Notes under the pieces: generated by a model
Seen by the model: the letters and a program-made list of their open reading frames with translations, nothing else
Database searches by the model: none
Told to the model about the DNA's origin: nothing
Part shown: positions 1 to 64,000 of the stretch, one piece after another
Layout of the letters: the number at the start of each line of letters is the position of its first letter
Numbering within the stretch: the stretch's first letter is position 1
Position numbers and translations under genes: made by a program
Source: Castellaniella sp. S9
GTDB taxonomy: Bacteria > Pseudomonadota > Gammaproteobacteria > Burkholderiales > Burkholderiaceae_B
Length of the DNA stretch: 64,000 bases
Direction of reading: 5' to 3'
Assembly (NCBI RefSeq): GCF_027257175.1
Contig: NZ_JAPFGD010000004.1
Coordinates: forward strand, 1-64,000

Positions 1-82
1 TCCCATCCCGAACAGGACAGTGAAACGCCTTCGCGCCGATGATAGTGGATGGACATCTGTGAAAGTAGGTCATCGTCAGGCT
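1..82 (+). rRNA. rrf: 5S ribosomal RNA, 3' part (5' end outside window)
   Basis: The first 82 bases match the 3' two-thirds of a betaproteobacterial 5S rRNA. They show the conserved CCCGAAC and GTGAAACGCC segments, the GCCGATGATAGTG stretch and the closing GAAAGTAGGTCATCGTCAGGC. The 5' third and the rest of the rRNA operon lie to the left of the window. A strong terminator follows within 12 bases, so this is the end of an rrn transcript. Confidence 0.93.
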
Positions 83-93
83 CTGATGCAAAA

Positions 94-128
94 CCCCCGC
101 AAGGATCAACCTTGCGGGGGTTTTTTTT
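94..128 (+). terminator. Rho-independent terminator of the rRNA operon
   Basis: A perfect 11-bp stem (CCCCCGCAAGG / CCTTGCGGGGG) with a 5-base loop is followed directly by eight T residues. It closes the rRNA transcript just after the 5S gene. Confidence 0.95.
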
Positions 129-255
129 ATGGGCGTTCCTTCGAAATAGGCCAGGCTGGGCCCAGCCGCACTGATCGCGGTCAGCGTCGGGGCTGTTATG
201 ACGCTAAAATGAGGCCGACAGCAACCTGCGCTCGGCGCATCTAGGAGATCCCCCC

Positions 256-615
256 ATGGGAGACACCCCCGACACCGACAATGGGCTGACCATGCGCCAG
301 CTCATACACCTGATGTATGCTCTGTTCGCCGTGGGCATCGCCACCGGCGGGTTCTTTGGCGTGGCCGTCATCGCCGCCCTGGTGCTGGCCTACCTCAAGC
401 GCGGCGATGCAATCGGCACGGTGTATGCCGGCCACATCGACTGGATCATACGGACGTTCTGGTGGGGGCTGTTGTGGCTGGCGCTCAGCGCGTTGGGAAC
501 ACTGGTGTTCATTGGCTGGGCGACGGGCCTGGTGGCGCTCATCTGGATCGTTTACCGGATCGCCAAAGGATGGCTGGCCCATTTCGCCGGCGAGACGCCC
601 TTGCCCGGATTCTGA
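256..615 (+). CDS. Small integral membrane protein, DUF4870-like
   Basis: A 119-residue protein with three hydrophobic stretches at about residues 20-46, 68-86 and 86-103, carrying a TFWW motif between segments. This resembles the small DUF4870-type membrane proteins common in Bordetella relatives, whose function is unknown. The ATG has a GGAGA ribosome-binding site six bases upstream. A TAAAAT at 205-210 could be a -10 element, but its -35 is poor. The gene stands alone after the rRNA operon and is convergent with the SWIB gene. Family assignment is by residue pattern only; membrane location is clear. Confidence 0.75.
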   Translation: MGDTPDTDNGLTMRQLIHLMYALFAVGIATGGFFGVAVIAALVLAYLKRGDAIGTVYAGHIDWIIRTFWWGLLWLALSALGTLVFIGWATGLVALIWIVYRIAKGWLAHFAGETPLPGF

Positions 616-725
616 CGAGTTTCCCGACGCGAAGCCCTATTGCCGGCCCTATGCAGGGATTGCAGGCGCCGGATGCCCGACCCGGCGGCTTGGGAGTGCG
701 CCCGTGGGCGCAAGCCCCCGCAGGA

Positions 726-998
726 TTACTTCAAGTGCTGGCTGACGAGCTTGGTCAGCTCGAACATCGAGACCTGGTCCTTGCCGAACAAGGGACGCAG
801 CTTGTCATCGGCGTTGATGTTGCGGCGATTCTTGGGGTCTTGCAGGTTGTTTTTCTTGATGTAGTCCCAGATGCGCTTGGTGACTTCGGTGCGGGGCACG
901 GCCTCGTTGCCGATGACCGCGGCCAGCGTGGCGCTGGGGGTCAGGGGCTTCATGAAAGCGGCGTTGGGCTTGCGCGCTGATTTTTCGGTGGTTGCCAT
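726..998 (-). CDS. SWIB/MDM2-domain protein
   Basis: A 90-residue basic protein. Residues 15-90 form a SWIB domain (PSATLAAVIG, RTEVTKRIWDYIKKNNLQ, then a C-terminal LTKLVSQHL helix). In eukaryotes SWIB is a protein-interaction domain of chromatin-remodelling complexes. Stand-alone bacterial copies occur in chlamydiae and betaproteobacteria, and their role is not established. The N-terminal tail is lysine-rich, which would suit nucleic-acid or nucleoid contact (inference). The ATG at 998 was chosen over an upstream in-frame start because AAGGAG precedes it and a good promoter lies just upstream. The gene is divergent from pyrC. Confidence 0.88.
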   Translation of the reverse strand: MATTEKSARKPNAAFMKPLTPSATLAAVIGNEAVPRTEVTKRIWDYIKKNNLQDPKNRRNINADDKLRPLFGKDQVSMFELTKLVSQHLK

Positions 999-1040
999 AG
1001 AGACAGGCTCCTTCTTTGTTGGAAAATGTGATGCCCTCGC

Positions 1041-1069
1041 AGCATACCGCGTGTTTCCCCGAAAGACAA
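1041..1069 (-). promoter_or_regulatory. Sigma-70-type promoter for the SWIB gene
   Basis: Read on the minus strand, TTGTCT (1069-1064), a 17-bp spacer and TATGCT (1046-1041) precede the SWIB start. The predicted transcript start is near 1034, giving a leader of about 36 nt. The elements sit in the 121-bp divergent gap shared with pyrC. Confidence 0.55.
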
Positions 1070-1119
1070 AGCGGATTCCGTAAGAATTTTTACAGATCAA
1101 TCCCTCCCTGGAGCCTCTC

Positions 1120-2184
1120 ATGCCTCACACTCCGCGCACTCTGACGATACGGCAGCCGGACGACTGGCATCTGCACCTGCGCGACGGCGCCGTTTTGCAG
1201 GCGGTCGTCGGCGACAGCGCGCGCCAGTTCGGCCGCGCGATCATCATGCCCAACCTCAAGCCGCCGGTGACGACCACCGCGCAGGCCGCCGAATACCGTG
1301 AACGCATCCTGGCGGCCGTCGCTAGCCTGGACGAGGCCGGCGCCGCCGGCTTCCAGCCGCTGATGACGCTTTACCTGACGGACCACACGCCCCCCGACGA
1401 GATCCAGCGGGCCCGCGAATCCGGCTTCGTCCATGGCGTCAAGCTCTATCCCGCGGGCGCGACCACGCACTCCGATGCGGGCGTCACGGACCTGCTGGGA
1501 CGTTGCGGCGGGGTGCTGGAGGCCATGCAGCGCCACGGCATGCCCCTGCTCGTGCACGGCGAGGTCACCGATCCCGAGGTGGACCTCTTCGATCGCGAGG
1601 CGGTTTTCATCGAGCGGGTCATGGTGCCGTTGCGCGAGGCCTACCCCGAGCTGAAGGTGGTCTTCGAGCACCTCACGACGCGGGACGGCGTGCAGTATGT
1701 CAGCGAGGCTCCCGGGCCGATCGCCGCGACGATCACCGCCCACCACCTGTTGTACAACCGCAATGCGCTGTTCAAAGGGGGCCTGCGGCCCCATTGGTAT
1801 TGCCTGCCGGTGCTCAAGCGCGAAACCCACCGGCGAGCCCTGCTCGAGGCCGCGACCGGCGACAGCCCGCGGTTCTTTCTGGGAACGGACAGCGCACCCC
1901 ATCCGCGCGGCGCCAAAGAACAGGATTGCGGCTGTGCGGGCTGCTACACCGCGCGCCATGCCATGGCGCTGTACGCCACAGCGTTCGAGGGCGCGGGCCG
2001 GCTGGATCGGCTGGAGGCATTCGCCAGCCTGAATGGCCCGGCCTTCTACGGCCTGCCGGTCAATACCGCCACCCTGACGTTGGAGCACGTCGACACGGAC
2101 ATACCCCACGAGCTGCCCATGGGCGATGACGTGGTGGTGCCGCTGGCCGCGGGAGAGTCCCTGCCCTGGAGGCTACAGGGCTGA
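1120..2184 (+). CDS. pyrC: Dihydroorotase (class II, homodimeric type)
   Basis: A 354-residue amidohydrolase that interconverts N-carbamoyl-aspartate and dihydroorotate in cytoplasmic pyrimidine synthesis. All metal-site residues of the PyrC family are visible: H17 and H19 (DDWHLHL), K108 in GVKLYPAG as the carboxylated lysine bridging two zincs, H146, H184, and catalytic D257 in LGTDSAPH. Length equals the usual class II enzyme. [11 protein letters not shown] segment near residue 270 is typical of the betaproteobacterial form. The gene is monocistronic, divergent from the SWIB gene and convergent with uup, with only 19 bp between stop codons. Confidence 0.96.
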
Positions 2185-2203
2185 CGATCGTCGACGCGGG
2201 ACG

Positions 2204-4030
2204 TCAATCCTTTTTGCTTTCGAGGAGTTCCCAGCGGGCATAGCTGGACTCGAGCTGCGCCTCCACGGCCTCGATCGCCCGTTGTATGGATTCCGCCTCC
2301 TCGGTGCCCGAGCGGTAGAGGTCGGGGTCGGACAGGCGCGCCGCGAGACCGGCCTGTTCGGCCTCCAGTTCCGAAATGCGCTCGGGCAGGGCCTCGAGTT
2401 CCTGTTCCTCCCAGGGGGCGAGCCGGTTCTTGCGGGCTCGTGTGCCGCCGTCCTCCTTGTCGGCTGACGCGGGCCGGGAGGGTGCGGCATCGCGGGCCGC
2501 GGGCGCGGAGGATCCGGCCGGATCCGGCGTGGCGGGCGCTGGGCGCTGGGCGATCCAGTCGTCGTAGCCGCCGACGTACTCCCGCCACAGGCCGCCGCCC
2601 TCGGCGACGAGGGTCTGGGTCACGACGTTGTCGAGGAAATTGCGGTCATGGCTGACCAGCAGCACTGTGCCGCCGAAATCCTGCAGCAGGGATTCCAGCA
2701 GTTCCAGGGTGTCGATGTCCAGGTCGTTGGTGGGTTCGTCCAGGACCAGCACGTTGTGCGGTTGCGCGAACATGCGCGCCAGGGCCAGCCGTGCGCGTTC
2801 GCCGCCCGAGAGACTGGAGACCGGCGAGCGGGATCGGGCCGCCGGAAAAAGGAAGTCCTCGAGATAGCTCATGACGTGCTTGCGCTGGCCGCCGATCTCG
2901 ACCCATTCGCTGCCGGGGCTGATGGTGTCCGCCAAGGTGGCGTTCTCGTCCAGCATGCCGCGCATCTGGTCGAAATAGCCGATGGACAGCTGGGTGCCCA
3001 GCCGCACCGTGCCCGCGTCCGGCTGCAGCTCGCCCAGGATGATGCGCAGCAGCGTGGTCTTGCCCGCGCCGTTGGGGCCGATGATCCCGATCCGGTCGCC
3101 GCGCTGGATGGTGGCGTCGAGATCGCGGATCAGGGTCCGTCCGCCGTAGCCGTGGGTGACGCCGCGCAGCTCGGCGACGAGCTTGCCCGAGCGTTGGCCA
3201 TCGGCCAGCGAGAACCGGACCTGGCCTTGCTGCTCGCGGCGGGCGGCGCGTTCGCGGCGCAGCGCCTCCAGGCGCCTGACCCGGCCTTCGTTGCGGGTCC
3301 GGCGCGCCTCGACCCCCTTGCGGATCCAGACTTCCTCCTGGCTGAGGAGCTTGTCGAACCGTGCATCGGCCAGGCGTTCCGATTCCAGCCACTGCGCCTT
3401 GCGCGCCTGCCAGGCGCTGAAGTTGCCGGGGAAGCTCAGCAGCCGCCCGCGATCCAGCTCGATGATGCGGGTGGTCACGACGTCCAGGAAGCGGCGGTCG
3501 TGGGTGATGATCACCACCGCGATCCGCGCGGCCAGCAGCAGGCCCTCGAGCCAGGCGATGCCGTCGAAGTCCAGGTGGTTGGTGGGCTCGTCCAGCAGCA
3601 GCAGGTCCGGCTCGGCGACCAGCGCGCGTGCCAGGGCGACGCGTTTGCGCGTGCCGCCCGACAGGCCCGCGATCGGTGCCTCGGCGTTCAGGCCGAGGCT
3701 GTCGATCAAGGCTCCGGCGCGCGCCGGGCGTCCCCAATCCTCGGTGTCCAGCATGTCGCCGCAAAGCGCCTCGAGCACCGTGAGGCCCTCGGGCAGTTCG
3801 GGTTCCTGTTCCACGGTTGCGACCCGCAGCCCGCTCACGCGGCGGATCTCGCCGTCATCGAGCTGCGAGCGGCCGTCGAGGATGCGCAGCAGCGAGGATT
3901 TGCCCGCGCCGTTGCGGCCGATCAGGCCGATGCGCTCGCCCGCCTGGATGGCCAGGTCGGCGTGGTCGAGCAGGGGATGATGGCCGTAGGCCAGCTGGGC
4001 CTGGGTCAGGGACAGCACAGTTTCGGACAT
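2204..4030 (-). CDS. uup: ABC-F family ATPase, Uup type
   Basis: A 608-residue protein with two ABC ATPase cassettes in tandem and no membrane segments. The first has Walker A lysine K44, LSGG at 123-126 and DEPTNHLD at 147-154. The second has Walker A lysine K324, LSGGE at 407-411 and DEPTNDLD at 431-438. The C-terminus (about 540-608) is a charged coiled coil, the mark of the Uup branch of ABC-F proteins. These act on ribosomes or branched DNA rather than as transporters. ATG at 4030 was chosen because family proteins start MSETV; an upstream in-frame TTG at 4048 is possible. The gene points away from the MocR gene. Confidence 0.93.
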   Translation of the reverse strand: MSETVLSLTQAQLAYGHHPLLDHADLAIQAGERIGLIGRNGAGKSSLLRILDGRSQLDDGEIRRVSGLRVATVEQEPELPEGLTVLEALCGDMLDTEDWGRPARAGALIDSLGLNAEAPIAGLSGGTRKRVALARALVAEPDLLLLDEPTNHLDFDGIAWLEGLLLAARIAVVIITHDRRFLDVVTTRIIELDRGRLLSFPGNFSAWQARKAQWLESERLADARFDKLLSQEEVWIRKGVEARRTRNEGRVRRLEALRRERAARREQQGQVRFSLADGQRSGKLVAELRGVTHGYGGRTLIRDLDATIQRGDRIGIIGPNGAGKTTLLRIILGELQPDAGTVRLGTQLSIGYFDQMRGMLDENATLADTISPGSEWVEIGGQRKHVMSYLEDFLFPAARSRSPVSSLSGGERARLALARMFAQPHNVLVLDEPTNDLDIDTLELLESLLQDFGGTVLLVSHDRNFLDNVVTQTLVAEGGGLWREYVGGYDDWIAQRPAPATPDPAGSSAPAARDAAPSRPASADKEDGGTRARKNRLAPWEEQELEALPERISELEAEQAGLAARLSDPDLYRSGTEEAESIQRAIEAVEAQLESSYARWELLESKKD

Positions 4031-4122
4031 GGACTGCGGGGTCTCCAAGGCGAGGGGGTTGAGGACATTCCCGTATTGTCGCAGTATTGGAGACGGGGGC
4101 AGTTGGGATAAGGAGGCGGGAC

Positions 4123-5583
4123 ATGCAACTACCGTTGCGTTTGGACCTGGGCCGGCATCAGAACTTGCAGCGACAGATCTTCGAGCAGATCCGGGACCTG
4201 ATCATCGAGGGCTGCCTGAAGGAAGGCGTGCAGCTGCCGGCAAGCCGCATATTGGCAAAAGACCTGGGGGTGTCGCGCAACACCGTGGTGCAGGCGTACG
4301 AGTTGCTGGTTGCCGAGGGCTACCTCGACATGCGGCCGCCTGTCGGCACGTTCGTGGCGCCGCTGCCGGCGACGGCCCGGCCCGTGTCCGATGTGCCACC
4401 CGCGCCGTTGCCGGATGTGGCGGCGTCCTGTTGCAGCCTGCGCTACAAGGGCGAGCCACACATTGTCGTTTCTCCCTATGACACCCCAGTGGCCTTTGAT
4501 TTCTGGGTCGGACGACCCGACGCCCGCCTGTTTCCGATCCTGAACTGGGCCAAGAGCATGAAACAGCGCCTGCGCTATCTGCAGGACGGCAATAGCGGCT
4601 ATGGGGATCCAGCAGGCCTGTGGGATCTTCGCCAGGCGATTGCCGAGTACGTCGGGGCGGCGCGCGGGATCCGGGCCGAGGCGGGCGACATCCTGATCGT
4701 CAATGGCATCCAGGAAGGCCTCAGCCTGATGGCGCAGCTGTTCATCGCCGAAGGCACCGAGGTGGTGGTCGAGAACCCATGCTACATGGGGGCCGCCAAT
4801 ATGTTCGCCAGCCGGGGCGCGCGCCTGGTCCCGGTGCCGGTGGACGACCAGGGCCTGTGCATCGAGGCGTTGCCGACGGGTGCGGCGCTGGCGTATCTGA
4901 CGCCGGCACACCAGTACCCGACCGGTGCGGTATTGTCCGCCCAGCGGCGGCATCGCCTGCTGCATTGGGCCCAGTCCTGTCGGACCTATATTCTGGAGGA
5001 CGATTACGACAGCGACTTCCAGTACGACCAGACGCCTTTGCCGGCGCTCAAGAGCCAGGACGAGAGTGGCCACGTGGTCTACATGGGTACGTTCTCCAAG
5101 AGCCTGGGCGCAGGCCTGCGGGTGGGCTACCTGATCCTGCCGCGCCCGCTGTTCCAGCCGGCCCTGGTCGCGAAGTGCCTGCTGAACAACGGCACGGTGT
5201 GGCTGATCCAGGCCTTGCTGGCCGATTTCCTGGCCTCGGGCGCCTATCGCCAGCACCTGCACCGGATCCGCACGCTGTATGCGGCGCGGCGCAACCTGCT
5301 CTGGCAGGCGCTGTCCCAACAGCTTGGCGGCGAAGTCTCGGGTACGCAGGGCGGGATGCACCTGGTCTGGCACATGCCTGACAGCATGCCCGAAGCCCTG
5401 GACGTGGAACGCCGGGCGCGGGCGCTTGGCGTGGGCGTCTACAGCTTTCCCACCGGCAACGCGCGGCTGCTTGGCGATGCGGCCGAGCAGCGCTATGCCC
5501 GGTCGCTGATGCTGGGATATGCCGCGCTTCAAGAGCGTGAAATCGAGTCCGGGGTGCGGCGCCTGGCGTCGCTGCTGGGGTGA
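4123..5583 (+). CDS. MocR/PdxR-type regulator (GntR HTH fused to a PLP aminotransferase fold)
   Basis: A 486-residue fusion protein. Residues 5-80 are a GntR winged helix-turn-helix (QIRDLIIEG, SRILAKDLGVSRNTVVQAYE, GYLDMRPPVGTFVA). Residues 115-486 are a class I aminotransferase-like domain with PAHQYPTG (261-268), EDDYDSDF (292-299) and the PLP lysine K326 in GTFSKSLGAG. MocR proteins bind PLP and use it as a sensor; PdxR controls vitamin B6 synthesis, and others control GABA or taurine genes. The start has AAGGAGG seven bases upstream. The gene lies on the same strand as haoA, ending 122 bp before it, and no B6 gene is nearby, so hao is a plausible target (inference). Two adjacent cysteines (C103, C104) sit in the linker. 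Confidence 0.93.
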   Translation: MQLPLRLDLGRHQNLQRQIFEQIRDLIIEGCLKEGVQLPASRILAKDLGVSRNTVVQAYELLVAEGYLDMRPPVGTFVAPLPATARPVSDVPPAPLPDVAASCCSLRYKGEPHIVVSPYDTPVAFDFWVGRPDARLFPILNWAKSMKQRLRYLQDGNSGYGDPAGLWDLRQAIAEYVGAARGIRAEAGDILIVNGIQEGLSLMAQLFIAEGTEVVVENPCYMGAANMFASRGARLVPVPVDDQGLCIEALPTGAALAYLTPAHQYPTGAVLSAQRRHRLLHWAQSCRTYILEDDYDSDFQYDQTPLPALKSQDESGHVVYMGTFSKSLGAGLRVGYLILPRPLFQPALVAKCLLNNGTVWLIQALLADFLASGAYRQHLHRIRTLYAARRNLLWQALSQQLGGEVSGTQGGMHLVWHMPDSMPEALDVERRARALGVGVYSFPTGNARLLGDAAEQRYARSLMLGYAALQEREIESGVRRLASLLG

Positions 5584-5603
5584 GGCGGCCGGCCGCCGGC
5601 CGC

Positions 5604-5664
5604 GCATGGACCCATCAGATGGTTGAAGCATGGACCTTGAGTTTGCTGGCTCCGGACCTAGACT
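5604..5664 (+). promoter_or_regulatory. Candidate haoA promoter with direct-repeat operator
   Basis: The 9-base sequence GCATGGACC occurs at 5604-5612 and again at 5628-5636, a 24-bp step. A third GGACC follows at 5654-5658. The second copy abuts TTGAGT (5637-5642), which with a 16-bp spacer and TAGACT (5659-5664) forms a plausible sigma-70 promoter, giving a leader of about 35 nt before haoA. Repeats just upstream of a -35 are a usual place for an activator, and MocR proteins commonly bind direct repeats, so the neighbouring regulator may bind here (inference). A GC-rich palindrome at 5585-5603 precedes the repeats. Confidence 0.4.
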
Positions 5665-5705
5665 AGACAGCATAGAAAAAGACCCGTCATGGGGAGGAGA
5701 CAGCA

Positions 5706-7463
5706 ATGCGCAATCATTTGCTGGGCAGCCTGCTGGCTATGCTGGTGGCGATGCTTTTGGTGGCGCCGGCATCCGCGAAGATCTGGGATTCGGTGCCCGA
5801 CGAACAGCTCAAGGCGCTTGAGATCGACCGGGATGCCAGTCCCAAGGCGTTCTACGAGGCCTTGTCGGCACGCTACAAGGCCGAACTGACCAAGGGCAAG
5901 TTCGCCAAGTGGTGGGAACCCATACCCATGGACCAGTACCTGGCTCCCACGCTGTTCTACTCGCCGCCTCCCGGACTGGACATCGAGGTCAGCCGCAGCC
6001 AATGCGCGGACTGCCACCAGGCGGTGACGCATGGCTGGGTGAAATCCTGGGAAAAGAGCGTGCACGCGAATCTCGACGAGATCCGTGGCTTGCCCGACGG
6101 GGATGTGCGCGCCTATAAAAAGGACATCATCGCCGAGGTCGAGTCCAATCTGCACTCGCTCGACCTGCTGGCTGCGGATCAAACACTGAAGAACGTCTCC
6201 TGTATTGACTGTCACATGGGCGTGGGCCAGGAAACCGGCAACCACGCCAAGGACCTGCGCATGCCTGACCGGTCCGTGTGCGGGACCTGCCACCTGAGGC
6301 AGTTCGCCGAGGCCGAGTCCGAGCGCGATACGCTCGTCTGGCCTCAGGAACAATGGGCGCCTGGGCATCCCTCGCATACGGTGGACTACATGGCCAACGT
6401 CGAGACCGCCACCTGGGCCGCCCTGCAGCAGCGTGAGGTGGCGGCCAGTTGCACGATGTGCCACACCAATCAGACCAAGTGCGACAACTGCCACACGCGC
6501 CACGAGTTCTCGGTGGTCGAGGCCCGCAAGCCGCAGGCCTGCGCGACCTGCCACAACGGCGTGGACCACAATGAATACGAGAACTACATGACGTCCAAGC
6601 ATGGCACGGTCTACCAGACCCTGGGCCATGAGTGGGACTGGAATGCGCGGCTGGCCGATGCCTTTGAAGCGGGTGGGCAAACGGCGCCGACCTGCCAGAC
6701 CTGCCACTTCGAGTACAACGGCGAGTTCACGCACAACGTGGTGCGCAAGGTGCGCTGGGGCTTCCTCCCGTTCCAGAACATCGTGGACAACCTGGACGAC
6801 CCCTGGTTCGAGTCGCGCAAGGTGGCCTGGCAGTCGACGTGCTCGCAGTGCCACTCGCCACGCTTTGCCAAAACCTATCTCGACATGATGGACAGCGGCA
6901 TCAAGGAGGGCACGGCGCTGGTCGAGTCGACGCGCAAGGTGGTGCAAAAACTCTATGACGACGAACTGCTGGTGGGCCAGAAGACCAACCGTCCGGTGCC
7001 GCCCGAGCCCGAGATCGCGGAGGCCGGTGGCTTCAGCTCGCTGTTCTTCGCCCAGGGCAATGGCACCACGCTGGTCGACCGCACATTCGCGGAAATGTGG
7101 GAGCAGCACGTCGCCCAATACATGAAGGGATTGCAGCACGTCAATCCGGGCGGCTGGACGTACTCCGCCGGCTGGTCCGACCTGATCAAGGACCAGACCA
7201 TCATCAATGAGCAGGATACAGTGCTGCGGGCCCGGGCCGCGCTCGAGGAGCGCGTGGCCAAGCTCGAGGGCGCCACGCAGCAAAGCGCGGCGAAGGTTTC
7301 TTCGCTGGCGCCGGCGTCGGGGTCGATACAGCTGGCCAGCCTGACCCTGGATGCGGATTACACCAGCGGCAGCCTGGCCCTGCTGGGCGGGGGGCTGCTG
7401 TTCGGGGGCTTGATGTCGGTACGGCGCGCACCCAAGCGCAAGGAGGAAGAGGAGACCGCGTAG
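5706..7463 (+). CDS. haoA: Octaheme hydroxylamine oxidoreductase
   Basis: A 585-residue periplasmic c-type cytochrome with a Sec signal peptide (cleavage after about residue 24, APASA/K). Eight CXXCH motifs start at residues 100, 166, 192, 249, 259, 279, 330 and 379, the spacing of hydroxylamine oxidoreductase rather than pentaheme NrfA. HAO oxidises hydroxylamine, to nitrite or NO, at the P460 heme, which is cross-linked to a tyrosine of the neighbouring subunit. Y486 in PGGWTYSAGW lies about where the Nitrosomonas cross-linking tyrosine falls (inference). Residues 497-525 look like a coiled coil and 555-572 a membrane segment followed by RRAPKRKEEEE, a probable C-terminal anchor. The start has GGGGAGGAG just upstream. 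haoB follows after 78 bp, which supports true HAO over the nitrite-reducing epsilon-type enzymes. Confidence 0.92.
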   Translation: MRNHLLGSLLAMLVAMLLVAPASAKIWDSVPDEQLKALEIDRDASPKAFYEALSARYKAELTKGKFAKWWEPIPMDQYLAPTLFYSPPPGLDIEVSRSQCADCHQAVTHGWVKSWEKSVHANLDEIRGLPDGDVRAYKKDIIAEVESNLHSLDLLAADQTLKNVSCIDCHMGVGQETGNHAKDLRMPDRSVCGTCHLRQFAEAESERDTLVWPQEQWAPGHPSHTVDYMANVETATWAALQQREVAASCTMCHTNQTKCDNCHTRHEFSVVEARKPQACATCHNGVDHNEYENYMTSKHGTVYQTLGHEWDWNARLADAFEAGGQTAPTCQTCHFEYNGEFTHNVVRKVRWGFLPFQNIVDNLDDPWFESRKVAWQSTCSQCHSPRFAKTYLDMMDSGIKEGTALVESTRKVVQKLYDDELLVGQKTNRPVPPEPEIAEAGGFSSLFFAQGNGTTLVDRTFAEMWEQHVAQYMKGLQHVNPGGWTYSAGWSDLIKDQTIINEQDTVLRARAALEERVAKLEGATQQSAAKVSSLAPASGSIQLASLTLDADYTSGSLALLGGGLLFGGLMSVRRAPKRKEEEETA

Positions 7464-7541
7464 GCGGCGACACGTGGGGTGGTGCGCAAGCGCCACCCCC
7501 CATGCGCCGCAGTCCCAGAGGAGTCGTGTGCAGGAGGAGTC

Positions 7542-8567
7542 ATGACGGGAATCTCCACTCGGTTGGCGGATACGCGGTGGCGGGGCATGCTCGTGATGGG
7601 TGTGGGCGCGCTGTTGCTCGGCGCGGCCGCCTGGATATGGATGCGCGGGATGGCGGCGGAGCCGCCCTATCGCTACGAGATGGATGCGGCGCCGGCACAG
7701 CAGGCCGCACCCGAGACCCTGCGCAGTGCGCAGGGTGTGTTGCCATTGCAGACCGGACGGGTGCTGGTGGCCGGCGGGGCCGGGGATGTCCTGGCCAGGT
7801 TCGCCACGGTGGGCTCGGCCGATGGTCCGGTCCTGATGCGCTGGCAACCCACGGTCGATGGTCCATTCCTGCGCCTGCCGCCCGACTTGGGCGAGATCGA
7901 GGCGCTGGCCGAGGTGCTCGAACGCCATGTGGATCCGCAGACCCCCGTGCTGGCATGGTGGGATGTCTCCCGTCAGCTGGGCCTGCTGTCGGGGGTGCGG
8001 ACCGTCTTTGATGCGCCGCTGGGCAAGCCGCTCTTCATTCCCGCGGCATGGCGCGGCGCGCGCGGCCAGGTGGAAGCGGTTGAAACGGCATTCTGGGGCG
8101 CCACCGCTCAGGGCGACGAGGCGGCACGCTTCGAACGCTTCGCCGATGCGCTGGTGATGGAGGAGGGCGCCGGCATGGACGCCTTGCGCAGCCTGCTTCC
8201 GGACCAGCGCGCCGTCCTGGTCTTGCATGTCCGCGATGCCATCCAGCTTGGCCAGATGCGTCCTGACCGCATCGGGGTCGCCTATCGGGAATTTCCACCC
8301 TCGGGGGACGTGCACGGCATGGTGCGCAGTGTGCGCGGCTGGCTGGGCGAGGATGGATACACGGCCTATGCGCTCATGCGCAACGAGAACCAGCCCCTGA
8401 AGGCGATCGCATTGACCGACGATGCGTCGGGCATGACGCTGGCGGCGCGCCTGCTGCCCTTCATCGGCAATGCCCAATACGATGTGCCTGGCACGACCCT
8501 GGTCTATCAGACGGGGGGCTTCGTCGTCTATGAAATCGGGCCGGCGGCCTCCGGCGCGCAGGAGTAA
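7542..8567 (+). CDS. haoB: HaoB, partner protein of hydroxylamine oxidoreductase
   Basis: A 341-residue protein with one N-terminal membrane segment (about residues 14-35) followed by a soluble, presumably periplasmic domain without cysteines or heme motifs. It matches the HaoB family in being a single-pass protein encoded directly after haoA, as in ammonia oxidisers and methanotrophs. The molecular role of HaoB is not established; assembly or tethering of HaoA is usually suggested. ATG at 7542 follows AGGAGGAG. An in-frame GTG or ATG further upstream lacks such a site. Its stop codon is only 3 nt before ccmC, so haoB and the ccm genes are almost certainly co-transcribed and translationally coupled. 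Confidence 0.85.
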   Translation: MTGISTRLADTRWRGMLVMGVGALLLGAAAWIWMRGMAAEPPYRYEMDAAPAQQAAPETLRSAQGVLPLQTGRVLVAGGAGDVLARFATVGSADGPVLMRWQPTVDGPFLRLPPDLGEIEALAEVLERHVDPQTPVLAWWDVSRQLGLLSGVRTVFDAPLGKPLFIPAAWRGARGQVEAVETAFWGATAQGDEAARFERFADALVMEEGAGMDALRSLLPDQRAVLVLHVRDAIQLGQMRPDRIGVAYREFPPSGDVHGMVRSVRGWLGEDGYTAYALMRNENQPLKAIALTDDASGMTLAARLLPFIGNAQYDVPGTTLVYQTGGFVVYEIGPAASGAQE

Positions 8568-8570
8568 GCC

Positions 8571-9317
8571 ATGGCGGCCGGACGGATCAACTGGTATGCC
8601 TTTGCGGCGCCGCGCCGCTTCTACGATCTGGCGGGCGCGCTGATTCCCTGGCTGGGGGGACTGGCTGCGCTGCTGGGGGTGGCGGGCCTGGTGATCGGAC
8701 TGGGCATCGCGCCGACCGATGCACAGCAGGGCGACGCCTATCGCATCATCTTCGTCCACGTCCCGGTGGCCTGGATGTCGATGATCATCTACCTGGCCAT
8801 GGCGTTCTGGGCCGGGGTCAGCCTGGTGTTCAATGCGCGGCTGGCGGCCATGCTGGCGCTCGCCCTGGCGCCGACGGGCGCGCTGATGACATTCCTCGCG
8901 CTGTGGACGGGCGCGCTCTGGGGCCGGCCGACCTGGGGGGCCTGGTGGGTCTGGGATGCGCGCCTGACCTCGGAGCTGGTCCTGCTGTTCCTGTACGTTG
9001 GTTTTCTGGCCCTGCACGCGGCGATCGACGACGTGCGCCGCGCCGACCGCGCGGCCGCCCTGCTGGCCCTGGTGGGCGTGGTCAATGTGCCCATCATTTA
9101 TTTCTCCGTGGTCTGGTGGAACACACTGCACCAGGGCGCCTCGGTCAGCCTGTCGAGCGCGCCCACCATGGCGGCCATCATGCTGACGGGCATGCTGATC
9201 GCGACGCTGGCCTTGTGGTGCTATTGCATCGCCATTGTCCTGGCCCGCGTGCGCGTCCTGATCGTCGAACGGGAGGGCGCGTCCAAGTGGATGGCGCGCA
9301 AGGAGGAGTGGACATGA
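8571..9317 (+). CDS. ccmC: Cytochrome c maturation protein CcmC (heme handling)
   Basis: A 248-residue inner-membrane protein with six membrane segments. The tryptophan-rich WWD motif WGAWWVWD is at 122-129. The flanking histidines H63 (FVHVPVAW) and H187 (WWNTLHQG) are those that ligate heme in the family. CcmC loads heme onto CcmE in System I cytochrome c biogenesis. It starts the ccm run, 3 nt after haoB, and its stop overlaps the ccmD start by 4 nt (ATGA). Confidence 0.96.
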   Translation: MAAGRINWYAFAAPRRFYDLAGALIPWLGGLAALLGVAGLVIGLGIAPTDAQQGDAYRIIFVHVPVAWMSMIIYLAMAFWAGVSLVFNARLAAMLALALAPTGALMTFLALWTGALWGRPTWGAWWVWDARLTSELVLLFLYVGFLALHAAIDDVRRADRAAALLALVGVVNVPIIYFSVVWWNTLHQGASVSLSSAPTMAAIMLTGMLIATLALWCYCIAIVLARVRVLIVEREGASKWMARKEEWT

Positions 9318-9520
9318 ACTGGTCGAACTGGGCCGAGTTCTGGGCCATGGGCGGCCATGCGCGCTATGTCTGGGGCAGCTTTGCCATGGTGGCCCTGGTC
9401 CTGGCGGCCGAATGGGCGCAGCTGGCGTGGCGGCGCCGGCTTGCGCGCCGCCCGGAGGGCCTGCGCGGCATCGCACTGGACAAAGAGGTGAAGGCCCATG
9501 AAGCCGCGAACGAAACGTAG
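9314..9520 (+). CDS. ccmD: Heme exporter subunit CcmD
   Basis: A 68-residue protein with one membrane helix (about residues 18-38), an N-terminus rich in Trp and Gly ([14 protein letters not shown]) and a basic C-terminal tail ([10 protein letters not shown]). This is the standard CcmD pattern. CcmD helps release heme-loaded CcmE from the CcmABC complex. It overlaps ccmC by 4 nt and ccmE by 23 nt. Confidence 0.88.
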
Positions 9521-9977
9521 CCTGATGGTGCTTGGCGGCCTGGCCTCGCTGGGATTGGCCAGCGCGCTCGTGCTCGACGCGTTTCGCAGCAACCTGGTGT
9601 TCTATTTCAGCCCGTCGGAGGTCGCCGCCTCGGCCGTGCCGTCGGGCCAGCGGTTTCGCCTGGGCGGTGTGGTCGAGGAAGGCAGCCTGCGGCGCGAGGG
9701 CCAGACCCTGCGCGTGAGCTTCGGCGTGACCGACGGTGCCCGGACGGTGCCGGTCCACTACGAGGGATTGCTGCCCGATATGTTCCGCGAGGGCAAGGGC
9801 GTCGTGGCCCAGGGCGTGATGGATACGGGCGGCGTATTCGTCGCCGATCAGGTCCTGGCCAAGCATGATGAGAACTACATGCCGCCCGAAGCCGCCCAGG
9901 CGCTCGAGGACGCCCGCCTGGCCGCCAATACCGAGGTGTCGACGGCCTGGACCGGCGGTGGCGGAGGCACGCCATGA
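9498..9977 (+). CDS. ccmE: Periplasmic heme chaperone CcmE
   Basis: A 159-residue protein with an N-terminal anchor (residues 9-27) and a periplasmic OB-fold domain. The heme-binding motif is KHDENYMP, with H123 as the residue that bonds covalently to a heme vinyl group and Y127 as a ligand. It takes heme from CcmC and passes it to CcmF. The start lies inside ccmD, and its stop overlaps ccmF by 4 nt. Confidence 0.96.
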
Positions 9978-12013
9978 TTCCCGAGATCGGTCACTTCGCC
10001 CTGACCCTCGCGCTGCTGCTGGCCTGTGTGCAGGTGGTGCTGCCCCTGTGGGGCGCGGCCCGCGACCGGACGGCCTGGATGGCCCTGGGACGTCCGGCGG
10101 CGGCGGGACAGGCGCTGTTCGTGCTGGTGGCGTTCGCCTGCCTGATGTGGTCTTTTTATGCCAACGATTTCTCGGTGCGCTATGTTGTTCAGCACTCCAA
10201 CACGGCCTTGCCCTGGGCCTATCGCCTGGCGGCGGTGTGGGGCGGCCACGAGGGCTCGATCCTGCTCTGGCTGCTGATCCTGTCCGGCTGGACCTTGGCG
10301 GTGGCGCTGTTTTCGCGCCACCTCGAATTCGGCATGCTGGCCCGCATCCTCGGGATCATGGGGCTGATCAGTATCGGTTTCCTGCTGTTCATTCTGTTCA
10401 CGTCGAACCCATTTGACCGGCTGTTTCCGGCCGCGCTCAACGGCGACGACCTGAACCCGCAATTGCAGGACCCTGGGCTGATCCTGCATCCGCCGCTGCT
10501 GTACATGGGGTATGTGGGCATGGCGGTGCCGTTTGGGTTCGCCATGGCGGCACTGCTGGCCGGCAAGCTGGATGCCGCCTGGGCGCGCTGGACCCGGCCC
10601 TGGGCGACCGTATCCTGGTGTTTTCTCACCCTGGGGATCGCCCTGGGCAGCGCCTGGGCCTATTACGAACTGGGGTGGGGCGGCTGGTGGTTCTGGGATC
10701 CGGTCGAGAACGCGTCGCTGATGCCCTGGCTGGTCGGCGCCGCCTTGCTGCATTCGCTGGCGGTGACCGAGAAGCGCGGCACATTCAAGATGTGGACCGT
10801 GCTGCTGGCGATCATTGCGTTCTCTCTGTCGCTGCTGGGCACGTTCCTGGTCCGCTCGGGTGTCCTGACCTCGGTGCATGCCTTTGCCACGGATCCAAAG
10901 CGTGGCGTCTTCATCCTGCTGTTCCTGGGCATCGTGGTCGGCGGCTCCCTGCTGTTGTTCGCGCTCAGGGCTGCGCAGGTGGGTCTTGGCGGGCGTTTCG
11001 CAACGGTATCGCGGGAATCGATGCTGCTGGGCAATAACGTGCTGTTGATGGTGGCGGCCAGCGCGGTCTTGCTGGGCACGCTGTATCCGCTGCTGATCGA
11101 CGCCCTGGGCATGGGCAAGCTGTCGGTCGGGCCGCCGTACTTCAATGCGGTGTTCGTGCCCTTGATGGCACCGGCGTTGTTCCTGATGGGCATCGGCCCG
11201 ATCGCGCGCTGGCAACGGGCGGATGCGGGGGGGCTGGCGCGACGCCTGCGATGGGCGCTGGCGGTCAGTCTGGCGGCGGCCCTGGCGACACCCTGGCTGG
11301 CTGGCGGCTGGAGCGCCTGGACCAGCTTTGGCTATTTCCTGGCATTCTGGATCTTTGCCAGCGCCGCGGTCAATCTGGGCGGGCGCCTGGCGGCGCGACC
11401 GTGGCGCGAATGGTGGCGCGTCTTGCGCGTGCAACCCGGCAGCTACTACGGCATGCTCGTCGCCCACGTCGGCATGGGCGTGCTGGTGGTGGGCGTCACC
11501 ACGGTCGGCAGCTACGAGATCGAGCGCGACGTGATCATGCGGCCATCGGAAACCGCGTCCGCGGCGGGCTATGTGTTCCGCCTCGATACGATCAGCCAGC
11601 GGCCGGGCTCGAACTATATAGCCGATCGCGCAGTCATTTCCGTTTTTCGCAATGAGCAGCGGATTGCGATCCTCACGCCGGAGCGGCGGATCTACACCGC
11701 TGCGCAATCGGCCAATCCCATGACCGAAGCGTCGATCGACACCGGCCTGACGCGCGACCTGTATGTGGCGTTGGGCGATGCCCTGGAGGGCGGCGCCTGG
11801 ATCGTGCGCATCTACGTCAAGCCCTTCGTGTCCTGGATCTGGGGCGGTGGCATCCTGATGGCGCTGGGCGGCGGGCTGGCGGTCCTGGACCGCCGCTATC
11901 GCCGCCGCGTGGCGCAGGCCGACGGCTGCGTGGCACCGGTTGCCGCGCCGCCGCCGCCGTCCTATCCGGATACGGGCGCCGCCGTGCCCAAGCGCGTGGA
12001 GACCTCCGCATGA
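9974..12013 (+). CDS. ccmF: Cytochrome c heme lyase subunit CcmF
   Basis: A 679-residue polytopic membrane protein of the heme-handling family. The WWD motif [12 protein letters not shown] is at 235-246, and the expected conserved histidines are present, including H172 (LHPPLLY) and H260 (AALLH). CcmF with CcmH and CcmI attaches heme to apocytochrome CXXCH motifs, here most obviously the eight in HaoA. Full length for the family. It overlaps ccmE and ccmG by 4 nt each. Confidence 0.96.
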
Positions 12014-12537
12014 AGAAACAGGCCTGGCTGCCGCTGTTGGTGTTCCTCGTGCTAGTGGGTTTTCTGGCCGTCGGGCTGCGCCTGGATCCGCGCGACCTGC
12101 CTTCGCCCCTGATCGATCGCCCCGCGCCGCAATTTGCCTTGCCCTCGGTCGACGCCATGGACCAGGTCCGCGACTCGGGCGATTTGCGCGGGCAAGTCTG
12201 GTTGCTGAATGTATGGGCGTCCTGGTGCGTGGCCTGCCGCCAGGAACACGGCGCCTTGATGGACTTTGCGGCGCAGGAGTCGGTACCGCTCTATGGCTTG
12301 AACTACAAGGACAGGCATGGCGATGCGGTGCGCTGGCTGCGCGAGCGTGGCGACCCGTACGTCGATTCCTTCTTTGACGGCGAGGGCAGGGTCGGGATCG
12401 ATTTCGGCGTGTACGGCGTGCCGGAAACATTCCTGATCGACCGCGAGGGGCGCATCCGTTACAAGCATGCGGGGCCCCTCACGCCGGAACTGCTGCGCGA
12501 CACGATCCTGCCCTTGATCGGAGCCTTGGGTGCGTAG
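12010..12537 (+). CDS. ccmG: Thiol:disulfide oxidoreductase CcmG (DsbE)
   Basis: A 175-residue membrane-anchored thioredoxin-fold protein. A single helix spans residues 5-22, and the active site WASWCVAC puts the reactive cysteines at C73 and C76. It keeps apocytochrome cysteines reduced before heme attachment. The GVPETFLIDREGRIRYKHAG segment near residue 137 is the usual cis-proline region. It overlaps ccmF by 4 nt and ccmH by 8 nt. Confidence 0.95.
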   Translation: MKKQAWLPLLVFLVLVGFLAVGLRLDPRDLPSPLIDRPAPQFALPSVDAMDQVRDSGDLRGQVWLLNVWASWCVACRQEHGALMDFAAQESVPLYGLNYKDRHGDAVRWLRERGDPYVDSFFDGEGRVGIDFGVYGVPETFLIDREGRIRYKHAGPLTPELLRDTILPLIGALGA

Positions 12538-12979
12538 GGCATGGGGGATCGCTGCGGGGCTGGTCCTGGCCTGCGGCCTGAACCTGTCGCTGGCGGCGGG
12601 TCGCGAAGCCCGCCCACTGGCGGAGGATCCCGCCTTGGAGGCCCGGGTGATGGAGATTGCCGAGGACCTGCGCTGCCTGGTGTGCCAGAACGAGACCCTT
12701 GCCGCGTCGCACGCGGGCCTCGCGGTCGATCTGCGCGCGCAAATCCGCGAGCGCCTGGCGGCCGGCGAAGACCGCGCACAGATCATCGATTTCATGGTCG
12801 CCCGCTATGGCGACTTCATCCTTTACCGCCCGCCGTTCCAGCCCAACACCTGGGTCCTGTGGGTCGGCCCCTTCGTGCTGCTGGCCCTTGCGCTGGCCAT
12901 CATGGCGCGAGTCATCCGCCAGCGCCGCGAACAGGGGACCGGGGACGAGGCGTCATTCGATGAGGAGGCGCCGTCATGA
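12530..12979 (+). CDS. ccmH: Cytochrome c maturation protein CcmH
   Basis: A 149-residue protein with a signal sequence (residues 1-23), the redox motif LRCLVCQ (C49, C52) and a C-terminal helix (about 104-122). It corresponds to the N-terminal, redox-active half of the fused E. coli CcmH; the TPR half is the separate next gene. It uses a GTG start inside ccmG and overlaps ccmI by 4 nt. Confidence 0.94.
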   Translation: MRRAWGIAAGLVLACGLNLSLAAGREARPLAEDPALEARVMEIAEDLRCLVCQNETLAASHAGLAVDLRAQIRERLAAGEDRAQIIDFMVARYGDFILYRPPFQPNTWVLWVGPFVLLALALAIMARVIRQRREQGTGDEASFDEEAPS

Positions 12980-14052
12980 TGCTGTTTCTGGTCCTGTTGA
13001 TGGCGAGCATCGTGGCCGCCGGGATGTTGGTGTGGCCCCTGCTGCGCCCCGCGGCCGCGCCGGGCGGCGCGGTGCCGTCGGCGAGCTGGCGCACGGCCCT
13101 GGTCCTGGGTTTCATCGTGCCCATGGCTGCATTCAGCTTGTATGTGGGCAGCGGTCGTCCATTCGCCTGGCTCAGTGACCAGGCGGTGCGGCAGGCCCAG
13201 ACCGACAGCCTGTCGCGGATCCAGTCGTCCATCGACGAACTGGCGGCCCGCCTGCGTGCGCAACCCGAAGACCTCGAGGGCTGGCTGCTGCTGGCGCGCT
13301 CCAACCAGGGCATTGGGCGGATGGCGGAATCGCTGGAGGCATACGCGCGTGCCGTGTCCCTGGCGCCGGAGGATGCCGACCTGATGGTGGAATATGCCAA
13401 TGCGCTGGGCCGCCGGCAGGGCCGCCGCCTGGCGGGCCAACCCACGGTGTGGATCGATCGGGCGCTGGCGATCGCACCCGACAACTTGAACGCCTTGGCG
13501 CTGGCCGGGGCCGCAGCCTTGCAGCAAGGGCAGCCGGAGCGCGCACGCGCCTACTGGACCCGTTTGCGTGACCTGACGCCTGGAGACTCCGGCGACCGTG
13601 GGCGTGTGGATGCCTTGCTGGCCCGCATTGATGGGGACACCGGCCCGGCGGTGTCGGCGGGCATGTCCGCCGCCGCGCAGCCGGTGCCGGCTGCGGCCGC
13701 CGCCGCAAAAGTCAGTGGGGTCGTTCGCATCAGCCCCGCCTTGGCGGATCGGGTGGCCGCGGGCAGCACGCTGTTCATTTTTGCCCGTGCCCTGGAGGGG
13801 CCGCCGCTGCCCATTGCCGCCGTGCGCAAGGCCGCGACGGATTGGCCGGTGCCGTTCGCGCTGGATGATGGCGCGTCGATGATGCAAGGACGGTCGTTGT
13901 CGGCCTTCGATGCCGTGCGGTTGGTGGCCCGGGTTTCGCATTCCGGCAGCCCTGAGGCGCAGCCAGGCGATCTGGAAGGGGCATTGGAGCCGGTCGCCGT
14001 CGGGGCGGCCGGCCTGGAAATCGTCCTGGATCGCATCGTCCAGGCCCGCTGA
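12976..14052 (+). CDS. ccmI: Cytochrome c maturation protein CcmI (TPR apocytochrome chaperone)
   Basis: A 358-residue protein with two N-terminal membrane segments (about 2-20 and 36-52) and a TPR-rich periplasmic domain from about residue 88 (EGWLLLARSNQGIGRMAESL). CcmI holds the C-terminus of apocytochromes and presents them to CcmFH. The C-terminal domain (about 245-355) is the usual extension. It is the last gene of the haoAB-ccmCDEFGHI run and ends 22 bp from the convergent ccmB. Confidence 0.93.
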   Translation: MMLFLVLLMASIVAAGMLVWPLLRPAAAPGGAVPSASWRTALVLGFIVPMAAFSLYVGSGRPFAWLSDQAVRQAQTDSLSRIQSSIDELAARLRAQPEDLEGWLLLARSNQGIGRMAESLEAYARAVSLAPEDADLMVEYANALGRRQGRRLAGQPTVWIDRALAIAPDNLNALALAGAAALQQGQPERARAYWTRLRDLTPGDSGDRGRVDALLARIDGDTGPAVSAGMSAAAQPVPAAAAAAKVSGVVRISPALADRVAAGSTLFIFARALEGPPLPIAAVRKAATDWPVPFALDDGASMMQGRSLSAFDAVRLVARVSHSGSPEAQPGDLEGALEPVAVGAAGLEIVLDRIVQAR

Positions 14053-14074
14053 TCCTCCAGGCGGCTCCGGTGGC

Positions 14075-14755
14075 TCAATCCAGCGCGATGCGCAGCGCGG
14101 CGGCGCTCGCCCAAGGGGCGAGGAACAGGGCCAGCACCAGCATGGCGCCCAGGGTGGCATAGTAGCCGTCCGCCGGCATGCCGCGCAGGCTGTCGCCGAC
14201 TGCCGCGGCGCCGAACACCAGGATCGGGATGTACAGGGGCAGGATCAGGATCGCCAGCAGCGTCGCGGCGCCCCGCACGCCCACCGTGAGCGCCGCACCC
14301 ACCGCGCCCAGCAGGCTGAGCGTCGGCGTGCCCAGCAGCAGGACCAGGAACAGGGTGCCAGTGGCCTCGGCCGGCAGGTTGAACTGCAGCGCCATCAGCG
14401 GCGCGATCACGATCAGCGGCACGGCGGTGCCCAGCCAATGGGCGGCGGTCTTGCTGAGCAGCAGCAAAGGCAGCGGGGTGCCGGCCAGCAGAAACTGCTC
14501 CAGGGTGCCGTCCGCGTGGTCCTCGGCGAACAGCTTGGGCAGCGTCAGCAGGGTGGCCAGCAGCGCCGCCACCCAGATCACGCCCGGTGCGATGTCGCGC
14601 AGGACGGTGGGGTCGGGGTTCATGCCCAGCGGGAACAGGCCGGTCACCATGATGAAGAACACCAGAGCACCGATGCTGTCGGTGCGCCGCCGCCAGGCCA
14701 GGCGCAGGTCTCGGGTCAGGACGCACCTCATGGTACGCAGTTCGGTGTGGCTCAT
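14075..14755 (-). CDS. ccmB: Heme exporter permease CcmB
   Basis: A 226-residue membrane protein with six hydrophobic segments and the CcmB signature region EDHADGTLEQFLLAGTPLP near residues 78-96. With CcmA and CcmC it forms the ATP-driven complex that releases heme-loaded CcmE. ATG at 14755 overlaps the ccmA stop by 4 nt. In most System I operons ccmAB precede ccmC on the same strand; here they sit on the opposite strand at the far end of the block. Confidence 0.95.
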   Translation of the reverse strand: MSHTELRTMRCVLTRDLRLAWRRRTDSIGALVFFIMVTGLFPLGMNPDPTVLRDIAPGVIWVAALLATLLTLPKLFAEDHADGTLEQFLLAGTPLPLLLLSKTAAHWLGTAVPLIVIAPLMALQFNLPAEATGTLFLVLLLGTPTLSLLGAVGAALTVGVRGAATLLAILILPLYIPILVFGAAAVGDSLRGMPADGYYATLGAMLVLALFLAPWASAAALRIALD

Positions 14756-15366
14756 AGTTCGATGACCTGTTGTGGCAGGGCTTCCAGGCCGGTGCGGTCG
14801 TGGCTTGTGAAAATGACGATGCCGTCGCCGCGCAGGTGGTCCTGGATCAGGCCGACCAGCCACCCGCGCGCTGTGGCATCCAGTGCGGTGAAAGGTTCGT
14901 CCAGGATCCACAGTGGCGCCGGCGGCTGCACGGTCAGCCGCGCCAGCGCCAGGCGCCGGCGCTGGCCTTGCGACAGCAGCCCGGCGGGCACCGCGCGGCG
15001 GGCGGACAGGCCGGCGGCCTGCAGGGCCGCATCGATCTGGGTCGCGGCGGGCCGGCGGCCCTGCAGGGCCAGCGAAACCGCCAGGTTCTCGTGGACGCTG
15101 AGTTCCGCCTTGCTGGCCGGCGCGTGGCCGATATAGATGAGCTGGCTGGAATAGTTTTCGCCCAGGCGGCGGATATCCTCGCCCTGCCAACGGATCGCAC
15201 CGTGCTCGGGCCGCGACAGGCCGCTGATCGTGCGCAGCAGGCTGGTCTTGCCCGCCCCGTTGGGGCCCGATACGCGCAGCAGGCCGCCCGGCCCGACGTG
15301 TGCGTCCAGGTCTTCGAATAATTGCCGCGTCCCACGCGCGCACGCGATTGCTGTCAGCTCGAGAAT
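14752..15366 (-). CDS. ccmA: Heme exporter ATP-binding protein CcmA, probable ATT start
   Basis: A 204-residue ABC ATPase: Walker A GPNGAGKTS (K40), LSQGQRRR (131-138) and ILDEPFTALD (154-163), as in CcmA. No ATG lies near the expected N-terminus. The family usually begins MLEA, and here the matching codon is ATT at 15366-15364, with GGAGGAG ending six bases upstream. The next in-frame alternative is TTG at 15432, with a poor ribosome-binding site and 22 extra residues that look non-coding. Open frame extending further left would run through the RNase P RNA gene and is not credible. The gene is divergent from rnpB. Confidence 0.9.
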   Translation of the reverse strand: MLELTAIACARGTRQLFEDLDAHVGPGGLLRVSGPNGAGKTSLLRTISGLSRPEHGAIRWQGEDIRRLGENYSSQLIYIGHAPASKAELSVHENLAVSLALQGRRPAATQIDAALQAAGLSARRAVPAGLLSQGQRRRLALARLTVQPPAPLWILDEPFTALDATARGWLVGLIQDHLRGDGIVIFTSHDRTGLEALPQQVIEL

Positions 15367-15427
15367 GGAGGCTCCTCCGCCGGTCTGCGCCGGTCCTGGG
15401 TGAAGTGTAGTCAGGGCGGCGAGGGTG

Positions 15428-15456
15428 GGCAAGGACGTGTCGTCTTCCCGTACAAT
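15428..15456 (+). promoter_or_regulatory. Promoter of rnpB
   Basis: TACAAT at 15451-15456 is a near-consensus -10 placed 8 bases before the inferred 5' end of RNase P RNA. The -35 position (around 15428) has only GGCAAG, a weak match, so upstream elements may matter. The same 98-bp gap must also hold the start signals of ccmA on the other strand. Confidence 0.5.
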
Positions 15457-15463
15457 GACGCTT

Positions 15464-15867
15464 GCGGGGCAGATCGGGCAATCGCGGTGCCTGCGGGCAT
15501 CGAGGAAGGTCCGGACTCCACAGGGCGCGATAGCGGCTAACGGCCGTCCGGCGACCCCTTTCGGGCAAGCCGAGGACCAGGGCCACAGAGACGAGTCTGC
15601 CACGGGGGTGTGTCTTCGGGCGCACACCGGTACGGCCATCTCCGTACCGTATGGCGGCGCATGCCGCCATGCCGTGGCAGGGTGAAACGCGGCAACCTCT
15701 ATCGGGAGCAACATCAAATAGGCATGCGCAGGCTTCGTGCCGGCAGGGCGGCCCGCCCCAGCATGCGGGTAGATGGCTAGAGCAGTCCAGCAATGGCCTG
15801 CCCAGAGGAATGATTGCCCGCCGGGGCGACCCGGCGTACAGAATCCGGCCTATAGATCTGTTCCGCA
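15464..15867 (+). ncRNA. rnpB: RNase P RNA (M1 RNA), bacterial type A
   Basis: About 404 nt forming the catalytic RNA that removes tRNA 5' leaders. Landmarks are GAGGAAGGTCCGGACTCC (15502-15519) and CCACAGAGACGAGTCTG (15585-15601). Also present are GGGTGAAACGCGGCAACCTC (15680-15699), AAATAGGCATGC, and AGAGGAATGATTGCC followed by ACAGAATCCGGCCTATAG. The ends pair as helix P1 (15464-15475 with 15855-15866). Compared with the usual GAGGAAAGUCC and CCGGCUUAU there is a paired change in helix P4: G at 15508 opposite C at 15850. Several open frames cross the gene and are not coding. Confidence 0.96.
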
Positions 15868-15876
15868 CTCTTTTTT
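15855..15876 (+). terminator. Terminator of rnpB
   Basis: The 3' strand of the P1 helix is followed by ACTC and a run of six T (15871-15876). No further hairpin is needed: P1 itself, or the structured 3' end, precedes the U tract. Confidence 0.55.
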
Positions 15877-16075
15877 CCACCCCCTTGAGAGCCCCGCTGC
15901 GCGGCGTGCTCCAGGCAGTCCGGCCGCTTGGACAATAGGGAATGTTGCGCATAGGGCCGGCTGATGCGCTGTGTTAACCTGTTGTCACAGTTCAGTGCCG
16001 ACGGCCCGCCATTGCGTGACGGCGGGTGCGCCGACCGTATCCTCCGCCCACCCGGGCGGACCCCAGGAGACATCG

Positions 16076-16906
16076 GTGACAGAAACGACAGAATCGCCTC
16101 TGTCGGACGCGGGCGGTAACCAGGAACCCTGGTTGCTCGAGGTCCGTGATCTGGTGAAAAACTTCGGCGGCCTGCGGGCGGTCGACCATTGTTCCTTTCG
16201 AGTCGAACGGGGCACCATCACCGGCCTGATCGGCCCCAACGGGGCCGGCAAGACCACCGTCTTCAATCTCATCACCGGCTTCATCCCGCCGGACTCCGGC
16301 CGGATTCTCCTGGCTGGCGAGGACATCGGTCACTTGCGTCCCGACCAGATCTTTGCGCGCGGCCTGTGCCGCACGTTCCAGATCCCCCGCGAACACGGTT
16401 CGATGAGCGTCCTGGAAAACCTCCTCCTGGTGCCGCCCGAGCAGTCGGGCGAACGCTGGTGGAACGCGCTGATCCGCGGCGCGCAGGTCCAGGCCGAGGA
16501 AACGCGCAACCTGGAAAAGGCGCGCGAGGTCCTCGAATACCTGCAACTGACGCACGTCAGCAATGAATATGCCGGCAATCTGTCGGGCGGCCAGAAAAAA
16601 CTCCTGGAACTCGGCCGCATGCTGATGGCCGACCCGCAGATCATCCTGCTGGACGAGCCCGCCGCCGGCGTCAACAGGACCTTGCTGCGCACCATATCGG
16701 ACAACATCCAGTACCTGGCGCGCGAACGCGGCATCACGTTCCTGCTGATCGAGCACGACATGAACATGGTCATGAACCTGTGCAATCCCGTCATCGTCAT
16801 GAGCGAGGGCCGCAAGCTCGCCGAAGGCGAGCCCGACATCGTGCGCAATGACAAGAACGTGCTCGAAGCCTACCTAGGAGGTCAATATGCCGCTGCTGAA
16901 GGTTGA
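16076..16906 (+). CDS. livG: Branched-chain amino-acid-type ABC transporter ATPase, LivG family
   Basis: A 276-residue cytoplasmic ABC ATPase: Walker A GPNGAGKTT (K59), LSGGQKK (169-175) and LLDEPAAGVN (191-200). The PAAGVN form and the ITFLLIEHDMNMVM stretch are typical of LivG. A 20-residue extension precedes the domain. GTG at 16076 was chosen because AGGAGA ends five bases upstream; an ATG 35 codons earlier has no such site. It begins livGFHM and overlaps livF by 20 nt. The substrate could be a branched-chain amino acid, an amide or another small acid. Confidence 0.9.
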   Translation: MTETTESPLSDAGGNQEPWLLEVRDLVKNFGGLRAVDHCSFRVERGTITGLIGPNGAGKTTVFNLITGFIPPDSGRILLAGEDIGHLRPDQIFARGLCRTFQIPREHGSMSVLENLLLVPPEQSGERWWNALIRGAQVQAEETRNLEKAREVLEYLQLTHVSNEYAGNLSGGQKKLLELGRMLMADPQIILLDEPAAGVNRTLLRTISDNIQYLARERGITFLLIEHDMNMVMNLCNPVIVMSEGRKLAEGEPDIVRNDKNVLEAYLGGQYAAAEG

Positions 16907-17594
16907 TTCGGTGACGGCGGGGTACGGCGACACCGAGATCCTGCGCGGCGTGTCCATGGTCGTCCAACCGCGGGAAGTCGTTTCCATCATCGGCCCCAAC
17001 GGGGCCGGCAAGTCCACCCTGATGAAGACCATCTTCGGGCTGCTGCATGCGCGCCAGGGTTCGGTCACCTTCGACGAACACGACATCACGCGCCTGGCGC
17101 CGTACCGGGTCGTGCGCCTGGGCATGTGCTATGTGCCGCAGGTCGCCAATGTCTTCACCAGCCTGACCGTCGAGGAAAACCTTGAAATGGGGGCGTTTCC
17201 GGCCGGCAAGGCCGACCAGACCGAAAGCAAGGAGCGGGTCTACGCGATGTTCCCCAAATTGCGCCAGCGCCGCCGCCAGCTGGCGGGCAAGATGTCCGGG
17301 GGCGAACGCCAGATGGTGGCCATGGGCAGCGCGTTGATGCTCAACCCCAAGCTCCTGTTGCTCGACGAGCCCACCGCCGCGCTGTCCCCCAAGCTCGTGG
17401 ATGAAATCTTTGAACGCATCGCCCGCATCAGCGAAACGGGCGTGGCCGTGCTGATGGTCGAGCAGAACGCCCGCCAGTCGCTCAGCATGGCGGATCGCGG
17501 CTATGTCCTGGCCAACGGCGAAAATCGCCACGAAGGCACGGGCCGGGACCTGCTCAACGACCCGAACGTCGGGCGTCTCTATCTCGGAGGCTGA
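16887..17594 (+). CDS. livF: Branched-chain amino-acid-type ABC transporter ATPase, LivF family
   Basis: A 235-residue ABC ATPase with Walker A GPNGAGKST near residue 36, MSGGERQM near 135, LLDEPTAALSPK near 156 and VAVLMVEQNAR, all LivF traits. It forms the second nucleotide-binding subunit with LivG. AGGAGG lies six bases before the ATG, within the end of livG. Confidence 0.92.
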   Translation: MPLLKVDSVTAGYGDTEILRGVSMVVQPREVVSIIGPNGAGKSTLMKTIFGLLHARQGSVTFDEHDITRLAPYRVVRLGMCYVPQVANVFTSLTVEENLEMGAFPAGKADQTESKERVYAMFPKLRQRRRQLAGKMSGGERQMVAMGSALMLNPKLLLLDEPTAALSPKLVDEIFERIARISETGVAVLMVEQNARQSLSMADRGYVLANGENRHEGTGRDLLNDPNVGRLYLGG

Positions 17595-17598
17595 TCGG

Positions 17599-18672
17599 AT
17601 GGCTGAATCCGCACAAACGACGGGGGGCGGCCTGTCCCCGGAGGCATCCGAGGAGGACGCCGTCCACGCCCGAGACACCGGCGGCATGCGCAGTCGCCGC
17701 TTTGTCGGCATCGTGCTGTTCTGTGTATTGGCCGCCATGTGGCTGGCGGGCTGGTATTCCGGCACCAGCGCGCAGGAAATGCTGTCCCTCACGATCTGGG
17801 GCGTGATGCTGGGCGGGATCCTCGCCCTGGGCGGCATCGGCCTGACGCTGTGCTATGGCGTGCTGAAGTTCCCCAACTTCGCGCATGGGGAATTCCTCAC
17901 CCTGGGCGCCTACGTGACCTACGGGATGGTGCTGGTTCTGCCGCAGTCCAATCCGATCTGGCGCTTTTCCTTCGGCTGGGAGCTGATCATCGGGCTGCTG
18001 CTGGCCGCCGTCGTCACCGCCGGCGTGGCCATCCTGCTCGACCGGCTGCTGTACCGTCCATTGCGCAGGCATCAATCCCCGCTGGTCCTGCTGGCCATGG
18101 CGTCGCTGGGGATGGAGTTCCTGCTGCGAGGCATCGTCTACCTGCTGTGGGGCTCGGACTTCCACTTCTATTATTCCGGACGCAGCAACCCGGCCTTGCA
18201 CTTGCCCCTGGGGCTGCGCCTGCAGGCGGACCAGCTGTTCGTCTTTGCGCTGGCCCTCATCCTGGTGGTGGCCCTGTACTGGATGCTGACGCGCACCCGC
18301 ATCGGCAAGGCGATGCGGGCCACGGCCGACAATCCCGACCTGGCCCAGGTCCGCGGCATCAACACCGAGCAGGTCATCGCGTGGACCTGGACCATAGGCG
18401 CCGGCCTGGCGGCCATTGGCGGCGTCATGTATGGCCTCGCCTCGCAGCTGCGCCCCGACATGGGGTTCGTGCTGCTGCTGCCCTTGTTCGCCGGTGTCAT
18501 CATGGGCGGGATCGGCAGCGCCTGGGGCGCGCTGGTGGGCTCCATCATCATCGGCATCGCCATGCAGCTGACCTCGGCCTTCCTCAGCCCCGCCTACGGG
18601 CCCGCGGTGGCTTTTGTGCTGATGGTCCTGGTGCTGCTCATGCGGCCGCAGGGCCTGTTCGTCCAACGTTAG
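17599..18672 (+). CDS. livH: Branched-chain amino-acid-type ABC transporter permease, LivH family
   Basis: A 357-residue inner-membrane permease with about nine hydrophobic segments. Family motifs are GGIGLTLCYGVLKFPNFAHGEF, here split across residues 73-95, TRIGKAMRATADNPDLAQVRGI and GGIGSAWGALVGS. A hydrophilic N-terminal extension of about 30 residues (TTGGGLSPEASEEDAVHARD) is not usual for LivH and probably lies in the cytoplasm. GGAGG precedes the ATG, 4 nt after livF. Confidence 0.9.
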   Translation: MAESAQTTGGGLSPEASEEDAVHARDTGGMRSRRFVGIVLFCVLAAMWLAGWYSGTSAQEMLSLTIWGVMLGGILALGGIGLTLCYGVLKFPNFAHGEFLTLGAYVTYGMVLVLPQSNPIWRFSFGWELIIGLLLAAVVTAGVAILLDRLLYRPLRRHQSPLVLLAMASLGMEFLLRGIVYLLWGSDFHFYYSGRSNPALHLPLGLRLQADQLFVFALALILVVALYWMLTRTRIGKAMRATADNPDLAQVRGINTEQVIAWTWTIGAGLAAIGGVMYGLASQLRPDMGFVLLLPLFAGVIMGGIGSAWGALVGSIIIGIAMQLTSAFLSPAYGPAVAFVLMVLVLLMRPQGLFVQR

Positions 18673-18699
18673 TGTCTCACGCCCGCAGGAGTCGTCGCC

Positions 18700-19905
18700 A
18701 TGGAACCATCGCTGCTACTCAAGACCTGCTTTCTGCTGGTCCCCGCCGTATTGCTGGGCGGCCTGCTGCTGTCGGGCCGGCGCTGGCTGCTGCGCCTGCC
18801 GCTGGCCGTGGTTTTCGGCGTGGTGCTGGCCTTCGGCGTGGCCCTCTGGCTGCCGGGCATCATGGATTACCTGGTGTCCTTCTGCATCATGGCCACCATC
18901 TACGCCATCCTGTCGCTCGGCCTGAATGCCCAGTGGGGCTACAACGGACACCTGAACTTCGGCATTGCCGGCTTTTTTGCCGTGGGTGCCTTCACCATGG
19001 CCCTGTTCGTCACCGCGCCGCCGTCCGGCGCCATGGTCGCCTATGCCCAGCAATGGTTCGGCCTGCAGGCGCCCTTCCTGGTGGGGCTGGTGGCGGCGGG
19101 CATCCTGGCGGGTATCGCGGGCTACCTGGTGGCCCAGCCGATCCTGCACCTGCGCGAGGACTTTCTGGCCATCGCCACCCTGGGCATCGCCGAGATCATC
19201 CGGCTGATCTTTCAGAACGAGCGTTGGCTGGCCAACGGCCCGCAGCCGCTCTCGGGCATTCCGCAGCCGCTGTCCTGCGTCTTCGATGGGCCCACCTGCA
19301 CCTGGCTGCCGGACTGGCTAGTGCAGATCCTGTCGGTGCTGGACCAGCGCGACTACAGCTATCTCTATCTGGCGATCGTGACCATCACCCTGGCGGTCGT
19401 GTATGTGCTCCTCGAGACACTGGTCCGCTCGCCGTGGGGGCGCGCCCTGCGGGCGGTGCGCGACGAGGAAGCCTCGGCGGCCATGAACGGCAAACCGGTG
19501 AAAGCCCTGCGGGTGCAATCGTTCGTCCTCGGGGCGGTCGTCATCGGCGTGGCCGGGGCGCTCTATGCGCCCTACATGGTGACCATCGACTATAGCCATT
19601 TCAAGCCCCTGTTCGCGACCTTCCTCGTGTGGGTGATGCTGATGCTGGGCGGCAGCGGCAACAACAAGGGCGCCATACTGGGGGCCTTCGTGATCTGGGC
19701 CGTCTGGAGCGGCACGGGCTACGTCACCGAGGCCATGCGGGCGGCCTTGCAGGACGTCGCGCCGGACGTGGCCTCGCGCATGGCGTTCCTGCGCTGGTCC
19801 TTCGTCGGGCTGTTGCTGGCGGCCATCGTTCTGTTCCGCCCGCAGGGCATCCTGCCCGAGAAAAAGCGCGTGTCGCGTTTCCTGAAAGACGTGCCCGAGG
19901 ACTGA
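18700..19905 (+). CDS. livM: Branched-chain amino-acid-type ABC transporter permease, LivM family
   Basis: A 401-residue permease with about ten hydrophobic segments. LivM motifs include LGLNAQWGYNGHLNFGIAGF (71-90), a LAIATLGIAEIIRLI stretch and RSPWGRALRAVRDEEASAAM. It pairs with LivH to form the membrane channel. It follows livH after 27 bp and is the last gene of the operon, ending 25 bp before a bidirectional terminator. Confidence 0.92.
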   Translation: MEPSLLLKTCFLLVPAVLLGGLLLSGRRWLLRLPLAVVFGVVLAFGVALWLPGIMDYLVSFCIMATIYAILSLGLNAQWGYNGHLNFGIAGFFAVGAFTMALFVTAPPSGAMVAYAQQWFGLQAPFLVGLVAAGILAGIAGYLVAQPILHLREDFLAIATLGIAEIIRLIFQNERWLANGPQPLSGIPQPLSCVFDGPTCTWLPDWLVQILSVLDQRDYSYLYLAIVTITLAVVYVLLETLVRSPWGRALRAVRDEEASAAMNGKPVKALRVQSFVLGAVVIGVAGALYAPYMVTIDYSHFKPLFATFLVWVMLMLGGSGNNKGAILGAFVIWAVWSGTGYVTEAMRAALQDVAPDVASRMAFLRWSFVGLLLAAIVLFRPQGILPEKKRVSRFLKDVPED

Positions 19906-19930
19906 TTCCGGGGGCCGGTCGGGCGGCGCG

Positions 19931-19956
19931 AAAAAGGCCACGCAAGTGGCCTTTTT
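19931..19956. terminator. Bidirectional terminator between livM and the binding-protein gene
   Basis: AAAAAGGCCAC, a GCAA loop and GTGGCCTTTTT form a perfect 11-bp stem flanked by A and T runs on the two sides. It can end both the rightward livGFHM transcript and the leftward binding-protein transcript. Confidence 0.9.
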
Positions 19957-19974
19957 CGTGGGCTGCGGCGGGCC

Positions 19975-21321
19975 TCAGGCCGCCGGGATGTCCTTGGCGG
20001 CGACCATCTTGACCGTCTCGATGTCCGTGGCGGTGTATTTCCAGATGTTGACCGGCGTGATGACGTCGCCGTTCTTGTCGAAGTCGCAAGGCCCCGCCAC
20101 CCCGTTGTAATTGATTTTCTTGCCGGCCTTCAGGGCCTTCAGCATGTCGACGGTACGGCCCGGGTCGCCGCCGTCGATCATGTCGCCCGGGCCGTTGGCC
20201 ACCTCGCGCAACTGGTCGCGCAATACGGTGCCCGTGATCTTCGAGGCGTCCGTGGCGCCCTTGGCGACGACGGCCGCCATGGACAGGCACGCCAGCAGGC
20301 CGGCGTCATACGAGCAGGTGGTGAACGGCGGGAAGTGGTCGTATTTGAAGCCCGCGAGGAAGTTCTTGGAGAAATCCTTGTAGGACTGCGTGCTGGTGTC
20401 CTCACCCGGCGCGGTGCCGTATTGCCCTTCCATGTCCTTGGCGCCGACCTCCTTGATGAGGTCGATCCCGGCATTGCCGTCGGCGAATTGCCATTTCGTG
20501 AAATTGAAGGTGTCGCGCGATTCCTTGCAGATGGCGATGGTGTGCGCGGGGTAGCTGAGGATCAGCAGCAGGTCGGGCTTGTCCTTGAGGGCCTGGGACA
20601 GCATGGACTTGTAGGTGGGCTGGACTTCCTCGGGGTGGGGAACCTGCGCCAGGACCTTTCCGCCGCGGTGCTCGAAGGCTGCCGCAAAGGCGTTCGACAA
20701 GCCTTGGCCATACGGGTTGTTGATGTAGATGGTGGAGACTTTTTTGAACTTGTAGTTGGGGTCGATTTCCCCGTTGACGAGCTGCGCAGCCACCACACCT
20801 TGCATGGCGTCCGAGGCCGAGGTGCGAAACAGCAGGTCGGCCTTGGCGTCGGCCGGCAGGACGCTGACCAGCGGCGAGGTGGTGCCGTTGCCGATCTGCA
20901 GGACGCCGGAAGGAATCGTCACCGAGGTGGCGACCGCCACGGTCACGCCGCTGGACCAGCCGCAGATGACGATGGGCGTGTGCTGGGTGTCGACCATCTG
21001 GCGCGCCGCCTGCACGCCGGTGGTGGGCAGCGTCGCGCTGTCGACGGTGACGAGCTTGGATACGATGGGGCCGCCGAAGACCTCGTTGGCGGCGTCATTG
21101 ACATGGTTGATGGCCAGTTGGACGGCATCCCGGTAATAGGGGCCGAATTCGGCCGCCGACCCGGTCATGGGCGCGACCTGGCCGATGGTGATGGCGGGGG
21201 GCTTGTCCGCCGCGAAGGCGCGCATCGGCAAGGTGCCGGTCAGCGCGACGGTGCCGCCTGCCGCACCCAGCGAGAGCAGGAACTGGCGGCGTGATTGGGA
21301 GGTATGGGGTTGATCCGACAT
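19975..21321 (-). CDS. ABC transporter substrate-binding protein (LivK/amide type), Tat signal
   Basis: A 448-residue periplasmic type I binding protein. The N-terminus has a twin-arginine signal (SQSRRQFLLSLGAAGG, R11-R12) ending near ALPM/AFA at residue 37. The Leu/Ile/Val-binding fold follows, with IGQVAPMTGSAAEFG, STIYINNPYGQG and WQFADGNAG. It is surely the partner of the facing livGFHM transporter; separation on the opposite strand, sharing one terminator, is unusual. The ATG has AAGGAG nine bases upstream. Ligand is not predictable by eye; amides, urea or branched-chain amino acids are options. Confidence 0.9.
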   Translation of the reverse strand: MSDQPHTSQSRRQFLLSLGAAGGTVALTGTLPMRAFAADKPPAITIGQVAPMTGSAAEFGPYYRDAVQLAINHVNDAANEVFGGPIVSKLVTVDSATLPTTGVQAARQMVDTQHTPIVICGWSSGVTVAVATSVTIPSGVLQIGNGTTSPLVSVLPADAKADLLFRTSASDAMQGVVAAQLVNGEIDPNYKFKKVSTIYINNPYGQGLSNAFAAAFEHRGGKVLAQVPHPEEVQPTYKSMLSQALKDKPDLLLILSYPAHTIAICKESRDTFNFTKWQFADGNAGIDLIKEVGAKDMEGQYGTAPGEDTSTQSYKDFSKNFLAGFKYDHFPPFTTCSYDAGLLACLSMAAVVAKGATDASKITGTVLRDQLREVANGPGDMIDGGDPGRTVDMLKALKAGKKINYNGVAGPCDFDKNGDVITPVNIWKYTATDIETVKMVAAKDIPAA

Positions 21322-21363
21322 GAGGAACTCCTTTTGGTTGGCTGGCGGGTGGCAGGCAAACAC

Positions 21364-21390
21364 AAAAAAGGCTCGGATGCTTTCGAGTCC
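21364..21390 (-). terminator. Attenuator-like hairpin in the binding-protein leader
   Basis: On the minus strand GGACTCG and CGAGCC can pair with one bulged A around a short loop, followed at once by six T. It sits about 50 nt after the predicted transcript start and 43 nt before the ATG. No leader peptide rich in branched-chain codons is visible. It could be a weak terminator or a chance hairpin. Confidence 0.35.
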
Positions 21391-21444
21391 GGCGCGATGG
21401 GTGGGCGCCACTGTGCTGTGTGATCCTGGGATAGGACGGGTCTC

Positions 21445-21474
21445 ATTACATCGGACTCCCCAGGCGACTGTCAA
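21445..21474 (-). promoter_or_regulatory. Promoter of the binding-protein gene
   Basis: Read on the minus strand, a perfect TTGACA (21474-21469), an 18-bp spacer and TGTAAT (21450-21445). The predicted start near 21438 gives a leader of about 117 nt. Confidence 0.7.
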
Positions 21475-21670
21475 TCCGTGATTCTGTCCGTTGCATTCGG
21501 TACGAAATGGCCGTCGACGTGCGACCCGGGTAGGCCACAAGGGCGGCCTTCTGTTCACAAAGGACTTTCACTTGGCCTTGCAATCCATTGATTTTTCAGG
21601 GGTTTATAGTCCGATATTTTCGTCGGAATGAATGTAAGTGCTTGTTGTCATTGAATAAATTTCAATTTAA
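21475..21670. other. AT-rich intergenic stretch between the binding-protein and mraZ promoters
   Basis: This is the middle of the 426-bp gap between divergent genes. It is clearly lower in GC than the surroundings, holds no convincing open frame, and contains short dyads (TCCGA/TCGGA near 21610-21627; ATTGAA/TTCAAT at 21650-21666). I see no recognisable RNA or element in it. Confidence 0.5.
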
Positions 21671-21673
21671 ACC

Positions 21674-21740
21674 TTGACCGCCGCAGTATCCATGCCGTAG
21701 AGTGGGGAAAAGTAGGTTGAAGTGCAAAAAAGTGGGAGGA
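21674..21740 (+). promoter_or_regulatory. mraZ promoter with four-box MraZ operator
   Basis: TTGACC (21674-21679), an 18-bp spacer and TAGAGT (21698-21703) form the probable promoter. Four boxes at an exact 10-bp step begin at 21702, 21712, 21722 and 21732: GTGGGG, GTAGGT, GTGCAA and GTGGGA. This matches the known MraZ operator of GTGGG-type repeats spaced one helical turn apart, by which MraZ represses its own cluster. The last box overlaps the ribosome-binding site GGGAGGA. Confidence 0.8.
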
Positions 21741-21747
21741 ATTCCTC

Positions 21748-22176
21748 GTGTTTCAAGGGAGCAGCGCGCTCACACTGGATGCCAAGGGCAGGATGTCGAT
21801 CCCGGCCCGGCATCGTGACGTGTTGTTGTCGACGGAACAGGGGCGTCTGACCATCACGCGGCACCCGGACGGCTGCCTCATGATTTATCCGCGGACCGCC
21901 TGGGAGGCCAAGCGCGAACAGATCGCGGCGCTGCCCATGAGCGCGCGGGCCTTGCAGCGCCTGCTGCTGGGCAGCGCGCAGGACGTCGAGCTCGACGGCG
22001 CCGGACGCATCCTGGTGGCGCCGGAACTGCGCGCCGCCGCGAACATGACGCGCGAGGTCATGCTGTTGGGCATCGGCACGCATTTCGAGCTCTGGGACAG
22101 TGCCGAGTGGGCGCGTCGCGATAGCGAAGACATCGAAAATCTCGATCCAGCGGTTCTGGAAAAGTTCACTTTCTGA
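21748..22176 (+). CDS. mraZ: Transcriptional repressor MraZ
   Basis: A 142-residue protein with two AbrB-like SpoVT domains, each bearing the DxxGR signature: [14 protein letters not shown] (residues 10-23) and [14 protein letters not shown] (about 82-95). MraZ forms a ring and represses the division/cell-wall cluster through the repeats just upstream. It uses a GTG start with GGGAGGA seven bases before it. First gene of the cluster, 7 bp before rsmH. Confidence 0.95.
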
Positions 22177-22183
22177 GTCCGCC

Positions 22184-23245
22184 ATGGCGTTTGCACATCG
22201 AACCGTTCTGCTTGAACCGGCCATCGACGCATTGCTGAATCCGGCATACGGACGCAAGGCGCGAGGCGCGGCCCCGGACGCCGGGGCGCAGGCGTCCCGC
22301 CTGGGCGGGATCTACGTGGACGGGACCTTCGGCCGTGGCGGCCACAGCCGGCTGCTGTTGCGGCGGCTGGCGCCCGAGGCGCGCCTCATCGTGTTCGACA
22401 AGGATCCGCTGGCCATCGATGCCGCCCGCGCGCTGGGCGAGACCGATGCCCGGGTCCACGTGATCCATGACGGCTTCGCCTCGATGCCTGCGCATCTGGA
22501 GGCGCTGGGCATCGGGGGCGTGGACGGCGTGCTGCTGGACCTGGGGGTCTCGTCGCCGCAGATCGATGATGCGGGGCGGGGATTTTCATTCATGCGCGAC
22601 GGCCCGCTGGACATGCGCATGGACACGAGCCGTGGCACCACCGCCGCGCAATGGCTGGCGCAAGCCAGCCAGGACGAGTTGAAGGAGGTCATTGCTGATT
22701 ATGGCGAAGAACGGTTTGCTTTCCAGATTGCAAAGGCGATTGTTGCGGGCCGCGAATCCCGCCCGCTGCGCACCACGCACGAGCTTGCCCAGCTCGTTGC
22801 CGGTGTCGTCCGCACGCGCGAAAAAGGTCAACACCCGGCCACAAGGACCTTTCAAGCTATACGGATTCACCTCAACCAAGAGCTTGAGGAGCTCGCGCAC
22901 GCCCTCCCGGCAATTCTAGGGCTGCTGAAACCCGGCGGGCGCCTGGCGGTGATCAGCTTCCATTCCCTCGAGGACCGGATGGTCAAGCAGTGCCTGGCGG
23001 CCGCGGCGCGGCCCGGCCAGGCGCAGGCGCGGCTGCCGATCGCCGAGCGCGACATGCCCAAGCCCTATGTCGTCCTGCTGGGCCGCATCCTGCCCGACGA
23101 GGCCGAGGTCCGCGAGAACGCGCGCGCGCGTTCGGCGGTGCTGCGCGTAGCCGAACGCACCGGCGAATGCCTGGCGCCCGATGCGGCCCGCGCATTCGTG
23201 CCGGCGCGGCGCGGCGCGCCGCGCAAGATCCGCGGAGGACGCTGA
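22184..23245 (+). CDS. rsmH: 16S rRNA (cytosine(1402)-N4)-methyltransferase
   Basis: A 353-residue SAM-dependent enzyme that methylates C1402 of 16S rRNA. The SAM site is [16 protein letters not shown] near residue 43, and [15 protein letters not shown] near 109 is the family signature. The segments [18 protein letters not shown] and [13 protein letters not shown] are also standard. ATG at 22184 gives the normal N-terminus [10 protein letters not shown]; a longer frame begins inside mraZ. Confidence 0.96.
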
Positions 23246-23246
23246 C

Positions 23247-23555
23247 ATGGTCCGCCTGGTCGTCGTGTTCGCGGTGCTGCTGATGATCTCCGCCCTGTCG
23301 CTGGTGACGGTGCGATTCCAGTCGCGCGAACTGTTCGTCGCCTCCGAGCGCCTCGCCTCGCGCGCGCATGAACTCGACACCGAATGGCGGCGCCTGCAGC
23401 TGGAGCGTGCCGAGCTGGCGCGCAATGTGCGCATCGACCAGGTGGCGCGCAACGAGCTGGGCCTGGTCCCGGTCACGCCGGACCGGACCATCTATCTGAG
23501 GCCGGGTGAGACGCTTGCCCCGCGGCCCGGTCCCGAGGCGGGAGGCCGGCGGTGA
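23247..23555 (+). CDS. ftsL: Cell division protein FtsL
   Basis: A 102-residue bitopic protein: short cytoplasmic start, one helix (residues 3-21), then a leucine-zipper-like coiled coil (about 28-62) and RIDQVARNELGLV. FtsL joins FtsB and FtsQ and activates FtsWI at the septum. It starts 1 bp after rsmH and overlaps ftsI by 4 nt. Confidence 0.92.
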   Translation: MVRLVVVFAVLLMISALSLVTVRFQSRELFVASERLASRAHELDTEWRRLQLERAELARNVRIDQVARNELGLVPVTPDRTIYLRPGETLAPRPGPEAGGRR

Positions 23556-25288
23556 AGCGCTTCGGATTCCACGAAAGCCCCGTGCTCGCGGGGCGTCGCA
23601 ATTTCTGGCGGGCGCGGCTGGTGCTCGTCATGCTGCTGCTGGCGTTCGCAGCGCTGGTCGGCAAGGCCTTGTACCTGCAGATCCTGTCCAATGAGTTCCT
23701 GCAGCGCCAGGGCGAGCGCCGCTACGAGCGCACGCTGGTGCTGCCGGCCACGCGCGGCAAGATCTTCGATCGCAGCGGTTCGGTGGTGCTGGCCTCCAGC
23801 GTTCCCGTCAAGGCCATCTGGGCGATTCCCGAGGACTTCAACAAGGCCGAGGACGGGCAGGTCCGTGCGCTGGCCAAGCTGCTGGACATGGATCCGGCCG
23901 ACATCCGGCAGCGCACGCGCGATGAGGACAAGAACTTCGTCTACATCAAGCGCCAGGTCCCGGTGGACGTCGCCGATGAGATCCGCGAGCTCAAGATCCC
24001 GGGCGTCCAGCAATTGACCGAGACCCGGCGCTACTATCCCGAAGGCGAGGTGATGGCGCACGTGATCGGCTTCACCAACATCGAGGACCGCGGCATCGAG
24101 GGCATCGAGCTTGCCTTCAACGATGAACTCTCGGGCCAGCCGGGTTCGCGCCGCGTCATCAAGGACCGCCTGGGTCGCGTGATCGAGGACGTGCAGGCGG
24201 TGGTGCCGCCGGTCGATGGGCGCAACCTGCGCCTGTCCATCGATTCGGGCATCCAGTTCGACACCTATACGGCCCTCAAGGCGGCCTTGAAGGAGCACCA
24301 GGCGCGCGCCGGCGCCGCCGTGGTGCTGGACGTCGAGACCGGCGAGGTCCTGGCCATGGTCAACCTGCCGACCTACGATCCGAACGATACCGCCCAGCGC
24401 AGCGGCCTGGCCTTGCGCAACCGGGTGATGACCGACACCTTCGAGCCGGGCTCGATCATGAAGCCCTTTACCGTCGCCCTGGCCCTGGACGAGAAAAAAA
24501 TCGACCTCAAGACCCGTTTCGACACGGGCGACGGCCGCTATCGCTATCAAGGCGCGTTGATCTCCGACGTGGGGCACTATGGGGTGCTGGACGTCGCGGG
24601 CATCATCCGGCATTCCAGCAACGTCGGGATGACGATGATCTCCGAGCTGATGTCCTCGCAGGCGATGTGGACGAAGTTCTCGGAGCTCGGTTTCGGACGG
24701 GTGCCGCAGACGCATTTCCCGGGGATGGCCTCGGGCCGGCTGCGGCCCTGGCAGCGGTGGCGCCCGATCGAGCGGGCGACGATGGCCTACGGCTATGGGC
24801 TGTCGGTGTCGCTGATCCAGGTCGCGCACGCATACACGGCTTTTGCCCGCCAGGGCGACATGGTGTCCCTGTCGCTGCTGCGCCGCGAGGGCAAGCCGGC
24901 CAGCGTCCAGGTGTATTCCCCGCAGGTGGCCGGCGTGATGCGCGCCATGCTCGAGGCCGCGGCGGGTCCCGACGGCGCCAAGCGCGCGCAGGTCCAGGGC
25001 TACCGTGTCGCCGGCAAGAGCGGGACCGCGCGCAAGATCGTCAACGGGCAGTACAGCAAGACCAAATACCGCAGCTCCTTCGTCGGCTTTGCGCCCGTCT
25101 CGAACCCGCGTGTCGTCGTCGCGGTCTCGATCGACGAGCCCGGTGCCGGGGGCTACTATGGCGGCCGCGTGGCCGCGCCGGTCTTCTCGGATATTGTTGC
25201 CAGCACTTTGCGCCGACTGGGCGTGCAGCCCGATGCGCCGGTCGATGCGCTGGTCGCGGTCGCCGGCCGGGAGGCGCCTACACGATGA
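23552..25288 (+). CDS. ftsI: Septal peptidoglycan transpeptidase FtsI (PBP3)
   Basis: A 578-residue class B penicillin-binding protein. It has an N-terminal anchor (about 21-45), a pedestal domain with RGKIFDRSG, then the transpeptidase. The nucleophile is S301 in SIMK, with SSN at 355-357 and KSGT at 489-492. It cross-links septal peptidoglycan with FtsW. GTG start overlapping the ftsL stop; its stop overlaps the murE-murF start (ATGA). Confidence 0.96.
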   Translation: MKRFGFHESPVLAGRRNFWRARLVLVMLLLAFAALVGKALYLQILSNEFLQRQGERRYERTLVLPATRGKIFDRSGSVVLASSVPVKAIWAIPEDFNKAEDGQVRALAKLLDMDPADIRQRTRDEDKNFVYIKRQVPVDVADEIRELKIPGVQQLTETRRYYPEGEVMAHVIGFTNIEDRGIEGIELAFNDELSGQPGSRRVIKDRLGRVIEDVQAVVPPVDGRNLRLSIDSGIQFDTYTALKAALKEHQARAGAAVVLDVETGEVLAMVNLPTYDPNDTAQRSGLALRNRVMTDTFEPGSIMKPFTVALALDEKKIDLKTRFDTGDGRYRYQGALISDVGHYGVLDVAGIIRHSSNVGMTMISELMSSQAMWTKFSELGFGRVPQTHFPGMASGRLRPWQRWRPIERATMAYGYGLSVSLIQVAHAYTAFARQGDMVSLSLLRREGKPASVQVYSPQVAGVMRAMLEAAAGPDGAKRAQVQGYRVAGKSGTARKIVNGQYSKTKYRSSFVGFAPVSNPRVVVAVSIDEPGAGGYYGGRVAAPVFSDIVASTLRRLGVQPDAPVDALVAVAGREAPTR

Positions 25289-28068
25289 ATATGATAGACA
25301 TTCTTGCCTGGCTCGACGAGCGGGTGGATCGCGAGGCGCACCTGTGCCTCGATTCGCGCCAGATCCGGCCGGGCGACGTGTTCTTCGCCTGCCCCGGCAT
25401 ATCGGCCGATGGACGCCAGTACATCGGGCCGGCCGTTGCGGCCGGCGCGGCCGCGGTGGTCGTGGCGGCGGGCGGCGCGGCGCTGCCCGATGTCCCGGCG
25501 CCTATTTTGCAGGTCGAGGGCTTGCCGGGGCTGCTGGGCGAGATCGCCCATCATTGGTACGGCCGGCCGTCGGACGCCTTGACGGTGATCGCGGTGACCG
25601 GCACCAACGGCAAGACCTCCTCCGTGCAATGGATCGCCGCCGCCATGAACGCCGAGGGCCGGCCCTGCGGCACGGTGGGCACGCTGGGTGTCACGCTGGC
25701 CGACGGCAGCAACCTGGGCGGCGCCCTGACCACGCCGGATGTCCTGACCATGCACCGCAGCCTGGCCGCCATCGCCGCCGCCGGCTGCGGGGCCGCGGCG
25801 ATCGAGGCCTCATCGATCGGCATCGAACAGGGCCGGCTGGCAGGCGTGCGCATCCAGGTCGCGGGCTTCACCAACCTGACGCGCGACCATCTCGACTATC
25901 ACGGCACGCCGGAACGCTACAAGGCGGCCAAGTTCGCCCTGTTCGAGCAAAGCGGCCTGCGCAGCGCCGTGATCAACGCCGATGATCCGGCCGGCGCCGA
26001 ACTGTTGTCGATGGGCGGCGGCATGACGCGGATCGGCTATTCCATCGCGCGCGATGCGCAGGCGCCGTTCCGGGCCGAGGACATCCAGAGCGGCAGCGAG
26101 GGGCTGGTCTTCAATCTGGTGTCGCCGCAAGGCAGCGCCCAGATCTTCACCCACCTGGTGGGCCAGCACAATATCTCCAACCTGCTGCTGGTCGCGGGCG
26201 TGCTGCGCGAACTCGGCTGGGGCCTCGGGCGGATCGCGCGGTCCCTGGCCGTCCTGCGGCCCGTCAATGGCCGCCTGCAGGTGGTCGAGGCGCTGGGCGG
26301 CGCAAGCAACGCCCGGCCCCAGGCGCTGGTGGTGGTCGACTATGCCCATACGCCGGACGCATTGGAGCGCGCCCTGCTGGCCCTGCGTCCTGCCGCGCAA
26401 TCCCGCGGCGGCCGCCTGGTCTGCGTATTCGGCTGCGGCGGCGACCGTGACGCGGGCAAGCGCCCCTTGATGGGCGCGGTGGCCGCGCGCCTGGCCGACG
26501 AGGTGCTGTTGACGACCGACAATCCGCGCACCGAGGATCCGCAATCCATCATCGACCAGATCGCAGCCGGCATGCCGGGGCCCGCGGCGGTGGAATTGGA
26601 TCGGGCGCAGGCCATCCTGCGGGCGGTCTGGCACGCGGATGATCGGGACGTGATCCTGCTGGCGGGCAAGGGGCACGAGACCTACCAGGAGGTCGATGGC
26701 GTGCGCAGTCCGTTCGACGATCGCCAGTGGGCCGGTTTTGCGCTGACCTGGCAACGCGGCCAGGGCCTGTCGACCGATACGCGCAGCATCCGCGCAGGCG
26801 AACTGTTTCTGGCCCTGGAGGGCGAGCATTTCGACGGCCACCACTATCTGGAGGCGGCACGCTCGGCGGGCGCGGCGGCGGCCATCGTCGCGCGCGCCGA
26901 TGCAGGCGTGGATCTGCCGCAGTTCGTGCTGGGCGATACGCGTGCGGCGCTGCGGCGCATCGCGCGCGTCTGGCGGGGGGTGTTCGCCTGCCCCGTGATC
27001 GCGGTCACCGGCAGCAACGGCAAGACCACCACCAAGGAAATGATCGCTTCGATCCTTGCGGCCTGGCTGGGTGAGGAGGGCCGGCTGGCCACGCGCGGCA
27101 ATTTCAACAATGACATCGGCCTGCCGCTGACGGTGCTGCGCATGCGCGCCCCGCACCGCGCGGCGGTGTTCGAACTGGGCATGAACCACCCGGGCGAGAT
27201 CGCGGTCCTTGCGGATATCGCCCAGCCGACCATCGCGCTGGTGAACAACGCCCAGCGCGAGCACCAGGAATTCATGTGCAGCGTCGAGGCGGTGGCGCGC
27301 GAGAACGGCAGGGTCATCGACGCCTTGCCGGCCGGGGGCGTGGCGGTGTTTCCGGGGGATGACGAGTACGCGGACCTGTGGGCGGGCATGGCGGGGAACC
27401 GGGGCGTGCGCCGCTTTGGCTTCGATGCGGCCTTCGACGTGCATCCGGCGCAGATCCGCGCCGGTCTCGAGCGCACCGAGTTCCGCTTGTGCGTGGGTGC
27501 CGAGTCGGAGCAGGTGGTCCTGCACGCACCGGGGCGCCACAATCTGCGCAACGCCCTGGCCGCCGCCGCCTGCGCCCGGGCCGCCGGCGCGCCCTTGTCG
27601 GCGATCGCCGAAGGGCTGGCGGCATTCCGCCCGGTGGGCGGGCGCATGCAGCCGCAGGCCATGGCCGATGGGTTCCAGCTGATCGACGACAGCTACAACG
27701 CCAATCCGGATTCGGTGCGCGCGGCGATCGACGTCCTGTCCGGCCTCGACGGCCGCCGCATCCTGGTGTTGGGAGACATGGGCGAGGTGGGCGACCAGGG
27801 GCCGGGCATGCATGCCGAGGTCGGCGCCTACGCGGCCCAGTGCGGCATCGATTTCCTCCTGACGCTGGGCGAGGCCTCGCGCCACGCGGCGGCGGCGTTT
27901 GGCGACGGCGCCGAGGCCTTCGATGCGCTGGACGGGCTGCTGCGGCGCCTGCTGGCCCTGCGGCCCGGGCATGTGCTGGTCAAAGGATCGCGCAGCATGC
28001 GCATGGAGCGTGTGGTGCAGGCCTTGCGCGGCGATGCCGCGGGCAAGGAGGACGGCCATGTTGCTTGA
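25285..28068 (+). CDS. murE-murF: Bifunctional MurE-MurF ligase (natural fusion)
   Basis: One uninterrupted 927-residue protein. Residues 1-490 are MurE, which adds meso-diaminopimelate to UDP-MurNAc-Ala-Glu: P-loop TGTNGKTS (105-112), K216 as the probable carbamylated lysine, and DNPR (412-415), the mark of diaminopimelate rather than lysine. From about 494 it is MurF, which adds D-Ala-D-Ala: GLSTDTRS (494-501), P-loop TGSNGKTTT (575-583) and [10 protein letters not shown]. The junction is tight: the usual first 25-30 residues of free-standing MurF are missing. Such fusions are known in Bordetella. No internal start with a ribosome-binding site is evident. Overlaps ftsI by 4 nt and mraY by 11 nt. 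Confidence 0.95.
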
Positions 28069-29230
28069 ACTGGCGCGTTGGCTGTCGGACGAACATTTCC
28101 GCGCATTCGGGGTGGTGGAATACATCACGTTCCGCGCCTTGCTGGCCTGCGCCACCGCCCTGGCGATCGGCCTGCTGGCGGGCCCCTGGCTGATCCGCAG
28201 GCTCACCGCGCTGAAGATCGGCCAGGCGGTGCGCAGCTACGGGCCGCAGTCCCACATGCAAAAAAACGGGACGCCGACCATGGGCGGGGCCCTCATCCTG
28301 ATCGGCATCGGCGTGAGCACGCTGCTGTGGGCCGACTGGACGAACCGCTTCGTCTGGGTCGTGCTGCTGGTGACCTTCGGCTTCGGCTGGATCGGCTGGG
28401 CCGACGACTACCGCAAGGTGGTCAACCACGACCCCGAGGGCATGCCGGCGCGGCAGAAGTTCTTCTGGCAGGCCCTGATCGGCCTGGTGGCGGCGGTCTA
28501 CCTAAGCTTTGCCGTGTCGGCGCCGGCCAATACGGCCCTGTGGCCGCTGTTCAGCGATTGGGTGATGAGCGGTTTTTCGATGCCGCTGCCGGCGCGCGCC
28601 GACCTGATCGTGCCGTTCTTCAAGACGATCAGCTATCCCCTGGGCGTGTTCGGCTTCGTGATCCTGACCTGGCTGGTGATCGTGGGTTCCAGCAATGCCG
28701 TCAACCTCACCGACGGGCTCGACGGCCTGGCCATCATGCCCACCGTCATGATCGGCAGCGCCCTCGGGATCTTTGCCTACGTGGTCGGCCGGGTCGACTA
28801 TTCCAAGTATCTGCTGTTCCCCTACATTCCCGGGGCTTCCGAGCTGATGGTGATCTGCGCGGCGATCGCGGGGGCGGGGCTGGCCTTCCTCTGGTTCAAC
28901 ACCTATCCCGCGCAGGTCTTCATGGGCGACGTGGGCGCGCTGGCCCTGGGCGGCGCGCTGGGTGCGATCGCCGTGGTCGTGCGCCAGGAGATCGTACTGT
29001 TCATCATGGGCGGCGTGTTCGTGGTCGAGACCCTGTCGGTGATGCTGCAGGTGTCCTGGTTCAAGTACACCAAGCGGCGCTACGGCGAGGGCCGGCGCAT
29101 ATTCCGCATGGCGCCCCTGCATCATCATTTCGAGGTCGGCGGCTGGAAAGAGACCCAGGTGGTGGTGCGCTTCTGGATCATCACCATGATGCTGGTCCTG
29201 GTCGGTCTTGCGAGCCTGAAGCTGCGATGA
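28058..29230 (+). CDS. mraY: Phospho-MurNAc-pentapeptide transferase
   Basis: A 390-residue inner-membrane enzyme with ten hydrophobic segments that makes lipid I from UDP-MurNAc-pentapeptide and undecaprenyl phosphate. Signature aspartates are in WADDYRKV and [10 protein letters not shown], and the MraY-specific APLHHHFE is near the C-terminus. The start lies inside the end of the MurF frame, in the usual cluster order. Confidence 0.96.
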
Positions 29231-30747
29231 GCGCCTATACCTTCCCCTCCGTGCGGCCCGAGGGCCTGACCCTGATCCTGGGTTTGGGCGAGACCGGGCT
29301 GGCCGCGGCGCTTTGGTGCGCGGCGCATGGGGCGCGCCTGCGCGTGCTGGACACGCGCGCGCAGCCCGGCGGCCTGGAGGGGCTGCGCGAGGACGTGATC
29401 GATGCGGACCTGCGCCTGGGCGCGGACGCCTTCGCCCCCGATGCGCTCGACGAGGTGCATACCGTGGTCATCAGTCCGGGCCTGAATCCCCGCGAGGAGC
29501 CGGTCGCCGGCCTGCTGGCGGCCGCGTGCACGCGCGGCATCGAGGTCCTGGGCGAGATCGAGCTGTTCGCCCGCGCCCTGGCCGACCTGCGCGAACAGGG
29601 CTATGCGCCGAAGACGGTGGCCGTGACCGGCACCAACGGCAAGACCACGGTCACGGCGCTGGTCCGGCGCCTGGCCCAGGCCGCCGGCCGCAAGGCGCGC
29701 GCGGCCGGGAACATCGGTCCCGCGGCGCTCGCCAGTCTGCGCCAGGCGCTGGAGGACGATGATTTGCCGGATGTCTGGGTGCTGGAGCTCTCGAGCTTCC
29801 AGCTCGAGGCGACCCGCAGCCTGGCGCTGGATGCGGCGGCCGTGCTGAACGTCACCCAGGATCACCTGGACTGGCACGGTTCGATGCAAGCCTATGCGCA
29901 CGCCAAGGCGCGCGTGCTCGACATGGCCCGCGTCGCCGTCGTCAATCGCGACGATCCGCTGGTCGGCGCCATGGTGTCCAGTCTGGAGGACGAGCGGGTG
30001 CGCAGCTTCGGTGCGGATGCGCCCGTGCTGGCGGGCGACCTGGGCGTCGAGGTGGAAAACGGCATGGCCTGGCTGTCCTGCGCGCAGGCGTCCGAGCCCG
30101 AGGAGCGCGCCGCGCCGCGCCGCGGCCGCGCGCCTGCGCCCGTGCATCGGCGCCCGGGGCGCAGGACGCCGTTGATGCCGGTCGAGGCGCTGCGGATTCG
30201 TGGCATGCACAATGCCCTGAACGGCCTGGCGGCTTTGGCCCTGGGGCACGAGATCGGCCTGGGCTGGGCGCCGATGCTGCATGCCCTGCGCGACTATCGC
30301 GGCGAGGCGCATCGCACCGAACTGGTCCAGCAGATCGCCGGCGTGGATTTCATCGACGACAGCAAGGGCACCAATGTGGGCGCCACGCTGGCCGCGCTGC
30401 GCGGCCTGGGCCAGCCGGTGGTCCTGATCGCCGGCGGGCTGGGCAAGGGGCAGGATTTCTCGCCCCTGGTGCCCGCCGTGCGCGAACACGCGCGCGCCGT
30501 GATGCTGATCGGGCAGGATGGGCCGGCCATCGGCGAGGTTCTCGCCCAGGCCGGCGTGCCGCTGGAATCCTGCGAAACCCTGGAGCTGGCCGTGTCCCGC
30601 GGCTTGGCCCACGCCCGTCCGGGCGACGCGGTTCTGCTGTCGCCGGCCTGCGCCAGCATGGACATGTTCCGCAACTACGTCCATCGCGGCGCCTGCTTCG
30701 TCGAGGCGGTGCGCGAACTGGCGGCCGAGCGCGGGGAGGTCGCATGA
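29227..30747 (+). CDS. murD: UDP-N-acetylmuramoyl-L-alanine--D-glutamate ligase
   Basis: A 506-residue cytoplasmic Mur ligase. It has an N-terminal Rossmann domain ([15 protein letters not shown]), P-loop TGTNGKTTV near residue 135, LSSFQLE and [11 protein letters not shown] near 377. It is about 60 residues longer than E. coli MurD; the extra length includes a basic Arg/Pro-rich insert at about 292-318 ([20 protein letters not shown]). It overlaps mraY and ftsW by 4 nt each. Confidence 0.95.
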
Positions 30748-31937
30748 GCGTATTCGGCGAACTGAGCGCGGGCCTGAACGCGGTGCGCCCCGGCCGCACC
30801 ACGATGCCCAGCGTGGATCTGGGCCTGATCATCGCCGCCGGCACCCTGGTGCTGTTCGGGCTGCTGATGGTGTATTCGGCCTCGATCGCCCTGGCCGACG
30901 GGCCGCGCTACGAAAGCTATGGCCGCTTCTATTTCGTCGGCCGCCACGCGGTGTTCATCATCGTGGGCGTGCTGGTCGGGCTGTTTGCCGCCAGCATTCC
31001 CATGCGGGTCTGGCAGAAAATGGCCGTCCCGCTGTTCCTGTTCGCGCTGATCATGCTGATGGTGGTCCTGATTCCCGGGATCGGGCGCGAAGTGAACGGC
31101 GCGCGCCGCTGGCTGCCGCTGGGGCCGATCAATTTCCAGCCCTCGGAATGGATGAAGGTGGCCGTGCTGCTGTACGCGGCGGATTACGTCGTGCGCAAGC
31201 AGGCGCACATGCAGAATTTCTGGCGCGGTTTCATGCCGATGGCGTGCGCGCTGGCGGCCGTGGGCGTGGTGCTGCTGATGGAGCCGGACCTGGGCGCCTT
31301 CATCGTCATCGTGTCGATCGCGATCGGCATCCTGTTCATCGGCGGCATCAACATCAAGCTGTTCTCGACGCTGCTGCTCATCATGGTCGGCAGTTTTCTT
31401 GCGCTGATCTGGGCCTCGCCCTGGCGCCGCGAGCGCCTGTTCGTCTATCTGGATCCCTGGAATCCGGACAACGCCTACGGCAGCGCCTACCAGCTCTCGC
31501 ATTCGTTGATCGCCCTCGGGCGGGGCGAATGGTTCGGCGTGGGCCTGGGCGCCAGCATCGAAAAGCTGCACTACCTGCCCGAGGCGCATACCGATTTCAT
31601 CGTCGCGGTGGTAGGCGAGGAGCTCGGCTTTGTGGGCGTCTGCTGCCTGATCGCGATCTTCGTCTACATCGTGATGCGGGGCTTCGACATCGCCCGCCAG
31701 GCCATTGCCATGGAGCGCATGTTCGACGGCCTGGTCGCACAGGGGGTGGCCCTGTGGTTCGGCGTGCAGGCCTTCATCAATATCGGCGTCTGCCTGGGCC
31801 TGCTGCCCACCAAGGGGCTGACCCTGCCGCTGGTCAGCTATGGCGGTTCGGGCATCGTGATGAACATCGCGGCCATGGCCATACTGCTGCGCGTGGACTA
31901 CGAGACGCGCTGCATGATGCGGGGGCGGCGCACATGA
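30744..31937 (+). CDS. ftsW: Septal peptidoglycan polymerase FtsW (SEDS family)
   Basis: A 397-residue SEDS protein with ten membrane segments that polymerises lipid II at the septum together with FtsI. Family landmarks are [20 protein letters not shown] near residues 117-136, [16 protein letters not shown], and [16 protein letters not shown] near the C-terminus. It overlaps murD and murG by 4 nt each. Confidence 0.96.
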
Positions 31938-33007
31938 CGGCCCGCACGATCCTGATCATGGCCGGCGGCACCGGCGGGCACATCATGCCGGGGCTGGCCG
32001 TGGCCGCGGAGCTGCGTGCGCGGGGCTGGCGGGTGCTGTGGCTGGGCAATCCCGAGCGCATGGAAGGCCGGCTCGTGCCGGCGCAGGGTTATGAGCTGCT
32101 GGCGCTGCGCTTCGGCGGCGTGCGCGGCAAGGGCATCGGCGCCCTGCTCAGGCTGCCGTTCAGCCTGACGTCCGCCTGCCGGCAGGCGCACCGCCTGCTG
32201 CGCACGCATCGCCCGGACGTCGTGCTGGGCATGGGCGGCTATGTCGCGTTCCCGGGGGGCGTCATGGCCCGGCTGTCCGGCATTCCGCTGGTGGTCCATG
32301 AGCAGAATGCGGTGGCCGGCACGGCCAACCGCTGGCTGGCGCGCCTGGCCTCGCGAGTGCTGTCCGGCTTCCCGGGCGCGCTGCCCGATGCGTTGATGGT
32401 CGGCAACCCGGTGCGCGCGTCCCTGCTCGAGGTGGAGCCTGCCGCGCGGCGCTATGCCGCGCGCGAGGGCGCGTTGCGTGTGCTGGTCCTGGGCGGCAGC
32501 CTCGGGGCCGCACCGCTCAATGCGCTGGTGCCCGAGGCCGTCGCGCGCCTGCCGGCGCCGCGGCGCCCACGGCTGCGCCACCAGGCGGGCGAACGCCATG
32601 CCGAGGCGGTGCGCGCGCGCTATGAGGCACTGGGCGTGGCCGCCGAGACCTCGGCCTTCATCGAGGACATGGCGCAGGCGCTGGCCGATGCCGACCTGGT
32701 GATTTGCCGGGCCGGCGCCATGACGGTGGCCGAGGTCGCCGCCGTGGGCGTGGCCGCGCTGTTCGTGCCCCTGCCGCATGCCATCGACGATCACCAGACC
32801 GCCAATGCGCGCTATCTGTCGGACTGCGGGGGCGGCTGGATGATGCCGCAGGGCACGCTCGATGCCGGCACCCTGGCGGCATGGCTGGATGCGCGCAGCC
32901 GCGCCGAACTCGCGGGTGTCGCCCAGCACGCCCACGAGCACGCCGGCCTGAACGCCGCGCAGCTGATTGCCGACGCCTGCGCCGACACGATCGAGGAAGC
33001 GGCATGA
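31934..33007 (+). CDS. murG: Lipid II synthase MurG (GlcNAc transferase)
   Basis: A 357-residue GT28 glycosyltransferase adding GlcNAc to lipid I on the inner face of the membrane. Motifs are [15 protein letters not shown] (residues 11-25), [23 protein letters not shown] and a C-terminal [16 protein letters not shown] donor site. Start and stop both overlap neighbours by 4 nt. Confidence 0.96.
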
Positions 33008-34410
33008 AGCATCGCATACAAAGCATACATTTCGTCGGGATCGGCGGATCGGGGATGAGCGGCATCGCCGAGGTCCTGTTGAACCTGGGCTATGCCATCA
33101 GCGGCTCGGACATCCAGGAGACCGCGGTGACCCGCCGCCTGGCGGGCCTGGGCGCGCGCATCATGACCGGCCATGCGGCCGAAAACATCCAGGGTGCCGG
33201 TGCCATCGTCACCTCGACGGCGATCCGCGCCGACAATCCCGAGGTCATGGCGGCGCGCGCCGCCCACGTGCCCGTGGTGCCGCGCGCACTGATGCTGGCC
33301 GAGCTGATGCGCCTGAAGCGCGGCATCGCGGTGGCCGGCACGCACGGCAAGACCACGACCACCAGCCTGGTGGCCAGCGTCCTGGCGGCCGGCGGTCTGG
33401 ATCCGACCTTCGTCATCGGCGGGCGCCTGAACGCGGCCGACGCCAACGCCCGCCTGGGGCAGGGCGAGTACATCGTCGTCGAGGCGGATGAATCCGATGC
33501 CTCGTTCCTGAATCTGTTGCCGGTGATGGCGATCATCACCAATATCGACGTGGACCACATGGACACGTACGGACACGACGTCGCGCGTCTCAAGAGCGCC
33601 TTCGTCGAGTTCACCCAGCGGCTGCCTTTCTATGGCAGCGCCATCCTGTGCCTGGACGATCCCAACGTGCGCGAGATCATCCCGTTCGTCTCGCGGCCCA
33701 TCACGACCTACGGCATCGATTCGCCGGCCCAGGTGCGCGCCGAGGCCGTGCGCGCCGACGGGGTGTCCATGCGCTTCGACGTCCGGCGGCTGGGCGCCGC
33801 CGGCGAGCTGGCGCCCATGTCCGTGCGGCTGAATCTGCCGGGACGGCACAACGTGCTCAATGCCCTGGCGACGATCGCCGTGGCGACCGAACTGGGCGTG
33901 CCCGATGCCGTCATCGTCGACGCGCTTGCCAACTTCCGCGGCGTAGGGCGACGGTTCACCCAGGTGGGTGAATTTCCCGTGCGTGCGGGCCAGGGTGGTG
34001 GAACCTATACGGTGATCGACGATTACGGGCACCACCCCGTCGAAATGGCGGCGACACTGGCGGCGGCGCGCGGCGCCTGGCCGGACCGTCGTGTGGTGCT
34101 GGCCTTCCAGCCCCACCGCTATACCCGCACGCGGGACTGCTTCGAGGATTTCGTCAAGGTCCTGAGCCAGGCCGATGCCTTGCTGCTGACCGAGGTCTAC
34201 CCAGCCGGCGAGGCCCCGCTCATCGCCGCGGACGGCCGCGCGCTTGCCCGAGCGGTGCGCGTCGCGGGCCGGATCGAGCCGGTATTCGTCGAGCAGGTGG
34301 GTGAACTGGCGGACGCCATCCGCGATTTTGCGCGGTCGGGCGACGTGATCATCATCATGGGCGCCGGCTCCATCAGCCGCGTCCCGGCGCAATTGGGGGA
34401 AGCTGCATGA
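33004..34410 (+). CDS. murC: UDP-N-acetylmuramate--L-alanine ligase
   Basis: A 468-residue Mur ligase carrying out the first amino-acid addition. It has the N-terminal [18 protein letters not shown] nucleotide-sugar domain, P-loop GTHGKTTTT near residue 115, [10 protein letters not shown] and DDYGHHP near 340. Normal length. It overlaps murG and ddlB by 4 nt each. Confidence 0.96.
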
Positions 34411-35354
34411 GTCAATCTTTCGGCCGGGTCGGCGTGCTGTACGGCGGCACCTCCGCGGAGCGCGAGGTGTCCCTGCTCTCGGGGGCGGGCGTTTGCGAAG
34501 CCTTGCGCGCCGAGGGCGTCGATGCCCATTTGTTCGACACCGGCCGTCAGGACCTCCCGGCCCTGGCCGCGGCGGGTTTCGACCGGGTGTTCATCGCGCT
34601 GCACGGCTGCTATGGCGAAGACGGCACGATGCAAGGCGCGCTGGAGCTCATCGGCCTGCCCTACACCGGCAGCGGCCCCACGGCCTCGGGCGTCGCCATG
34701 GACAAGATCATGACCAAGCGCCTGTGGCTCCATCACGGATTGCCCACGCCCGCATTCCGGACGCTCGCGGCCCCGCCCGACCCGGCGGACCTGGCCGCCG
34801 CGCTGGGGCTGCCGATGATCATGAAGCCGCCGCACGAGGGCTCGACGGTGGGGGTGACCCGGGTCGACGAGGCGGACATGATCCTGCCGGCCTACGAGCA
34901 GGCGCGCCGCTTTGACGACGTGGTGCTTGCCGAGCGCTACATCCAGGGGCGCGAACTGACGGTGCCCATCCTCGGCTCGGGCGCCGCCGCCCGCGCCCTG
35001 CCGGTCATCGAGATCATCGCCCCTGGCGGCAACTACGACTACGAGCACAAGTATTTCTCGGACGAGACCCGCTACGTGTGTCCCGCCGAGCTCGACGAGG
35101 CGCTGGCGCAGCGCATCCAGCGCATCTCCGAGGAGGCCTACCGGGTCCTGGGATGCGAAGGATGGGGCCGGGCGGACCTGATGCTGGATGCGGCGGGCGA
35201 GCCCTGGCTGCTCGAGATGAACACGTCGCCCGGGATGACGAGCCATTCCCTGGTGCCCATGGGCGCCAAGGCGGCCGGCATGAGCTATGGCCGCCTGTGT
35301 GTGGAAATCCTGGCCTCGGCGCGCTGCAAGCTGCGCCGCGGGGCCGGAACCTGA
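34407..35354 (+). CDS. ddlB: D-alanine--D-alanine ligase
   Basis: A 315-residue ATP-grasp enzyme supplying D-Ala-D-Ala to MurF. Signatures are [14 protein letters not shown] (residues 12-25), [24 protein letters not shown] and [16 protein letters not shown]. It is the Ddl form located in division clusters. ftsQ follows after 10 bp. Confidence 0.96.
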
Positions 35355-35364
35355 GCGGAGGATC

Positions 35365-36174
35365 ATGGACGTGTTCGCCGATGCCCGCCTGACCAATCTC
35401 CTCGCCAATGCGCTGGCGCTGCTCGCCGTGCTGGCGATGCTGGCCGGTGCGCTGGCCTGGGTGGTGCGCCGGCCTCATTTCGCGATCGCCCGCATCGAGA
35501 TCGCGCCGATGGCGGCGCCGGGGCTGCAGTACGTCACGCCGCTGAGCCTGCGCACGGCGCTGGCCGGCCAGGTGAACGGCAATTTCTTCCTGCTGGACCT
35601 GGACGAGGCGCGCCGCAAGATCGAGTCCACCCCCTGGGTGCGGCATGCCAGCGTGCAGCGCGTCTGGCCCGACGTCCTGCGCGTGCGCATCGAGGAACAG
35701 CAGCCCCTGGCGCTCTGGAACGAGAACCAGATGATCAATACCTGGGGCGAGGCTTTCACCGCGAACCAGGGCGAACTGCCCGACGGCCTGCAATTGCCCC
35801 AGCTCAACGGCCCCGCGAATTCCGAGCGCCTGGTGGTGCAGCGCTATGCCGAGATCGCCCGCTGGTTCGCGCCGCTGGACCTGCGCGTGCGCGAGGCGAC
35901 CCTGAGCCCGCGCTATGCCTGGGAAGTCCAGCTCTCGGACGGTGTGCGCCTGCGCCTGGGGCGCGACCCGGCCGCCGATGCGACCGACCCGCACGGGCGC
36001 TCGGGCGCCCTGCCGTTCGCCGCGCGCATCGAACGCTTCGTCCAGGCCTGGCCCGCCTTGTCCCGGCGGCTGGGCGAACGTGTGATCGCCGGCGCCGACC
36101 TGCGCTATCCCAATGGCTTCGCCATCACGCTGGCCCCTGAAACCCAAGCCTCTCCGAGAACCCGAAAGCCATGA
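35365..36174 (+). CDS. ftsQ: Cell division protein FtsQ
   Basis: A 269-residue bitopic protein: one membrane helix (about residues 16-35), a POTRA domain (about 40-112, ending PDVLRVRIEEQQPLALW), then the beta domain that binds FtsB and FtsL. ATG at 35365 follows GGAGGA. It overlaps ftsA by 4 nt. Confidence 0.94.
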   Translation: MDVFADARLTNLLANALALLAVLAMLAGALAWVVRRPHFAIARIEIAPMAAPGLQYVTPLSLRTALAGQVNGNFFLLDLDEARRKIESTPWVRHASVQRVWPDVLRVRIEEQQPLALWNENQMINTWGEAFTANQGELPDGLQLPQLNGPANSERLVVQRYAEIARWFAPLDLRVREATLSPRYAWEVQLSDGVRLRLGRDPAADATDPHGRSGALPFAARIERFVQAWPALSRRLGERVIAGADLRYPNGFAITLAPETQASPRTRKP

Positions 36175-37397
36175 CCCGTGACATCAAAGACCTGATCGTT
36201 GCACTCGATATCGGCACCAGCAAGGTGGCCGCCGTCGTCGCCGAGATCCTGCCCGATGGCGGGTTCGAGGTGCTTGGCCTGGGCCAGCATGAGTCCGAGG
36301 GCATGCGCAAGGGCGTCGTGGTCAATATCGAGTCCACCGTCAACTCCATCCAGCGCGCGCTGGAGGAGGCCGAACTGATGGCCGACTGCAAGATCCGCGA
36401 GGTCTTCACCGGGATCGCGGGCAGCCACATCACGAGCTTCAATTCCAGCGGCATGGTCGCGGTCAAGGACAAGGAAGTGACGGCCACCGATGTGGCCCGC
36501 GTCATCGAGACCGCCAAGGCGGTGAACATCCCCACCGACCAGCAGGTGCTGCACGTGCTGACGCAGGAATTCATCGTCGATGGGCAGGAGGACATCCGCG
36601 AACCCATCGGCATGAGCGGCATGCGTCTCGAGGTGCGGGTGCACATTGTGACCGGCGCGGTCAGCGCCGCCCAGAACATCGTCAAGTGCGTGCGCCGCTG
36701 CGGCCTCGAGGTGCAGGACCTGATCCTGCAGCCGCTGGCCTCCAGCCTGTCGTGCCTCACGGTCGATGAAAAGGAACTCGGCGTGGTCCTGGTGGACATC
36801 GGCGGCGGCACGACCGACATCGCGATCTACACCGGCGGCGCGATCCGCCACACCTCGGTGATCCCCATCGCGGGCGACCAGGTGACCAGCGACATCGCGG
36901 CGATGCTGCGCACGCCCACGCCCGATGCCGAGGAAATCAAACTGCGCCACGGCGTTGCCAAGCAGGTGCTGGCCCACGCCGACGAGATGATCGAGGTGCC
37001 GGGCCTGGGCGACCGGCCGAACCGCAGCGTCAAGCGCCAGGCGCTGGGCGCGGTGATCGAGCCGCGCATGGAGGAATTGTTCGGTTTCGTGCAGCAGGTG
37101 GTGCGCGAGTCCGGCTACGAGGAACTGTTGTCGTCCGGCGTGGTGCTGACCGGCGGCACCGCGCTCATGCCCGGCATGGTGGAGCTGGCCGAGGACGTGT
37201 TCCTCAAGCCGGTGCGCGTGGCCGTGCCGATGTACGAGGGCAGTTTGTCCGACGTGATGCGCAATCCGCGCTTCTCGACGGTCATGGGATTGTTGACCGA
37301 GGCGCGCATGCAGCGCGCCCGCGGTCGCAAGGTTGCGCAGCAGAAAGGGGCGGTGAAGTCCATTTTTGCCCGCATGAAAGAGTGGTTCATGAATTAG
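36171..37397 (+). CDS. ftsA: Cell division protein FtsA
   Basis: A 408-residue actin-like ATPase that tethers FtsZ to the membrane. Visible are the phosphate-1 motif ALDIGTSKVAAVVAE (residues 11-25), the 1C domain, phosphate-2 VLVDIGGGTTDIAIY near 205, and a C-terminal amphipathic helix (SIFARMKEWFMN) for membrane binding. ftsZ follows after 79 bp, the widest gap within the cluster. Confidence 0.96.
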   Translation: MTRDIKDLIVALDIGTSKVAAVVAEILPDGGFEVLGLGQHESEGMRKGVVVNIESTVNSIQRALEEAELMADCKIREVFTGIAGSHITSFNSSGMVAVKDKEVTATDVARVIETAKAVNIPTDQQVLHVLTQEFIVDGQEDIREPIGMSGMRLEVRVHIVTGAVSAAQNIVKCVRRCGLEVQDLILQPLASSLSCLTVDEKELGVVLVDIGGGTTDIAIYTGGAIRHTSVIPIAGDQVTSDIAAMLRTPTPDAEEIKLRHGVAKQVLAHADEMIEVPGLGDRPNRSVKRQALGAVIEPRMEELFGFVQQVVRESGYEELLSSGVVLTGGTALMPGMVELAEDVFLKPVRVAVPMYEGSLSDVMRNPRFSTVMGLLTEARMQRARGRKVAQQKGAVKSIFARMKEWFMN

Positions 37398-37476
37398 GGC
37401 TCGAGGCCTTGAAGAAAAGCCACACCGTAGTTCAGGGGAAATTGTTTGTGTTTTTTGATATGTGAGGGAGTCAACC

Positions 37477-38640
37477 ATGATGAGCTTTGAAATGCTGGAT
37501 ACCAGCAGCAACGGCACCGTGATCAAGGTCGTCGGTGTCGGCGGGGCGGGCGGCAATGCCGTGGCCCACATGATCCGTTCGGGCGTGCAGGGCGTGGATT
37601 TCATCTGCGCCAATACCGACGCGCAGGCGCTCACGACCAGCGAGGCGCCCGTGCAGATTCGCCTGGGCCGCACCGGCCTGGGCGCGGGCGCCAAGCCCGA
37701 ACAGGGGCGCGCGGCCGCCGAGACCGCCCGCGAGGAAATCCGCGCGGCGCTCACCGGCGCGCACATGGTCTTCATCACCGCCGGCATGGGCGGCGGCACG
37801 GGCACCGGCGCCGGACCCGTGGTGGCCGAGGTGGCCAAGGAACTGGGCATCCTCACCGTGGGCGTGGTGACCAAGCCCTTCGTCTTCGAGGGCGCCAAGC
37901 GCATGAAGATGGCCGAGGACGGCATCCGCGAACTGGGCAAGCACGTGCATTCGCTGGTGGTGGTCCTGAACGAGAACCTCTACGAGCTGATGGACGATGA
38001 TGCGACCCAGGAAGACTGCTTCCAGGCCGCCGACGACGTCCTGCACAATGCGTGCGCCGGCATCGCCGAGATCATCAACGTCGAGGGCAATGTCAACGTC
38101 GACTTCGAGGACGTCAAGACCATCATGGGCGAACAGGGCCAGGCCATGATGGGCACCTCGGTGGCGGCGGGGGCGGACCGCGCCCGCGTGGCCGCGGAGC
38201 ACGCCATCGCCTGCCCGCTGCTGGAAGGCGTGGACCTGCACGGCGCGCGCGGCATTCTGGTCAACATCACGGCCAGCCGCACCCTGAAGATGCGCGAGAC
38301 CCGCGAGATCATGGACACCATCCGCAGCTATGCATCCGAGGACGCCACGGTGATCTTCGGCACGGCCTACGACGAATCCATGGGCGAGAACCTGCGGGTG
38401 ACGGTGGTCGCCACGGGCCTGGGCTCCGGCAATGCGCGTCCGCAGCTCGTGTCCAACAACGCCGAGGCCCAGCGCACCGGCACGGACAACATGCCTTTGG
38501 CGGGCGGATTCGCCAATACCGACGTGCCGTCGGTGATGCGCAATCCGCGCAGCAACGCCTCGGCCCAGGTGAGGGCGCTCGAGACGGCGGGCATGGATCA
38601 CTTCGACATCCCGGCGTTCCTGCGCAAACAGGCGGACTGA
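37477..38640 (+). CDS. ftsZ: Cell division GTPase FtsZ
   Basis: A 387-residue tubulin homologue that forms the division ring. It has GTP-binding VGVGGAGGNAV (19-29), the tubulin signature GGGTGTG (105-111) and the C-terminal conserved peptide FDIPAFLRKQ that contacts FtsA and ZipA-like partners. The ATG doublet is preceded by GAGGGAG. The 79-bp gap before it is AT-richer than its surroundings and may hold an extra ftsZ promoter, though none is convincing. Confidence 0.97.
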   Translation: MMSFEMLDTSSNGTVIKVVGVGGAGGNAVAHMIRSGVQGVDFICANTDAQALTTSEAPVQIRLGRTGLGAGAKPEQGRAAAETAREEIRAALTGAHMVFITAGMGGGTGTGAGPVVAEVAKELGILTVGVVTKPFVFEGAKRMKMAEDGIRELGKHVHSLVVVLNENLYELMDDDATQEDCFQAADDVLHNACAGIAEIINVEGNVNVDFEDVKTIMGEQGQAMMGTSVAAGADRARVAAEHAIACPLLEGVDLHGARGILVNITASRTLKMRETREIMDTIRSYASEDATVIFGTAYDESMGENLRVTVVATGLGSGNARPQLVSNNAEAQRTGTDNMPLAGGFANTDVPSVMRNPRSNASAQVRALETAGMDHFDIPAFLRKQAD

Positions 38641-38705
38641 GCGGCTTTCCGCACAGTCCCCTCTCACATATCGCGGCCCGCCGCTCGCGGCGGAATGCAG
38701 CGGCC

Positions 38706-38741
38706 GGCACGCGCGCCCCTTCCCCTGGGGGTGCGCGTGCC
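38706..38741 (+). terminator. Long GC-rich hairpin after ftsZ, without U tract
   Basis: GGCACGCGC and GCGCGTGCC pair perfectly and the stem extends inward for five more pairs (one G-U), 14 bp in all around an 8-base loop. No T run follows. It may mark the end of the cluster transcript, stabilise its 3' end, or work with Rho. Confidence 0.4.
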
Positions 38742-38796
38742 CACGCCTTCATGCCGTAACATCCGGGTGCTTCATGATTAAAAAAAACATAGTGGT

Positions 38797-38818
38797 AAAC
38801 CCGGGTTTTGGTTACAAT
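38797..38818 (+). promoter_or_regulatory. Probable lpxC promoter with a 12-bp palindrome
   Basis: TACAAT (38813-38818) is a strong -10, about 63 bp before lpxC, but the matching -35 region is poor. The perfect palindrome AAACCCGGGTTT (38797-38808) fills the spacer, a position where a bound protein would block or remodel the promoter. A run of seven or eight A lies just upstream (38780-38788). Confidence 0.5.
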
Positions 38819-38880
38819 GCATCGGTTTAGCGGATGGGAGGCCTTGCCTGCCGTCCCCCTGCAATTCATCGGCTGCTTCC

Positions 38881-39801
38881 ATGCTTCTTCAGCGCACCAT
38901 CAAACAAGCGATTTCCACCAAAGGCGTCGGCCTGCATTCCGGCCGCCGGGTGGATATCACGTTGCGCCCCGCACAGCCGAACACCGGCATCGTGTTCCAT
39001 CGGGTCGACCTGCCCCAGGTCGTCGACCTGCCCGCGCGCGCCGATGCGGTGGGCGACACGCGCATGGCCTCCGTGCTCCAGCAAGGCGATGTGCGCGTAT
39101 CGACGGTCGAGCACCTCATGTCGGCCCTGGCCGGCCTGGGGGTGGACAACCTGCACGTGGACCTCAATGCCGAGGAAGTCCCCATCATGGACGGCAGCGC
39201 GGGCACCTTCGTGTACCTGCTGCGTTCCGCCGGCCTGCAGGAGCAGGCGGCGCCCAAGCGCTTTCTCCGGGTGATCCAGCCCGTCGAGGTGCGCGAGGGC
39301 GAGGGCGACCAGCAAAAATGGGCCCGGCTCGAGCCCTACGACGGCTTCGCGCTGTCGTTTTCCATCGATTTCCGGCATCCGGCCATCGACTCGACGGCCA
39401 ATGTGGCCGAGGTGGACTTCGCCCGCGATTCCTACGTCAAGACCATTGCCCGCGCCCGCACCTTCGGTTTCGCCAGCGAGGTCGAGGCGTTGCGCTCGAT
39501 GGGCCTGGCGCGCGGCGGCAGTCTCGACAATGCGATCGTGATGGACGAGTACCGCGTGCTTAACGCCGACGGCCTGCGGTATGCCGATGAATTCGTCAAG
39601 CACAAGATCCTCGACGCGATCGGCGACCTGTACCTGGCCGGCAAGCCCCTGGTGGCGCGCTACGTCGCCTGCAAGTCCGGCCATGCCATGAACAACCAGC
39701 TCGTCCGGGCGCTGCTGGCCCGGCAGGATGCCTGGGAACTCGTCACCTACGAGTCGCCGGCCGCGCCGGCCGCCTTCACCCGCGACTGGCAACTGGCCTG
39801 A
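38881..39801 (+). CDS. lpxC: UDP-3-O-acyl-GlcNAc deacetylase
   Basis: A 306-residue zinc amidase performing the committed step of lipid A synthesis. Zinc ligands are H79 ([10 protein letters not shown]), H238 ([14 protein letters not shown]) and D242, with catalytic E78 and H265 (SGHAMNN). Normal length. It stands after the division cluster, as in many proteobacteria, with its own promoter. Confidence 0.96.
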
Positions 39802-39805
39802 TCGG

Positions 39806-40282
39806 TCATTGGCGGTGGCGGCGCAGCAGCCGGCCCACCGCGTCGGCCAGCGGTCCCGGCCGCAGCGAGCGGCGCAGGGCTTCGAATGAATCCAGCGCGG
39901 TCTCATCCAGCCCCTCGGCTTGCCGAAGGGCTTGTTTTATCGCCATGCGGCCCAGTCCGGCGTCGATACGCACGACAATGTCCTCAATCCGCCATCCGGC
40001 GGCGCGCAGGTGGGCCGCGACGGAGGGCGCCAACTGGCGCAGGCGGGCCGCATGCGCGGGGCTGGGAACCGAAACCGTCAGGCGCTGTCTGTCAATGAGG
40101 GCTGCCTTGCAGTTGCGCGCCAGGCCGGCGGGCAACACCTGGGCCAGCAGCGCCTCCGCGGCCATCAGGCGGCGGGCGGTGTCGAGCAGGCCCGCGCCGC
40201 GCTGGTCGCCCGCCATCCAGTCCAGCAGCGGTGTGCCGGACGCGGATGCTCTGTCGCGGATGGGTCGTGGACCATGGCTCAT
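39806..40282 (-). CDS. DUF721 protein, DciA-like
   Basis: A 158-residue basic protein. Residues about 25-100 form a DUF721 domain (LLAQVLPAGLARNCKAALID, RLTVSVPSPAHAARLRQL). DciA, the best known member, loads the replicative helicase in bacteria lacking DnaC. Proteins at this lpxC-secA locus are often annotated as DUF721 without proof of that role. It is divergent from the M23 peptidase with only 21 bp between starts, so promoters must overlap coding sequence. Confidence 0.78.
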   Translation of the reverse strand: MSHGPRPIRDRASASGTPLLDWMAGDQRGAGLLDTARRLMAAEALLAQVLPAGLARNCKAALIDRQRLTVSVPSPAHAARLRQLAPSVAAHLRAAGWRIEDIVVRIDAGLGRMAIKQALRQAEGLDETALDSFEALRRSLRPGPLADAVGRLLRRHRQ

Positions 40283-40303
40283 GCCGTATCAATTCCTGAA
40301 CTG

Positions 40304-41302
40304 ATGATGATTGCTGCTTTTCTATCCCGCCTGAGACATTCTAACGCCGGGGTGCTCAAGGCTCTGCTGGGCCTGTGTGCGCTGGCCGCCGCAGCCTGGG
40401 GCGGGGCGCAATGGCAGGCGCGCCTGGCCGCTCAGGCCGCGCCCCTGGATCCCGCGCGCCAGCATGCGCTCGCCCAGCGCCTGGACCGGGACGCCACCCT
40501 CATCGACGACAGCATCGCAGGACTGGCGGCCAAGATCGGCGAGCTCCAGGCCCGGCTGATCGCCATGGACGCCGTGCGCCAACGCGTCAGCGACGCTGCG
40601 GGCCTGGCCTACAGCGCCCCTGAGCTCCACACGGCGCCGGACGTGACCGATGCCATGCCGGTCATGGACGATATCCCGCCCGAGTCATCCGAGGACATGG
40701 CGCCGGGGACGGCCGAGGCGCTGGGCCGCAGGATCGATGCCCTGCGCGGGCGCGTGGCGGCCCAGGAGGACGCCTTTTCCCTGATCGATGCGGCGATGTC
40801 CAGCCGCGCGGGCCTCGAGGCCAGCCTGCCCACCCTGATGCCGGTCGACTACCCTTATCTCAGTTCGTCCTTCGGCTGGCGCCGCAATCCGGTCAGCGGC
40901 CGCCACAGCATGCACGAAGGCCTGGATTTCGTCGCGCCCCGCGGAACGCCGATCCGCGCCGCCTCGGGCGGCCTCGTCCTGCGGGCCCGCAGCGTCCGTG
41001 GCTACGGCAAGATGGTCGAGATCGACCACGGCAACGGGCTGACCACGCGCTATGCGCACGCCTCGTCGCTGGCGGTGCGGCCAGGCGACCTCGTGCGCCA
41101 GGGGCAATTGATCGCGCGGGTGGGCAACACCGGCCGCTCGACCGGCTCGCATCTGCATTTCGAGGTGCGCATGGCGGGGTACCCTCTCGATCCCACGCTT
41201 TTCCTCGGGGCGCCGGCGGATCGGCCCGACCTGCGCCTGGCCCATTCCGGCCCACCGGCCGATCCGGGGACGTCCCATGCGACGGCATCCCAGCTGCGTT
41301 AA
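40304..41302 (+). CDS. M23 family metallopeptidase, membrane-anchored
   Basis: A 332-residue protein with one N-terminal helix (about residues 12-32), a helical region (about 40-180) and a C-terminal LytM/M23 domain. The zinc site is complete: H in RHSMHEGLDF with its following D, and HLHFEVR near residue 287. Such enzymes cut peptidoglycan cross-links or regulate those that do. Start at the ATG doublet 40304-40309 is uncertain; an upstream in-frame ATG at 40274 would lie inside the divergent gene. The nearness of secA and division genes fits cell-wall work. Confidence 0.88.
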   Translation: MMIAAFLSRLRHSNAGVLKALLGLCALAAAAWGGAQWQARLAAQAAPLDPARQHALAQRLDRDATLIDDSIAGLAAKIGELQARLIAMDAVRQRVSDAAGLAYSAPELHTAPDVTDAMPVMDDIPPESSEDMAPGTAEALGRRIDALRGRVAAQEDAFSLIDAAMSSRAGLEASLPTLMPVDYPYLSSSFGWRRNPVSGRHSMHEGLDFVAPRGTPIRAASGGLVLRARSVRGYGKMVEIDHGNGLTTRYAHASSLAVRPGDLVRQGQLIARVGNTGRSTGSHLHFEVRMAGYPLDPTLFLGAPADRPDLRLAHSGPPADPGTSHATASQLR

Positions 41303-41395
41303 ACTGCATCGTTTACCTACGGTCGCCGCCGGGCGGCCGTGTCCATACAACCGGGCTTCGCGGGATCGTTCCAAGGCCCGAATCGATGACACGAC

Positions 41396-44173
<2,778 letters not shown>

Positions 44174-44194
44174 TGTCTGGATTCTGCTTGGATG

Positions 44195-44222
44195 ACGGGG
44201 GCTGCGGCCCCCGTTTTCTTTT
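44195..44222 (+). terminator. Rho-independent terminator after secA
   Basis: ACGGGGGC, loop TGCG and GCCCCCGT form a perfect 8-bp stem followed by TTTTCTTTT. It ends the secA transcript 22 bp after the stop codon. Confidence 0.9.
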
Positions 44223-44305
44223 GGGCGCCTGGGGCTGAGGCTCGTGTTTGAGGCAGTTTGCTCTTGCGCCGGCCAGCCGCAGGCAGTGCCTGAACCAGGA
44301 AGACA

Positions 44306-45790
44306 TCACAGCAGGAAAATCGTCGCCAGTCCCAGGAACAGGAAAAAGCCCAGCGAGTCGGTCGCGAACGTCAGCAGCACCGAGGATCCCACGGCCGGGT
44401 CCTTGCCGAAGCGGTCGCGCAGCAGCGGGATCAGCACGCCCAGCGCGGCGCCGATCAGCATGTTGCCGACCATCGCCGCCATCATCACGCCGGCCACCGC
44501 GTAGGATTCCGAGATCAGCCAGGCGAAAGTCGCCGCCACCAGGCTGCCGCAGGCACCCACCAGAAACGTCACCTGCAGCTCGCGCTTGACCAACTGCCAG
44601 ATATTGGCGCCCGTCACGCGGCCCGTCGCCATGGCGCGGATGATCATGGTCATCGTCTGGTTCCCCGAATTGCCGCCGATCCCCGCGACGATCGACATCA
44701 GGAACGCCAGGATCACGATGTGGCTGACCGTGTCCTCGAAGCGCGAGGCCACCAGCGATGCGATCGAGGCCGTGCACAGATTGATCAGCAGCCAGGGGGC
44801 GCGGTTGCGCAAGGCGCTGAGCACCGGGGCGAAGATGTCCTCCTCTTGCAGACCGGCGCGCGACAGTTCCTGTTCGTGCGAGTCTTCCTGCAGCACGTCG
44901 ACCACCTCGGCGATGGTCACGCGGCCGACCAGGCGGCCCTGGTCGTCGACCACCGGCGCGGACACCAGGTCATAGCGCTCGAAGGCGCCGGCCGCATCGG
45001 CGTCCGAGTCCAGCGGATTGAGGCTGAGGAAATCGGTCTTCATCACGTCGGCGACCAGCGTGTCGGGCTCGCTGACCAGCAGCTTGGACAGGTACAGCGT
45101 GCCGCGCAGGCGGTCGAGGCGATCGACCACGAAGACCTGGTCGGTGTGGTCGGGCAGTTCGTGCAGGCGGCGCAGGTAGCGCAGCACGACCTCCAGCGTG
45201 ACGTCCTCGCGCACCCGCACCATCTCGAAATCCATGATGGCGCCGACCGTGTCCTCGGGATAGCCCATGGCCTCGATCAGTTGGGCGCGCTCGGCGTCGG
45301 TCAGGCCCTTCTGGACCTCGGCGATGACATCGGGGGGCAGGTCCGGGGCGATGTCCGCGATCTCGTCCGCGTCCATGGTCTCGGTCGCGGCGATCAGGTC
45401 CTCGTGGTCCATGGACTCGATCAGCGACTCGCGGACCCAGTCCTCGACCTCCAGCAGCACGTCGGCGTCGTGTTCCTGGCCGACCAGGTGCCAGACCGCC
45501 TGGCGCTGCTGCACGGGCAGGGATTCCAGGATGAAGGCGATGTCGGCGGGGTGCAGCACGTTGACGATCTGGCGGATCTCGTCCTCGTGCTGGCGTTGCA
45601 GCATGCCCTCGAGCAGGTTCGAGGCGTCCTCGTCCTCGTCCACGTTCTGGCGCTGTGCGATCGCGTCCACGACCTCCTGGCGTTTCAGGATGGCCTGGAG
45701 TTCCTGCAGCGCCAGCTGTGCATCCTCCGGATCGAGCCGGCGCGGGATGATCAGCGGGGTGCTCTCCGAACTGTGCTGTATATCCGGCAT
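44306..45790 (-). CDS. mgtE: Magnesium transporter MgtE
   Basis: A 494-residue Mg2+ channel. It has an N-terminal acidic domain (about 20-150, DPEDAQLALQELQ, LHPADIAFILESLP), two CBS domains (about 155-290) that sense cytosolic Mg2+, a plug helix, and five membrane helices (about 305-494). The transport-domain segment GIGGNSGNQTMTMIIRAMA is the selectivity region. It is the last of four minus-strand genes, 13 bp after the thioesterase gene. Confidence 0.94.
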   Translation of the reverse strand: MPDIQHSSESTPLIIPRRLDPEDAQLALQELQAILKRQEVVDAIAQRQNVDEDEDASNLLEGMLQRQHEDEIRQIVNVLHPADIAFILESLPVQQRQAVWHLVGQEHDADVLLEVEDWVRESLIESMDHEDLIAATETMDADEIADIAPDLPPDVIAEVQKGLTDAERAQLIEAMGYPEDTVGAIMDFEMVRVREDVTLEVVLRYLRRLHELPDHTDQVFVVDRLDRLRGTLYLSKLLVSEPDTLVADVMKTDFLSLNPLDSDADAAGAFERYDLVSAPVVDDQGRLVGRVTIAEVVDVLQEDSHEQELSRAGLQEEDIFAPVLSALRNRAPWLLINLCTASIASLVASRFEDTVSHIVILAFLMSIVAGIGGNSGNQTMTMIIRAMATGRVTGANIWQLVKRELQVTFLVGACGSLVAATFAWLISESYAVAGVMMAAMVGNMLIGAALGVLIPLLRDRFGKDPAVGSSVLLTFATDSLGFFLFLGLATIFLL

Positions 45791-45803
45791 GATGGCTCCG
45801 GCA

Positions 45804-46208
45804 TCAGATCGGTGGCAGGGGACGGCTGCGGCGCTGCTCGTCGGTGGCGACGTAGGTCAGCGTCGCCTCGGTGACCTTGACGACCTCGACCGTCAGGCGC
45901 TGGCGCTCGGCGTAGACCTCGACCGATATAGTGATCGAGGTGCGCCCCGTGCGGACGATGTCGGCGTAGAAGCTGAGCAGGTCCCCGACGAACACGGGAT
46001 GCTTGAAAGTGAAGGCGTTGACGGCGACGGTGGCCACCCGGCCGCCGGCGCGCCGTGCAGCCGGGATCGAGCCCGCGATGTCGACCTGCGACATGATCCA
46101 GCCGCCGAAGACATCGCCGTGGATATTGGCGTCGGCCGGCATGGGCATGACGCGCAGCACCGCGTGGCGCTCTGGGGCGGGCAGGGTGTCGAAGATGTCT
46201 CTGGTCAT
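45804..46208 (-). CDS. Acyl-CoA thioesterase, YciA-like hotdog fold
   Basis: A 134-residue single hotdog-domain protein. The motif ADANIHGDVFGGWIMSQVDIAG (split over residues 25-46) holds the catalytic aspartate-containing helix, and GDLLSFYADIVRTGRTS is the usual strand. It hydrolyses acyl-CoA esters in the cytoplasm, normally as a hexamer. Chain specificity cannot be read here. Lies between the M20 and mgtE genes. Confidence 0.88.
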   Translation of the reverse strand: MTRDIFDTLPAPERHAVLRVMPMPADANIHGDVFGGWIMSQVDIAGSIPAARRAGGRVATVAVNAFTFKHPVFVGDLLSFYADIVRTGRTSITISVEVYAERQRLTVEVVKVTEATLTYVATDEQRRSRPLPPI

Positions 46209-46310
46209 GGGGTGGCCTTTCGCAGTGCGGACGCCGGCCGGCGCGGATCTTGGGGCGGGGCCCCCGGGGAAGTCGCCGTATTTTACGGCAAGCCTGGGGA
46301 CGGAACTGTG

Positions 46311-47531
46311 TCAGCCGGGCGGTTGCGGCCGGCGGCGTGCGAGCCAGCGGCGCGCGAGCATCACCCAATAGGCGGCGCCCAGCGGGATTAGGGCGTCGTT
46401 GAAATCGTAGCTGCCGTTGTGCAGGGTGCAGGGCCCCAGGCCGTGGCCGGCGTCGCGGTGGTCGCCGGAGCCGTTGCCGATCCAGACGTAGCAGCCGGGG
46501 CGGGCCTGCAGCATGAAGGCGAAATCCTCGGCCCCCATGGAGGGCCGGACATCGGTCTGGACGTGTTCCGCGCCCACGAGTTCGCGCAGAACCTCGGCGC
46601 AGAAGGCGGACTCGGCGGGATGGTTGACGGTGGCGGGATAGCGGCGGTCGAAGCGGAACTCGGTCGCGCAGTCCAGGGCGTCCCCGATCCCGCGGGTGAT
46701 CTCGTCCATGCGCGTCTCGATCACGTCCAGCGCGGCCTCGGACAGGGTGCGCACGGTGCCGCGCAGGATAGCCTGGTCGGGGATCACATTGTCCGCCGAG
46801 CCGGTGTGGATTTGCGTGACGCTGATGACGGCGGGCTCGAGCGGATCGAGGTTGCGCGTGATGATGCCCTGGTAGGCCAGGGTGAGTTGGGCGGCGGCGA
46901 CGACGGGGTCCACACCCAGGTGCGGCATGGCGCCGTGGGCGCCCCGGCCGGTGACGACGGCCTCGAAGGTGCTGCTGGAGGCCATGATGGGGCCAGGGGT
47001 CAGGGCGAAGGCGCCCGTCGGGATGCCGGGCCAGTTGTGCATGCCGAACACCGCGTCCATCGGGAACAGCTCGAACAGCCCGTCCTCGATCATGCGCCGC
47101 GCGCCGCCCTGGCCTTCCTCGGCGGGTTGGAAGATCACGTGGACCGTGCCCTCGAACGCACGGTCGAGCGCCAGGTGGCGGGCGGCGGCCAGCAGCATGG
47201 CGGTGTGGCCGTCATGGCCGCAGGCATGCATGACGCCCGGATTGCGGCTGGCGTGCGGGAAGGTGTTGGATTCGGCCATGGGCAGGGCGTCCATGTCGGC
47301 GCGCAGGCCGATCGACCCGCCCGAGGCGCGTCCGGTGATCCGTCCGACCACGCCCGTGACACCGAGGCCGCGATGGGTTTCGATGCCCCAGGATTCCAGG
47401 AGGTCGGCGACGGTATCGGCCGTGCGCACCTCCTGGAAGGCGAGCTCGGGCCAGGCATGGATGGCGCGGCGGACGGCGGTGAATTCCTCGCGCCAGGATC
47501 CCAGGGTGTCGAGGACGTCGTGTGCAGTCAT
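46311..47531 (-). CDS. M20D-family amidohydrolase (hippurate hydrolase-like)
   Basis: A 406-residue metal-dependent amidase. Metal ligands appear in MHACGHDGHTAM (C and H near residues 104-106) and QPAEEGQGGARRM (E near 139), with H near 165 in FGMHNWPG and H near 376 in CTLHNGSYDFND. An inserted dimerisation domain starts around 190 (SSTFEAVVTGRGAHGAMPHL). The family cleaves N-acyl amino acids such as hippurate or indole conjugates; substrate is unknown. Its ATG overlaps the stop of the phosphatase gene by 4 nt, so the two form an operon. Confidence 0.9.
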   Translation of the reverse strand: MTAHDVLDTLGSWREEFTAVRRAIHAWPELAFQEVRTADTVADLLESWGIETHRGLGVTGVVGRITGRASGGSIGLRADMDALPMAESNTFPHASRNPGVMHACGHDGHTAMLLAAARHLALDRAFEGTVHVIFQPAEEGQGGARRMIEDGLFELFPMDAVFGMHNWPGIPTGAFALTPGPIMASSSTFEAVVTGRGAHGAMPHLGVDPVVAAAQLTLAYQGIITRNLDPLEPAVISVTQIHTGSADNVIPDQAILRGTVRTLSEAALDVIETRMDEITRGIGDALDCATEFRFDRRYPATVNHPAESAFCAEVLRELVGAEHVQTDVRPSMGAEDFAFMLQARPGCYVWIGNGSGDHRDAGHGLGPCTLHNGSYDFNDALIPLGAAYWVMLARRWLARRRPQPPG

Positions 47532-48367
47532 AGGTGCTTGGCGATCATGGCGTCGAGGGCGTCGGCGACCTGCGGGTTGGCGGCATAGACGTAGCCGCCC
47601 TCGGGCCAGGGCTGGCGATGGTGGATGTCCTCGCAGACGCCGCCGGCGGCGCGCACCAGCGCGACGCCGGCCGCCACGTCCCAGGGGGACAGCCCCATTT
47701 CCCAGTAGCCGTCGTAGCGCCCGCAGGCGGTCCAGGCCAGGTCCAGGGCCGCCGATCCCAGGCGGCGGACGCCTCGCGTGGCGCCCATGGCCTCGCGCAG
47801 CGTGGGCATGTACTGGTGTTCGAACGAAAAGTCCCGGAATGGAAAGCCCGTGGCCAGGACCGAGTCGCTGAGGTTCTCGGTGCCGGAGCACTGGATGCGC
47901 CGGCCATTGGACCAGGCGCCGATGCCGAGCATGGCGGAGAACAGTTCCTCGCGGTTGGGATCGTAGACCACACCGATCAGCGGGGTGTCGTGCGTCAGCG
48001 GATCGGGGCCGCTCACGGTGGCGCCGGCGTGCCCGACCAGGGCGATCGAGACGGCGTAGTGCGGAATGCCGCTGAGGAAATTGGTGGTGCCGTCCAGCGG
48101 ATCGACATACCAGGTCGCCTGTGCGCCCCGCCGACCGCCGCTTTCCTCGGCAATGATGCCGATGTCGGGCGTGCGCTGGGACAGGATGTCGACAATGGCG
48201 CGTTCGGCCTCGCGGTCGGCCTGGGACACGAGGTCGTTGCGCATCTTGAAATCGATGACCAGGTCCGCCCGGTGCAGGGCGTGGGTCTGTAGAATGGCGG
48301 CTGCGGCGTGCGCCGCGGTCACGGCGGCGTCCATGCAGTCGGCCGACAGGAAATGCGAAGCTTGCAT
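47528..48367 (-). CDS. suhB: Inositol monophosphatase-family enzyme (SuhB-like)
   Basis: A 279-residue Mg2+-dependent phosphatase. It shows the metal-site glutamate in IIAEESGG (near 75), WYVDPLDGTTNFLSGIPHY (about 87-105, the DPLDGT motif) and a C-terminal WDVAAGVALVRAAGG (near 229). It could act on inositol phosphates or related sugars; SuhB also has a ribosome-biogenesis role in E. coli. ATG at 48367 was chosen, with no strong ribosome-binding site. Divergent from mnmC by 87 bp. Confidence 0.85.
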   Translation of the reverse strand: MQASHFLSADCMDAAVTAAHAAAAILQTHALHRADLVIDFKMRNDLVSQADREAERAIVDILSQRTPDIGIIAEESGGRRGAQATWYVDPLDGTTNFLSGIPHYAVSIALVGHAGATVSGPDPLTHDTPLIGVVYDPNREELFSAMLGIGAWSNGRRIQCSGTENLSDSVLATGFPFRDFSFEHQYMPTLREAMGATRGVRRLGSAALDLAWTACGRYDGYWEMGLSPWDVAAGVALVRAAGGVCEDIHHRQPWPEGGYVYAANPQVADALDAMIAKHL

Positions 48368-48454
48368 GGCGTGGGAGGCCCCTGTGCGGCGCCGTCGGGC
48401 CAGGGCGGCCCATGGCGTTCCCATGCATTGTACGTGAGCCCTCGAGGGTCTTGC

Positions 48455-50329
48455 ATGTCAGGAAGTTATGAAGCGCTGCAGGCGGCGCGCCTGCACTTCA
48501 ATGCGCAGGGCGTACCGTGCAGCAGCCAGTACGGCGATGTCTATCACAGTGCCTCGGGGGCGCTGGCGCAAGCCCGGCACGTATTCCTGGGCGGCAACCG
48601 CCTGCCCGGACGCTGGCGGGACAGGCCGGCCTTCACCATTTGCGAGACTGGTTTCGGCCTGGGACAGAATTTCCTGGCGGCCTGGCAGGCGTGGCGCGAC
48701 GATCCGGGGCACAGCCGCCGCCTGCATTATCTGGCCTTCGAGGCGCATCCTTTCGAGGCCGCCGATCTGCGCCGCGCCCTGTCCCCGCGCCTGCCGCCGC
48801 CGTTGGCGGCGCTGGCCGAGGCGCTGGTCGTGGGTTGGCCGCCCCTGACGCCGGGGCTGCACCGCCTGGAATTCGAGGGCGGCGCCGTGACCCTGACCCT
48901 GGCTTTCGGCTCGGTGCGCCGCATGGCGCCCCAGGCGGAGGCCCGCGTGGATGCGTTCTTCCTCGATGGCTTCGCGCCGGCGATGAATCCCGAAATGTGG
49001 ACGCCGGCACTCTTTGGGCAATTGCGCCGCCTGGCCGCCGCGGGGGCCACCGCGGCCACCTGGTGCAGCGCCGGACAGGTACGCCGCGATTTGCGCGATG
49101 CGGGCTTCCTGGTGGAGAAAGCGCCCGGGTTCGGCGGCAAGCGGGACATGACGGTGGCCGTCCTGCGCCCCGGCCTGGGGGCGCGCGCGCAGGCGTCGGG
49201 CCCCCGGCGGGTCGCTGTGGTCGGCGGCGGCCTGGCGGGCGCGGGCATCGCCCAGTCCCTGGCCCTGCGCGGCCATGCGGTGCAGGTCTACGATCCGGCC
49301 CTGGCGCAGGTGCCCGACGCGGCATTGCGCCTGCGCGGCGCCGCCGCCCTGGTGCCCGCCCTCACCATCGATGACGACACCCGCTCGCGGCTGAGCCGTG
49401 CCGGGCTGGCCTGCGCGCGCCGGCGCTGGCTGGGCCTGCCGGCGCCGGCGCGCCCCGAAGCCTGCGGCGCACTGGTCTGCGCGCAGACTGCGGACGAGGC
49501 GGCGGCACAGCGCGCCGCCCTCGAGGCACTGGCTTTTCCGCACGGCTGGGTCCGCTGGCTCGATGCGGCCGCGGCCGGCGCCCAGGCCGGGGTGCCGCTG
49601 TGCGAAGGCGGCCTGTGGTTCGAGCAGGCGCTGCTGCTGCGACCGGGCGCGCTGCTGCCGGCGCTGTTGGGGGTGCCGGGGGTGCGGACCCATGCCTTGC
49701 GCATCCACGGCCTGCAGGCGAACGGCGACGGCGGCTGGCGCCTGCTGGATCGCGAGGGCCGGGTGCTCCAGGAGGCCGACCGGGTGGTCCTGGCCAATGC
49801 CGCCGAGGCGGGCGCCCTGCTCGCGCGCGGCGCGCCCGGGGCGGTCTTGCCGAAGCTGGCCGCCGTGCAGCGCCTGGCCGGACAGGTCAGCCTGTTCCGG
49901 GTGCCGCCCGGCGTCCCGGGGGCGGACGTGCCGCGCTGCATCCTCTCGGGCAAGGGCTATTGCCTGCCGCCGCGCATGGGCTGGGGCCTTGCCGGCAGCA
50001 CCTATCGACCGGACGTTGCCGAAAGCGTGGCCGATGCCGCGGGGCATCGGGACATCCGGACCCAGTTGGCCGGCTGGCTACCCGATGGCGCGGTGCCTTG
50101 GCTGGATGCCGCGGCGCCCGAGGGCTGGGCGGGATGGCGCGCCGCGACCGCCGACCACTTGCCCGTCATCGGCGCGGTGCCGGGTGCGCCCGGGCTGTGG
50201 CTGGCCTGCGCGTATGGTTCGCGCGGCCTGAGCTGGTCGGCGCTGGCGGGCGAGATGCTGGGTGCGGACCTGGACGCGGAGCCGGCGCCCATTGAGCGCG
50301 AACTGGCGCGGCGCGTGCGGCCGCGCTGA
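48455..50329 (+). CDS. mnmC: Bifunctional tRNA wobble-uridine enzyme MnmC
   Basis: A 624-residue two-domain enzyme completing mnm5s2U34 in tRNAs for Lys, Glu and Gln. Residues 1-230 are the SAM methyltransferase half (CETGFGLGQNFLAAW near 62, VDAFFLDGFAPAMNPEMW near 165). Residues about 250-624 are the FAD-dependent oxidase half (RVAVVGGGLAGAGIAQSLA near 250). ATG at 48455 gives a normal N-terminus; a longer frame covers the promoter gap. A cognate substrate, tRNA-Lys(UUU), is encoded 3.2 kb downstream, probably by coincidence. Confidence 0.94.
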   Translation: MSGSYEALQAARLHFNAQGVPCSSQYGDVYHSASGALAQARHVFLGGNRLPGRWRDRPAFTICETGFGLGQNFLAAWQAWRDDPGHSRRLHYLAFEAHPFEAADLRRALSPRLPPPLAALAEALVVGWPPLTPGLHRLEFEGGAVTLTLAFGSVRRMAPQAEARVDAFFLDGFAPAMNPEMWTPALFGQLRRLAAAGATAATWCSAGQVRRDLRDAGFLVEKAPGFGGKRDMTVAVLRPGLGARAQASGPRRVAVVGGGLAGAGIAQSLALRGHAVQVYDPALAQVPDAALRLRGAAALVPALTIDDDTRSRLSRAGLACARRRWLGLPAPARPEACGALVCAQTADEAAAQRAALEALAFPHGWVRWLDAAAAGAQAGVPLCEGGLWFEQALLLRPGALLPALLGVPGVRTHALRIHGLQANGDGGWRLLDREGRVLQEADRVVLANAAEAGALLARGAPGAVLPKLAAVQRLAGQVSLFRVPPGVPGADVPRCILSGKGYCLPPRMGWGLAGSTYRPDVAESVADAAGHRDIRTQLAGWLPDGAVPWLDAAAPEGWAGWRAATADHLPVIGAVPGAPGLWLACAYGSRGLSWSALAGEMLGADLDAEPAPIERELARRVRPR

Positions 50330-50448
50330 GCGGATCCGGGTCCCTGAGGTCGGCGTAAAGACGCGCGGGATTTTATTTTATGGCGCAAATCCGTCAGAAT
50401 AATGGCTTTTGTACGACTCACACGGGTTCATGCCCAGGGGATCACGCT

Positions 50449-52650
50449 GTGTCGCCCAAATCGGAACTGGCTGGCCAAATGCTCGAAACAGGTCTGAAAT
50501 TTGTCAGCGCCAATACCTCCCGCGTGGATTTTGCACTCGGGGGCGGCGACCTGCGTTTCAGGATCGAGGCCCATGCGCCGGGGGTTTTCCGGCTGCGCTG
50601 CGGTGAACAGCGGCTGCTGGATCCCGACAAGCCGACGTTGCGCGCCCAGCGGCATGCCGAGCTGCTGCTCGCGCGCCAAGAGGCGGTGGGTGAGCTCAGC
50701 TGCCAGCCGCTGACCGACGGCGCTGGTTGGCAGATCGTCCAGGGGGATGCCACCTTGCGGCTCGAGGCCGCAGCCTTCGACCTGCAAGTCCTGCGCGCCG
50801 ATCAGCCGGTGCTCGAAAGCCTGCCCGGCGCCTTCGGCGCCGAAGGCCAGGGCGACGAACGGGTCTGGCGGTTCGGCGTTGCGCTGGGCGAGGACGAAGG
50901 GCTGTTCGGCTTGGGCGAGACCCAGGGCGATCTCGATCGGCGCGGCATCCGGCTGGTGTCCGATGATCCCGCCGCCCGGATGCTGCCCTTGGCCTGGAGC
51001 CCGCGCGGCTGGGGCCTCTATGTGAATACGCTGGATCGCGTCGAGCACGACGTGGCTGCCGATGCCGACGCCTATTGCATCCGTGCGGCCGGCGCCCGGT
51101 TCGATGTATTCCTCTTCGTGGGCGATCCGTCCGAGATCCTCAACCAGTACACCGCCCTCACCGGCCGGGCGGGGCAGCCCGGCCTATGGCCCATGGGCGT
51201 CTGGCTGGACCAGGCGCCCGCGCAGGCCGCGGCCGCATCCCTGCGCCAGATCCGGGGGATGCGCGAACAGGGCTTTGCCCTCGATGCGCTCAGGCTGGCG
51301 CCGCCGGCCGCGCTGGGGTTCCAGGCCGACAAGCCGATCTTCGAATGGTCGCAGCGCCTGCCGGACTGGCGCGAATTTTCCGCCGCCTGCAGTGGCCTCG
51401 ACGTGCACGTGGCAGGCGCCAGCTTCCCGGGCGTGCTGCGCGACACCCCGCTGTTTGCCGAATGGGAGGACCGCGGCTGGCTGCTGGCGGGCGAGGACGG
51501 CGAGGCACAGATCTTTCCCGGCGAACCCGTCACCGATGGACGCGAGTTCGCCCTGCTGGACCTGACCCACAAGGACGTCTACCGGCTCTGGTCCGAGCGC
51601 CATGCGCAAGCCGCCGAGGAAGGACTGGCGGCGCCGGCGTGCCGCGCGCAGTTCGATATTCCGGACACGGTCCAGGCGCGCGGCGGGGAATCCGGCGCGG
51701 TGTTGCGCACCCTCTATCCACATCTCGCCCGGCAGGCGCTGTTCGATGCCGTGGCCGGCCAAAAGACGCCCCAGGAAGGCGTGCTCCCCAGCCGCGACCT
51801 GTTTCCCGGCGCCCAGCGCTACGCCTGGCAACAGGGGCCCGATGTCGACAACGACTGGGACGGGTATGCGCGCACGCTGCGCGCCGCCCTGGCTGTCGGC
51901 AACAGCGGCATCGCGGTGCAAACCCACGGCCTGGGCTGTGCGGGGCGGCCGACGGACGGCATGGACAGCGAGCTCTACCTGCGCTGGCTGGCGATGTGCG
52001 TGTTCTCGGCCAACTTCAGTATCCAGGGACACCCGGCCCTCATGCCCGACGCCTTCGACGCGGCGACGCGCGAACTGGTGGCGCACTGGTTGCGCTGGCG
52101 CTACCGGCTGGTGCCGTACGTGTCGGGCATCATCGAGGACGCGGTGCGCACCGGCCTGCCGGTGCAACGGTCCATGGCGCAGGCGTTTCCAGACGATGTG
52201 CAGGCCCACGCCTGGGATACCCAGTATCTGCTGGGCCCCGCCTTGCTGGTGGCGCCGGTGATGGGCCCGGGCGGGCGCCTCGAGGTCTACCTGCCCGAGG
52301 GGGCCGCCTGGTGGGACCTGAACACGGGCTGGCGCTACGAAGGCGGAACACGGCTGGCGATGGCGCCTGGGCTGGACACCTTGCCGGTGTTCGGCCGGGA
52401 AGGCCACATGCTGTGCCTGGGGCCGGTCGCCCAGCACACCGGCGAGATCAATTCCGCCCGCATCCTGGACGAGGTCTGGATGTTCGGCATGCCCGAGCAC
52501 AGCCCGGTCGTCATGCGCAACAAGATCCGCGTCATGCAGATGCAGGGCTCCAGCTACATCAAGGGGCTGGAGGGTTTGCGCATCCTGCCGTCCGAGGGGC
52601 TGGAGGTCAAGCGCCGCGGCGCCGAGGTGCGGATCTCGCGGGCGCGTTAG
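50449..52650 (+). CDS. GH31-family-like protein with eroded catalytic motifs
   Basis: A 733-residue protein with the layout of family 31 alpha-glycosidases: N-terminal beta-sandwich (GLFGLGETQGDLDRRG near 151), a barrel from about 240 and C-terminal sheet domains (LLVAPVMGPGGRLEVYLPEGAAWWD split over 599-622). The nucleophile region reads QFDIPD (D403 where family members have D followed by E), and the acid region QQGPDVDNDWDG keeps D465. However, the Asp at the first barrel strand is replaced (LRLAPPA), the later His-Asp-Gly-Gly is HGLGCA, and the conserved substrate Arg is S524 (SANFSIQGH). Start uncertain: GTG 50449, ATG 50479 or ATG 50380. Sugar hydrolysis should not be assumed. Confidence 0.75.
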   Translation: MSPKSELAGQMLETGLKFVSANTSRVDFALGGGDLRFRIEAHAPGVFRLRCGEQRLLDPDKPTLRAQRHAELLLARQEAVGELSCQPLTDGAGWQIVQGDATLRLEAAAFDLQVLRADQPVLESLPGAFGAEGQGDERVWRFGVALGEDEGLFGLGETQGDLDRRGIRLVSDDPAARMLPLAWSPRGWGLYVNTLDRVEHDVAADADAYCIRAAGARFDVFLFVGDPSEILNQYTALTGRAGQPGLWPMGVWLDQAPAQAAAASLRQIRGMREQGFALDALRLAPPAALGFQADKPIFEWSQRLPDWREFSAACSGLDVHVAGASFPGVLRDTPLFAEWEDRGWLLAGEDGEAQIFPGEPVTDGREFALLDLTHKDVYRLWSERHAQAAEEGLAAPACRAQFDIPDTVQARGGESGAVLRTLYPHLARQALFDAVAGQKTPQEGVLPSRDLFPGAQRYAWQQGPDVDNDWDGYARTLRAALAVGNSGIAVQTHGLGCAGRPTDGMDSELYLRWLAMCVFSANFSIQGHPALMPDAFDAATRELVAHWLRWRYRLVPYVSGIIEDAVRTGLPVQRSMAQAFPDDVQAHAWDTQYLLGPALLVAPVMGPGGRLEVYLPEGAAWWDLNTGWRYEGGTRLAMAPGLDTLPVFGREGHMLCLGPVAQHTGEINSARILDEVWMFGMPEHSPVVMRNKIRVMQMQGSSYIKGLEGLRILPSEGLEVKRRGAEVRISRAR

Positions 52651-52667
52651 CGTTAGGGCGAGGCTGC

Positions 52668-53441
52668 TTACGGCCGCAGCGGAATGTCGATCCGCAGCGT
52701 CGGGTCGAACGACGGGTTTTCGGGCGTGCCGTCGCGAAAATAGCCGCGTGGGTTGCAGATCACCCGGGTGCCGCGCACGGAATAGTCGAAACTGTCGTGC
52801 GTGTGCCCGTGTATCCACAGGATCGCGCGCCCCATCAGCGCCGTGCAGTCCGAGGCAAAGCCGGCGCTGATCAGCGAATCGGCAAAGCGCGGATGCACGC
52901 TGCGCATGCTGGGGGCGTGATGCGTGACGACCACCGTGGGGCCCTCGAAGGGTTCGTCCAGCGCCTTGTCGAGCCAGTCGTACTGGGCCTCGAACAGCGC
53001 ACAGGCATCGGCGGGCGTGTAGCGGCTGCCGTCGGTATTGCGGATGACCTGGAAATCGCGCATGAAGGCCTCGGTCTTGTCCTGGGCCGAGGCGCACAGT
53101 TCCGGCCCGAACAACTGGAAGTCGGTCCACAGGGTGGCCCCGAGGAAGCGCACGCCGCCGAACACCAGGCTGTCCTGGTCCAGCAGGTGGACGCCGTGCT
53201 CGGCGGCCAGGTCGGCCAGTTGCCGGCGGGTGCCGCCGATGTTGCCGCCGTAGAATTCATGATTGCCGGGCACGTAGAGCACCGGCCGTCCCAGCGATCC
53301 GGCCCATTGCATGGCCGCCGCCGGCCGCGCGACGTCGCCGGCGAGGATGGTGAGGTCGGCGTGGACCTCGGGCGGCGGCATGCCCTGGACGCTGAGGTGC
53401 AGGTCCGACAGGATGTGCAGGCGCAGATTGGTATTGTCCAT
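52668..53441 (-). CDS. Calcineurin-like metallophosphoesterase
   Basis: A 257-residue protein with the two-metal phosphoesterase signature: SDLHLS (residues 12-17), AGDVARP (about 35-41), PGNHEFYGG (about 59-67), TVVVTHHAPS (near 166) and IHGHTHDSF (near 208). The substrate is unknown. ATG at 53441 was chosen; a TTG 13 codons upstream would overlap the tRNA promoter. It is convergent with the GH31-like gene and divergent from tRNA-Lys. Confidence 0.88.
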   Translation of the reverse strand: MDNTNLRLHILSDLHLSVQGMPPPEVHADLTILAGDVARPAAAMQWAGSLGRPVLYVPGNHEFYGGNIGGTRRQLADLAAEHGVHLLDQDSLVFGGVRFLGATLWTDFQLFGPELCASAQDKTEAFMRDFQVIRNTDGSRYTPADACALFEAQYDWLDKALDEPFEGPTVVVTHHAPSMRSVHPRFADSLISAGFASDCTALMGRAILWIHGHTHDSFDYSVRGTRVICNPRGYFRDGTPENPSFDPTLRIDIPLRP

Positions 53442-53461
53442 GGCGGGGCTGATTCCTTTAT

Positions 53462-53490
53462 TTGACAGGATTTTCGGCAAAAGCGATAAT
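53462..53490 (+). promoter_or_regulatory. Promoter of tRNA-Lys
   Basis: Consensus TTGACA (53462-53467), an exact 17-bp spacer and GATAAT (53485-53490). Transcription should start near 53497, eight bases before the mature tRNA. Confidence 0.85.
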
Positions 53491-53504
53491 TTAAGGCTTA
53501 TGTT

Positions 53505-53580
53505 GGGTCGTTAGCTCAGTCGGTAGAGCACCGGACTTTTAATCCGTTGGTCGCGCGTTCGAGCCGCGCACGACCCACCA
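53505..53580 (+). tRNA. tRNA-Lys (anticodon TTT)
   Basis: A 76-base cloverleaf. The acceptor GGGTCGT pairs with ACGACCC, the D-arm has AGCTCAGTCGGTAGAGC, the anticodon loop is CTTTTAA with anticodon TTT, and the T-arm is GCGCGTTCGAGCCGCGC. The discriminator A and the CCA end are encoded. Confidence 0.98.
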
Positions 53581-53589
53581 GGATCCCAG

Positions 53590-53620
53590 GCGCCAGTCCC
53601 GAAAGGGGCTGGCGCTTTCT
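53590..53620 (+). terminator. Terminator of tRNA-Lys
   Basis: GCGCCAGTCCC, loop GAAA and GGGGCTGGCGC form an 11-bp stem with one T-G pair, followed by TTTCT. It starts 10 bases after the tRNA end. Confidence 0.85.
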
Positions 53621-53631
53621 CATGGCGGCCT

Positions 53632-53680
53632 CGCATGGGGACTTCGCATAGGGACTTCGCATGGGGACTTCGCATGGGGA
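53632..53680. repeat. 13-bp tandem repeat, about 3.8 copies
   Basis: The unit CGCATGGGGACTT is repeated at 53632, 53645, 53658 and 53671. The second copy has one G-to-A change and the last copy is cut after 10 bases. It lies between the tRNA terminator and the metN upstream region. The number of copies may vary between strains. Confidence 0.9.
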
Positions 53681-53708
53681 TGGCCCCTGGAACGATGTGT
53701 TTTCATAT

Positions 53709-53745
53709 AACCAATGAAAATAAGCTAGTGGATCTTTCATTGGTT
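53709..53745. promoter_or_regulatory. Perfect 11-bp inverted repeat upstream of metN
   Basis: AACCAATGAAA (53709-53719) and TTTCATTGGTT (53735-53745) are exact reverse complements around a 15-base AT-rich centre. The surrounding 60 bp are much richer in A and T than the genome. This looks like an operator for a dimeric regulator; LysR-type and other dyads have this form. A TGCTATGTT extended -10-like sequence (53748-53756) follows directly. The regulator is unknown. Confidence 0.55.
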
Positions 53746-53767
53746 TTGCTATGTTAAATTGTGCCTC

Positions 53768-53792
53768 GCCGCCCGTCCGACCGATGGGCGGC
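53768..53792 (+). promoter_or_regulatory. Leader hairpin just before metN
   Basis: GCCGCCCGTC and GATGGGCGGC form a 10-bp stem (one G-U) with loop CGACC, 21 bases before the metN TTG start. With no T run it is unlikely to be a simple terminator; it may affect translation. No known riboswitch could be recognised. Confidence 0.45.
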
Positions 53793-53813
53793 CTTCATGA
53801 GTGATTATGTATC

Positions 53814-54824
53814 TTGATCGATCTCGAGGACATCCGTAAAACCTATCATTCGGGCGGGCGTGCGGTGCATGCCCTGGCCGATGTGAACCTGGCGATCCGC
53901 CAGGGCGAGGTGTTCGGCATCATCGGCCGTTCGGGCGCGGGCAAGAGCACGCTGATCCGCATGCTGAACCTGCTCGAGCGGCCCACCGAGGGCGCGGTCA
54001 AGGTCGACGGACGCGACATCACGGCGTTCAGCGACGCCCAGTTGCGCGAATACCGCCGCGGCGTCGGCATGGTGTTCCAGCATTTCAACCTGCTGCGCTC
54101 GCGCACCGTCCTGGACAATGTGTGCTTTCCGCTGCGGCTCGCGGGCATGACGCGGGATGCGCGGCTGGCACGGGCGCGCGAGGTCCTGGCCCTGGTCGGC
54201 CTGTCGGATCATGCGCACAAGTACCCGGGCCAGCTGTCCGGCGGCCAGCAGCAGCGCGTGGGCATCGCCCGCGCCCTGGCCAACCGCCCGCGGCTGCTGC
54301 TGTGCGACGAGGCGACCTCGGCGCTCGACCCCGAGACGACCCAGTCGATCCTGCGCCTGCTGGGCGACATCAACCGGCGCCTGGGCCTGACCATCGTCCT
54401 GATCACGCACAGCATGGACGTGATCCGTGCGGTCTGCGACCGGGTGGCGGTGATCGAGGCGGGCCGCATCGTGGAGTCCGGCGAGGTCCTGGAGGTCTTC
54501 CTGCATCCCCGGCACGACGCCACGCAGTCCCTGTTGTCCGAAAGCGGGATGGATGCCGAAGGCTGGCGCGCCATGGCCGACGGCCTCACGGGCCGCCTGC
54601 TGCGCCTGAGCTTCCGCGGGGACGCCACCGTCCAGCCCTTGCTCAGCCGGATCAGCCGCGAACTGTCGCTGGACCTCAGCATCCTGCAAGGCTCGGTGGG
54701 GCGGATCAAGGACACGCCTTTCGGGCAACTGGTGGTCTGTGTCCAGGGGCCGGACGAGAGCCTGGCGCGGCTGGATGCGATGCTCTCCGACGCCGGGGTC
54801 GATCATGAATTATTGAGGCCATGA
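53814..54824 (+). CDS. metN: Methionine ABC transporter ATPase MetN
   Basis: A 336-residue ABC ATPase of the D-methionine family. It has Walker A GRSGAGKST near residue 40, LSGGQQQRVGIARAL near 141, CDEATSALDPETT near 164, and a C-terminal NIL domain (about 260-336) that binds methionine for feedback inhibition. The family start (MIDLEDIRKTYH) corresponds to a TTG codon; the nearby ATG at 53807 is out of frame. The ribosome-binding site is weak (GAGTGA). TTG plus a leader hairpin suggests controlled translation. Overlaps metI by 4 nt. Confidence 0.94.
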   Translation: MIDLEDIRKTYHSGGRAVHALADVNLAIRQGEVFGIIGRSGAGKSTLIRMLNLLERPTEGAVKVDGRDITAFSDAQLREYRRGVGMVFQHFNLLRSRTVLDNVCFPLRLAGMTRDARLARAREVLALVGLSDHAHKYPGQLSGGQQQRVGIARALANRPRLLLCDEATSALDPETTQSILRLLGDINRRLGLTIVLITHSMDVIRAVCDRVAVIEAGRIVESGEVLEVFLHPRHDATQSLLSESGMDAEGWRAMADGLTGRLLRLSFRGDATVQPLLSRISRELSLDLSILQGSVGRIKDTPFGQLVVCVQGPDESLARLDAMLSDAGVDHELLRP

Positions 54825-55480
54825 TGCTTGCGAACGTGGATTGGTGGCTGATCGGCAAGGCGTCGATCGACACTTTGCTGATGACCGGGTTTTCCTTGTT
54901 GTTCACGGTGCTGATCGGCCTGCCGGTGGGCGTGCTGCTGTTCCTGACGGCGCCCGGCCAGGTCCTGGACAACCGGGCCGTCTACCAGACGGTCGCCTTC
55001 GTGGTGAACGTGTTGCGCTCGGTGCCCTTCCTCATCCTGCTGATCGTGATGATTCCGCTGACGCGGGTGCTGGCGGGCACGGCGTTGGGGGTGCAGGGCG
55101 CGATTCCGCCGCTGGTGGCCAGCGCGGCGCCGTTTTTCGCGCGCCTGGTCGAGAACGTGCTGCGCGAACTCGATCCGGGTGTGAGCGAGGCCTGCCGCGC
55201 GATGGGGGCCAATTCCCGGCAGACCGTGCTGTGGGCCCTGATTCCCGAGGCCACCACCGGGATTCTGGCGGCGATCGTCGTCACCGCCATCACCCTGGTC
55301 GGCTATTCCGCCATGTCCGGCGTGATCGGCGGCGGCGGCCTGGGCGACCTGGCGCTGCGCTTCGGCTATCAGCGCTACCAGACCGACGTGATGGTCGTCA
55401 CCGTGCTGATCCTCGTGGTGATGGTCCAGGTTTTGCAGGTTTTTGGCGACCGTTGGGTCGCCAAGATGAACAGGAAGTAA
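54821..55480 (+). CDS. metI: Methionine ABC transporter permease MetI
   Basis: A 219-residue permease with five to six membrane segments. The ABC permease loop is RELDPGVSEACRAMGANSRQ (split near 119-138), and GYSAMSGVIGGGGLGDLALRFGYQRYQ near 180 is characteristic of MetI. It follows metN with a 4-nt overlap and is 17 bp before metQ. Confidence 0.95.
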   Translation: MMLANVDWWLIGKASIDTLLMTGFSLLFTVLIGLPVGVLLFLTAPGQVLDNRAVYQTVAFVVNVLRSVPFLILLIVMIPLTRVLAGTALGVQGAIPPLVASAAPFFARLVENVLRELDPGVSEACRAMGANSRQTVLWALIPEATTGILAAIVVTAITLVGYSAMSGVIGGGGLGDLALRFGYQRYQTDVMVVTVLILVVMVQVLQVFGDRWVAKMNRK

Positions 55481-55497
55481 TTTTTAGGAGATTGACC

Positions 55498-56286
55498 ATG
55501 TTGCTCAAGAAATTCGCGCCCGTGCTGGCGCTGGCGCTACCCCTGGCTTTCGCTGCTCCGGCGCAGGCCGCCACGCTCTCGATCGCTGCGACGCCGGTTC
55601 CGCACGCCGAGCTGCTGGAGTTCGTCAAGCCCGACCTCGCCAAGGAAGGCGTCGACCTGGACATCAAGGTGTTCACGGATTACGTGCAACCCAACCTGCA
55701 GGTCGCCGACAAGCAGATCGACGTGAATTTCTTCCAGCACCAGCCTTACCTGGATTCCTTCAACAAGGAGCACGGCACCAAGCTCGTGACGGTCGGCCTG
55801 GTCCACGTCGAGCCTTTCGGCGCCTATTCGCAAAAGATCAAGGACATCAAGGACCTCAAGGACGGCGCCAAGGTGGCCATTCCCAATGACCCGTCCAATG
55901 GCGCGCGCGCACTGCTGCTGTTGCAGAAGCAGGGCCTGATCACGCTCAAGGATCCCGGCAATATTCTCGCGACGGCGCGCGACGTGGTCGAGAATCCCAA
56001 GCATCTCGAGTTCCACGAGCTCGAGGCGGCCACCCTGCCGCGCGTGCTGCCGGACGTGGACGTGGCCTTGATCAACACCAACTACGCCCTCGAGGCCGGC
56101 TTGAACCCGGTCAAGGATGCGCTCTTCATCGAAGGCTCGGATTCGCCCTACGCGAACATCGTGGTGACCACCGCCGAGCGCAAGGACGATCCCGCGATCG
56201 GCAAGCTGGTCGCCGCGCTGCACACCGAGAAAGTGCGCCAGTACATCCTCGAGCACTACAAGGGCGCCATCGTCCCGGCCTTCTGA
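55498..56286 (+). CDS. metQ: Methionine-binding protein MetQ, without lipobox
   Basis: A 262-residue NlpA/MetQ-family periplasmic binding protein. It has LSIAATPVPHAELLEFVKP near 27, FTDYVQPNLQVADKQIDVNFFQH, and GAKVAIPNDPSNGARALLLL near 120. The signal peptide (residues 1-25, ending APAQA) has no cysteine at the cleavage site, so the protein should be soluble in the periplasm, unlike the lipoprotein MetQ of E. coli. TAGGAG lies nine bases before the ATG. Confidence 0.93.
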   Translation: MLLKKFAPVLALALPLAFAAPAQAATLSIAATPVPHAELLEFVKPDLAKEGVDLDIKVFTDYVQPNLQVADKQIDVNFFQHQPYLDSFNKEHGTKLVTVGLVHVEPFGAYSQKIKDIKDLKDGAKVAIPNDPSNGARALLLLQKQGLITLKDPGNILATARDVVENPKHLEFHELEAATLPRVLPDVDVALINTNYALEAGLNPVKDALFIEGSDSPYANIVVTTAERKDDPAIGKLVAALHTEKVRQYILEHYKGAIVPAF

Positions 56287-56392
56287 TCGCGGCGGATATC
56301 CGGCGGAAACCACGTTGGTGACGGGTTTTTCCGTTAACATGACACCTGAAAAAAAACCCAGATAGCAGAAACCATCCCACAAGGAGACCTCT

Positions 56393-57148
56393 ATGCTGCC
56401 CAAGACTTTCAAAGCCATGCTGCTTGGCCTGACCCTGGCCCTCGCGCTGCCCGCCGCCCAGGCCGCGGACAAGGAACTGATCGTGGCGACTGACACCGCC
56501 TTCGTTCCCTTCGAGTTCAAGCAGGATGGAAAATACACCGGATTCGACATCCAGCTCTGGGAGGCGATCGCCAAGCAGGCCGGCCTGAAGTACAAGCTCC
56601 AGCCGATGGACTTCAACGGCATCATCCCGGGACTGCAGACGCATAACCTGGACGTGGCGCTGGCCGGCATCACGATCCGCGAGGACCGCGCCAAGGTCAT
56701 CGACTTCTCGGACCCCTACTACGAGAGCGGCCTGGCCATCCTGGTGGCCAACGACAGCCCGATCAAGGCAGCCGCCGACCTCGAGGGCAAGACCGTGGCG
56801 GTCAAGATCGGCACGGCGACCGTGGATTACCTGAAGGCCAATGTGCCTTCGGCCAAGCTCAAGCTCTTTCCCAACATCGACAACGCCTTCCTCGAACTGG
56901 CCACCGGCCGCGTCGACGCCGTGGTGCACGATACACCCAACGTGCAGTACTACGCCAAGACCGCTGGCCAGGGCAAGGTCAAGGTCGTGGGTTCCCTCAA
57001 GAGCGGCGACTTCTACGGCATCGCTTTCCCCAAGGGCAGCGAACTGGTTCCCGTCGTGAACAAGGCGCTGGCGGAGCTGCAGGCCAACGGCACCTACGAC
57101 AAGCTCTACGAGACCTGGTTCGGCAAGAAGGCCGACGCCGCCAAGTAA
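56393..57148 (+). CDS. glnH: Glutamine/polar amino-acid-binding protein GlnH-like
   Basis: A 251-residue periplasmic type II binding protein with a Sec signal (residues 1-24, PAAQA). [20 protein letters not shown] (34-53), [25 protein letters not shown] and a final [11 protein letters not shown] are typical of GlnH. AAGGAGA lies seven bases before the ATG. It leads a glnHPQ set, 106 bp after metQ. A strong hairpin separates it from glnP. Confidence 0.92.
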
Positions 57149-57166
57149 GGCATCCGGCACGGGCGC

Positions 57167-57205
57167 GCGGCGATCGAGTGGCACCACTCGATCGCCGCTT
57201 GTCTT
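57167..57205 (+). terminator. Strong hairpin between glnH and glnP (partial terminator)
   Basis: GCGGCGATCGAGTG, loop GCAC and CACTCGATCGCCGC make a perfect 14-bp stem followed by TTGTCTT. The short, interrupted T tract suggests incomplete termination, which would give more binding protein than permease and ATPase; it would also protect glnH mRNA. Confidence 0.75.
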
Positions 57206-57236
57206 CGGGGCGATCTTTTCCACGGGGGTGACGAAC

Positions 57237-58072
57237 GTGACTTTTGAATGGTCCGCCATCTGGGCAGCGATGCCCGACCTGCTCGATGGCACTTTGATGA
57301 CGATCCAGATCACGCTGCTCGGCCTCATCGGCGGCACTGTCATAGGCGCCCTGTCCGGCGTGGTCACCACCTATGTCAGGGTCCCCGTGACCTGGCGCTC
57401 CGCCATCCTGTCGGTGATCGGCGTGGTGGTGATCTACTGGATCCTGCAACTGGCGTTCTGGCTGGGCGACGGCATCCTGGGCGGGGTGCCCGACTGGGCC
57501 TGGTGGATCATGCGGCTGGCCATCCTCGCCCTGCTGGTCTGGCGCTTCCACGCGTGGATCCCCCTGGCGCTGTCTTTCGTCGCCCAGGTCTACGTCCTGG
57601 TGATCCGGGGCACTCCCATCGTGGTGCAGGTGATGTTCATCTATTTCGCGCTGCCGCTGATCGTGGGCCTGCGCATCGACGGATTTTCCGCGGCGGTCTT
57701 TACCCTGATGATCAACTCGGGCGCCTATATCGCCGAGATCGTCCGCGGCGGGCTGCAATCGGTGCCCAAGGGGCTGCACGAGGCGGGCCAGGCGATGGGC
57801 CTGCCGTTCCACAAGATCCTGCTGCACATCATCGGGCCCGTCGCCTTGCGCCGCATGATCCCCACCATGGGCAACCAGTGCATCATCAGCCTCAAGGATT
57901 CGTCGCTGTTCATCGTCATCGGCGTGGCCGAGCTCACCCGCCAGGGACAGGAAATCATCGCCGGCAATTTCCGGGCGGTCGAGATCTGGGGCGCCGTCGC
58001 CGTGATCTACCTGATCCTGACCGGATTCATCGCGCTGGTCCTCAAATTCATCGAACACAGGACGCGGATCGT

Positions 58073-58076
<4 letters not shown>
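57237..58076 (+). CDS. glnP: Glutamine ABC transporter permease GlnP, with extra membrane segments
   Basis: A 279-residue permease. Its N-terminus (MTFEWSAIW) and C-terminal 185 residues follow E. coli GlnP closely ([56 protein letters not shown]). Between them is an insert of about 60 residues (about 42-105) with two additional hydrophobic stretches, absent from the 219-residue E. coli protein. The second GTG (57237) fits the family start and has GGGGG upstream; GTG at 57228 is the alternative. Overlaps glnQ by 4 nt. Confidence 0.92.
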
Positions 58077-58801
<725 letters not shown>

Positions 58802-58815
58802 GCGGCCCACCTGTC

Positions 58816-59538
58816 TTATTTGCCCGCCACGACCCGGATGGTTCGGGTGGACACGATCTTGTCGGCGCCCGCGGCGGTGATCTGAATGGTCACCTGGCGC
58901 GCGCGAAAGCCTTTGGGCAGCTCGGTCTCGCCCTTGACTTGCGTGTAGCGCATCATGTGCAGGGGCAGGGTGGCGATGTCGACGTAGACGGTCTGCCCGC
59001 TGCGGTATTGGCCGGCGGCCACGAGCTTGACCTCGCCGTCGAAGGCGGGGACCTCGGTGGCGCCTTCCGGCAGATCCTGGATCAGCAGCGCGCTATAGGC
59101 CAGCAGGTTGTCGCGCACGATCATGTCGGCCGCACGGATGCCCGGCGAGGTGCCGCGCGGATCGGGCGGGATGGCCGCGATCAGTTCGGCCACGCCGGAT
59201 TGCATGGCGGTGTGGTCCTCGCGCAGCTGATCCAGCGTGCGGGTCTGCTCCGCCAGTGCCTGGCGCGCCTGCTCGACCTCGGTGCGCAGTTGCTTGGCCT
59301 GGGTCTGCAATTGTTGTTTCTCGATGTTTGCGGAATTCAGGTCCATGCGCAGTTGCTCGGACTGCTCGGCGGTCAGCCGGGGAGGGCCGTAGCTGCGCTG
59401 CAGGAACACCACGCCGCCGGCACCGAGGACGATGCCGCTGATCAGCAGCACCAGCCAGCGCGGGATGCCCCTGCGCTGCCGTGTATGGCCGTAGGGGGTG
59501 GGTTTGAAAGCGGGACGTTTCGAAGAACCGAAAGACAT
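58816..59538 (-). CDS. Single-pass membrane protein with coiled coil, function unknown
   Basis: A 240-residue protein: a basic N-terminus (about 1-25), one membrane helix (about 27-46), a heptad-rich coiled coil (about 55-112), then a soluble, probably periplasmic domain (about 130-240). I do not recognise it beyond general resemblance to conserved betaproteobacterial membrane proteins of the DUF6776 kind. ATG at 59538 was chosen; upstream in-frame sequence looks non-coding. It stands 162 bp after murU on the same strand and may have its own promoter. Confidence 0.75.
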   Translation of the reverse strand: MSFGSSKRPAFKPTPYGHTRQRRGIPRWLVLLISGIVLGAGGVVFLQRSYGPPRLTAEQSEQLRMDLNSANIEKQQLQTQAKQLRTEVEQARQALAEQTRTLDQLREDHTAMQSGVAELIAAIPPDPRGTSPGIRAADMIVRDNLLAYSALLIQDLPEGATEVPAFDGEVKLVAAGQYRSGQTVYVDIATLPLHMMRYTQVKGETELPKGFRARQVTIQITAAGADKIVSTRTIRVVAGK

Positions 59539-59700
59539 GGGTGCATTCCTGTGCAGCGGTGTGTCCGAGGCCACGGGCCTCGCGAAATCCTGAAGCTTAA
59601 ACGCTTGCGTGGCCCGAACGGTCTGCGCACATAGACCGTTTCGATTTGCCAGACACGGAAAAGAATCGTCGCCGGCGCGCATGGCGCCGCAGCCGAAAGT

Positions 59701-60414
59701 TTAGCAGCGTACGCGCCGCCCGTCGTCGCCGGCCCGGACGCGCAGCCACTCGTCGAGCGCCTGCAGGCGCTCGGGGGTGCCGACGTCCACCCAGTGGCCA
59801 TCGTGGCGTTCGCCGGTGATCTGGCCCTGGTCGATGGCCGCCCGCAGCAGGGGTGCCAGCGGCGCCGGCTGCCCGGTCGGCACCCCGGCGAATAGTTCGC
59901 GGCGGTAGAGGCCGATGCCGGCGAAGGTCAGGGCGTCGCCAGGCCCCGGGATGAGGCGGCCGTCGGGCGCCAGGACGAAGTCGCCCGCCGGATGGTGTGC
60001 CGGGTTGTCCACCAGCACGAGGTGCGCCAGGGTCCGCGTACCCAGGGTGGCGGCGATCCGGGCGGCCCGGCCGAAGTCCCAGTCGCACCAGATGTCGCCG
60101 TTGACGACGAGAAAGGGTTCCTCGCCGAAGAACGGCAGGGCGCGGGCGATGCCGGCTGCCGTCTCGAGCGCCCGAGGCTCCGGCGAGTAGGCGATCCGGA
60201 CCCCGTAGGCCCGCCCGTCGCCCAGCGCGGCCTCGATCTGCGCGCCCAGCCAGGCGTGATTGACGATGATGTCCGGGATGCCGGCCGCCGCCAGCCGGCG
60301 GATGTGCCAGGCAATGAGGGCCTGCCCGCCCGCGTGCAGCAGGGGCTTGGGACAGGTGTCGGTCAGCGGGCGCATCCGTTCGCCGCGCCCCGCGGCCAGG
60401 ATCATGGCCCGCAT
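59701..60414 (-). CDS. murU: MurNAc-1-phosphate uridylyltransferase MurU
   Basis: A 237-residue nucleotidyltransferase: MILAAGRGERMRPLTDTCPK (split at residues 4-23) holds the nucleotide loop, PFLVVNGDIWCDWDF near 103 the metal aspartate, and a final DVGTPERLQALDEWL. MurU converts MurNAc-1-P and UTP to UDP-MurNAc in the recycling route that bypasses MurA. The adjoining amgK gene, overlapping by 1 nt, supports this over a general sugar nucleotidyltransferase. Confidence 0.91.
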   Translation of the reverse strand: MRAMILAAGRGERMRPLTDTCPKPLLHAGGQALIAWHIRRLAAAGIPDIIVNHAWLGAQIEAALGDGRAYGVRIAYSPEPRALETAAGIARALPFFGEEPFLVVNGDIWCDWDFGRAARIAATLGTRTLAHLVLVDNPAHHPAGDFVLAPDGRLIPGPGDALTFAGIGLYRRELFAGVPTGQPAPLAPLLRAAIDQGQITGERHDGHWVDVGTPERLQALDEWLRVRAGDDGRRVRC

Positions 60415-61457
60415 CAGAATGAATAGCCGTCGGTGGCCTGGACCTGCTCGGCCTGGTCCAGCATGCGCAACAGGGGATGGAAGACCCCGTAGCGTCCAGC
60501 CACCTGGCGCACGTAGGCGCCCACGCGCGGCATGTGGTCCAGATAGTGGTGCTTGCCATCGCGGTGCGACAGGCGCGCGAACACGCCCAGGATGCGCAGG
60601 TTGCGCTGCAGGCCCATCCACTCGTACTGCCGGTGGAACTCGGCGAAATCGGCGGGCACGGGCAGGCCCGCGGCGCGTGCGGCCTCCCAGTAGCGGATCG
60701 CCCAGTCCAGTTGCTGGGGTTCGTCCCAGGTGGTGCGGGCGTCCATGACCAAAGAGGCGATGTCATAGCTGAGCGGCCCGCACACGGCATCCTGGAAGTC
60801 GATGATGCCGGGCGGGGCATCGGTCCCGGCCTCGTTGATCATCAGGTTGGGCGAGTGGAAATCCCGGTGGACGAACACCCGCGGCTGGCGGGCGACGTCC
60901 TGGGCCAGCACGGCGAAGGCCGCCTGCAGGACGGCCTGCCGGCCGGCATCGGGCGCCAGGCCCAGGTGGGTCTGCAGATACCATTGCGGAAACAGGGCGA
61001 GCTCGTCGAGCAGGCGCGCCTCGTCGTAGACCGGCAGGTCGTCGCAGGCGATCTGCTGCATTCGCGCAAGGTCGCGCAGGGCCGCCCGGTAGCGGCGCTG
61101 GAGGTCTTGCGGCGCCAGGCCGGCCTGGATGGCCTCGTAGTAGGTCTGCCGCCCGAGGTCGGACAGCAGCAGGAAGCCGCGGGCCGTGTCGTGTGCGAAA
61201 ATGTCCGGGACGGTCAGCCCCGCCGCAGCCAGTTGCCGGGCGATGCGCACGAAGGGACCGCAGTCCTCGTGCGGCGGCGGGGCGTCCATGATCACGAGGC
61301 TGCCGCCGCGCCCCTCGATCCTGAAGTATCGGCGGAAGCTCGCATCGCCCGAAACCGGCGCCAGGCTGTCGGGCTCGAGGCGGAGTTCGGCCGGCAGGCT
61401 GCGCAGCCACTGCATCAGGGCGTCGAGGCGGGCATCGGGGGTGGTCGGGTTCTTCAT
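60414..61457 (-). CDS. amgK: N-acetylmuramate/N-acetylglucosamine kinase AmgK
   Basis: A 347-residue aminoglycoside-phosphotransferase-like kinase. It has SGDASFRRYFRI near 35, catalytic VHRDFHSPNLM near 207 and IIDFQDAVCGPLSYDIASLV near 227. AmgK makes MurNAc-1-P from MurNAc recovered during cell-wall turnover, feeding MurU. ATG at 61457 lacks a strong ribosome-binding site; GTG at 61493 is possible. Divergent from lptD with 132 bp between starts. Confidence 0.91.
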   Translation of the reverse strand: MKNPTTPDARLDALMQWLRSLPAELRLEPDSLAPVSGDASFRRYFRIEGRGGSLVIMDAPPPHEDCGPFVRIARQLAAAGLTVPDIFAHDTARGFLLLSDLGRQTYYEAIQAGLAPQDLQRRYRAALRDLARMQQIACDDLPVYDEARLLDELALFPQWYLQTHLGLAPDAGRQAVLQAAFAVLAQDVARQPRVFVHRDFHSPNLMINEAGTDAPPGIIDFQDAVCGPLSYDIASLVMDARTTWDEPQQLDWAIRYWEAARAAGLPVPADFAEFHRQYEWMGLQRNLRILGVFARLSHRDGKHHYLDHMPRVGAYVRQVAGRYGVFHPLLRMLDQAEQVQATDGYSF

Positions 61458-61589
61458 CGGGGAACGGGGAGGATCGGAATCGGTCGGGCGCACAGCGGCG
61501 GCACCTTCTCTATAATACTGGGTCGCTGGTCGTTGTGGGTGCGCGGATCAGTTGCGGTACAAACATCATCCTTGGAGGACTGGTTCTTC

Positions 61590-63953
61590 GTGCATTGGGT
61601 CTGGCGCATCGTGATTTCGGGGGTCTGCCTGGCGGCATCGGCGCAGTCGTGGGCGCAGGCGCCCGCGGCCGACTCATCGGGGATGCGGATGGTGGGCAGC
61701 CTCGGCACGCATCGCGTGGCCGACGGCAACGACCAGCCCGCGTTTCTGATCGGCGACCAGATCCGCCAGGGCGACGACGACATCATCATCCTCGAGGGGG
61801 CCGCGCAGGTCCGCCGCATCGACGGCGTGGTCAAGGGGGACCGGATCGAGTACGACCGCGCCACCGGCGACCTGGACGTGCGCGGCAGCGGGCTGCTGAT
61901 GCGCGATGCCAGCATCGTCGCCGGCCCGCACCTGCGCTACAACGTCGACTCGGAACAAGGCCGCATCGAGCAGCCCGCTTTTCGCCTGGGCGAGCGCGCG
62001 GGCTCCGGCACGGCCGATGCCGCCGACATCCTCAGCCGTGACATGATGCGGCTGTACGGCGTGCGCTACAGCGGCTGCCCGTGCCCCGACCCCGCCTGGT
62101 ACATCGAGTCCAGCCGCGTCGACCTGTACATGGATCAGAACGAGGGCGTGGCGCGCAACGGGGTGCTGTACTTCAAGGATGTCCCCATCCTGTATTCCCC
62201 CTACCTGACCTTTCCCCTCAGCGACGAGCGCAAATCCGGCTTCCTGGTGCCCACCTACGGCACCTCGTCGAACAGCGGCTTCGAGCTCACCACGCCGTAC
62301 TACCTGAACCTCGCGCCCAACTACGACGCCACCCTGTTTCCCCGCTACATGAGCAAGCGCGGCCTGCAGCTGGGCACCGAGGTGCGCTATCTGGGCCGGG
62401 AATACAGCGGACAGGCATTCGGCACCTACCTCATGCACGACCAGCAAAGGGGTGAAAAGCGCTGGATGTATTCCTGGCAGCATACGCAGCAGCTGCCGTA
62501 CGGGCTGACCGCCTACCTGGATGCGCGCAAGGTGTCCGACGACGATTACTTCCGCGATTTCTCGACCTTCGGGCTCAATGACGCGGCCGTGACCTACATG
62601 CCCAGCCAGGCCCTGCTCTCGTGGTCGGGCAATCGCTACCTCAGCGGCTCGCTGCAGTTCTATCGCTACCAGACCCTGCAGGACAGCACCGGCTCGTTCA
62701 TCACGCCGCCCTACGACAAGTTGCCCGAACTCTACATGCGGGCGCAGCACTACAACTGGAACGGCCTGGACATCGTGTCCGACAACTATGCGACGCGCTT
62801 CGTGTCGCCCATCTATCACGGCGACGCCTTTCCCCAGCAGTCCGGCCAGCGCCTGATGCCCAACGGGACGCGTGCCACCTCCTATACGACGATCTCCCGG
62901 CCCTTCGTGCTGCCCGGCGCCTACCTGACGCCCAAGATCGGCCTGCACATGAGCCACTACGAGACCGAATGGTTCTCGGCCGACCTGCCGGCCTATGCGG
63001 GCTGGCCCCGCAGCCAGTCGCGCGTGCTGCCCATCGCCTCGATCGACGGCGGGCTGACCTTCGAGCGCTCGACGACGCTGTTCGGCAACGACGCCATCCA
63101 GACCATCGAGCCGCGCGCCTATTACCTGTATGTGCCGTATCGCGACCAGTCACAGCTGCCGGTCTTCGATACCGGGGTGGCCACCTTCAATTTCATCCAG
63201 GCCTTCGACGAGAACATCTTCAGCGGCGGCTGGGACCGCATCGCCAATGCGAACCAGTTCACACTGGGCATGACCACGCGCTGGCTGGATGCCGACACCG
63301 GATTCGAGCGGCTGTCCCTGTCGGCGGCCCAGCGCTTCTATTTCACCGACCTCAAGGTCACCCTGCCGGGCCAGACCCCCCGGGTCGATAAAAAATCCGA
63401 TTACCTGCTGGGCGCCAATGCGGCGCTCACCGACAAGTTCTCGGTGTATTTCGACGGGCAGTTCAAGGCCGAGACCCGCCAGCGCGAACGGCTGAGCACG
63501 GGCGTGCGCTGGAACCCCAAGCGCCTGGCGACGGTGTCGCTGGCCTATCGCTACGAACGCGATCCCAACGCCTATTACGATCCCTACCGCGTCTATAGCG
63601 ACGATGCGACGATCGAATCGCGCGAACAGGTCAGCCTGAGCGGCCAATGGCCGATCTCGCGCCGATGGTACGGCGTGGGCCGCTATGATTATTCCTTGCA
63701 GGAAAAGCGCAGCACCCAGTCGATCCTGGGCCTGGAATATCGCGGCGACTGCTGCTGGACGGCCCGGGTGGTCATGCAGCGCTATGCGGTGTCGGCCGAA
63801 AAGGCCAACACCGCCGTCTTCCTGCAACTGGAGCTCTCCGGCCTGGGCTCGCTGGGCACCGATCCCATGAGACTGCTGTCCGAGCGGGTCGTCGGCTACG
63901 AGTCGGTGGCCGCGCCGATACCCGAAAAAACCGCCTTCGAGAGGTATGAATGA
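61590..63953 (+). CDS. lptD: LPS-assembly outer-membrane protein LptD
   Basis: A 787-residue outer-membrane barrel that inserts LPS with LptE. It has a signal peptide (residues 1-24, SWAQA), an N-terminal jellyroll (about 50-150) and a barrel (about 210-787). Cysteines are C163 and C165 (SGCPCPDPAW) and the pair C721-C722 (DCCW). E. coli instead has one cysteine near the mature N-terminus, one at about 173, and the same adjacent pair, so the disulfide pattern must differ. GTG at 61590 was chosen (GGAGG 11 bases upstream); no ATG fits. Overlaps the next gene by 4 nt. Confidence 0.92.
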   Translation: MHWVWRIVISGVCLAASAQSWAQAPAADSSGMRMVGSLGTHRVADGNDQPAFLIGDQIRQGDDDIIILEGAAQVRRIDGVVKGDRIEYDRATGDLDVRGSGLLMRDASIVAGPHLRYNVDSEQGRIEQPAFRLGERAGSGTADAADILSRDMMRLYGVRYSGCPCPDPAWYIESSRVDLYMDQNEGVARNGVLYFKDVPILYSPYLTFPLSDERKSGFLVPTYGTSSNSGFELTTPYYLNLAPNYDATLFPRYMSKRGLQLGTEVRYLGREYSGQAFGTYLMHDQQRGEKRWMYSWQHTQQLPYGLTAYLDARKVSDDDYFRDFSTFGLNDAAVTYMPSQALLSWSGNRYLSGSLQFYRYQTLQDSTGSFITPPYDKLPELYMRAQHYNWNGLDIVSDNYATRFVSPIYHGDAFPQQSGQRLMPNGTRATSYTTISRPFVLPGAYLTPKIGLHMSHYETEWFSADLPAYAGWPRSQSRVLPIASIDGGLTFERSTTLFGNDAIQTIEPRAYYLYVPYRDQSQLPVFDTGVATFNFIQAFDENIFSGGWDRIANANQFTLGMTTRWLDADTGFERLSLSAAQRFYFTDLKVTLPGQTPRVDKKSDYLLGANAALTDKFSVYFDGQFKAETRQRERLSTGVRWNPKRLATVSLAYRYERDPNAYYDPYRVYSDDATIESREQVSLSGQWPISRRWYGVGRYDYSLQEKRSTQSILGLEYRGDCCWTARVVMQRYAVSAEKANTAVFLQLELSGLGSLGTDPMRLLSERVVGYESVAAPIPEKTAFERYE

Positions 63954-64000
63954 TGTCTCGTCCGTACTATCCGGTCCGTGTCGCGCTGGTCCTCTGGGCC
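63950..64000 (+). CDS. surA: Start of a surA-like gene (truncated by window end)
   Basis: Seventeen codons are visible, overlapping the lptD stop by 4 nt. They encode MMSRPYYPVRVALVLWA, a basic start followed by hydrophobic residues as in a signal peptide. SurA, the periplasmic chaperone/prolyl isomerase for outer-membrane proteins, normally follows lptD, so the name rests on position alone. Confidence 0.6.
   Translation, partial: MMSRPYYPVRVALVLWA

Follow-up and report, generated by a model that had tools for sequence, protein, structure and literature searches.

In ammonia oxidisers, haoA and haoB are followed by electron-carrier genes, and hydroxylamine oxidation outside these organisms has so far been poorly explained. 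The Nitrosomonas clusters and the haoAB genes of methanotrophs share with the locus described here an HaoA with eight hemes, Tyr467, Asp267 and His268, as well as the placement of haoB behind haoA, but the Nitrosomonas loci contain neither a MocR-type regulator gene nor ccm genes. The hao locus of the Ruegeria pomeroyi DSS-3 megaplasmid (NC_006569), with the order haoA-haoB-MocR-ccmF-G-H-I-ccmE, resembles the locus described here in being linked to both; however, its System I is incomplete, hemA separates ccmI from ccmE, and its CcmF belongs to another clade. Heme-lyase genes beside a single multiheme nitrogen enzyme are also described for NrfEFG of the NrfA nitrite reductase, which serves a CXXCK motif (PMC12285233). 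Among PLP-type regulators, MpaR, a MocR, mediates a cyanide response (PMC10790758), and DnfR, called MocR-like in the title of a paper, controls the dnf cluster, whose product is hydroxylamine (PMC9355588); both lie, like the regulator considered here, beside genes meeting a small PLP-reactive toxin, although their target genes differ.

The window analysed, 64,000 nt of contig NZ_JAPFGD010000004.1 from Castellaniella sp. S9, was found to contain a MocR-type regulator gene, haoA, haoB, ccmCDEFGHI and back-facing ccmBA between positions 4123 and 15366 (Table 1), with ccm genes in the place of electron-carrier genes; the name HaoR was coined here for the hao-linked MocR. Adjacent genes overlap or almost touch. 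The original prediction had placed haoAB and the ccm genes correctly, including the 3-nt gap between haoB and ccmC and the reversed ccmAB at the far end, and its limits lie close to the computed ends of the insertion; the MocR gene went unnamed in it, although the range began at its start codon. An ATG preceded by AGGAGG was favoured as the start of haoB over a GTG at 7479, whereas ccmA could begin with an ATT at 15366 or with a codon further up. CcmB, CcmC, CcmD, CcmE, CcmF and CcmG scored above curated NCBIfam cut-offs and CcmH and CcmI above Pfam cut-offs, while in the Pfam search CcmA hit nothing more specific than general models for ABC transporters, PF00005 among them, and owes its name to its position and to an identity of 46-58% with the CcmA proteins from other ccm loci. 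With CcmA assigned by similarity and place, System I is complete and, unlike NrfEFG, accompanies an enzyme with CXXCH motifs only. An assembly artefact was ruled out, since Allopusillimonas ginsengisoli carries the same block in identical gene order and the empty sites in relatives are clean.

Table 1. Positions of the inserted block and its features in the window.
Feature	Position	Strand	Basis
Whole inserted block	~4089..15447		flank homology to ten relatives stops and restarts here
haoR, MocR-type regulator (GntR HTH + aminotransferase-like domain)	4123..5583	+	PF00392, PF00155
Predicted HaoR operator, direct repeat TGGACC...TGGACC, 24-bp spacing	5607..5639	+	repeat upstream of haoA in 39/42 HaoR loci
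-35/-10-like pair TTGAGT-16-TAGACT, directly behind repeat	5637..5664	+	sequence, read by eye
haoA, octaheme hydroxylamine oxidoreductase	5706..7463	+	8 CXXCH; PF13447; best PDB match Nitrosomonas HAO
haoB	7542..8567	+	TIGR04392; model and fold match
ccmC	8571..9317	+	TIGR01191
ccmD	9314..9520	+	TIGR03141
ccmE	9498..9977	+	NCBIfam CcmE models, PF03100
ccmF	9974..12013	+	TIGR00353
ccmG	12010..12537	+	TIGR00385
ccmH	12530..12979	+	PF03918
ccmI	12976..14052	+	PF23892, PF23914
ccmB	14075..14755	-	TIGR01190
ccmA	14752..15366	-	PF00005, identity to other CcmA, sequence

Eight CXXCH motifs were counted in the window HaoA and in all 85 sequences of the HaoA tree, which, like the HaoR tree, is a quick tree only. 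In an alignment to 4fas, Tyr467, which we take to be the heme-crosslinking residue, and Asp267 and His268, presumably active-site residues of HAO, were found to be kept in the window and in 85, 84 and 85 of the 85 sequences, respectively. Judged by its sequence, the window HaoA thus has the heme count and residues of an oxidative (P460-type) hydroxylamine oxidoreductase. The position of Tyr334, which we take to lie near the active site of Nitrosomonas HAO, is occupied by Leu354 in the window and by Tyr in only 18/85 sequences; since gamma methanotrophs also lack this tyrosine, it does not define the wider family.

The block is an insertion of ~11.4 kb that separates an ABC-F gene from rnpB, two genes that adjoin each other in 10/10 relatives, and in Allopusillimonas the block and the ABC-F gene are on different contigs. 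HaoA was found in 3 of 250 genomes of the family and in none of nine other genomes of the genus, and the order sample yielded 12 genomes with full-length HaoA, nine of them from one genus. Besides one HaoA, the window's genome encodes System II (ResB/CcsA) and, unrelated to the ccm set of the block, a second full ccm locus, whose CcmF groups elsewhere in the CcmF trees, ruling out a local duplication of the host's ccm as the origin of the block's. Among six same-genus genomes, CcmF was found in none and ResB in all, so this ccm locus is not one that the relatives share without haoAB. No recombinase gene or terminal repeat was recognised among the block genes or at the block ends. Thus, the unit foreseen in the original prediction as mobile or co-inherited stands as co-inherited and transferred (the empty site, the other contig in Allopusillimonas, the co-variation of HaoA and CcmF), and as mobile only in the sense of transferred. 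It is rather probable that the block is a transferred hydroxylamine-oxidation module. AMO was not found in the window's genome, on which ground ammonia oxidation by the host was rejected, nor in any of 25 hao-positive non-methanotroph genomes (2/2 methanotroph controls positive), and given this absence a role in hydroxylamine detoxification is plausible.

Linkage of haoA to ccm genes was sought in 80 hao loci and found to recur in 21, the regulator being linked in 38; near the other 59 loci at most one ccm gene was seen, some of these loci being on short contigs. These counts were taken from other tallies, because antisense frames in the GC-rich sequences made the unbiased neighbour clustering hard to read. 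Across Alcaligenaceae and Comamonas-type genomes, HaoA and the CcmF of the block co-vary, with parallel clades and identities, in line with the original prediction, and the hao loci of both groups have a permuted ccm order in common that was seen in 0/45 unlinked ccm loci. The careful CcmF tree covers 46/71 rows, leaving out L158, L148 and many unlinked rows, and the quick CcmF tree includes all of them. CcmF was present in 25/25 hao-positive genomes, and hemA is added in the alpha-type loci (10/10). The trees indicate that the HaoA-Ccm linkage arose several times, in beta, gamma and alpha types.

HaoR combines a GntR DNA-binding and an aminotransferase-like domain, as in the MocR subfamily, and its nearest solved relative is GabR. 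The PLP-binding Lys (GabR K312), Asp279 and Tyr281 are all found in the window HaoR and in 40, 41 and 41 of 41 HaoR proteins, respectively. Hao-linked MocR proteins form one clade in the quick tree, with scores of at least 368 bits against 272 at best for unlinked proteins; HaoR was found in 0/56 control loci, and its tree is not strictly congruent with that of HaoA. GabR Arg207 and Arg430, which we take to be pocket residues, were compared with HaoR; the Arg207 position is Gly in 41/41 HaoR but also in 11/20 unlinked proteins, so the pocket was dropped as a sign of hydroxylamine specificity, and no residue in the comparison singled out hydroxylamine. Sensing of hydroxylamine by HaoR through its PLP is nevertheless proposed.

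A direct repeat upstream of haoA was first spotted by eye in 14 beta loci. Its strict form, TGGNNC-N18-TGGNNC, was found in 26/42 HaoR loci, against 0-3 at other spacings, 0-4 on the reverse strand and 3/38 loci without HaoR; with at least 250 nt upstream, the counts were 25/40 with and 4/37 without HaoR. The relaxed form, shaped after the loci had been seen, was found in 39/42 HaoR loci against 0-5/42 at other spacings, and in 5/38 loci without HaoR. Of the 28 loci that had played no part in the discovery, 14 showed the strict and 27 the relaxed form. The comparison leaves out L153, L156, L159 and L160, four loci that lack HaoR and have less than 90 nt upstream. The relaxed matches without HaoR were L097, L106, L120, L121 and, weakly, L110; HaoR may be off the contig in the first four, as their contigs stop within a few kb downstream of haoA. 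When the spacing was set to 22 bp, 8/38 loci without HaoR matched the relaxed form, an unexplained result that counts against the operator reading. A sigma-54 reading was weighed by eye only and set aside. The repeat is predicted to be the HaoR operator, and together with the hao-linked MocR clade it is apparently new.

HaoB matched TIGR04392 with 248 bits (cut-off 200), and the Pfam search gave no convincing family. Its model has one N-terminal membrane helix (residues 7-37), and the predicted structure and fold match suggest a C-terminal peptide-binding domain of the oligosaccharyltransferase type, including the WWD motif; the sequence match to STT3A is weak (E 0.019). Unlike STT3, PglB and AglB, the HaoB model has a single helix and lacks the multi-helix catalytic membrane domain, so HaoB is not an oligosaccharyltransferase, and most alpha-type HaoB proteins differ further in having no WWD. 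No correlation was found across loci between the HaoB WWD and the Thr/Ser-Tyr-Ser/Thr segment of HaoA; the loss of WWD in most alpha-type loci, where HaoA retains the segment, weakens the simplest form of a recognition idea.

The ccm genes may instead be a general maturation system that stands beside haoAB by history, a Comamonas-like ancestor having acquired haoAB next to its only ccm set before the pair was transferred, with no special need of HaoA for these copies; this account is possible but somewhat doubtful. In all four Comamonas-type genomes (G636-G639) and all three gamma genomes (G653-G655), the hao-linked CcmF was the sole CcmF found and ResB was not found, so that the linked ccm must also serve other cytochromes there, and the CcmF of L091 groups with the unlinked CcmF of its kin. 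The predicted tie of a full System I to one octaheme enzyme therefore fails as a rule, and in the window's genome HaoA does not necessarily rely on the linked ccm set, as there is a second full one. Against a purely historical association are the repeated origin of the linkage, the alpha-type genomes, which mostly keep a separate CcmF (5/6) while their linked CcmF forms a clade of its own, and the ResB already present in recipients of the window's family. It is improbable that HaoA runs in a different direction or acts on a different compound (NO or nitrite reduction, hydrazine): the crosslinking tyrosine is universal in the tree and the best PDB matches are oxidative HAO, whereas the leucine at Tyr334, a low score against the model for hydrazine dehydrogenase, NF052343 (147.7 bits, below the cut-off of 900), and NO reduction by Hao, reported in work cited in PMC8402940, speak for it.

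Two further readings concern regulation. That HaoR responds to a different signal (PLP level, an amine or a nitrite-derived species) and the module answers general amine or nitrogen-oxide stress is a real possibility, if not the favoured one. Hydroxylamine reacts with PLP, and in 12 whole genomes no HaoR turned up apart from hao, both of which argue for hydroxylamine; the pocket comparison is not telling, and the MocR proteins already described respond to GABA, taurine, ectoine compounds or PLP (PMC5320631). The repeat is hardly likely to be a core promoter element or the site of another factor, even though its second half adjoins a -35-like hexamer, as it tracks HaoR and is mostly absent without it, within Methylocystis too, and direct repeats are usual for MocR proteins, TauR binding CTGGACYTAA (PMC5320631).

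In the favoured mechanism, hydroxylamine from nitrifying neighbours or side chemistry would form an oxime with the PLP of HaoR, and HaoR on the 24-bp repeat, whose second half abuts the -35, would switch on haoAB, with ccmC-I following by read-through. HaoA would be exported and receive its eight hemes from the co-delivered Ccm proteins, while HaoB, through its membrane-anchored peptide-binding domain, would hold or guide apo-HaoA, perhaps by contact with the Thr-Tyr-Ser/Thr segment containing the heme-crosslinking tyrosine. Mature HaoA would convert hydroxylamine to NO or nitrite and pass electrons to a carrier, the gain being detoxification and perhaps some energy, and the accompanying Ccm would make the trait functional in hosts that lack System I. 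More broadly, and only tentatively, heterotrophic proteobacteria may share a hydroxylamine-inducible regulon, in which oxime sensing by HaoR, at a 24-bp operator kept in all three of the alpha, beta and gamma classes, governs an octaheme oxidase that is grouped with genes for heme supply and attachment and with HaoB; the latter, an orphan oligosaccharyltransferase-type WWD peptide-recognition domain, would be an HAO assembly factor recognising the nearly invariant Thr/Ser beside the crosslinking tyrosine of apo-HaoA.

If HaoR does sense hydroxylamine, it would offer a ready biosensor and explain how cells meet a toxic intermediate. Peptide binding by HaoB through its WWD motif, if real, would bring a conserved but functionally obscure nitrification protein within reach of experiment. 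Cultured heterotrophs (Comamonas badia, Allopusillimonas ginsengisoli and Ruegeria pomeroyi) carry a defined, transferred and apparently regulated module that can be tested in ordinary strains. The regulator with its conserved predicted operator, the hydroxylamine-oxidising enzyme and the heme-attachment set recur in other heterotrophs and could allow them to sense and remove hydroxylamine, and the block suggests a route by which a multiheme enzyme may enter hosts without the right heme-attachment system, namely that the system travels along with it.

Comparison of the flanks indicated that the hao-ccm block of the window is an insertion between the ABC-F gene and rnpB. These genes adjoin each other in 9/9 same-genus genomes and in Allopusillimonas ginsengisoli (32–239 bp, measured between match ends) and, since flank homology in the window stops near 4088 and restarts near 15447, about 11.4 kb has been gained. 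HaoA (E up to 1e-20) was found in 3/250 genomes of the family and in 0/9 other same-genus genomes. Allopusillimonas carries the corresponding block with unchanged gene order, on a contig other than that of its ABC-F gene, and in a further genome, G093, one contig ends in mocR and a partial haoA and another in ccmEFGHI-(BA), a pattern expected of, but not proving, one block interrupted by a gap in the assembly. No recombinase gene or end repeats were recognised in the block or at its ends, and block GC and GC3 are like those of the neighbours, so that composition adds no further sign of transfer. The insertion point directly adjoins rnpB, whose promoter-like TACAAT is retained. Within the block, haoA encodes eight CXXCH motifs, 3 nt separate haoB from ccmC, and neighbouring ccm genes either overlap or almost touch.

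Coordinates of the block and its surroundings in the window
Feature	Position	Strand	Remark
Partial 5S rRNA	window start		at contig end
ABC-F gene	2204–4048		
MocR-type regulator, haoA, haoB, ccmC-D-E-F-G-H-I	within 4123–15366	+	
Predicted operator repeat	5607–5639		TTGAGT-16-TAGACT behind
HaoB	7542–8567		
ccmB, ccmA	within 4123–15366	-	
RNase P RNA (rnpB)	15466–15868		

The original prediction of a co-inherited unit is supported by the trees. Seven block CcmF sequences (window, Allopusillimonas, G093 and four Comamonas-type) form one clade (100/99), outside which the second ccm of the window's genome falls, and full-block HaoA likewise forms one clade (SH-aLRT 97; G093 HaoA was too short for inclusion) with the same main split; HaoA and CcmF identities run parallel in all 15 pairs compared. 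The alpha (100/100) and gamma (100/100) hao-linked CcmF form separate clades. The order CDEFGHI-then-AB was found only in hao-linked beta loci; among 45 unlinked ccm loci, 38 had the order A-B-C-E-F-G-H and none was permuted in this way. The alpha-type order, carried by the Ruegeria pomeroyi megaplasmid, is haoA-haoB-MocR-ccmF-G-H-I-hemA-ccmE, with variants, and hemA (5-aminolevulinate synthase) was present in 10/10 alpha-type genome loci. Given these clades and gene orders, the physical linkage of HaoA to System I genes had several separate origins. hemA was seen among linked ccm genes in the alpha-type loci L094, L100, L113, L117, L118, L119, L121, L123, L148, L158 and L161.

On the proposal that System I is tied to one enzyme, the evidence points both ways. 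In its favour, ResB (System II) was found in the window's genome, in Allopusillimonas, in G093 and in 6/6 same-genus genomes tested, and CcmF in 0/6 of the latter. Against it, the window's genome (3.8 Mb, 33 contigs) has a second complete ccmA-I (contig C12, L005 8436–14901), and Allopusillimonas two further ccm sets. Moreover, Comamonas-type G636–G639 (4/4) and gamma G653–G655 (3/3) yielded no CcmF besides the hao-linked one and no ResB, so that the linked CcmF must be general in these genomes. CcmF was present in 25/25 hao-positive non-methanotroph genomes tested (24 above cut-off). In the order sample, it occurred in 244/399 genomes and in all 12 with a full-length HaoA match (E below 1e-170), a weak association because 9/12 belong to one genus. 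TlpA-like and CcdA-like genes lie downstream of the second ccmABCDEFGHI on C12.

A genome-contig scan yielded 276 HaoA relatives, and among the best 80 of these 276 loci a MocR gene (at least 150 bits) was found in 38, at least two ccm genes in 21 and both together in 20, compared with MocR matches in 0/56 unlinked control loci (786 kb). The hao-linked regulators, here HaoR, form one clade (SH-aLRT 99), except for one distant neighbour in L150; of the four "unlinked" rows inside it, two belong to the broken G093 locus and two are short copies of loci that are linked. In 12 whole genomes, ten linked HaoR scored at least 368 bits and the top unlinked paralogue 272; none was found in G263, whose genus code is shared with Nitrosomonas loci. 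The PLP residues Lys (40/41), Asp (41/41) and Tyr (41/41) are conserved. Congruence between HaoR and HaoA is not strict, with the HaoR of Comamonas-type genomes clustering with L090–L092. Genome G593 (L041, L042) has two HaoA types, 61% and 50% identical to that of the window, and a separate HaoR gene accompanies each.

The predicted operator, YGGNNCCA-N16-YGGNNCT with C7/A8 relaxed, is a direct repeat whose halves are spaced 24 bp apart and which begins 54–158 nt 5' of haoA. It was found in 39/42 HaoR loci (0–5/42 at control spacings of 18 to 31) and in 5/38 hao loci without a visible HaoR; elsewhere its strict form occurs at 0.04 per 400 nt. Methylocystaceae L093, L096 and L103 have both HaoR and repeat, and Methylocystis L099, L101, L102, L104, L105, L108 and L109 show neither. 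As counter-evidence, a relaxed repeat with 22-bp spacing lies upstream of haoA in 8/38 loci without HaoR. Direct repeats are common MocR targets, such as the TauR site CTGGACYTAA (PMC5320631); "hydroxylamine", "hao" and "ccm" do not occur in the main text of that paper.

The window HaoA (gene at 5706–7463) retains Tyr467, Asp267 and His268 (Nitrosomonas numbering) and has Leu (residue 354) at the Tyr334 position, where Tyr is found in 18/85 HaoA sequences, the Nitrosomonas rows and a few nearby. Asn occupies it in gamma methanotroph rows, and Val, Glu, Met or others elsewhere. Since AMO was found in 0/25 hao-positive non-methanotroph genomes, mostly MAGs of unknown completeness, the hydroxylamine substrate should come from elsewhere. 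HaoB has the predicted fold of an oligosaccharyltransferase C-terminal peptide-recognition domain, with a WWD motif. Ten loci (L094, L100, L112, L114, L116, L117, L123, L148, L158, L161) have MPx, LPx or FPG there and retain the HaoA Thr-Tyr-Ser/Thr segment. L143, recorded as Candidatus Anammoxibacter, has a HaoA-HaoB pair whose HaoA clusters with proteobacterial HaoA, possibly through mis-binning.

Hydroxylamine attacks PLP aldimines, and HaoR may therefore sense it, reading hydroxylamine through its PLP cofactor. Two precedents also suggest this, MpaR with cyanide and DnfR, reportedly termed MocR-like in the title of one paper, with dnf. According to excerpts of the sources, the MocR protein MpaR mediates the Pseudomonas cyanide response, cyanide reacting with PLP (PMC10790758), and the hydroxylamine-producing Alcaligenes dnf cluster is controlled by DnfR (PMC9355588); O-substituted hydroxylamines and PLP aldimines are treated in PMC11557217.

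Among the open-access literature matches listed, with subscription papers mostly outside this scope, neither a MocR regulator of hao nor a hao-ccm module is described; in a heterotroph-type denitrifier, haoA-haoB is followed by cytochrome genes (PMC8402940, in part). The enzyme, the maturation system and the regulator class are known parts, and the apparent novelty lies in their combination, which recurs, has been transferred and comes with a predicted operator.
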